From contig CACGRD010000007.1 in the NCBI GenBank assembly GCA_902575375.1, positions 1 through 35,000 of the forward strand: a stretch of 35,000 nt of DNA. Reading direction: 5' to 3'. Source of the DNA: an uncultured Alphaproteobacteria bacterium. Lineage in GTDB: Bacteria > Pseudomonadota > Alphaproteobacteria > HIMB59 > GCA-002718135. Positions 1 through 35,000 of the stretch are shown here, piece after piece. The notes below the pieces were generated by a model that saw only the letters and a program-made list of their open reading frames with translations, was not told the DNA's origin and made no database searches. Positions within the stretch are counted from its first letter, which is position 1; each line of letters starts with the position of its first letter. The position numbers were made by a program, and so were the translations under genes.

Positions 1-1086
1 GCATGTAAATCAAGGTGGAGAGCAGATCAATTATTAGAAAATAATAAATGCCCAAATTGTAAATCAGAAGATCTTACTGAGCCAAGACCTTTTAATTTAA
101 TGTTTAAAACTGCAATTGGACCAGTAGATGATGGCTCGTCATTCGCATATTTAAGACCAGAAACGTGTCAGCAAATTTTTACTAATTTTAAAAATATTTT
201 AGACTCTACGTCTAGAACTGTTCCTTTTGGTATCGCACAAATGGGAAAAGCATTTAGAAATGAAATAACACCTCGTAATTTTATCTTTAGAGTTAGGGAG
301 TTTGAGCAAATGGAATTAGAGTTTTTTGTTAAACCAGGTACTGATGATGAATGGCATGAATACTGGATCAATAAGAGAATAGAATGGTGGGTTAATCAAG
401 GAATAAAAAAAGAAAATTTAAAAAAAATTGAAGTAGAAAAAGATGAACTAGCACACTACTCTAAAAGAACTGTTGATATCAATTATGTTTTTCCTCATGG
501 AGAAGAAGAACTAGAAGGAGTAGCCAATAGAACAGATTTTGACTTAGGTTCTCACACCAAAAATCAAAACGATTTTAAAATTACATCAGAAGTTATGAAA
601 AACTCTTCTTCAACGACAAAACTAGCTGTTCAAGATTTAGAAGAAAAAAAATGGTATATTCCTTATGTTATTGAGCCATCAGCTGGTGTTGATAGAGGAG
701 TACTCGCTTTATTAAATGAAGCTTATCGTGAAGAAAATGTAGATAAAGATAACAAAAGAATTCTTTTATCTCTAAAACCTCATCTTTCACCTATTAAAGC
801 CGCAATTATTCCTCTTAAAAAGAACAATGGGGATCTAGTTAATTTATCTAAAGAAATAAAATCTAATCTGCAGAAATTGGGATTAGGTAGAGTTGTTTTA
901 GAAAATTCAGGAAACATTGGTAAGAATTATAGAAGACATGATGAAATAGGAACACCAATTTGTTTAACTGTAGATTTTGAAACTCTAGAAGATAAAAGTG
1001 TTACTGTTAGGGATAGAGATACTATGAAACAGGAAAGAGTTTCTATCGAAAATTTATCTGAATATTACAAAAAATATTTTAATTAA
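1..1086 (+). CDS. glyS: Glycyl-tRNA synthetase, homodimeric (alpha2) type, C-terminal part
   Basis: The frame is open from base 1, so the gene starts before the window; about 361 codons are visible. It charges tRNA-Gly with glycine in the cytoplasm. The visible part starts in the zinc-ribbon-like insertion ([10 protein letters not shown], then CPNC and [12 protein letters not shown]), passes class II motif 2 ([11 protein letters not shown], then [20 protein letters not shown]), the [14 protein letters not shown] block, and a motif-3 region ([13 protein letters not shown]). It ends with the anticodon-binding domain ([14 protein letters not shown] ... [15 protein letters not shown] ... [10 protein letters not shown]). 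This is the single-chain archaeal/eukaryotic/Bacteroidetes-like enzyme, not the GlyQ/GlyS heterotetramer typical of most Proteobacteria. The usual RPETAQGIF motif reads RPETCQQIF. The MFS gene follows after 9 bp. Identity is certain; the symbol follows common naming for the homodimer. Confidence 0.95.
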
Positions 1087-1095
1087 TAAAATTGT

Positions 1096-2244
1096 ATGAA
1101 AAAAGTTAGTGATATTCATGCAATAAAAATTATTTTTTTTATAACTGCTTGTTATGTAGGCTTATGGGCTATTAGGATACCTACCATAAAGGATCAACTT
1201 CAAACTGATTATGTTGGTGTTGGATATATTATGTTATCTTTTGCAATTGGTTCAATTGTTGCAATGATTTTTGCAAATACTCTTATTATGAAAACTTCTA
1301 CAAAATCTATTTTAACATTTACCTTAATTGCTGAAGGTTGTTTGTGGTTGCCAGTACCTTTTATTCAAGAGTTATGGCTTTTTATGGTTTTCTCATTTGT
1401 TTTTGGTATGAGTTATGGTGCATTCGAAATAGCATGCAATGTTTATGCATCAAATTTAGAAGTTAGAGAAAAAAAATCAATGATGTCAGGGTTTCATGCA
1501 TTTTGGAGTCTTGGAGTTTTATTCGGTTCCTTAATTACAAGTTTTTTATTAGAGTGGAATTATTCTTTTATTTTTAATATACTTCTGTACGTCATTATTC
1601 TTCTTCCTTTGAGTTTGTATTTTGTTCTCTGTTTAGAGTCACAAGTTGAAACAAAATCAGAAGACTCTAGTAAAAAAAATATATTTTTTATTTGGCCCTT
1701 ACTTATTTTTTTATTAGCATTAATTGCAATGGCAAATGCTCTAACGGAAGGAAGTGTTGATGCATGGGGAGCTCTCTATATGAGAGATTTTATTCAAGTT
1801 GATGGTTTCTATATTGGCTTAGCAACTCTAAGTTTTAATATTTTCATGGTTATCGGAAGATTTAGTGGTGATTGGGTAAGAGATAAAATCGGAGTTTTTC
1901 TTTTGATTTTCTTTTTATTTTTATCAACTATTATAAGTTTAATAATTTTATCTAATTTCAGCAGCATTTATGCAGCTATTATTGGTTTTTCATTATTAGG
2001 TATCGGAGCATCCTCAATTGTTCCTATCGCATATAGTTTAGCTGGAAAAATTGAGGGGATTGACAGTGGAGTAGGGATAACAATCATTTCAATTGCAGTT
2101 TACGGAACATTTATAGGGGCTCCAGCTTCATTAGGATTTATAGCAAACAACTATGGAATTAATAATATATTTATTCCAATGCTAATAATTTTTATGATTT
2201 TAATAATTCCAGTGAGTTTTTATAGAAAAAAATTTTCAGTTTAA
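1096..2244 (+). CDS. MFS transporter, YbjJ-like
   Basis: The 382-residue protein is almost wholly hydrophobic, with about 12 membrane segments and a short basic C-terminus (FYRKKFSV), as in a complete major facilitator superfamily permease. The N-terminal WAIRIPTIKDQL segment and the GFHAFWSLGVLFGSL segment in the fifth helix region resemble the YbjJ/FucP-like branch, and NIFMVIGRFSGDWVRDKIG is the typical loop between helices 8 and 9. Members export or import small solutes across the inner membrane; the substrate cannot be told. It starts with ATG 9 bp after glyS, so it is probably cotranscribed with it. Its last 9 bp overlap the end of the convergent ygfZ. Confidence 0.85.
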   Translation: MKKVSDIHAIKIIFFITACYVGLWAIRIPTIKDQLQTDYVGVGYIMLSFAIGSIVAMIFANTLIMKTSTKSILTFTLIAEGCLWLPVPFIQELWLFMVFSFVFGMSYGAFEIACNVYASNLEVREKKSMMSGFHAFWSLGVLFGSLITSFLLEWNYSFIFNILLYVIILLPLSLYFVLCLESQVETKSEDSSKKNIFFIWPLLIFLLALIAMANALTEGSVDAWGALYMRDFIQVDGFYIGLATLSFNIFMVIGRFSGDWVRDKIGVFLLIFFLFLSTIISLIILSNFSSIYAAIIGFSLLGIGASSIVPIAYSLAGKIEGIDSGVGITIISIAVYGTFIGAPASLGFIANNYGINNIFIPMLIIFMILIIPVSFYRKKFSV

Positions 2245-3066
2245 AAAATCAAAGGATAATGAATCATTAATTACTAAATTTTGATTTTTATTTTTCATTT
2301 CATTAACAAAATTAATATTTAATGCTGCAAAAATATTTGAATTTGCTTTTGATACAATTGTACCTATCTTTTTATTATCTACTATCAACTCATCTCCCTC
2401 TAGCACATCTCCACTTTTTATTTTTAAAGCGTAAAGTTTTTTCTTAAGTAATCCACGGTATTTCATTCTTGCAGTAATTTCTTGACCTACATAGCATCCT
2501 TTATCCCAATCAATAGCATTCAAATTATCAAAATTATTTTCTAATAATAAAGATTTATTTTCTAAAATATCAAATGGTGAATAGGGTGTTGTATGATTAA
2601 TTAAAATTTCATGATATTCTATTTCATTAATTTCTTTCAATCTCTTTTTTTCGATTAAAATTTTTTCATTCGTTATAAGTTTTTTACCTAAGTTTATATT
2701 TCTAGGATCATTTAAATAAATATTATAATCACCCTTATAATCTATATTAAATAATGAATAAGAATTAAGATTATCAATTTCTTTAATTTCTATATCAGAG
2801 CGAAGTTTATAAATCTTTAATCGTGATAATAAATTATTAAAAAATTTATCATTAGTTTCAAAAATATAGTTTCCATTTATATTGAATATAAAAAAATCTG
2901 CTAAGAATTTACCCTGAGGTGTTAATAGACATGAATAAATAATTGATCCATCGTTACATTTTTCAATGTCATTAGTAATTAAATTTTGAATAAATGATTT
3001 ACTATCTTTTCCAGAAATCTCAAAAAATCTTGAATTCAAATGATGAAAAAAGTATTTATCTTTCAT
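2236..3066 (-). CDS. ygfZ: Folate-binding tRNA-modification/Fe-S repair protein YgfZ
   Basis: A 276-residue protein of the YgfZ/GcvT family. It carries the family signature K-G-C-Y-V-G-Q-E at residues 189-196, with the invariant Cys191, followed by ITARMKYRG. The N-terminal ISGKDSKSFIQNLITNDI and LTPQGKFLADFFI segments fit the folate-binding GcvT-like fold. In E. coli YgfZ binds tetrahydrofolate and is needed for the activity of some Fe-S enzymes such as MiaB. It is slightly shorter than the E. coli protein (about 326 residues) and has a lysine- and asparagine-rich composition. It is divergent from the glycosyltransferase gene across 45 bp and convergent with the MFS gene, with a 9-bp overlap. 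Confidence 0.9.
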   Translation of the reverse strand: MKDKYFFHHLNSRFFEISGKDSKSFIQNLITNDIEKCNDGSIIYSCLLTPQGKFLADFFIFNINGNYIFETNDKFFNNLLSRLKIYKLRSDIEIKEIDNLNSYSLFNIDYKGDYNIYLNDPRNINLGKKLITNEKILIEKKRLKEINEIEYHEILINHTTPYSPFDILENKSLLLENNFDNLNAIDWDKGCYVGQEITARMKYRGLLKKKLYALKIKSGDVLEGDELIVDNKKIGTIVSKANSNIFAALNINFVNEMKNKNQNLVINDSLSFDFLN

Positions 3067-3111
3067 AATTATCTAAATATATATTGAATATATTAAAAGT
3101 GTAATATTTCT

Positions 3112-4035
3112 GTGAAAATTCTTGTTATTTCGTCAAATCTTATTGGAGATACAATTCTATCAACTGGAGTAATAAATTATTTTAGTAATAAATATCCTGA
3201 AACTAAATTTACATTTGTAATTGGTCCATCTGCTAAATCAATTTTCAAAAACTTTAAATCTGTAGAAAACATAATCACTGTTTCAAAAAAAAGATACAAT
3301 ATGCATTGGTTAGATATAATTTCTAATTGTTATGGAAAGAAGTGGGATATAATTATTGATTTTAGAAGTTCATTGTTATCATATTTTTTAAAACATAAGC
3401 ATAAATTTATTTTTAAAAAAAAGTCTAATCTAAACCATATACAGCAATTATCTAATTACTTTAAATTTGATTGTTCAGATTTATTTATTGCGACAAATAC
3501 AGAAGAAGAAGAAATAGTTACAAAACATTTGTCCGATGATTTTAAGTATTTTGTTATATTTCCAGGTGGAAATTGGAAACCAAAAATTTGGAGTATTAAA
3601 AATTATAATTCACTATTAATCAAAATTTTATCTAAAAATAAAAATATTAAATTTATTTTAGTTGGTTCAAAGTTAGAAGAAGAACACTATTTAAATGAAA
3701 TAACAAAAAATATTGATAGTAATAAGATAATTAATTTATTTGGTGCATCATTGACTCAAACTGCTGCTTATATGAAGAAATCAAAATTATTTATTGGAAA
3801 TGATTCAGGATTATCACATATGGCTTCAGCCACAAAATTAAAGTCTATAGTATTATTTGGGCCAACAAATGATGTGATTTACGGTCCATTTATGAAAGAT
3901 TCACAAGTTATAAGAACAAATGAAAGCTATGACTATTTTAAAAGTATAAATATTGATAAAACAAAGTCCTATATGGACTCTATAAGCGTAGAAAAGATTT
4001 ATTCTACATTACAAAAAAATAATTATTGTGAATAA
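3112..4035 (+). CDS. Glycosyltransferase family 9 (heptosyltransferase-like)
   Basis: The 307-residue protein begins MKILVISSNLIGDTILSTGVI, the N-terminal strand-loop of GT9 enzymes, and has the C-terminal nucleotide-sugar half with FVIFPGGNWKPKIW, FILVGS and the signature LFIGNDSGLSHMASA ... VLFGPTNDVIYGPF. GT9 members (WaaC/WaaF/RfaQ) transfer heptose or related sugars from ADP-sugars to lipid A-core at the cytoplasmic face of the inner membrane, so a role in lipopolysaccharide or another surface glycan is likely; donor and acceptor are unknown. The start is GTG at 3112; no ATG lies nearby in frame and there is no clear Shine-Dalgarno. Its last 8 bp overlap pyrC, suggesting cotranscription. 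Confidence 0.85.
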   Translation: MKILVISSNLIGDTILSTGVINYFSNKYPETKFTFVIGPSAKSIFKNFKSVENIITVSKKRYNMHWLDIISNCYGKKWDIIIDFRSSLLSYFLKHKHKFIFKKKSNLNHIQQLSNYFKFDCSDLFIATNTEEEEIVTKHLSDDFKYFVIFPGGNWKPKIWSIKNYNSLLIKILSKNKNIKFILVGSKLEEEHYLNEITKNIDSNKIINLFGASLTQTAAYMKKSKLFIGNDSGLSHMASATKLKSIVLFGPTNDVIYGPFMKDSQVIRTNESYDYFKSINIDKTKSYMDSISVEKIYSTLQKNNYCE

Positions 4036-5062
4036 AAATATTGAAATAATTCAGCCTGATGATTGGCATATACATTTTAGAGAAGGTGACATGTTAGAAA
4101 TGGTTACTAATTTCTCCTCAAGAATAAATAATAGATGTGTGGCAATGCCAAATACAGAAATTCCCATTACAGATACTAATAAAGCCAACGCTTATAAAAA
4201 ACTTTTAAATAAAGCATCTAGTAATAATTTTGAACCCCTTATACCCTGTTATTTAAATGAAGATTTAGATCTAGAAGATTTTAGAAAAGGTATTCAAAAT
4301 AAAGTTTTCTTTGGATCTAAACTTTATCCCTCAAATGCAACTACAAACTCAAGTCATGGAGTAAACGACGTTTCAAAAATTTTTAAATTTCTGGAGATTT
4401 TAGAGGAAGAAAAAAGTCCATTACTAATACATGGTGAAAAAGTAGCTGAAGATATAGATATTTTTGATAGAGAAAAATATTTTATAGATGATGAATTAAG
4501 CATTATTAGAAATAAATTTCCTTTTTTAAAAATTACTCTAGAGCATGTATCAACTTCATATGGAGTAAACTATGTGAAGGAAAATCAAAATATTGCAGGA
4601 ACGATTACACCACACCATATGCTTTTAACAAAAAAAGATGTATTTCATGATGACTCTATTAATCCCCATCATTTTTGTATGCCAGTTGTTAAAAACGAAA
4701 CAGATTTAATAGAATTAAGAAAAGCAGCATGTCACAATAATTCTAAATTTTTTTTAGGTACTGATTCAGCTCCTCATCCAATTCAAGAAAAAAAACCAGA
4801 TATGTCATCAAAGCCAGGAATATTTTCCTCTCCCTGCTCACTAGAATTATATGCAGAAATTTTTGATCAAGAAAATGCAATTGATAAGTTAGAGATATTT
4901 TGTTCAATTAACGGAGCAAAACATTACAGTTTCCCAATAAATGATAAAAAAATTAAATTAGAAAAAAAAGAATGGATTATGACAGAATTATCTAGTTACA
5001 AAGATATTCAGGTGAAGAATTTTTATGCTAATAAAAAAATTAATTGGAAAGTAGTCCATTAA
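4028..5062 (+). CDS. pyrC: Dihydroorotase, PyrC (type II)
   Basis: The 344-residue enzyme catalyses cyclisation of N-carbamoyl-L-aspartate to dihydroorotate in de novo pyrimidine synthesis. Metal ligands of the amidohydrolase fold are visible: H14 and H16 (DDWHIHFR), the carboxylated-lysine candidate K98 (GSKLYPSNATTNS), H135 (LLIHGE), H173 (LEHVST) and D246 (GTDSAPH). Length and motifs match E. coli PyrC (about 348 residues) rather than the PyrC/AllB type. The start is GTG, inside the end of the upstream glycosyltransferase gene, and the next gene follows 17 bp after the stop. Confidence 0.96.
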   Translation: MNKNIEIIQPDDWHIHFREGDMLEMVTNFSSRINNRCVAMPNTEIPITDTNKANAYKKLLNKASSNNFEPLIPCYLNEDLDLEDFRKGIQNKVFFGSKLYPSNATTNSSHGVNDVSKIFKFLEILEEEKSPLLIHGEKVAEDIDIFDREKYFIDDELSIIRNKFPFLKITLEHVSTSYGVNYVKENQNIAGTITPHHMLLTKKDVFHDDSINPHHFCMPVVKNETDLIELRKAACHNNSKFFLGTDSAPHPIQEKKPDMSSKPGIFSSPCSLELYAEIFDQENAIDKLEIFCSINGAKHYSFPINDKKIKLEKKEWIMTELSSYKDIQVKNFYANKKINWKVVH

Positions 5063-5079
5063 TCTTTATAGAAATATTA

Positions 5080-5436
5080 ATGTCATTAGGAACAAAAATT
5101 TATACTTGGTTTAAGGGAAACTTAGTTGGTAGTGATGAATTAGGAAATAAATATTACTGCAGCTCTAAAGATTTTAAAAATTTAAAAGCAAAAAGATGGG
5201 TAATTTTTAATGGCGAAATAGAAGCGTCAAATATTCCACCGCACTGGCATGCCTGGCTTCACAAATCGATTGATAATCCTCCACTTGACTATTCACATAA
5301 ATATAAATGGCAAAAAAATCATAAACCAAATATGACTGGTACTAGTGATGCATATTTCCCATCATCTCATCCTCTTTCAAAAAATTATGATCCAGAAAAA
5401 AAAGAAGAAGAATATAAATCTTGGACTCCTAATTAG
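5080..5436 (+). CDS. NADH:ubiquinone oxidoreductase subunit NDUFA12 family
   Basis: The 118-residue protein contains the NDUFA12/B17.2 signature: FTW-like start (YTWFKGNLVGSDELGNKYY), then RWVIFNGEIEASNIPPHWHA and WLHKSIDNPP. In alphaproteobacteria and mitochondria this is a supernumerary subunit of respiratory complex I on the matrix/cytoplasmic arm. I chose ATG 5080 because family members begin just before this aromatic/glycine segment; a TTG at 5044 in the same frame would add 12 residues and overlap pyrC by 19 bp. It sits 17 bp after pyrC, and the following gene begins inside its last 50 bp. Confidence 0.92.
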   Translation: MSLGTKIYTWFKGNLVGSDELGNKYYCSSKDFKNLKAKRWVIFNGEIEASNIPPHWHAWLHKSIDNPPLDYSHKYKWQKNHKPNMTGTSDAYFPSSHPLSKNYDPEKKEEEYKSWTPN

Positions 5437-5791
5437 AGTAACAATTTTTTTTCTTCTACCACTAACTGTTTCTGCTGAGACTATTGAAAAAAAATATGCT
5501 TCTTTTAAGTTATTAAATAAAACTACTAATAAAGTTTCTACAAAAGAAATTTTGGTAAGTTCTAAAATATCATGGGAAACTTTAAATATTGAAGTCTTGT
5601 ATTGCGGTAGTACTCCTCCAACTGAAATTCCTGAAGATTATGTTTTAATAGATGTCTATGATACTATCAATAATGAAAATATCAATATTTATAAAGGCTG
5701 GATGATTTCTTCTTCCCCTGATGTCACTCCGTTAGAAAATCCTATTTATGATCTTTGGTTAGTTGATTGTAGTAATGATAAGACTTCTTGA
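5387..5791 (+). CDS. DUF2155 family exported protein
   Basis: A 134-residue protein from ATG 5387, chosen because it gives a clean signal peptide: a lysine-rich n-region (MIQKKKKKN), a hydrophobic core (LLIRVTIFFLLPLTV) and a SAE cleavage-like site. The mature part shows the DUF2155 pattern: LLNKTTNKVST, WETLNIEVLYCGSTPPTEIPE, then YKGWMISSSPDVTPLENPIYD and WLVDC. Two cysteines (in VLYCG and VDC) could form a periplasmic disulfide. Function is unknown; the family is typical of alphaproteobacteria and recurs beside NDUFA12 and aat, as here. The start lies inside NDUFA12 in another frame (50-bp overlap) and the 3' end overlaps the convergent aat by 46 bp. Confidence 0.85.
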   Translation: MIQKKKKKNINLGLLIRVTIFFLLPLTVSAETIEKKYASFKLLNKTTNKVSTKEILVSSKISWETLNIEVLYCGSTPPTEIPEDYVLIDVYDTINNENINIYKGWMISSSPDVTPLENPIYDLWLVDCSNDKTS

Positions 5792-6399
5792 AAATTATTA
5801 ACATCCTTAAAACAATTTTCAATTTCTAAACTTTCTTTTAGTTTATTTTCATAAACTTCAGTTTCTATCTCATACGCTCCAAACTGAACTAAATGAGGAT
5901 TAAAAAACTGTGAATCTAAAATAGAAAAATTATTTTTTTTCAAGATTGCCAATAAATAAAGTAGACAAAACTTACTTGTATTGGTCTTTAAACTAAACAT
6001 GCTTTCACCAAAAAAACATGATCCTATATGTAAACCGTATAAACCACCAATTAAATTATCATCTTCATAACATTCTACACTGTGACATTTACCTATTTTA
6101 TGTAATTCAATATATGTATCTAAAATAATTTCATTAATCCAAGTATCTTGATCTTTTCTTTTAATTTCTTTGCATAACTCTATAACTTTTGTAAAATTTT
6201 GATCAATTTTAAAACTATATTTTGTTTTTTTAAACTCACTAAAAAGTTTTTTTGGATAACGAAAATTTGAAATTGGAATGATAAATCTTAATTTGGGTTT
6301 ATAAAATTTTATTTCTTCAGAATACTTACTATCAGCCATCGGAAAGTAAGCTTTTTTATAAAATTCTATTAAGCTGTTTAAATCAATTATTTTACTCAA
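5746..6399 (-). CDS. aat: Leucyl/phenylalanyl-tRNA--protein transferase
   Basis: The 217-residue enzyme transfers Leu or Phe from charged tRNA to N-terminal Lys/Arg of proteins, marking them for ClpS/ClpAP degradation (bacterial N-end rule). Visible signatures are TWINEIILDTYIELHKIGKCH followed by SVE, then GGLYGLHIGSCFFGESMFS and ILDSQFFNPHLVQFGAYEI. The length is typical. It ends the minus-strand rne-to-aat operon; its ATG overlaps the accC end by 8 bp. The last 46 bp overlap the end of the oppositely oriented DUF2155 gene. Confidence 0.95.
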   Translation of the reverse strand: MSKIIDLNSLIEFYKKAYFPMADSKYSEEIKFYKPKLRFIIPISNFRYPKKLFSEFKKTKYSFKIDQNFTKVIELCKEIKRKDQDTWINEIILDTYIELHKIGKCHSVECYEDDNLIGGLYGLHIGSCFFGESMFSLKTNTSKFCLLYLLAILKKNNFSILDSQFFNPHLVQFGAYEIETEVYENKLKESLEIENCFKDVNNFQEVLSLLQSTNQRS

Positions 6400-7723
6400 T
6401 TAAATTTGACATAAAATTAATGTTGTAACTTCCTCTTTTAAACTCATCAGTTTGAATAATTTTTTGATGTAACTGAATATTAGTATTTATCCCCATAATT
6501 ACATATTCTTCTAGTGCTCTATTCATTTTTTTTAGAGCTTCTGATCTTGTTGCACCGTAGGTAATTAGCTTACCAATCATACTATCATAGTGGGATGGAA
6601 TTGAGTATCCATCGTAAACAGCTGAGTCTACTCGAATACCTAGTCCTCCAGGTTGATGATATTGTGTTATCTTACCAGGTGATGGTATAAAACTTTCTGG
6701 ATGTTCTGCATTAATTCGACATTCAATTGAACTACCTTTAAGTTTTATATCTTCTTGTTTTATTGTAAGTTTTTCACCATTAGCAACGAGAATTTGCTCC
6801 TTAACAAGATCAATTCCAGTAACCATTTCTGTGACTGGGTGTTCAACTTGTAATCTTGTATTCATTTCCATAAAATAAAATTCATTATTTTCATATAAAA
6901 ATTCTAATGTTCCAACTCCTTCATATTTGATTTCTTTCATAGATTTTCTACAAAGATCAGATATTTTTTCTCTATTTTCATTTGTTAGAACTGAACTTGG
7001 ACTTTCTTCAATAAGTTTTTGATGCTTTCTTTGAATTGAGCAATCTCTTTCTCCAAGAGTAACAACATTTCCAAATGAATCACAAAGAACTTGAATTTCA
7101 ATATGTTTAGGAGATGTTAAAAATTTTTCTAAATAAACATTTTCATCATTAAATGATTTTTTTGCTTCAATTTTTGCTTCATTTATAGCTTTATTTAAAT
7201 CATCTTCTTCTGTAACAATTCTCATTCCTTTTCCACCACCACCACTCGCTGCTTTTACTATAATTGGGTATTTTACTTTTTTTATAAAATCTTCAATTTT
7301 ATTTTTATCACTTAAGTCATTTATACCTTTTACTGTTGGCACCCCAGTTTCATCCATTATTTTTTTTGCATCAATTTTGTTACCCATCATTTTGATATGT
7401 TCCGATTTTGGCCCAATAAATTTAATATTGTGTTCTTCAATAATTTCAGCAAACCTTTGATTTTCACTTAAAAAACCATATCCAGGATGAATTGCATCTA
7501 CGTCAGTTAATGTTGCAGCAGTAATAATTGCAGGTATGTTTAAATAACTAGATTGTGCAGAGGCTGGTCCGACACAAATACTTTCATCTGCCATTCTTAC
7601 ATGCATTGCATTTTCATCAACATCAGAATGAATGGCTACAGTTTTTATTCCTAATTCTCTGCATGCTCTAAGAACACGTAAAGCAATTTCGCCTCTATTA
7701 GCAATCAGTATTTTTTTGAACAT
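6392..7723 (-). CDS. accC: Acetyl-CoA carboxylase, biotin carboxylase subunit
   Basis: The 443-residue enzyme uses ATP and bicarbonate to carboxylate the biotin of AccB, the first half-reaction of fatty acid synthesis. Domain order is complete: N-terminal KILIANRGEIALRVLRACRE, the ATP-grasp lid glycine loop ASGGGGKGMR, LGERDCSIQRKHQKLIEE, the catalytic segment YFMEMNTRLQVEHPVTE, and the C-terminal domain (CRINAEHPESFIPSPGKI ... YDSMIGKLI). The start codon shares one base with the accB stop (TAATG), so the two are translationally coupled. Confidence 0.97.
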   Translation of the reverse strand: MFKKILIANRGEIALRVLRACRELGIKTVAIHSDVDENAMHVRMADESICVGPASAQSSYLNIPAIITAATLTDVDAIHPGYGFLSENQRFAEIIEEHNIKFIGPKSEHIKMMGNKIDAKKIMDETGVPTVKGINDLSDKNKIEDFIKKVKYPIIVKAASGGGGKGMRIVTEEDDLNKAINEAKIEAKKSFNDENVYLEKFLTSPKHIEIQVLCDSFGNVVTLGERDCSIQRKHQKLIEESPSSVLTNENREKISDLCRKSMKEIKYEGVGTLEFLYENNEFYFMEMNTRLQVEHPVTEMVTGIDLVKEQILVANGEKLTIKQEDIKLKGSSIECRINAEHPESFIPSPGKITQYHQPGGLGIRVDSAVYDGYSIPSHYDSMIGKLITYGATRSEALKKMNRALEEYVIMGINTNIQLHQKIIQTDEFKRGSYNINFMSNLIE

Positions 7724-8169
7724 TATTCAAAAATTATTAGAGTATCACCATATTCAACGGGCTGGCTATTTAACGTAACTATTTTTTTGATAATACCAGA
7801 TCTTGGAGCTTTGATTTCATTAAAAGTTTTCATTGCTTCAATTAACAATAAAGTATCACCAGCTTTAACATGTTGACCAACTTTAACATAAGGTTGCGAA
7901 TTTGGATCGGCAGAAAGATAAGCAACTCCTACCATTGGAGACTTAACAATATTATCTTCATTTACAACATCATTTGAATTTTTAACTTCTTTAATTTCAT
8001 TATTTTTTTCTATTTTTTGAACGGAAACATTGTTTTCAACGAAGTCATTTGAGGTAATCTCAATTTCATAATCATTTTTTTTTATTTTTATTTTAGCAAC
8101 ACTATTAATTTTTGATTTTTTAAAGATTAGCTCAATATTTTCTAAATCTGTTTTATCTATTTTAGTCAT
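7723..8169 (-). CDS. accB: Acetyl-CoA carboxylase, biotin carboxyl carrier protein
   Basis: The 148-residue protein carries the biotin that shuttles carboxyl groups between AccC and the carboxyltransferase AccAD. The C-terminal biotinyl domain (about 74-148) includes SPMVGVAYLSADP and the biotinylation motif EAMKTFNEI with acceptor Lys114. The N-terminal 70 residues are a charged, Asn/Lys/Glu-rich linker instead of the Ala/Pro-rich linker of GC-rich relatives, which fits the base composition. It lies 2 bp after aroQ and overlaps accC by one base. Confidence 0.96.
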   Translation of the reverse strand: MTKIDKTDLENIELIFKKSKINSVAKIKIKKNDYEIEITSNDFVENNVSVQKIEKNNEIKEVKNSNDVVNEDNIVKSPMVGVAYLSADPNSQPYVKVGQHVKAGDTLLLIEAMKTFNEIKAPRSGIIKKIVTLNSQPVEYGDTLIIFE

Positions 8170-8171
8170 AC

Positions 8172-8609
8172 TTATTTATAAATTAATTTGCAGATTGCTT
8201 CAATTCCTAGAAGATAACTATTTCCACCAAATCCACATATTAAACCATGTACTCCTTCGGAAGTAATACTTTTTTTTCTATACTCTTCTCTTGAATAAAT
8301 ATTTGAGAGATGAATTTCTATCTTCGGCTTATTTATTGCTCTTAATGAATCTAGAATGGCTATTGATGAATGAGTAAATGCTGCTGGATTAATAATTAGA
8401 CCATCAAATTTATCATTTACTTCATGAATTTTATCAATTATTTCTCCTTCATTATTAGATTGGAAAAAAATAATTTGTAATTTTTTCTCTATACCCTTTT
8501 TCTCACAATCAGATTTAATCTTATCTAAACTGTCTTTACCATAAATATCATCTTCTCTATTACCTAATAGATTTAGGTTAGGGCCATTAATAATTAATAT
8601 TTTTTTCAT
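8172..8609 (-). CDS. aroQ: 3-Dehydroquinate dehydratase, type II
   Basis: The 145-residue enzyme converts 3-dehydroquinate to 3-dehydroshikimate in the shikimate pathway. Type II motifs are all present: ILIINGPNLNLLGNRE, the flexible-lid tyrosine in DIYGKDSLD (Tyr23), INPAAFTHSSIAILDSL, IEIHLSNIYSREEYR and ICGFGGNSYLLGIEA. It is cotranscribed between the dCTP deaminase gene (1-bp gap) and accB (2-bp gap); the aroQ-accB-accC order is common in alphaproteobacteria. Confidence 0.96.
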   Translation of the reverse strand: MKKILIINGPNLNLLGNREDDIYGKDSLDKIKSDCEKKGIEKKLQIIFFQSNNEGEIIDKIHEVNDKFDGLIINPAAFTHSSIAILDSLRAINKPKIEIHLSNIYSREEYRKKSITSEGVHGLICGFGGNSYLLGIEAICKLIYK

Positions 8610-8610
8610 T

Positions 8611-9663
8611 CTATTTAAAATGCTTACTTAATTTTAAACCTTGATTTTGGTAATTTGATCTAATATCTTTTCCGTATACAATATTACTATTTTTGTTCAA
8701 CTTTTCATATTTAATTCTAGCTATAGTTTGACCATCTTCTAATAAAAAAGGCACTTCATTTGTTTTTACTTCCAAAACAGCATATGATCCTCTACCTAGA
8801 CCAAAACCAGGATCAAAAAAACCTGCATAATGTGCTCTGAAGTCTCCAATGCCCGTATCGTATGGTATCATTTCACCAGCTAAATTTGATGGTATCACAA
8901 CCTTCTCTTTTGATCTCAAAATATAAAACTTGTTTTTTTCAATTACTAATTTTCTATTTTTTTTTCTAATTACATCCCAAAAATCATTTATTTTGTGAAA
9001 TTTAATTTTAGAGAAATTTAGAACAGGAGTATGTTTTTTGGCTACGTAAGCAACTATTTTTGATCCAACTAGATCAACTGATAACTTTAATCCGTTATCA
9101 ATTTTAAAATTGTCTCTAGTTTGATTTGAAATTTTTTTATTCAGGTTAATTAATTGTTTATCAGTCAAATAATTATGATTTTTATTTACAAGTCTTAATT
9201 GATTTAAAGAATTATTTTTTCTAAAAGATACGTCAAATGATCTTGATGTTATTTCTAAAAATATCTCACCTTTATAATTTTTAGGAATTTTTTCGTATTC
9301 TTCTCCATAATCAACAAGTGTTCTACAAAAAATATCTAATCTGCCAGTACTACTTTTAGGGTTGCAGTGACCAAATATATTATTTTTTAAGTTAAGACTT
9401 TCATTAAGTTTAACAATGTAAGTCTTGTTTTTTTTAAATATAAATTCTCTACTTAGATTAATTTTTTTAATAGCTAAATCTTTTAGTTTATCTCTAACTT
9501 TTGAATTATAGGATAAAAAACTATACTTAATTTCATAGCATTCATCACTTAATGACAAGTCAATGCTTGATGGTTGAATTTGGTTATTTCTAATATTTTC
9601 AGTTATTAAGAAATTTTTATTAATTAAATTTATGTAATCTTGATATACTAGAGATCCGTTCAT
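8611..9663 (-). CDS. dcd: 2'-Deoxycytidine 5'-triphosphate deaminase, long two-domain form
   Basis: The 350-residue protein is about twice the length of ordinary Dcd (about 190) and matches the alphaproteobacterial long form. The first dUTPase-like half shows QPSSIDLSLSDECYEI and HCNPKSSTGRLDIFCRTLVD; the second shows VIPSNLAGEMIPYDTGIGDF and RAHYAGFFDPGFGLG, ending AVLEVKTNEVPFLLEDGQTI. The likely reaction is dCTP to dUTP, feeding dTMP synthesis. The duplicated trimerisation/jelly-roll fold in one chain is inferred from length and the two sets of motifs. The start ATG overlaps the M48 protease stop by one base. Confidence 0.88.
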   Translation of the reverse strand: MNGSLVYQDYINLINKNFLITENIRNNQIQPSSIDLSLSDECYEIKYSFLSYNSKVRDKLKDLAIKKINLSREFIFKKNKTYIVKLNESLNLKNNIFGHCNPKSSTGRLDIFCRTLVDYGEEYEKIPKNYKGEIFLEITSRSFDVSFRKNNSLNQLRLVNKNHNYLTDKQLINLNKKISNQTRDNFKIDNGLKLSVDLVGSKIVAYVAKKHTPVLNFSKIKFHKINDFWDVIRKKNRKLVIEKNKFYILRSKEKVVIPSNLAGEMIPYDTGIGDFRAHYAGFFDPGFGLGRGSYAVLEVKTNEVPFLLEDGQTIARIKYEKLNKNSNIVYGKDIRSNYQNQGLKLSKHFK

Positions 9664-10964
9664 TAATTTACATTCTGGATTATATTAATAAGTTTTAATA
9701 AATCACTATCTTTAGTACTTTTAAAATTTTTTATTTCAATATCATAAACATTTTTTTCAATATTATTAATTGATAAAAGAAAATTAAAGAATTGTAACCA
9801 TTCTTTTTTATTTAATTTTTCAGCTAGTTCAAAATATTTTAGGATAACATTTTTATTATTATAAAATTTATATAAAAGATTCTTATTACTTTGAAAAAGT
9901 TTCTCTCTATCACTATTAGATAAATTTTTTATTTCTATATTTTCAAATATTCTAATTTGAGCATAATAATTTAAAGGATATTTTTCTAAATTTTTTTTAT
10001 AAAATTTTTTAGCTTCATTAGTATATCCATAAGAAAATAATATATCTGCTTTAGTTTCTAGTAGAAAATTATTGTTATTCTTTTTAATTATTTCATTTAA
10101 ATTCTGTAGAGACATTTTTAGATTTCCACTTTTAGCTAATTTAATTGATTCTGCATAAGCTTTAAAAGGTTCATTTAATTCACTTAACCCTTCCTCATTA
10201 TCACTATAACCAACAAATTTTGCTCTAATGTAGTTAAATCTTTGATTGTAACTTTCATTAAAATTTTTTTCTTTATTTTTTTCAAAGTTTTTTATTAATA
10301 AAATCCTATCCTCAAAATATGGATGTGTACTAACTCTTTGTTTATCTTTTGAAAAACCTTTATTTAATAATTGTTGTTCAATTGTTTCTAGTAATCTTTG
10401 AATAGATTTAGAATTTGTTTTTAGTAAATTTAGTGTTTTTAATGCATATAAATCTGCTTCCATTTCTTGATCTTTACTAAAAACAATGTATTGATTTGAT
10501 AAAGCGGCTGAAGTCAGAATACTGCCTTGTAAAAATTGAGGGTTTTGAGTTAATGCTGATCCAGCTATTACAGACAAAAGCCCATAGGTATTATATTTTT
10601 TAGTATTTTCTATTGTTTTTTTTCTAAGTGCAATATGGTTGAGATCTATATGACCAATTTCATGAGCTAATACTGACAATAAGGCAACATAATCTGAGCA
10701 ATGAATAATTAAGCCAGAATTTATATGTATTACATTATTAATATCTACATAAGCATTTATTTCATTACTGTTATTTAATTTAAAATTTATTTTTTTATTA
10801 ATTTTATTTACTTCAGTAATATCTTCAATAATTTCTTTAACAAATTCTTCCGTTTCATAATCTAGAATTTGTGAACTATAACTAGTGTTTGAAGAAAAAA
10901 TAAAAAATAAGAAATAAATTGATATTTTTTTAAGACCATCATCCAGTTTTTTCTTCATCTTCAT
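9663..10964 (-). CDS. M48 family metalloprotease with C-terminal helical repeats (BepA-like)
   Basis: The 433-residue protein has a signal-peptide-like N-terminus (KKISIYFLFFIFSS, then NTSYSS) and the zinc protease motif HEIGH at residues 101-105 (LLSVLAHEIGHIDLNH), with the third-ligand region QEMEADLYAL near residue 167. The C-terminal third looks like TPR helices (ETKADILFSYGYTNEAKKFY, NPLNYYAQIRI-like). This layout matches the periplasmic BepA/YfgC group, which degrades or assists outer-membrane protein assembly. It begins inside the last 26 bp of rne; an alternative ATG lies two codons downstream. Substrate is not predictable. Confidence 0.88.
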   Translation of the reverse strand: MKMKKKLDDGLKKISIYFLFFIFSSNTSYSSQILDYETEEFVKEIIEDITEVNKINKKINFKLNNSNEINAYVDINNVIHINSGLIIHCSDYVALLSVLAHEIGHIDLNHIALRKKTIENTKKYNTYGLLSVIAGSALTQNPQFLQGSILTSAALSNQYIVFSKDQEMEADLYALKTLNLLKTNSKSIQRLLETIEQQLLNKGFSKDKQRVSTHPYFEDRILLIKNFEKNKEKNFNESYNQRFNYIRAKFVGYSDNEEGLSELNEPFKAYAESIKLAKSGNLKMSLQNLNEIIKKNNNNFLLETKADILFSYGYTNEAKKFYKKNLEKYPLNYYAQIRIFENIEIKNLSNSDREKLFQSNKNLLYKFYNNKNVILKYFELAEKLNKKEWLQFFNFLLSINNIEKNVYDIEIKNFKSTKDSDLLKLINIIQNVN

Positions 10965-12849
10965 TTATTTCACCTTCTCTTAAATCAACATCTTTTTGTA
11001 TATCAATTTTATTATCTTTATTTATTACATTGTCATCTGTATTGTTATCATAGAGACTTTCTTTCTTTTTTTTAGTTTTTATTATTTTCTTTTTTTTTGT
11101 AACTTTAGTAGTTTTATTTTTCTTCTTTTCACTTATTTTTTCTGGACCTTTAGGATAATTATTTTCTTCAATTTCAATTAAAGGATCATGTAAAGAATAT
11201 TGTGGATTAAAGAAAAAATTAATTTTAGATTCAAATTTATTTTCTAATGAGTGAATCTCACTCTTTTTATTATTTAATAAATTTTCTGCTAAACCACTAT
11301 TACACTTTACATTTATTATTGAATTTTTGTTATCAGAGATTTTTTCTTTAATCACTTTTATTATTTGATCTATAATTGATGAAGAATTTAATATTAATCC
11401 CGATCCTTTACAATAATTACATTTCTCAAATGATTTATCTATCAAGCTTGATCTTAATCTTTGTCTAGATAGTTCCATTAATCCAAACATGCTTATTCTA
11501 CCAACTTGAACTCTCGCTCTATCTCTTACAAGAGCAGTTTTTAAACTTTTTTCAACTTTAAAATTATTTCGGTAATCATCCATATCTATAAAATCTATAA
11601 CTACCAACCCTCCAAGATCTCTTAATCTAAGCTGTCTTGCTACCTCTACAGCAGCTTCTAAATTTGTTTTTAGGGCGGTATTTTCAATATTTCTTTCCGA
11701 TGTATTTTTGCCAGAGTTTACATCTACTGCAACCAATGCTTCAGTTGTATTAATTACAATTGACCCACCAGATTTTAGTTTTACATTTAGACTAAAAAGA
11801 TCATTAATTTGTGTTTCAATATTATTGGACGCAAAAAGTGAGTTTTCAAGAGATTTGTATTGTTTTACTTTTTTAACATATGTTGGTGCTAAGTTTTTAG
11901 TAATTTTTTTGACTTTATCGTATCCTTCTTTTCCTTCGACTAAAATCTTATCTACATCTTCACTTAGCATATCTCTAATTGCTCTTTTCAAAATATTACC
12001 TTCTTCATGAATCATTTCTGGTGCTTCTGACTTTAATGTAAGCTCTCTAATTTTATTCCATTGCTTTACTAGAAATGAAAGATCTTTTGATATTTCTTTT
12101 TTTGTTCTTCCGATACCTGCTGTTCTTACAATTACTGACATTTTTTCAGGTATTTCGACTGATGATAATATTTTTTTCAATTTCTTTCTTTCCTCTATAT
12201 CTCCAATTTTTCTAGATATGCCATCACTATTCATACTATTAGGCATTAGAACACAATATCTTCCAGCAAATGATAAATATGTTGTTAGGGCAGCCCCTTT
12301 CAAGCCCCTTTCTTCTTTGTTGATCTGAACAAGTAAAACTTGTTTAGGCCGGATTACATCCTGAATCTTATATTTTCTAAAAAAATTAAAATATTCTTTT
12401 TTTGGACTTAATTTTTTATTTCTTCTTTTTTTAATTGAAATAACTTTATCTTCATTAGTATCATCAGTTTCTTGAAGTTTACTTTCAATATTATTTTCTT
12501 CTAAGTCCTCTAATTCGTTCTCGTTATCTGTATTATTTAATTCTTCTTCATCGTTATTATTTATTTTTTCATTTAATTCTTTTATTTTCACCTCATCAGC
12601 TGCTGGAATTTTGAAGTAATCAGGGTGTATTTCAGTGAGAGGCAGAAAACCATTTCTGTTAGTGCCAAAGTCCACGAAAGCAGCCTGAAGAGAAGGCTCA
12701 ATTCTAGTAATTTTAGCTAAATATATATCGCCTTTTACAGCATTTTTTTTGCTTGGTTCAATTTCAAAATCATCAAGTTTACCGTCATCTGTAACAGCAA
12801 TTCTTGTTTCAATGTTATTTGTGGTATCAATAAGTATATTTTTTGACAT
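10939..12849 (-). CDS. rne: Ribonuclease E/G, short-tailed
   Basis: The 636-residue endoribonuclease acts in rRNA processing and mRNA decay. The S1 domain (about 36-195) is split by an acidic Glu/Asn/Asp-rich insertion (about 82-140). The catalytic DNase I-like domain carries Asp376 (VAVDVNSGK) and Asp419 (VVIDFIDMDDYR), spaced 43 residues as in E. coli D303/D346, and the Zn-link CNYC at 477-480 that holds dimers together. After about residue 490 only some 145 residues remain, ending in a lysine-rich stretch (near 575-600) and an acidic tail, so the degradosome scaffold is minimal. A GGAG Shine-Dalgarno (complement of 12860-12863) lies 10 bases before the ATG. It leads the seven-gene operon to aat and diverges from mrcA. 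Confidence 0.93.
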   Translation of the reverse strand: MSKNILIDTTNNIETRIAVTDDGKLDDFEIEPSKKNAVKGDIYLAKITRIEPSLQAAFVDFGTNRNGFLPLTEIHPDYFKIPAADEVKIKELNEKINNNDEEELNNTDNENELEDLEENNIESKLQETDDTNEDKVISIKKRRNKKLSPKKEYFNFFRKYKIQDVIRPKQVLLVQINKEERGLKGAALTTYLSFAGRYCVLMPNSMNSDGISRKIGDIEERKKLKKILSSVEIPEKMSVIVRTAGIGRTKKEISKDLSFLVKQWNKIRELTLKSEAPEMIHEEGNILKRAIRDMLSEDVDKILVEGKEGYDKVKKITKNLAPTYVKKVKQYKSLENSLFASNNIETQINDLFSLNVKLKSGGSIVINTTEALVAVDVNSGKNTSERNIENTALKTNLEAAVEVARQLRLRDLGGLVVIDFIDMDDYRNNFKVEKSLKTALVRDRARVQVGRISMFGLMELSRQRLRSSLIDKSFEKCNYCKGSGLILNSSSIIDQIIKVIKEKISDNKNSIINVKCNSGLAENLLNNKKSEIHSLENKFESKINFFFNPQYSLHDPLIEIEENNYPKGPEKISEKKKNKTTKVTKKKKIIKTKKKKESLYDNNTDDNVINKDNKIDIQKDVDLREGEINEDEEKTG

Positions 12850-12880
12850 AATGCCGAAACTCCGTAAAAATTTTTAAATG

Positions 12881-12908
12881 TTAAAATCATTTTTGAATAA
12901 TGTATAAT
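12881..12908 (+). promoter_or_regulatory. Possible promoter of mrcA-prfB
   Basis: In the 108-bp gap between the divergent rne and mrcA genes, TATAAT at 12903-12908 is a perfect -10 element, with TTAAAA 16 bases upstream as a weak -35. In such AT-rich DNA chance matches are frequent, so this is tentative. I could not pick an equally good promoter for rne on the other strand. Confidence 0.35.
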
Positions 12909-12957
12909 AATTGCCTATTGTCATATTTTTAACTATTTCACAATGTAGATTATCAAT

Positions 12958-15312
12958 ATGACTAATTTTATCAATTATATAAAATTATTATTAATTTTTC
13001 TATTTATATTTGGTTTTATCTCAATTTTTATAATTTTTTACACACTCTGGAGATACTCAGCAGAATTACCATCATACGAAAAAATTGTTGAATATAAACC
13101 TAATCTTTCCTCGAGAATTTATAGTTCAGACGGATTTCTTCTTAAGAGTTTTTATACTGAAGAAAGGATATTTATTCCTGTAGACAGAATACCAAAAAAT
13201 CTTAAATATGCCTTTTTAGCATCAGAAGATAAAAATTTTTACAATCATTATGGTGTAGACATAATAGCAATCCTCAGAGCATTTATTACAAATATTATAA
13301 ATATAAATTCAAATAAGAGAGTAGTCGGAGCATCAACGATTACACAACAAGTCGTAAAAAATTTATTACTTACAAATGAAGTGAGTTATACTAGAAAAAT
13401 AAAAGAAATAATATTGGCTTTTAGAATTGAAAATATTTTAAATAAAAATGAAATATTAGAATTATATTTAAATGATATTTATTTAGGTTATGGCTCCTAT
13501 GGTATCGGATCTGCTAGTTTAAATTATTTTAATAAATCAATTTATGATCTTCAATTGCATGAAATAGCTTTTTTAGCATCATTACCCAAAGCTCCTAATA
13601 ACTATAATCCAAAAACAAATTACTTAAGAGCTATTGATAGAAGAAATTGGGTTATAGATAGAATGTATGCTAATGGGTTTATTACAAATAAAGAACTTGA
13701 ATATAAAAATAAACCCATTGAAGTATATAAGAGGGTTGACGTTGAATTTTCTGATGCTGATTATTTTTATGAGGAAATAAGAAAAGAATTATTTAATAAA
13801 TTTGGTAAAGAAAAACTGTACTCTGAAGGTTTAGTAATTAAAACTGCTATTGATTCCAAATTACAAAAAAATGCAAATCTTAGTCTAATTGAAGGGTTGA
13901 TTGAATATGAAAAAAGAAAAGGATGGAACGGTTTAATAGAAAATACCAGTTTAGAAAGTTTTTTTAATAAAAAGAGTGATTATACAAATACTAATCCTTT
14001 TTTTCCAAAATGGAAGACTGTAATTATTGATAAAGCTTATCAAAAAAAACTAAAAGTGTTTGATTTAAATAAAATAAAATTAGAAATTGATTTGGATAAT
14101 GAATTTAATAATTGGCTTTTAGATGTAACTTTTAAAAAAGGTGACGTAATTTATGTTCAAAAAATAAATAATATTTATATTATTAATCAAGAACCCGAAG
14201 TAAATGGAGCAATTATTGTATTAGATCCATATACAGGCGATGTTTTGGCTCTGTCAGGCGGATATAGTTTTAAAAAAAGTGAATTTAATAGAGCAACTCA
14301 AGCTAAAAGGCAGCCCGGTTCAGCTTTTAAGCCAATAGTTTATTTAGCTGCTTTAAATGAAGGCTATTCTCCCGCAACTTTAATATTAGATGCGCCGTAT
14401 GTTGTGGATCAAGGTCCAGGTCTTCCGAAATGGAAACCTTCTAATTATACAGATGAATTTTATGGGCTAACAACAATGAGAACCGGAATAGAAAAATCAA
14501 GAAACCTTATGACAGTTAGACTTGCTAATAGAATAGGTATGAATAAAATTTTAAGTATGGCAAATAATTTTGATATTAATGAAGGTTTAGATGAAAACCT
14601 TTCAATGTCTCTTGGTTCTGGAGTTGTAACTTTAATAGAATTAACTAAAGCATATGCAATTATTGCTAATGGTGGAAAGAAAATTGAGCCTAAATTGATA
14701 ACAAGTATTTATTCAAAAGATGGAAAAAAAATTTATGACACAAGGTTAAAAAAATGTTTTGATTGTAGAATTCAAACAATCTTATCAAAAAATGATATAC
14801 CTAATTTAGTAGAAACAAAAAATATTATTATTGATCCAAGATTAACTTACCAGATTACGTCAATGATGGAAGGAGTGATAAAAAGAGGCACAGCAAAAAA
14901 ACTAAAAGATTTAAATGTGCCAATTGCTGGAAAGACTGGGACTACGAACAAGAACAAAGATGCTTGGTTTATTGGCTACACGCCTGATTTAGTTATAGGT
15001 ATCTATGTAGGTTATGATCAACCAAAATCTCTTGGATATAAGCAAACTGGTTCCAGCGTTGCTGTTCCTATATTTAAAAATTTTGCAGAAAAAGTAAAAA
15101 TAAATAAGAACAAAAAACCATTTAGAATTCCTTCTGGTATAAGCTTTGTAAGAATTGATCCTAGTAGTGGTAATGTATCTACAAAGGAGGATAGCATTGT
15201 TGAACCTTTTATTCTTGGTTCTGAACCATATTCACAAAACATTAATATTATTGATGGGCTAGAAAACTTTAATAATAATTCCATTTCTGGTACAGGTGGT
15301 TTATTAAAGTAA
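12958..15312 (+). CDS. mrcA: Penicillin-binding protein 1A (bifunctional transglycosylase/transpeptidase)
   Basis: The 784-residue class A PBP polymerises and cross-links peptidoglycan in the periplasm. It has one N-terminal membrane anchor (about 7-30) and a GT51 domain with catalytic Glu90 (ASEDKNFYNHYGVD) and GASTITQQVVKNLLL. A PBP1A-type insert follows. The transpeptidase domain has S455-x-x-K458 (RQPGSAFKPIVY), S514-R-N516 and the K659-T-G motif (AGKTGTTNKNKDAWFIGYTPD). The start is ATG 12958. prfB begins 6 bp after the stop. In many alphaproteobacteria an amidase gene sits between rne and mrcA on one strand; here mrcA directly diverges from rne and no amidase is present. Confidence 0.96.
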   Translation: MTNFINYIKLLLIFLFIFGFISIFIIFYTLWRYSAELPSYEKIVEYKPNLSSRIYSSDGFLLKSFYTEERIFIPVDRIPKNLKYAFLASEDKNFYNHYGVDIIAILRAFITNIININSNKRVVGASTITQQVVKNLLLTNEVSYTRKIKEIILAFRIENILNKNEILELYLNDIYLGYGSYGIGSASLNYFNKSIYDLQLHEIAFLASLPKAPNNYNPKTNYLRAIDRRNWVIDRMYANGFITNKELEYKNKPIEVYKRVDVEFSDADYFYEEIRKELFNKFGKEKLYSEGLVIKTAIDSKLQKNANLSLIEGLIEYEKRKGWNGLIENTSLESFFNKKSDYTNTNPFFPKWKTVIIDKAYQKKLKVFDLNKIKLEIDLDNEFNNWLLDVTFKKGDVIYVQKINNIYIINQEPEVNGAIIVLDPYTGDVLALSGGYSFKKSEFNRATQAKRQPGSAFKPIVYLAALNEGYSPATLILDAPYVVDQGPGLPKWKPSNYTDEFYGLTTMRTGIEKSRNLMTVRLANRIGMNKILSMANNFDINEGLDENLSMSLGSGVVTLIELTKAYAIIANGGKKIEPKLITSIYSKDGKKIYDTRLKKCFDCRIQTILSKNDIPNLVETKNIIIDPRLTYQITSMMEGVIKRGTAKKLKDLNVPIAGKTGTTNKNKDAWFIGYTPDLVIGIYVGYDQPKSLGYKQTGSSVAVPIFKNFAEKVKINKNKKPFRIPSGISFVRIDPSSGNVSTKEDSIVEPFILGSEPYSQNINIIDGLENFNNNSISGTGGLLK

Positions 15313-15318
15313 ATCTAT

Positions 15319-16414
15319 ATGTCAAATCTTGAGATAATTGAACAATACCTTAAAAAAATAAGATCAAACTTTGATCTTATAAGGAGGGGGGTTTGACTTA
15401 AATTCTTTAAAAAATAAATTAGAAAATTTAAAAATAAAAAGTTCTGATCCAAACATTTGGGAAAAAAGTGATGCAAAAAGTATTTTTCAGGAAATCAAAA
15501 ATATTGAAAACAAAATAGATGATTTTAATATACTAGAAAAATCAATAAATGAAAATCAGGAAATCTATAATTATATTCAAGAAAGTAACGAGGAATCATT
15601 GTTAAATGAACTTCATAAAGAAGTTAAATTAACATTAAAATTATCTGATAAAATTAGATACTTTAGTTTGTTAAATGATGAAGCTGACCATTTAAATGCT
15701 TTTATTGAAATTCATGCTGGAGCAGGAGGTACCGAGAGTCAGGATTGGGCAGAAATGTTACAAAGAATGTATTTGAGGTGGTCTGATAATCAAGAAAACT
15801 GTAAAGCTTTTTTATTACAAGAAATGCGAGGTGAAGAAGCAGGAATAAAATCATGCACATTAAAAATAGTTATGAATTATTCATATGGATGGTTAAAATC
15901 TGAAAGTGGTATACATAGACTTGTAAGAATATCGCCATTTGATAGCAATAAAAGAAGACATACAAGTTTTGCAAGTGTTTGGGTTTATCCTGAAATTGAT
16001 GAAAAAATCGAAGTAGATATTAAAGATACTGATTTAAGAATTGATACATACAGAGCTTCTGGTGCAGGTGGACAACATGTAAATAAAACTGATAGCGCTG
16101 TTAGAATTACACATTTACCGACCAACATAGTCGTGCAATGTCAAAGTGACAGGTCACAACATAAAAATAGGTCTAATGCAATGAAAATGATTAAATCTAG
16201 AATTTATGAAACTGAACTTCAAAAAAGAAAAGAAGATGAAAATATAAAAAATAAAGAAAAAAAAGAAATTGGATGGGGTAACCAAATAAGATCATACGTT
16301 TTACATCCATATAAATTGGTAAAAGATTTAAGAAGCGGATATGAAACTTCTAATGTAAATGATGTTTTAGATGGAAAAATAGATAATTTTTTAGAAAATT
16401 CTCTAACTATATAA
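15319..16414 (+). CDS. prfB: Peptide chain release factor 2, expressed by programmed +1 frameshift
   Basis: RF2 releases polypeptides at UGA and UAA. The first 25 codons from ATG 15319 read to TGA at 15394-15396; a +1 shift there continues in the other frame to 16414, giving a protein of about 364 residues, normal for RF2. The join ...FDLIRRGV/DLNSLKNKL matches the E. coli RGYL/DYD position. Motifs include IHAGAGGTESQDWAEMLQRM, the UGA/UAA-selecting SPF (VRISPFDSNKRRH) and the catalytic GGQ (SGAGGQHVNKTDSAVRI). In the downstream frame a TAA at 15380-15382 rules out an upstream start without shifting. RF2 level thus autoregulates its own frameshift. The stop lies 5 bp from the convergent tyrS stop. 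Confidence 0.95.
15381..15397 (+). promoter_or_regulatory. RF2 programmed +1 frameshift site
   Basis: AAGGAGG (15381-15387) is perfectly complementary to the CCTCCTT at the 3' end of the 16S gene in this window. Three bases (GGG) separate it from the P-site codon GTT (15391-15393), followed by TGA C (15394-15397). Spacing equals that of the E. coli site, where AGGGGG and TAT precede CTT TGA C. The P-site codon is GTT here instead of the usual CTT, and the G run also allows the GGG codon before it to re-pair perfectly after a +1 slip. Confidence 0.85.
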
Positions 16415-16419
16415 ATAAA

Positions 16420-17658
16420 CTATATTATTTTTAAAATTCCAATCTTTTTTTTACCAACTGTTATTTTAATTTCATTTAAGCTTGAATAATCTTTTAAAGA
16501 AAAGTTGGGATTTTTATATAATTCGTCATTTATTTTGATACCATCAGATTTAATCAATCGTTTTATTTCACTTCTGCTATTAACGAGTTTCAATTTTTCA
16601 ATAGCATCTAAAATTGTAAAGGTATCATTTTTAATATTAGATATATTTTGAGAAATATTTGGTAGTCTTTTATCAACTATATTTGAATTAAAGATATTTT
16701 TGGTAATGTCTAAAGCTTCATCTGCATCTTCTTTTCCTCTAACAATTTTTGTGACCTCATAGGCTAATATTTGTTTTGCATCATTTATTTCTTGATCTTT
16801 AAGTGCTGAAAGTTTTTTTATTTCATATAATGGGAGCTTGGTAAACAAATATAAGAATCTAGACACATCGTTATCATTTACATTTCTCCAAAATTGAAAA
16901 AAATCTAGACTAGAAATTTTATTTTTGTTAAGCCAAATAGCTCCATCTGTAGTTTTGCCCATTTTTGATCCATCACTATTTGTTATAAGAGGTGAAGTAA
17001 TACCAAAAGCTTCTTTTTTATTTATTTTTCTAATTAAATCTACCCCACTTAATATGTTTCCCCACTGGTCTGATCCTCCCATTTGCAAAGCACAATTATG
17101 ATTTTTATTTAAATAAAAAAAATCATATGCTTGTAAAAGCATATAATTAAACTCTAATATTGTTAATGGTTGTTCTCTATCTAATCTGCTCTTTACAGAA
17201 TCAAAAGTTAGCATTTTATTCAAAGTAATTCTTGAACCAAAATCTCTTAAAAAATCTATATAATTTAGATTAGAGAGCCAGTCATAATTATTAATTATAA
17301 AAGAATTATCTTTGAGGTTAATAAAACTACTAAAAGTACGTTCTATATTACTAATATTTTTATCAATTTCTTTCTTACTTAATATTTTTCTCGTTTGATC
17401 TTTGCCAGAAGGATCTCCTATCAAAGTAGTTCCACCTCCGATTAAAGCAATTGATTGATGACCATAAAAATCTAACCAATGAAGTAGCATTAATTGAATT
17501 AAACTTCCAACATGCAAGCTATCACTAGTTATATCAAAACCAATATACCCTGATATTTTATTTTTTGACATTAAGTTATCCAAACCTTCAATTTCTATAT
17601 GCTGATAGATAAATCCTCTTTCATTGATTTCATTTAAAAATTCTGATTTAAATTTCAT
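16420..17658 (-). CDS. tyrS: Tyrosyl-tRNA synthetase
   Basis: The 412-residue class I synthetase charges tRNA-Tyr. It carries the HIGH-type motif HVGS at 49-52 (TSDSLHVGSLIQLMLL), the tyrosine pocket segment (LLQAYDFFYLN ... ALQMGGSDQWGNILSGVDLI) and the KMSKS-type loop KMGKT at 232-236. The C-terminal S4-like RNA-binding domain (RSEIKRLIKSDGIKIND) is present. It is convergent with prfB (5-bp gap) and follows the hydrolase gene by 6 bp on the same strand. Confidence 0.96.
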   Translation of the reverse strand: MKFKSEFLNEINERGFIYQHIEIEGLDNLMSKNKISGYIGFDITSDSLHVGSLIQLMLLHWLDFYGHQSIALIGGGTTLIGDPSGKDQTRKILSKKEIDKNISNIERTFSSFINLKDNSFIINNYDWLSNLNYIDFLRDFGSRITLNKMLTFDSVKSRLDREQPLTILEFNYMLLQAYDFFYLNKNHNCALQMGGSDQWGNILSGVDLIRKINKKEAFGITSPLITNSDGSKMGKTTDGAIWLNKNKISSLDFFQFWRNVNDNDVSRFLYLFTKLPLYEIKKLSALKDQEINDAKQILAYEVTKIVRGKEDADEALDITKNIFNSNIVDKRLPNISQNISNIKNDTFTILDAIEKLKLVNSRSEIKRLIKSDGIKINDELYKNPNFSLKDYSSLNEIKITVGKKKIGILKII

Positions 17659-17664
17659 AAGTAA

Positions 17665-18309
17665 TTATTTTTTTTCAAATTTTTGATTGATATATTCATT
17701 TATTGAATTTTCAAATTCATTTGCATAGCTCTCATAGAAATGGTCAGCACCTTTAATCGGATTAAATTTTATATCCACTTTCTTTTGCTGTTGCAGTTTT
17801 TCAACTAATATTTTTGTAGAGTCAAATGAAGCAATATTATCTTTATCACCATGAACTATTAAACCAGATGAAGGACATGGTGCCAAAAAACTAAAATCTC
17901 TTAAATTTGCTGGTGGTGAAATACTAACAAAGCCATTAATTTCAGGTCGTCTCATTAAAAGCTGCATTGCTATCCAAGCTCCAAATGAAAAACCTGCTAC
18001 CCAGCAAATTTTTGAATTAGTATTATACCTTTGTAGCCAATCCAACACACATGCTGCATCGCTCAATTCACCTTCTCCATCATCAAAAAATCCTTCACTC
18101 TTTCCAACCCCCCTAAAATTAAATCTTATTGTAGAAAATCCAGCCTTTATAAAAATTTTATACATTTTAAAGATTATTTTAGTATGCATCGTTCCACCTT
18201 TAGAAGGATCAGGATGCAATAAAATGACTATGGGTGAGTCGTCTCTGTTATTATGAGAATACTTTGCCTCTATCTTTCCTTCTGGCCCAGGAATTAATAA
18301 GTCTACCAT
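17665..18309 (-). CDS. Alpha/beta hydrolase (COG2945-like)
   Basis: The 214-residue protein has the alpha/beta-hydrolase pattern: IVILLHPDPSKGGTMHTKI with the oxyanion segment, STIRFNFRGVGKSEGFFDDG, the nucleophile elbow GFSFGA (serine), and LIVHGDKDNIASF plus the late histidine in KGADHFYE, giving a full Ser-Asp-His triad. This small subfamily is widespread in Proteobacteria and of unknown substrate; some members are esterases. There is no signal peptide, so it is cytoplasmic. It is probably cotranscribed with tyrS and diverges from mnmA across 56 bp. Confidence 0.85.
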   Translation of the reverse strand: MVDLLIPGPEGKIEAKYSHNNRDDSPIVILLHPDPSKGGTMHTKIIFKMYKIFIKAGFSTIRFNFRGVGKSEGFFDDGEGELSDAACVLDWLQRYNTNSKICWVAGFSFGAWIAMQLLMRRPEINGFVSISPPANLRDFSFLAPCPSSGLIVHGDKDNIASFDSTKILVEKLQQQKKVDIKFNPIKGADHFYESYANEFENSINEYINQKFEKK

Positions 18310-18365
18310 TTGATAAAGCTAATATTGAAGTTATATGATTTTGTAAATATAGATGTTTTAAATAT

Positions 18366-19460
18366 ATGAATTCTCTTGGTTTTGATAAGTTAGAAAAAGA
18401 TACTAAAGTAGTTGTTGCCATGTCTGGAGGTGTAGACAGCTCAGTTGCGGCTGTAATGCTAAAAAAACAAGGCTATGATGTAACTGGTATTACATTAAAA
18501 TTATATAATAATTCTAATGTCTCCAGCACTAAATCATGCTGTGCTGGAATTGATATTGAAGATGCCAAAAATGTAGCATTAAATAATGATTTCGAACATA
18601 TAGTTTTAGATTATCAGGATAAATTTTTTGATGGGGTGATTAACAACTTTGTTGATTCATATACAAATGGTGAAACTCCTTTACCTTGTGTTAAATGTAA
18701 TGAAACAGTTAAATTTTCAGATTTACTTAATGAAGCAAAAAAAATTGGAGCTGATGCACTAGCAACAGGACATTATGCAATAAGAAAAGGATCTTTAAAC
18801 AATGCTAGTTTGCATAAAGCAAAAGATTTTACAAAAGATCAAAGTTTTTTTCTATTTGCTACACAACAAGAACAATTAAATTATGTTAGATTTCCATTAG
18901 GTGATTTTAAAAAAAAAGAAATCAGAAAATTAGCGGAAAAATATAAACTAAGTGTAAGTGATAAGCCTGATAGCCAAGATATTTGTTTTGTAACATCTGA
19001 CTCTTACAGAGATCTTGTTAAAAATCTAAATCCTAATGTAAATAAAAAAGGTATAATCTATGATGAAGATAACAATATTCTTGGTACTCATGATGGTATT
19101 ATCAATTACACTATTGGTCAAAGAAAAGGTATTGGTATTAGTGGTTCAAAACAAGCTTTATACGTTATAGAAATAAATAAAGATCAAAATTCAATTACCC
19201 TTGGTACTAAACAAAGATTAAAGAAAAATGTTATCAATTTTAAGAATATTAATTGGTTGGGAGGAAATATTCAACCTAAAGGACTTAATTGTTCTGCAAA
19301 AATTAGATCAACTCAAGAGGATTTACCTGGGATTCTTGATATAAATAGTGATCGCGGGACTTTTACATTTGATGCAGATTTAGATAAGACTTCTCCTGGA
19401 CAAGCTTGTGTTTTTTACAAAAATGACCAATTACTTGGAGGTGGCTGGATTACTGCTTAA
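18366..19460 (+). CDS. mnmA: tRNA-specific 2-thiouridylase MnmA
   Basis: The 364-residue enzyme thiolates U34 of tRNA-Lys, -Glu and -Gln using persulfide sulfur. It has the PP-loop SGGVDSS at residues 20-26, the catalytic cysteines Cys111 (LPCVKCNETVKF) and Cys207 (SQDICFVT), LATGHYA, KDQSFFLF, and the C-terminal IGQRKGIGIS with SPGQACVFY. Length matches E. coli MnmA (about 368). It lies 79 bp upstream of the suf operon, which supplies a cysteine desulfurase (SufS); a shared sulfur supply is an inference. Confidence 0.96.
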   Translation: MNSLGFDKLEKDTKVVVAMSGGVDSSVAAVMLKKQGYDVTGITLKLYNNSNVSSTKSCCAGIDIEDAKNVALNNDFEHIVLDYQDKFFDGVINNFVDSYTNGETPLPCVKCNETVKFSDLLNEAKKIGADALATGHYAIRKGSLNNASLHKAKDFTKDQSFFLFATQQEQLNYVRFPLGDFKKKEIRKLAEKYKLSVSDKPDSQDICFVTSDSYRDLVKNLNPNVNKKGIIYDEDNNILGTHDGIINYTIGQRKGIGISGSKQALYVIEINKDQNSITLGTKQRLKKNVINFKNINWLGGNIQPKGLNCSAKIRSTQEDLPGILDINSDRGTFTFDADLDKTSPGQACVFYKNDQLLGGGWITA

Positions 19461-19483
19461 ATTTAAAATGAGTTCTAAATTTG

Positions 19484-19509
19484 GTTAATTTTTGTTGAAT
19501 TAACTAGAT
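19484..19509 (+). terminator. Possible weak terminator between mnmA and sufB
   Basis: GTTAATT (19484-19490) and AATTAAC (19498-19504) form a 7-bp stem with a 7-base loop, followed soon after by a short T run (TTTTT near 19509). The stem is AT-only apart from one pair and the T run is short, so it may equally be chance. It would separate mnmA from the suf operon if real. Confidence 0.3.
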
Positions 19510-19539
19510 TTTTCAAATTAATGAATTAGATGAAGTAGT

Positions 19540-20991
19540 GTGAACTCAGAAACTCTAAATACACTAGATACATATACTAAAAATAAATACAAATACGGTT
19601 TTGTAACAGATATAGATAACGAAAAACCCAAAAAAGGTCTAAACGAAGATACTATTAAATTTATTTCTTTAAAAAAAAACGAACCAGAATGGATGCTTGA
19701 GTGGAGACTAAAAGCATTTTCAAAATGGAAAAAAATGAAAGAGCCAAAATGGGCAAACCTTAATTTCCCTGAAATTAATTATCAAGATATTTACTATTAT
19801 TCTGCCCCAAAAGGTTTTGAGAAGAAGCCAAAAGATTTAAGTGAAGTAGATCCAAAACTTATAGAGACATACAATAAACTTGGCATTCCTCTAGAGGAGC
19901 AAAAAGTATTAGCAGGTGTTGCTGTTGATGTTGTTTTTGATAGCGTTTCAGTTGCAACTACTTATAAAGGTGAATTAGAAAAGCTTGGTATAATTTTTTG
20001 TTCCATTGGAGAGGCAATTCAGAAACATCCTGATTTAATAAAAAAATATTTAGGATCAGTTATACCGGCCGGAGATCATTCATTTTCTGCATTAAACTCA
20101 GCTGTGTTTACTGATGGGTCATTTGTGTACATTCCAGAGGGTGTAAAATGTCCAATGGAGCTCTCAACTTATTTTAGAATTAATGCTGAAAATACAGGCC
20201 AATTTGAGAGAACTTTAATTATAGCTGACAAAGGTAGTTATGTTAGCTATCTAGAAGGATGTACTGCTCCAAAGAGAGATGATAATCAATTACACGCAGC
20301 TAACGTAGAATTAATTGCTTTAGAAAACGCAGAGATCAAATATTCAACCGTTCAGAATTGGTATCCAGGAGATGAAAATGGAAAAGGTGGAATTTATAAT
20401 TTTGTCACTAAAAGAGGTCTTTGTGCTGGTAAAAATAGTAAAATATCATGGACACAAGTAGAAACTGGTTCTGCAATTACCTGGAAATATCCCAGCTGTA
20501 TTTTAAAAGGAGAAAATTCGATTGGTGAATTTTACTCTGTAGCTATAACAAATAATTTTCAACAAGCTGATACAGGAACAAAAATGACTCACATTGGTAA
20601 GAATACCAAAAGCAAAATAATATCAAAAGGCATCTCTCTTGGTAAATCTCAAAATACTTACAGAGGCGAGGTTTCTTTTTTAAGAAAAGCAGATAAGGCA
20701 AGAAACTATACTCAATGTGATTCTTTGTTAGTAGGAAATAAATGCGGAGCTCACACAGTTCCTTACATTGACTCTAAAAATAATACAGCAGTCATTGAGC
20801 ATGAAGCTTCGACTTCTAAAATAAATGAAGACCAACTTTATTACTGCAGACAAAGAGGTTTAAGCCATGAAGAAGCAGTTTCATTAATAGTTAACGGTTT
20901 CTGCAAGCAAGTTTTACAAGAACTTCCAATGGAATTTGCTGTTGAAGCACAAAAACTTGTATCTATTTCTCTTGAGGGAAGTGTAGGTTAA
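19540..20991 (+). CDS. sufB: Fe-S cluster scaffold SufB
   Basis: The 483-residue protein is the scaffold core of the SufBCD complex, on which iron-sulfur clusters are built in the cytoplasm. Signatures include [72 protein letters not shown]-like [18 protein letters not shown] and HEASTSKI ... [20 protein letters not shown]. The start is GTG at 19540; no better ATG exists in frame. Alphaproteobacterial suf operons often begin with iscR and a desulfurase; no regulator gene precedes sufB here. sufC begins one base after the stop. Confidence 0.96.
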
Positions 20992-20992
20992 T

Positions 20993-21733
20993 ATGTTTTT
21001 AGAAATCAAAGATCTATCTGTAAAAATTGAAAATAAAAATATTCTTAAAGGTCTTAACTTGAATATTAATAAAGGTGAAGTGCATGCAATTATGGGCCCA
21101 AATGGATCTGGTAAAAGCACATTAGCAAACGTTCTAGCAGGTAAAGAGGATTACGAAATCTTAAATGGCAAAATTAATTTCAAAGATAACGATTTATTTG
21201 ATTTAAATATTGAAGAAAGAGCACAAGAAGGAATGTTTTTGGCTTTTCAGTATCCAGTTGAAATACCTGGAGTTAATATCACCCCTTTTTTACATTCTGC
21301 AATTAATTCAAAAAAAAAACGTATGAACGAAGAAGAAATTGATAATTTATCATTTGCTAAACTTTTAAAATCTAAAGCTAGTGATTTAGGTATAAATGTT
21401 GATATGCTTAAACGATCAGTTAATACAGGTTTCTCTGGAGGTGAAAAAAAACGTTACGAAATTTTACAAATGAGTATTCTTAATCCAGATTTAGCTATTT
21501 TAGATGAAACAGACTCAGGATTGGATATTGATGCTCTTAAAATCGTAACTGACGGAGTGAACAAACTCAAGACAAAAGATAATTCATTTCTAATTATTAC
21601 TCATTATCAAAAACTTTTGGATTATATTAAACCTGATTATGTTCATGTTATGATAAATGGTTCTATTGTTAAATCAGGAGGTTCGGAAATTGCTGCTGAA
21701 ATAGAAAACGATGGATTTCAAAAATTTCAGTAA
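20993..21733 (+). CDS. sufC: Fe-S assembly ATPase SufC
   Basis: The 246-residue ABC-type ATPase powers the SufBCD scaffold. The Walker A motif GPNGSGKST lies at 35-43, the signature is TGFSGGEKKRYEI and Walker B is LAILDETDSGLDID. The SufC-specific FLAFQYPVEIPGV segment is present. The stop overlaps the sufD start by one base (TAATG), giving translational coupling. Confidence 0.96.
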   Translation: MFLEIKDLSVKIENKNILKGLNLNINKGEVHAIMGPNGSGKSTLANVLAGKEDYEILNGKINFKDNDLFDLNIEERAQEGMFLAFQYPVEIPGVNITPFLHSAINSKKKRMNEEEIDNLSFAKLLKSKASDLGINVDMLKRSVNTGFSGGEKKRYEILQMSILNPDLAILDETDSGLDIDALKIVTDGVNKLKTKDNSFLIITHYQKLLDYIKPDYVHVMINGSIVKSGGSEIAAEIENDGFQKFQ

Positions 21734-22959
21734 TGAATATCCAAGATAATTATCTAAAAAATAAAAAAAATATTTTTTTTTCAGAAAACGAAGATATTCA
21801 AAATCATAGAGAAAAATTAATAAATATTTTTGAAAATGATAGATTTGATAAAAAAAATAATGAAAGTATAAAAAATATAAATCTAAAAAACTTTATTGAT
21901 TTTAAGTATAAATATCTCATTCCTGAAGAAACATCAGTAATAAACAATAATCAGGATAATAATTATTCAATAGTTTCTGTAAATGGACAGTGTTCGAATT
22001 TTAAAGATGATAAAATTGAAATTACTAAAATTTTAGATGAAGATTACAATGATTTTTCTAAAAATGATACTATTGAAAATAATGATCATTTTGTAAATCT
22101 AAATTCATTATTTCTTAATAGCGGTTTTAAGATTGTTATAAAAAAAAATAACAACATAAAAATTAAAATATCAAACATTATAACTGATGATGATTTAACC
22201 ATTTTTCAAAAAAATAATTATATTTGTGAAGAGGGATCATCTCTAAATCTTATCGAAGAATATGAAAATAAAAATAACTCTACATCAAATATATTAAATG
22301 TGATTAAATTAGAAAAAAATTCTCAGTTAAATCATTTTTTAATACAAGACAATTCTCCCAATCATAATTTAATAATAACAAGTCATTCTTCATGTAAAAA
22401 AGATTCTACCTACACCCAAAAAGTATACAATTTTTCAGAAGGCTACGTAAGAAACTTTCATTATTCTGAGTTAATAGAAGCTAACTCAGAAGCTGATCTA
22501 CAAGGAATATTTTTTCTAAAAGATAATAACACATCTAACAACAAAACATTTGTTAAGCATTTAGCTGAAGATTGCAAAAGTAATCAAATTTATAAAGGTA
22601 TTTTGAATGATCGTTCTAAAGCAACATACTTTAGTAACACTCATGTCGATCAAGTGGCCCAAAGAACAGAAGGGTATCAACTTAGCAAAGGGATACTTTT
22701 ATCTGATAATGCATCGTATTTTTCTAAACCTGAATTAAAAATATATGCTGATGATGTGAAATGTAGTCATGGCTCTACCATTGGACCAATAGATGAAAAT
22801 GCTATTTTTTATCTTAGATCCAGAGGTATGAGTAAAATTGCAGCAACTAAAATATTGATATCATCATTTATTAATGAAGAATTAAGTAGTATTGATAATC
22901 AACAAATGTCTGAAATAATACAAAAGAAATTAGTAAGATACTTAAGTAAAGTGAAATGA
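21733..22959 (+). CDS. sufD: Fe-S assembly protein SufD
   Basis: The 408-residue partner of SufB forms the SufBC2D complex and is needed for iron acquisition. The N-terminal 250 residues are poorly conserved and very Asn/Lys-rich. The C-terminal beta-helix end is diagnostic: GILLSDNASYFSKPELKIY, ADDVKCSHGSTIGPID and FYLRSRGMSKIAATKIL, with the conserved Cys-His. It overlaps sufC by one base and sufS by four (ATGA). Confidence 0.94.
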   Translation: MNIQDNYLKNKKNIFFSENEDIQNHREKLINIFENDRFDKKNNESIKNINLKNFIDFKYKYLIPEETSVINNNQDNNYSIVSVNGQCSNFKDDKIEITKILDEDYNDFSKNDTIENNDHFVNLNSLFLNSGFKIVIKKNNNIKIKISNIITDDDLTIFQKNNYICEEGSSLNLIEEYENKNNSTSNILNVIKLEKNSQLNHFLIQDNSPNHNLIITSHSSCKKDSTYTQKVYNFSEGYVRNFHYSELIEANSEADLQGIFFLKDNNTSNNKTFVKHLAEDCKSNQIYKGILNDRSKATYFSNTHVDQVAQRTEGYQLSKGILLSDNASYFSKPELKIYADDVKCSHGSTIGPIDENAIFYLRSRGMSKIAATKILISSFINEELSSIDNQQMSEIIQKKLVRYLSKVK

Positions 22960-24152
22960 ATATTTCAAATTTAAAATCTAGATTTCCCGTATTCAAAAAA
23001 AATCCTAATCTAGTTTTTTTAGATACAGCAGCTTCAGCATTAAAAGTTGATGAAATGATCGAAGCCACAAATAATTGTTACACAAATGAATATGCAAATA
23101 TTCATAGAGGTAATTATGAATTAAGCTCAAAGTTAACAAAAAAATTTGAAGATGCTCGAAAAAAAGTTGCTGATTATTTAAATACATCTGAAAACAATAT
23201 TATTTTTGTAAAAAGTGCTACTGAGGGTATAAATTTAATTGCTTCTTGTATGTCTAAAAGATTTTTAGAAAATGGTGATGAAATAATCTTAAGTTATCTT
23301 GAACACCATGCTAATTTGATACCTTGGCATTTAATTGAAAAAAAGATAAAAATTATTTCTCTTGGTTTAAACAAAAATAGTGAGATTAATTATGACGAAT
23401 TAAATGATAAAATTAATTCAAAAACTAAATTAATTACATTAACTCACATGTCAAATGTGACAGGTTCAATTACTAATTTAGATAAGATAAAAGAAATTGC
23501 AAAAAAAAATAATATACCGATATTATTGGACGGTTGTCAATTTGCTCCTCACAAAAAAGTTGATCTAAAAGATTTAGATCCCGACTTTTATGTTTTTTCT
23601 GCACATAAAATGTATGGTCCATCTGGTCTAGGAATACTGTATATGAAAGATAAGTGGATAGATGAATTTACTCCTTACCAAGGAGGAGGGCAAATGATTC
23701 ATGATGTAGATATTGATAAAAGCACATATGCTAATGGTTATGAAAAATTTGAGGCAGGTACCCCTCCTATTGCACCAGTTATTGGATTTTCTTCTTCATT
23801 AAACTTTATGAATGAAGTTGATCCAAATGTTATTTATGATCATGAAATGAAACTTCATGATTATGCATTTGAAAAACTTTCAAAATTGAATAATATAAAA
23901 ATATATGGATCAAATAAAAATAAAGGTGCAATCATTTCTTTTAATATTGAGGGAGTGCATAATTCTGATTTAGGTGCAATGTTAGATAAAAAAAATATAG
24001 CAATAAGAACAGGACACCACTGTTGCCAACCTCTTATGAAACATTTTAATGTTAAAGGAACATCTAGAATTTCATTCGGAGTATATAATACAAAAGATGA
24101 CGTTGATTATTTATTAGATAGCATTCATGAAATAACAAAAATCTTATTATAA
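22956..24152 (+). CDS. sufS: Cysteine desulfurase SufS
   Basis: The 398-residue PLP enzyme takes sulfur from cysteine for cluster assembly. The PLP lysine is Lys218 (FSAHKMYGPSGLGILY) and the persulfide cysteine is Cys356 in RTGHHCCQPLM, which matches group II desulfurases (SufS/CsdA). N-terminal FLDTAASALK and YANIHRGNYELS are also typical. No SufE or SufU activator gene occurs in the window. It overlaps sufD by four bases. Confidence 0.96.
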   Translation: MNISNLKSRFPVFKKNPNLVFLDTAASALKVDEMIEATNNCYTNEYANIHRGNYELSSKLTKKFEDARKKVADYLNTSENNIIFVKSATEGINLIASCMSKRFLENGDEIILSYLEHHANLIPWHLIEKKIKIISLGLNKNSEINYDELNDKINSKTKLITLTHMSNVTGSITNLDKIKEIAKKNNIPILLDGCQFAPHKKVDLKDLDPDFYVFSAHKMYGPSGLGILYMKDKWIDEFTPYQGGGQMIHDVDIDKSTYANGYEKFEAGTPPIAPVIGFSSSLNFMNEVDPNVIYDHEMKLHDYAFEKLSKLNNIKIYGSNKNKGAIISFNIEGVHNSDLGAMLDKKNIAIRTGHHCCQPLMKHFNVKGTSRISFGVYNTKDDVDYLLDSIHEITKILL

Positions 24153-24155
24153 CCA

Positions 24156-24542
24156 ATGGTAGAAAAGACATTAGAAGATTTTTTACCAGATAAAAACACA
24201 AGTTATATAAAAAAATTCAACAATTCAAACATCAACTCCAAAATTAATGAAGAACAAGTGATAGAGTGCATTAGGACTGTCGTTGATCCTGAAATACCAG
24301 TCAACTTATATGACTTAGGTTTAATATACGAAATCAAGATTAATGATAATAACGACATTAAAATTAAAATGACCCTTACTAATCCAAATTGCCCTGTTGC
24401 AGGAACTATGCCTGAAAGTGTAGGAAAATCAGTTGAAAAATTATCAAACCTAAATTCTATAGAAGTTTCTTTAGTTTGGTATCCAAAGTGGCATAAAGAT
24501 TTAATGTCCGAAGAAGTAAAACTTGCTTTGGATATTTTTTAA
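24156..24542 (+). CDS. sufT: SufT-like DUF59/MIP18 Fe-S assembly factor
   Basis: The 128-residue protein has the DUF59 (MIP18) core: VIECIRTVVDPEIPVNLYDL, GLIYEI, and TLTNPNCPVAGTMPES with the conserved cysteine, then VSLVWYPKWHKDLMSEE. Related proteins (SufT, PaaD, the eukaryotic CIA factor FAM96) help maturation of Fe-S proteins. The position directly after sufS (3-bp gap) and before the A-type carrier is the usual alphaproteobacterial arrangement. The N-terminal 35 residues are variable. Confidence 0.9.
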   Translation: MVEKTLEDFLPDKNTSYIKKFNNSNINSKINEEQVIECIRTVVDPEIPVNLYDLGLIYEIKINDNNDIKIKMTLTNPNCPVAGTMPESVGKSVEKLSNLNSIEVSLVWYPKWHKDLMSEEVKLALDIF

Positions 24543-24561
24543 TTTAATTTATAATAAGCTT

Positions 24562-24897
24562 ATGAATAACATTTTATCTATAACTTCAAAGGCAACCGAA
24601 CAAATAAAAAAAATAATGTCCAATGCTCCTAATGGCATGGACTCTGTTGTGATTGGAGTAGATAAGTCTGGTTGTAGTGGATATGCATATAAATTAGATT
24701 TTGGTAAATCATCTGAATTTAAAAATTTTGAAATAATTGATCAAGATGGAGCAAAAGTTTTAATTGATCCAAAAGCTACAATGTTTCTATTAGGTTCAGT
24801 AATGGATTATAGAGAAGATAAACTAGCTTCTAGATTTGTTTTTGATAATCCTAATGAAAAAGGGACTTGTGGATGTGGTGAGTCATTTTCTTTTTAA
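24562..24897 (+). CDS. sufA: A-type Fe-S carrier (SufA/IscA family)
   Basis: The 111-residue protein, counted from ATG 24562, carries the three conserved cluster ligands Cys38 (KSGCSGYAYKLDF), Cys103 and Cys105 (GTCGCGESF). It receives clusters from SufBCD and passes them to apoproteins. A longer reading from a TTG at 24523 would add 13 hydrophobic residues not found in the family, so I reject it. It is the last suf gene; the methyltransferase follows after 11 bp on the same strand. SufA, IscA and ErpA cannot be told apart by sequence alone; the operon favours SufA. Confidence 0.92.
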   Translation: MNNILSITSKATEQIKKIMSNAPNGMDSVVIGVDKSGCSGYAYKLDFGKSSEFKNFEIIDQDGAKVLIDPKATMFLLGSVMDYREDKLASRFVFDNPNEKGTCGCGESFSF

Positions 24898-24908
24898 CCT
24901 TTAAATAA

Positions 24909-25892
24909 ATGTTTATCAAAGACTATTCAAAAATTAAACTTGATCTTTATAAATTAAAAAAATTTGATGAATTAAAAAAAACATATAGAGGCTTTAATAT
25001 TAATTTAAAAAAATATTTTAATAAAAATAAACCAATAAAAATCTATTTTAAAAATATAAATTGTCCACTGTGTAAATCAAAAAATAACAGTAAAATTTTT
25101 ATTATTGATAATTTTACTTACTGTGAATGTTTTAAATGTAAAAGTATTTTTAATAACCCCATTCTAAAAGATAAATTTTACAAAGAAATTTATAAAGTTG
25201 GTGCATACAAAAATTATGTAAAAAATTTAACAGAGAAAGGCAAAAAAATAAGAGCTAATTTAACCGAAAGAAGAAAATATAATCAAATTAGTAGTTATTT
25301 TAAAAAAAGAAAAAATTTGAAACTTCTAGATATAGGATGTGGTACTGGAACACTAATGAGTCTGTTTGTTAAAAATAATTGGGAAACCTTAGGTATTGAG
25401 CCATCCAAATTCTCATACTTGATTGCTAAAAGTAAAAATTTAAATGTAACAAATATTTTTTTCGAGGAATTCAATTATAAAAAAAAATATGATGTTATAA
25501 CTCTATTTGGAGTCCTCGAACATGTAACTAATCCATATGAAATATTATCTAAAGCCACAAAATATTTAAAAAAAGGTGGCATTATAGTCTTTGAAGTACC
25601 TTCTGCTGATAGTTTAATTATGAATTATTTAAAATCTGGACATAAATTAAATCAAATTTATAGATTTATCGAAGCTGCAAGACACTTAACTTTTTTCTCT
25701 GAAAATGGCGTTGAAATAATTTGTAAAAAATTAAATTTGAAAATAATTTTTAGAGAAACTAATGGCCTTGATATTCAAACTATCTTTAATGATAGAAAAA
25801 ATAACAATATTAAAGAAATTTTAAATGTTCAGGATTTAATAAATAACATGAACATAGGGGATCATTATAGATTTTTTTTAACTAAGAATTAA
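24909..25892 (+). CDS. Class I SAM-dependent methyltransferase with N-terminal zinc ribbon
   Basis: The 327-residue protein has a cysteine cluster (Cys52, Cys55, Cys72, Cys74, Cys77: CPLC then CECFKC) like the zinc-binding head of sugar C-methyltransferases, followed by the Rossmann SAM motif LLDIGCGTGTL (139-149), the acidic loop GIEPS and FGVLEHVTNPYEIL. It ends with the KGGIIVFEVPSADSL strand and a C-terminal domain. Such proteins often modify sugars for surface glycans; the substrate is unknown. It lies 11 bp after sufA and could be read from the suf transcript, but it belongs in content to the accessory region that starts here. The 3' end overlaps the convergent cytidylyltransferase by 11 bp. 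Confidence 0.8.
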   Translation: MFIKDYSKIKLDLYKLKKFDELKKTYRGFNINLKKYFNKNKPIKIYFKNINCPLCKSKNNSKIFIIDNFTYCECFKCKSIFNNPILKDKFYKEIYKVGAYKNYVKNLTEKGKKIRANLTERRKYNQISSYFKKRKNLKLLDIGCGTGTLMSLFVKNNWETLGIEPSKFSYLIAKSKNLNVTNIFFEEFNYKKKYDVITLFGVLEHVTNPYEILSKATKYLKKGGIIVFEVPSADSLIMNYLKSGHKLNQIYRFIEAARHLTFFSENGVEIICKKLNLKIIFRETNGLDIQTIFNDRKNNNIKEILNVQDLINNMNIGDHYRFFLTKN

Positions 25893-26547
25893 ATTTCTTT
25901 TTAGAATAAATAAATTCACAAAATTTAAAATCAATCATATCATCAATATCCCATGAGCTGAGTTTATCTTTTATAAAAAAATATGGTCTATTTCCAACAC
26001 ATGAGCCCCATTTAATCATTTGCTCTCTAGTAAGTAAATTAATTACAAAACTTAAAGAATAAAGTGGATTTAAGTCTTGTGATCTAGGCCATGGAGAAGG
26101 TTTAAAATTAATAGGTTTATTTTTATAAAAAAAATTTTCTTTGATCTCATAAGCGCTTAAAAGACAGTCATATTTCATGTGGTCTAGATTTTTATAACAA
26201 GCAATGGCCTCTTCATAAAATTTGGTTTCTGCAAGTGGATTTGTTACATTGATCCAAGCAATAACATCTGTATTTATCTCCTTTGCCAAGTGCTTATAAA
26301 CTTCACTCATTGGAACTTGACTAGTTGAATAATAGTTATTTCTTTTATGTACTTCAAAGTTTCTTGATTTAGCATATTTCAAAATATCTTCATTTTCAGA
26401 TGAAATGACTATTTTATTAAGATTTGATACATTTTCTAAATGATTTAATTTAAGTTCCAAAAGATTTGTATCGTGAAATTTTCTAGTATTTTTATTTTCT
26501 ACTCTTTCAGATTTACCTTTTACAGGCAAAATTGCTGTTATTTTCAT
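25882..26547 (-). CDS. Acylneuraminate cytidylyltransferase family (CMP-sugar synthetase, NeuA-like)
   Basis: The 221-residue protein starts ITAILPVKGKSERVENKNTR, the nucleotide-binding loop of CMP-sugar synthetases (usual form R-x-G-S-x-R-x-x-x-K-N), and continues with IVISSENEDILKYAKSRNF, then YYSTSQVPMSEVYKHLA and WINVTNPLAETKFYEEAI. It probably activates a nonulosonic acid or similar sugar with CTP for capsule or LPS. No sialic acid synthase gene is visible nearby, so the sugar is unknown. It is a single gene, read toward the methyltransferase, with the tRNA pair upstream. Confidence 0.82.
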   Translation of the reverse strand: MKITAILPVKGKSERVENKNTRKFHDTNLLELKLNHLENVSNLNKIVISSENEDILKYAKSRNFEVHKRNNYYSTSQVPMSEVYKHLAKEINTDVIAWINVTNPLAETKFYEEAIACYKNLDHMKYDCLLSAYEIKENFFYKNKPINFKPSPWPRSQDLNPLYSLSFVINLLTREQMIKWGSCVGNRPYFFIKDKLSSWDIDDMIDFKFCEFIYSKKKFNS

Positions 26548-26637
26548 TATAATAATTATACCATTTTTATTTTTATTAATGCATAAAATATTAAATATTG
26601 ATTATATTAATTTTAGACTTATTAGTCTTAAATTATT

Positions 26638-26714
26638 GGCGGAGTAGCTCAGTTGGTTAGAGCGCACGGCTCATATTCGTGATGTCGGGGGTTCAAATCC
26701 CTCCTCCGCTACCA
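26638..26714 (+). tRNA. tRNA-Met(CAT), elongator
   Basis: A full 77-base cloverleaf with encoded CCA. The acceptor stem GGCGGAG pairs with CTCCGCT (G1-U72 wobble), the D arm is GCTC/GAGC, the anticodon stem CACGG/TCGTG has loop CTCATAT with anticodon CAT, and the T arm is GGGGG/CCCTC. The paired 1-72 position excludes an initiator. tRNA-Ile2 (CAT, lysidine-modified) is the alternative; the acceptor and T-stem sequence look like alphaproteobacterial elongator Met. The upstream 90 bp (26548-26637) hold only AT-rich spacer and a 5-bp hairpin. Confidence 0.9.
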
Positions 26715-26782
26715 GAAGTTTTTAATAAATTTATAAAATTAACTTGAATTTTCTTTTCATAAGAATAAATGAAACATCTTAT

Positions 26783-26859
<77 letters not shown>

Positions 26860-26915
26860 AAAATTTACTAAATATTTTTTATTTCTTTTAAAAAAAAAAT
26901 TGATAATTTATTTAA

Positions 26916-27998
26916 TTAGATTTGATTTAGTTTTTCAAATAGTAAAAACTTTGTCTTTTTATAATTAATTCCATAATTATCAAAATTAGAACTGGGTATA
27001 GATTGTCGCTTGCAAATCTTTTTTTTAAGTTCTTCAAACGTACTTATTACAATTTTGTCATCTTCAAGCTCTTTATTTAGGAAATTATTATTATTGTGTG
27101 GATTTGTGAAATATACAGTTTTATTTAACGGGATCATTTCAATACCTAATGTGGAACAATATGTTATTAATAGATCAGCCTTTAAAGCAAAATAATATGT
27201 ATTTAAATGTTGTGGTAAGTAAATAATATTTGAATTACAAGATATACTAATCTCATTTTTGTCTTTAATCCAAGTGTTGTGATGTTTAATAAATATACTT
27301 AAATCATTATCATTGCTTAATTTTTTTAGCCATCTAATAGTTTCATAATACCCCTCCCAATTATTTCGTATGTTATTAGTCACATTGCTGCCTATAAATA
27401 GAATGTCTATGGATGCTCCTACAGATCTAAAAGTTTCTTCTTCTTTTGAAAAGTTTGAATTATCAAATAAATAATAATTTAGGTTATTAGAACCTATTGG
27501 CACTACCTCATTTATTTTTGCGCCTAAATCTTTTATCGAACTAAAACTGTTGAAACCCATTGAAAAAAAAATGTCACAATTAAAAAAAAGTGCTTGAGTA
27601 TCATAAGGAATTAAATGAGTTTGAAGATAGCAATTTCTACCTTTGTATTTTTTTTTGAAAAGATAATTTTTTAAAATATTTGTTCTGCCTAAAATTCTTT
27701 CTTGGAAAATTATTCTTCCTTTTACTTTAGAATATAATGATGAGAAATAAAGAAAATCATTTAAAAATTTGTTATATAGATTAAAAAGATTTAACTTAGA
27801 CTTAAAAGAATATTTAATAAGATAAAATATTTCTATAAAATCAAATAGAGTGATATTTTTTTTTATAATTTCTCTCGAATAACCAATAAAATCTTCTTGC
27901 ACAATTATATTTACTTTTTTATTTTCATAATTTTTGAATTTTTTTCTTAAAATAAAAACTTTATCTTTTTGCTTAGTGTCAGAAAATAGACTTATCAT
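26916..27998 (-). CDS. GT-B-like surface glycan glycosyltransferase, C-terminal main part
   Basis: From the ATG at 27998 the product is 360 residues, but the frame is open upstream to 28061 with no other start codon, reading KKKIETKIIIDDIKSERELD before the Met. Visible features fit a two-domain GT-B fold: NCYLQTHLIPYDTQALFFN, a FFSMGFNSFSSIKDLG segment, VGASIDILFIGSN at the start of the second domain, IFIKHHNTWIKD (the K-x-H type nucleotide-binding strand) and LLITYCSTLGIEMIPLNK, as in CDP-glycerol/capsule-type transferases. I cannot name the family firmly. The upstream open part and the neighbouring 101-codon frame suggest that this is the C-terminal portion of one larger gene (see the A12 tract). 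Confidence 0.6.
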   Translation of the reverse strand: MISLFSDTKQKDKVFILRKKFKNYENKKVNIIVQEDFIGYSREIIKKNITLFDFIEIFYLIKYSFKSKLNLFNLYNKFLNDFLYFSSLYSKVKGRIIFQERILGRTNILKNYLFKKKYKGRNCYLQTHLIPYDTQALFFNCDIFFSMGFNSFSSIKDLGAKINEVVPIGSNNLNYYLFDNSNFSKEEETFRSVGASIDILFIGSNVTNNIRNNWEGYYETIRWLKKLSNDNDLSIFIKHHNTWIKDKNEISISCNSNIIYLPQHLNTYYFALKADLLITYCSTLGIEMIPLNKTVYFTNPHNNNNFLNKELEDDKIVISTFEELKKKICKRQSIPSSNFDNYGINYKKTKFLLFEKLNQI

Positions 27999-28047
27999 AC
28001 GATCTAATTCTCGCTCACTTTTTATATCATCAATAATTATTTTTGTT

Positions 28048-28353
28048 TCAATTTTTTTTTTTTACCTTTATACTTTTAATAAAAAAAAGCGTTTTAAACC
28101 CTAAAAAATATATCAGACTTAAAATTAATTTTTCATTTCGATATTTTGATATATTTATATTGTATTCACTTGGTTTTAGATTTGTTAAAGATAATGCATA
28201 TCTTTTTTTAAAATATTGCTTTATAATATTTTGCTCAACAGAATATTTTTTTTCTATGTAGTTAAAAAAATTTTTAAGTTTTTCACTTTCTATACCTTTA
28301 TTAATTTCTTTTTTGATATTAAATAAATTATTTTTAATTTTTAAATATGACAT
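28048..28353 (-). CDS. Probable N-terminal part of the split glycosyltransferase
   Basis: A 101-codon frame starting 5 bp after the GMC oxidoreductase gene. It is basic and helical, with one hydrophobic stretch near the end (LILSLIYFLGFKTLFFI) and a lysine-rich end (KSIKVKKKN) where it runs into a 12-A tract and stops at TGA. Removing one A would join it directly to the downstream frame as ...IKVKKKIETKIIIDD..., giving a single protein of about 478 residues. It resembles no independent family I know. Short independent hypothetical protein is the alternative. Confidence 0.5.
   Translation of the reverse strand: MSYLKIKNNLFNIKKEINKGIESEKLKNFFNYIEKKYSVEQNIIKQYFKKRYALSLTNLKPSEYNINISKYRNEKLILSLIYFLGFKTLFFIKSIKVKKKN
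28052..28063 (-). other. Poly(A) tract of 12 at a frame break
   Basis: On the minus strand twelve consecutive A residues lie between GGT and TTGAAAC. It is the longest homopolymer I noticed in the window, and sits exactly where one reading frame ends and the next opens. Runs of this size promote RNA-polymerase and ribosome slippage and are also prone to sequencing error. Confidence 0.9.
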
Positions 28354-28358
28354 TTATT

Positions 28359-29855
28359 TTAAACAATATTAATTAAATGATCAGCCAATCTTAAAGATAA
28401 TGCTGAAACAGTTAATGTTGGATTAACGGAGGATGATGATGGAAATACACAACTTCCGGATACATATACATTTTGGATATTGTGCAATTTAAGATTTTCA
28501 TCTACCACACCTTCTTCACCCTTTTTAGACATTTTGGTAAGACCAATATGATGATTAATGGAGTCTTCTTCTAGAAAAACTGAATTATTTTTTAATTTTT
28601 CAGATAGTTCAAAAACACCTAATTTTGATAAAATAACTTGTCTCGCAAAATATCTATTTGCTATCTGAATAGTTTTTATTTCTTTTTTTGAAATATTATC
28701 CCAAAAAACTTCTAAAATTGGTTTATTGAAAATATCTTTTTCTGAAGTTGATTGTTTCAGATAATTGTTTTCTAAAAATTCTTGCTCAATACCAATGCTT
28801 ACATCCCATTCTTTTGGTATATTTATCTCATTTTGCAAATTGCACTTAATGTTTTCAAACACATTTACATAATTTAAATTATTTATAATTTCATTAAATT
28901 GCATATTTTTTAGTTTATTTTTTATATTAACTGGTTTTAGAGAAAAACCATGCCCTAAAATTTTTTCTTTATTTATAAATTCCTGTTTTAATTCAGTATT
29001 AAAGTATTTTAATTTTTTATTAATTTTCTTATTATTTTTTTTACTTAAGCATTTTGGATTTAAATATAATTTGCCAATATTTGAAAAGCCAGGATGACTC
29101 ATCAATCCTTTTCCAAAACTATTAGCATTTATATATTTTCTAGTTCGAGAATTCATTAGAAACCTACAATTTTCTAGTGCGCCCATACACAAAACAAATT
29201 TTTTAGCAGAAATGTATAATTTGTTTTTATTAATTGAAAAAACTTCAAGTTTTTCAGCATTCCCAAAAGGATTAATTTTAATATCAACAGCAGTTGCATT
29301 TGTAATTAAATTAATATTTTTTGAATTAATGATTTCATTACCAAACTTATTTGTTAAATCTCTATTTTTTTCAGATGCTTGTATGAAACTTTTTGCATTA
29401 AAAAAAGAGTCATTTTTATATAGCTCCTTAAGATTTTGATATAAAAAATATTTTTCATTTGAGTTTTCTTCAAAATTAAAATTACTATTCAGGCCAAACA
29501 AATTATATGCATCTATATAATAAGGAATAAAATCTGCATAATTAATTGGCCAATTATTTCTTTCAAAATCATTTAGAGAAAAGTGTCTACAAACTCCTGC
29601 CCATAATTTACCAGCACCTCCAAATGTTCTTAATCTTGAACTTTGTACATCAAGAAATCTTGGCCCAATACTCTTACCTATATTTAGAAAATCATGATCA
29701 CCAGTGTCTGATAAGTTTCCAGATTCCAGTAAAATTATTTTTTTGTTTATTTTTAATAATTTTGAAACAATACTTAATCCGGCTGGCCCAGTTCCTACAA
29801 CACAAATATCACAGTTTAACAACTGGGTAGAGATTTCATCTAAGTTAGAATGCAT
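28359..29855 (-). CDS. GMC family FAD oxidoreductase
   Basis: The 498-residue flavoprotein has the N-terminal FAD dinucleotide motif (ICVVGTGPAGLSIVSKL, about 17-33) with the acidic end IILLESG, the GMC loop RTFGGAGKLWAGVCRHF, and the C-terminal catalytic region SINHHIGLTKM followed by NVYVSGSCVFPSSSSVNPTL, carrying the usual His and Asn. Members oxidise sugars or alcohols, and many pair with a small Tat-exported subunit. There is no signal peptide of its own. The start shares one base with the stop of the small upstream gene (TAATG), supporting a two-subunit enzyme. The substrate may be a surface-glycan sugar, given the neighbours; that is inference. Confidence 0.85.
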   Translation of the reverse strand: MHSNLDEISTQLLNCDICVVGTGPAGLSIVSKLLKINKKIILLESGNLSDTGDHDFLNIGKSIGPRFLDVQSSRLRTFGGAGKLWAGVCRHFSLNDFERNNWPINYADFIPYYIDAYNLFGLNSNFNFEENSNEKYFLYQNLKELYKNDSFFNAKSFIQASEKNRDLTNKFGNEIINSKNINLITNATAVDIKINPFGNAEKLEVFSINKNKLYISAKKFVLCMGALENCRFLMNSRTRKYINANSFGKGLMSHPGFSNIGKLYLNPKCLSKKNNKKINKKLKYFNTELKQEFINKEKILGHGFSLKPVNIKNKLKNMQFNEIINNLNYVNVFENIKCNLQNEINIPKEWDVSIGIEQEFLENNYLKQSTSEKDIFNKPILEVFWDNISKKEIKTIQIANRYFARQVILSKLGVFELSEKLKNNSVFLEEDSINHHIGLTKMSKKGEEGVVDENLKLHNIQNVYVSGSCVFPSSSSVNPTLTVSALSLRLADHLINIV

Positions 29856-30190
29856 TATGTATTAAAGCTATACAAATTATACTCTGTACGAGAAATAAAT
29901 TTATTATCACACAACTTAATATTGTCTTCTTGATAATCTTTAATGATTTTTTTTGAAATGATATTTTTAAGTTCTCTTTCAGTCTTAAATTTATATGCCA
30001 TTACCTCAGTGTAAAAATTTTTTTGTTGCGACTTATCTAACTTTACAGAGTTAAAATTATTTTGAAAATTATTTAATACACCTAAAAAAATTTTTATTTT
30101 ATTTTCATCTATACTTTTTTCAAATAAATGGGAAAAAATTAATAATGAAGGAATAGAGCATATTAGTTTTAAAAGATTTCTTCTATCCAT
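29855..30190 (-). CDS. Small Tat-signal subunit, gluconate 2-dehydrogenase subunit 3-like
   Basis: The 111-residue protein begins MDRRNLLKLICSIPSLLIF, a twin-arginine-type signal followed by a hydrophobic stretch. The rest is a small helical domain (KIFLGVLNNFQNNFNS ... ELKNIISKKIIKDYQ). This architecture and the one-base overlap with the GMC gene match the gamma subunits of FAD-dependent sugar dehydrogenases, which help the catalytic subunit fold and be exported as a hitchhiker. Sequence similarity alone is weak; the call rests mainly on signal, length and context. The 152-bp gap upstream holds a 12-bp perfect palindrome at 30269-30280 (CTTTCTAGAAAG) and T runs. Confidence 0.62.
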   Translation of the reverse strand: MDRRNLLKLICSIPSLLIFSHLFEKSIDENKIKIFLGVLNNFQNNFNSVKLDKSQQKNFYTEVMAYKFKTERELKNIISKKIIKDYQEDNIKLCDNKFISRTEYNLYSFNT

Positions 30191-30342
30191 TTTTAAATTA
30201 ATATTAAATAACTACTTGTAACATATGCAGCAATTTAAAAAAATTAATATGGGGATGATATAATATTTCTTTCTAGAAAGCTATTTTTAAGTTTTTTTTT
30301 ATAATAATAGTTATATGAATATTTTCAAAAGATTCTATAAGA

Positions 30343-32076
30343 TTATGTGATATTTTTTTTGATCGTATTTATCCATTCATTTATATAATTTTCATTACTT
30401 CTTGCATTTTTTTTTAAAAAACTATTTTTTATTCTTTGAGTATTATCATTTAACCACCACTTATTTATTGAATCTATATTGTTATTATTTACAAAATCTG
30501 ATAATTTATTGAATGAGTCGTATAAAATATTTACTTCACGCAAGTTATTGTATTCTGCCTTTCCTGATGTATTAAGTCTCCAAAATTTTTCCTCATTAAG
30601 TAATATTGAAGGTATGTTTAAAGTAAGTAATTCAAAAAAAAGTGTAGATTCATATGAAAAAATAAATAGTGAGTTTTTAGAAACTAATTTTTTTAAACCC
30701 TCAGTTTTTAAATAAGAAAATTTATTTATTCCCAAGTTTTTGTAAAATGTTTTTAGTTCCCAAGTTTTGGAGTCCTCTCTCAATCTTATAGTAGTATTAT
30801 CTAATAACTTTTTATTAATATTACAAATAAATTTCTTTTGGATATTTAAACTTTCTAAAAAATTTGTCGATGTTGGTGCAGCTGAGATAGAGGCAGAATA
30901 TTTATTGCCACTATAAACAACGAAACAAATTCTAGTTTCATTTTTATTATATTTATAATCATTTTTATTTTTTTTTAATTCTGACAATTTAGATGATGAT
31001 AAAATGTTTTTTGTCCAGCCCCATGAAAAAAAAGTATCAGATATAATTTCGGTAAACATGCCTGGGTGATTAAATAGAGAGTTTGAATGGTGAGCACCGT
31101 GCACTGAAACACAAAATTTTTTATTTAATAATGATTGTTCAGCTATCCAAATTTTAAAAAGTTCATTAGAAAAATAACCCGTAGAAGTAAGTATAAATTT
31201 CGGACTTTTTGGAAAAAAACTTAAAGCTCTTTTTTTATTATTCTTAAAAGATTCTAAATATGCAATTGGTAAATTTTTAATTAATAATCTGCAAATTAAT
31301 CTTACAACTTCAGTATCGTTTTTTAACTCATGATCATATTTATTATTACGAAGTGCTGAATTAATTTTTGATTTATTTGTTATTTCTCTTATGTAATATT
31401 GAAATGGAAATTTTTTTAACTTAGTCTGTATTTCACATAATTTTAAAAATTTTAAATCAGTTTCTATTAAACAAATATCTCTATATTTTTCAGGTATGAT
31501 TTTATTTGCATAATAAATTAAATATTTTATGACTTTTTTTGAAAGTTTTTCTTTTTTTCTTTTATATAAATTTTGATTAATTAATTTTTGATCTGAATAT
31601 TTGTAATTTATAATTTCTAGATCCTTAATTATTTCAGAATAAATATATAAATTCCAGTCATCTCTGGAGATCATATCTTCAAAATCAACAAAATCTAATG
31701 GTATCCAATCATTGACGTTATAGTGAGGTATATATGTAACTAAATTTTTTTTATTTTTTAATGAATTTAAATTTTCATATCTTTCGAAAATGACGCTAAC
31801 AAAAAATAAAAGCCATGGTCCAATAATTTTTTGCCAGTAATCAGTATCTTTATCAAAATTGTGGATATCATTTAATTTATTTGATATTAATTTAAGTGTT
31901 TTTTCATAAATTGAAAAAATTAAATAAGAGTCATTTGTAAATTTATCTAAGTTTGACCAGTGATAATTGTGAATTTTTTTTTTATTATGTTCATTTATTA
32001 AATCAAAACACCAAGATCCTAAATGCAAATCAGCACTTATTTTTTTGTCTTTGATGTTAGTAAGCTGTAAAATCAT
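30343..32076 (-). CDS. LIC12162 family transferase (surface sugar)
   Basis: The 577-residue protein matches the LIC12162 family pattern (TIGR04331) from memory: LGSWCFDLINEH near the start, NYHWSNLDKFTND, LNDIHNFDKDTDYWQKIIGP and WLLFFVSVIFERYENL. Further on are KFCVSVHGAHHSNSLFNHPG, FFSWGWTK and the C-terminal IFSYESTLFFELLTLNIPSI. The family is found in lipopolysaccharide and capsule loci (named from Leptospira) and is thought to transfer sugars; the exact reaction is not known. The length is full. It is the first gene of the minus-strand block facing away from the rRNA operon, 152 bp ahead of the small subunit gene. Confidence 0.75.
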   Translation of the reverse strand: MILQLTNIKDKKISADLHLGSWCFDLINEHNKKKIHNYHWSNLDKFTNDSYLIFSIYEKTLKLISNKLNDIHNFDKDTDYWQKIIGPWLLFFVSVIFERYENLNSLKNKKNLVTYIPHYNVNDWIPLDFVDFEDMISRDDWNLYIYSEIIKDLEIINYKYSDQKLINQNLYKRKKEKLSKKVIKYLIYYANKIIPEKYRDICLIETDLKFLKLCEIQTKLKKFPFQYYIREITNKSKINSALRNNKYDHELKNDTEVVRLICRLLIKNLPIAYLESFKNNKKRALSFFPKSPKFILTSTGYFSNELFKIWIAEQSLLNKKFCVSVHGAHHSNSLFNHPGMFTEIISDTFFSWGWTKNILSSSKLSELKKNKNDYKYNKNETRICFVVYSGNKYSASISAAPTSTNFLESLNIQKKFICNINKKLLDNTTIRLREDSKTWELKTFYKNLGINKFSYLKTEGLKKLVSKNSLFIFSYESTLFFELLTLNIPSILLNEEKFWRLNTSGKAEYNNLREVNILYDSFNKLSDFVNNNNIDSINKWWLNDNTQRIKNSFLKKNARSNENYINEWINTIKKNIT

Positions 32077-32269
32077 TTCTTGTTTAAGCCTCTAATTTTT
32101 AAATTGTTTAAATAGCCAAAATATTAGGTTTTTTTTTAAAATCATTATATAAAGAAGTTAATATTAAGTTTCTCAAGATTTTGTAATGATTCTCAATAAT
32201 TTTTAATTTTGTTAAATTAACTTTTAATTTATCCCCAGAAAATAGCGATTTTTTTTTAAAAATAATGGT
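32077..32269. other. AT-rich intergenic spacer before the rRNA promoter
   Basis: No gene or RNA is visible. It must hold the promoter of the LIC12162 gene on the minus strand, but AT content makes any single -10 call unsafe. A partial Fur-box-like match sits at about 32184-32198 (see rejected items). Confidence 0.5.
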
Positions 32270-32298
32270 TTGACAAGGAATTTTTATACTATTATAGG
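32270..32298 (+). promoter_or_regulatory. rRNA operon promoter
   Basis: A perfect TTGACA (-35, 32270-32275) is followed 17 bases later by TATAGG (32293-32298), matching four of six -10 positions. It is the only perfect -35 I saw upstream of 16S, and transcription would start near 32305, just before a 6-bp hairpin (CTTTTC/GAAAAG, 32307-32323). Confidence 0.7.
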
Positions 32299-32330
32299 CT
32301 CATACTCTTTTCTTTAAGAAAAGAACAACC

Positions 32331-32374
32331 CTCTATTTTTATTTAAAATTTAGAGTTTTGTATGCTCTTTAAAA
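32331..32374 (+). promoter_or_regulatory. rRNA antitermination elements: boxB-like hairpin and boxA
   Basis: TGCTCTTTAAAA at 32363-32374 matches the boxA consensus (TGCTCTTTAACA in E. coli), the NusB-NusE binding site that makes RNA polymerase resistant to Rho. Just upstream CTCTA (32331-32335) pairs with TAGAG (32351-32355), a boxB-like hairpin in the expected order. Confidence 0.75.
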
Positions 32375-32388
32375 TGTTAATAAGATAA

Positions 32389-32414
32389 TAAAGAGATACG
32401 TAGACAACAATTCG
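32389..32414 (+). ncRNA. 16S precursor processing stem, 5' strand
   Basis: This stretch pairs antiparallel with 34053-34078 just after 16S: 26 positions with one C-C mismatch, two G-U pairs and otherwise Watson-Crick pairs. It brackets 16S and is the expected RNase III cleavage stem. Confidence 0.85.
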
Positions 32415-32433
32415 TAAATTAATTTTAACGAAT

Positions 32434-32525
32434 GTTAAGTTGGAATACGTATCAACAAATATTTTTTGTTTATACAAGAAGTATTCCGCTTTAACGGACG
32501 TTCCGTAAATTTTGACTTCGGTCAA
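32434..32525 (+). ncRNA. Structured 16S leader hairpins
   Basis: A long hairpin spans 32434-32495: GGAATAC (32442-32448) pairs with GTATTCC (32481-32487), extended inward by GTAT/ATAC and AACAAA/TTTGTT and outward by imperfect pairs. A second short hairpin (ACGGA/TCCGT) follows, then a UUCG tetraloop hairpin TTGAC-TTCG-GTCAA (32512-32525) directly before the 16S 5' end. These probably guide rRNA processing and assembly. Confidence 0.7.
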
Positions 32526-32532
32526 GTTTATT

Positions 32533-34020
<1,488 letters not shown>

Positions 34021-34052
34021 TAAGGATATTGATAATTGGTTCGCTAATTATC

Positions 34053-34078
34053 CGGATTGTTGTCTATCTATCTCTTTA
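34053..34078 (+). ncRNA. 16S precursor processing stem, 3' strand, with embedded boxA-like core
   Basis: This is the partner of 32389-32414. Its end and the next bases read TCTCTTTAAA (34071-34080), which repeats the boxA core, so the spacer may reload the antitermination complex. A separate small hairpin GATAATT/AATTATC lies at 34031-34052. Confidence 0.75.
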
Positions 34079-34116
34079 AACTATTAGCTAGTACTGGGTG
34101 CTTATTTAATTATATT

Positions 34117-34193
34117 GGGCTGGTAGCTCAGTTGGTTAGAGCGCGCGCTTGATAAGCGTGAGGTCGGAAGTTCAAGTCTTCCTCGGCCCACCA
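34117..34193 (+). tRNA. tRNA-Ile(GAT)
   Basis: A 77-base cloverleaf with CCA in the 16S-23S spacer. Acceptor GGGCTGG pairs with TCGGCCC, the anticodon loop TTGATAA gives GAT, and the T arm is GGAAG/CTTCC. This is the classical first spacer tRNA. Confidence 0.97.
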
Positions 34194-34199
34194 ATAAAA

Positions 34200-34275
34200 G
34201 GGGGATTAGCTCAGCTGGGAGAGCGCCTGATTTGCATTCAGGAGGTCAGCGGTTCGATCCCGCTATCCTCCACCA
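34200..34275 (+). tRNA. tRNA-Ala(TGC)
   Basis: A 76-base cloverleaf with CCA, 6 bases after tRNA-Ile. The acceptor GGGGGAT pairs with ATCCTCC and contains the G3-U70 wobble that identifies alanine tRNAs; the anticodon loop TTTGCAT gives TGC. Confidence 0.97.
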
Positions 34276-34389
34276 TACCTAATATGTATCTTATTTTTTC
34301 TTTAAAATTTGTGAATATGAAGATTAATAACTGATCAAAATAATTTTTTGATTATAATACGTACAAAATTTTTCTCTGTACGTAATTGC
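34276..34389 (+). other. Spacer before 23S with a hairpin and boxA-like core
   Basis: CTTTAAAA at 34300-34307 resembles the boxA core seen before 16S. TACGTACA (34358-34365) and TGTACGTA (34377-34384) form a perfect 8-bp hairpin with an 11-base loop just before 23S. The matching 23S 3' flank is outside the window, so the 23S processing stem cannot be tested. Confidence 0.5.

Positions 34390-35000
<611 letters not shown>

Follow-up and report, generated by a model that had tools for sequence, protein, structure and literature searches.

Hitchhiker-type export of GMC flavoproteins is a known arrangement. In the FAD glucose dehydrogenase of Burkholderia cepacia (BcGDH), the small gamma subunit is described as a Tat hitchhiker partner that the GMC catalytic alpha subunit requires for export (gamma-alpha complex, 6a2u and 8grj), and alpha binds a 3Fe-4S cluster through Cys212, Cys218 and Cys222 (PMC6719666). 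The 35,000-nucleotide stretch of DNA analyzed here (the window) likewise encodes a GMC oxidoreductase beside a small protein with a twin-arginine signal; what is new is the small-subunit family, which has no name in Pfam or NCBIfam. We read the two genes as a Tat export pair whose GMC enzyme would oxidize a sugar outside the cytoplasm, most likely the cell's own surface glycan, and we put the probability of this reading at roughly 60%. Binding of the two proteins to each other and their joint export are quite probable parts of it, and surface glycan as the substrate is a possibility at somewhat short of even odds.

Both genes lie on the minus strand, with the small gene (111 aa; 29855..30190) ahead of the GMC gene (498 aa; 28359..29855). 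As the preliminary description had it, they share a TAATG overlap, the small-gene stop codon TAA occupying 29857-29855 and the GMC start codon ATG 29855-29853. The small protein begins with MDRRNLLKLICSIPSLLIF, which contains a twin-arginine motif (DRRNLLK) and a hydrophobic stretch. The GMC protein lacks a signal peptide, since its FAD motif GTGPAG (GxGxxG) begins at residue 21 and leaves no room for one; these features, too, had been called correctly. The order of transcription runs from a LIC12162-family transferase (577 aa; 30343..32076, minus strand; TIGR04331, E 3.4e-83) through the 111-aa protein and the GMC to a 101-aa ORF (28048..28353, minus strand) and a 360-aa ORF (26916..27998, minus strand). 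The LIC12162 gene is separated from the small gene by 152 bp, and its membership of the operon is therefore less certain; the gap between the GMC gene and the next ORF (at 28353) is 5 bp. A run of 12 T at 28052-28063 is the site of the break between the 101-aa ORF, probably the N-terminal piece of a frame-broken gene, and the 360-aa ORF. Two of the 161 other genomes in the order contain a relative of the 360-aa part, which in one of them is 27% identical to part of an uninterrupted 491-aa frame; the 101-aa part found no match at the N-terminus of that relative, so the split is likely but short of proven. Neither part has a significant match in Pfam or NCBIfam and the 360-aa ORF is transferase-like by place only, which leaves a glycosyltransferase identity unproven. 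The earlier statement that the pair runs straight into a split glycosyltransferase thus holds for the spacing, while the split is only likely and the glycosyltransferase has no family match. The break at the 12-T run can be read as slippage-type phase variation, as decay or as an assembly error.

The larger product is a GMC oxidoreductase: it matches PF05199 (GMC_oxred_C) at E 8e-15 (56 bits against a cut-off of 24.6), the N-domain model PF00732 scores 13.9 bits, under its cut-off of 23, and the catalytic His (NHHIG) and Asn (NPTLT) are kept at the aligned columns. Among the paired GMCs (described below), the His is present in 61 of 62, with one gap, and the Asn in 51 of 62, being absent in eleven. 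The AlphaFold model, built with 66 sequences, had a pTM of 0.88 and a pLDDT of 85. The best folds in Foldseek were fructose dehydrogenase, FAD glucose dehydrogenase, and C-glycoside and pyranose oxidases; VIA-align also placed fructose dehydrogenase first, with choline oxidases about level with pyranose oxidases in Z. The top fold match was the large subunit of Gluconobacter japonicus fructose dehydrogenase (7w2j, 8jej; Foldseek E 1.5e-27; VIA-align Z 37.8 over 443-448 residues, rmsd 4.0-4.4). That enzyme is a three-subunit membrane complex with haem c; in contrast, no multihaem ORF was found in the window or near the 49 paired loci among the best 80 of 577, and no ORF of at least 60 aa in the window contains even one CxxCH. 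The best PDB sequence matches were the FAD-GDH and FDH large subunits, BcGDH being the best solved sequence relative (fold match Z 33). By fold and by nearest solved relatives, the enzyme thus resembles hitchhiker-exported sugar dehydrogenases. Pyranose oxidase and C-glycoside oxidase (9fl2, 8qve) resemble it in fold, but identity as a pyranose oxidase was rejected, the score of 45.4 bits lying far below the TIGR02462 equivalog cut-off of 544.9. The window GMC is divergent, with 22-29% identity to 65 relatives, and is the sole branch flagged as long (1.76) in a tree of 100 rows, from which the second GMC of locus L054 was omitted; a single-protein query of genomic and viral contigs returned no close relatives. 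The His of an NHW/GHW motif, which is Leu in the window GMC, is kept by 60 of the 62 paired GMCs and by 10 of the 37 unpaired ones; in pyranose oxidase a similar motif holds FAD.

The small-protein family was traced through gene neighbors, by way of a Rhodobacteraceae locus and a Skermanella plasmid, each with a small Tat protein beside a GMC. With a profile of these two proteins and that of the window, matches at E 0.01 came from 12 of 385 genomes in the class, the window's own included; of 13 matches outside the window, 12 adjoin a GMC of one subfamily and one (L050) is an orphan without a GMC. A scan with the GMC alignment gave 577 confirmed loci, and the best 80 of these, selected by score and hence not a random sample, were used for the survey. 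The pairing in the window proved recurrent: the GMC has a same-strand small gene next to it in 49 of these best 80 of 577 loci, or in 47 of 78 after dropping two loci whose contigs had supplied profile seeds. The 49 loci hold 50 small genes (E 4.1e-12 to 4.5e-37), 34 upstream and 16 downstream of the GMC; 48 lie within 100 bp of it and the others at 142 and 512 bp, and the small-protein profile at E 0.1 found no match away from a GMC in these loci. In 32 of the 34 upstream-type pairs, the small gene ends at most 41 bp from the first conserved GMC codon. The paired loci come from six phyla (Pseudomonadota, Bacteroidota, Cyanobacteriota, Gemmatimonadota, Deinococcota, and Myxococcota). No small gene was seen in 31 of the 80 GMC loci, some of which reach contig ends early, and L026 was kept out of both the paired and the single group. 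Locus L115 (6587-11569) carries three tandem GMC genes of the subfamily and no small gene. Within the order, a GMC of the window kind occurs in 2 of 162 genomes, its own included. Among the matches listed in a search of open-licence papers, we found no description of this small-protein/GMC pair.

Membership of the window protein in this family was examined with a leave-one-out profile of 50 relatives, the window protein being excluded. Among the 373 window ORFs it scored best (E 2.8e-6, against 0.67 for the runner-up), so its membership is not due to chance, and with the signal region removed the mature part alone still ranked first (E 3.4e-5). The protein is divergent, with 14% identity to the first row of the small-protein alignment, which nowhere reaches the conservation that a scan requires, and its C-terminal motif KDYQEDNIKLCDNKFISRTEYNLYSF stands against the family's DF..G.TV.VDGW.LSRTEARLCAL, the GW being replaced by NK. 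A twin-arginine pattern ([RK]R-x-hydrophobic) is present in 45 of the 50 relatives from the best 80 of 577 loci. A lipobox-like pattern follows the hydrophobic stretch in 8 of the 50 (L077, L093, L108, L116, L119, L120, L122, and L127), as it would in Tat lipoproteins. Pfam and NCBIfam searches over 51 family members revealed no domain that recurs consistently: 4 of the 51, the window protein not among them, match Tat-signal models, 2 of 51 match an eIF-5a model (best E 2e-4), and the remaining models match one member each. The weak KOW-like Pfam matches among the 51 (eIF-5a; EFP_N, 0.008; KOW2_Spt5, 0.09) may reflect the C-terminal hairpin DF..G.TV.VDGW of the family. Against PDB sequences the family profile found nothing significant, the best match being a Tat signal peptide at E 0.064. 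The AlphaFold model of the window protein had a pLDDT of 84 and a pTM of 0.66; with Foldseek and VIA-align it matched no solved fold, BcGDH gamma included, which is weak evidence and does not imply a new fold. Judged from sequence, the small protein is a member of a separate, widespread family.

This family was compared with the small subunits already described. The preliminary description expected the small protein to resemble dehydrogenase gamma subunits, but it is not a member of the known gamma-subunit family: none of 51 family members match Gluconate_2-dh3 (PF13618) at E 0.1, hhalign of the family against 11 PF13618 sequences gave a probability of about 0.5%, over the RR stretch only (half-split controls, >99%), and Gluconate_2-dh3 has 0 matches in the window's own genome, which is 66% complete. 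The small subunit of FAD-SLDH (PF12318) was likewise rejected, with 0 of 51 members at E 0.1, though this model matches no genome at all, controls included, so that its absence from genomes carries no weight. In the narrow sense, then, the small protein is unlike dehydrogenase gamma subunits; the hitchhiker idea survives, because what replaces the gamma subunit is an analogous partner. Gluconate_2-dh3 pairs resemble the present ones in that a same-strand GMC lies no more than 0.9 kb away in all 10 of the 10 loci examined and, by eye, in that RR stands near the N-terminus in 8 of 11 sequences seen. They differ in that 6 of 10 of their GMCs carry the 3Fe-4S pattern C-x5-C-x3-C, which is absent from the window GMC and found in 0 of 100 members of its subfamily, and in that glycan markers occur in 0 of 10 of their loci. 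BcGDH differs in that its alpha subunit has the 3Fe-4S cysteines, and no profile or fold relation was detected between the small subunits.

We propose that the GMC would fold and take up FAD in the cytoplasm and that the folded enzyme would bind the small protein, whose Tat signal would guide the two across the Tat translocon. Once in the periplasm, the GMC would oxidize a sugar hydroxyl, most likely of the cell's own surface glycan made in the island, and the electrons would pass to an acceptor encoded elsewhere than nearby. By analogy with the described complexes, hitchhiker export of the GMC, which had been suggested from the window alone, is well supported; export by the adjacent Tat protein is the best reading because pairing and RR motif recur in six phyla and because the host genome carries TatC and TatA/B-type genes.

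The genes lie in a block between a tRNA (26783-26856) and a 16S rRNA gene (at 32533), in an interval of 5676 bp (26857..32532). We fetched 12 congeners, seven of which show the second tRNA and the 16S (the 16S match being partial in three), and in 7 of these 7, with both ends visible, the interval measures 351-361 bp; it follows that the block was inserted at a variable site next to the rRNA genes. Of the other five, four have no visible second tRNA and one (L247) has no 16S within 8.1 kb after the tRNA, and may carry an insert at this site too. The literature describes, for SAR11, a hypervariable island of surface-glycan genes next to the rRNA genes (PMC4053759) and, for HIMB59, glycotype islands (PMC10734472).

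To examine the glycan context, we trained marker profiles on the loci and controls to which they were then applied; the 40 control regions came from 9 genomes of the class and the GMC loci from many phyla. On this footing, among the best 80 of 577 loci, 8 of the 30 pairs outside Bacteroidota had at least two glycan markers around them against 1 of 40 controls (Fisher p 0.004), and 16 of 30 had at least one against 9 of 40 (p 0.012). By contrast, paired loci in or near Bacteroidota (18 Bacteroidota loci and L082, an uncultured bacterium placed among them in the tree) had at least two markers in 0 of 19 and one in 1 of 19, so the pair is not in itself dedicated to glycan synthesis. Among the unpaired GMC loci of the best 80 of 577, 10 of 31 had at least two markers; the unpaired form is thus no less frequent in glycan loci, and the glycan link does not depend on export. 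Pfam families were tallied for neighbor proteins hand-picked mostly by size, 111 from 172 called ORFs outside Bacteroidota and 79 from 139 within, with ORFs <900 nt in GC-rich loci kept only if they had a homolog in another locus, which may favor families common to the set. The commonest families in the 111 were glycosyltransferases, epimerases, and polysaccharide synthesis (Glycos_transf_1 in 9, Glycos_transf_2 in 7). For the controls, 111 of 120 ORFs were tallied, representing 37 of the 40 regions; the 25 families in that listing include no glycosyltransferase, although one with at most 2 members could be hidden, and the 25 listed for the 79 Bacteroidota neighbors include none either. Of the 12 loci found via the small protein, two of which (L042 and L044) overlap L054 and L055, 5 had at least one glycan marker and 3 at least two. 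In an annotated example, Rhodobacteraceae S2214, the pair lies with glycosyltransferase, export and O-antigen ligase genes, and in a Pelagibius sp. it also lies in a glycan cluster. Another GMC from the same order (L213, G155; 9057-10628) has no small partner; it is part of a sugar-nucleotide cluster, next to a gene resembling asparagine synthase, so here too the link does without export. In glycan-type loci, genes of this asparagine-synthase-like kind are found repeatedly close to the pair (L106, L051, L087, L071, and L127).

The GMC subfamily, paired or unpaired, therefore visits glycan clusters in several phyla, and the paired form also occurs outside them. The glycan link drawn earlier is upheld in part, by the enrichment around pairs outside Bacteroidota, and weakened by its absence in Bacteroidota and its presence around unpaired GMCs; in the window it is plausible without being pair-specific. 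The LIC12162 gene, whose co-occurrence had been named as something to survey, is not tied to the pair: it was found in 12 of 162 genomes of the order at E 1e-3, its own included (8 over the cut-off), against 2 of 162 for the GMC, and gave no BLAST match in the pool of 80 GMC loci (best 80 of 577) and 40 controls. We accordingly rejected it as a partner.

The main rival to surface-sugar oxidation in the window is a periplasmic respiratory dehydrogenase that acts on sugars or alcohols from outside or on sugars released from glycans, the island position being a by-product of turnover. The nearest solved relatives of the GMC are indeed sugar dehydrogenases, the Bacteroidota pairs have no glycan context, and the window site is insertion-prone, so that unrelated genes could land together there. 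The absence of the 3Fe-4S cysteine pattern (0 of 100, against 6 of 10 GMCs beside Gluconate_2-dh3) and the glycan enrichment around pairs outside Bacteroidota argue the other way, and we regard the respiratory role as unlikely. No ORF with at least two CxxCH was found within 5 kb in the 49 paired loci (best 80 of 577), although such a gene could lie elsewhere, and this absence weighs little because multihaem genes are rare beside Gluconate_2-dh3 pairs too (1 of 10).

Alternatively, the small protein could be a membrane-anchored assembly or inhibitor partner, its RR-hydrophobic N-terminus serving as the anchor, with the GMC modifying lipid-linked precursors on the cytoplasmic face; the window protein shows no obvious cleavage site by eye, and 31 of the best 80 of 577 GMC loci lack the small gene and yet are also found in glycan loci. 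The twin-arginine pattern in 45 of 50 members from these loci, however, exceeds what an anchor needs, and the lipobox-like pattern in 8 of 50 would place the mature part outside, which makes the anchor improbable. The pair could also be island cargo, laterally gained and drifting toward decay in a streamlined genome, as might be suggested by the long branch of the GMC, the motif losses in both proteins, the frame-broken gene adjoining them and the rarity of this kind of GMC in the order (2 of 162). This is more doubtful still: both ORFs are open and overlapping, the FAD motif and the catalytic His and Asn are intact, and AlphaFold modeled both proteins with fair confidence (pLDDT 84 and 85; pTM 0.66 and 0.88 for the small protein and the GMC).

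The pairing gives a function class and a candidate partner to a widespread small-protein family that lacks a name in Pfam and NCBIfam. It also suggests that GMC enzymes exported by a hitchhiker route extend beyond the Fe-S dehydrogenase complexes of glucose sensors. We tentatively speculate that this family is a second, independent invention of the hitchhiker, which in glycan clusters would export GMC oxidases that edit finished or lipid-linked sugars extracytoplasmically and would be exchanged from strain to strain via hypervariable islands. If the glycan reading is true, oxidation would be a late, extracytoplasmic step of surface polysaccharide synthesis, and would join the known routes of bacterial surface-sugar diversification, in SAR11-like plankton; a bearing of the surface-glycan islands of such plankton on phage interactions has been proposed (PMC4053759).

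A second insert lies at 24909-26547, between sufA and the first tRNA, a gap that is <20 bp in 6 of the 12 congeners fetched. It holds a methyltransferase gene and a CTP-sugar cytidylyltransferase-like gene of the PseF/KdsB type (25882..26547, minus strand; PF02348, 4.4e-11; TIGR03584, 2e-14, below cut-off), and a 57% identical copy of the latter is present in another family of the same order (L215).
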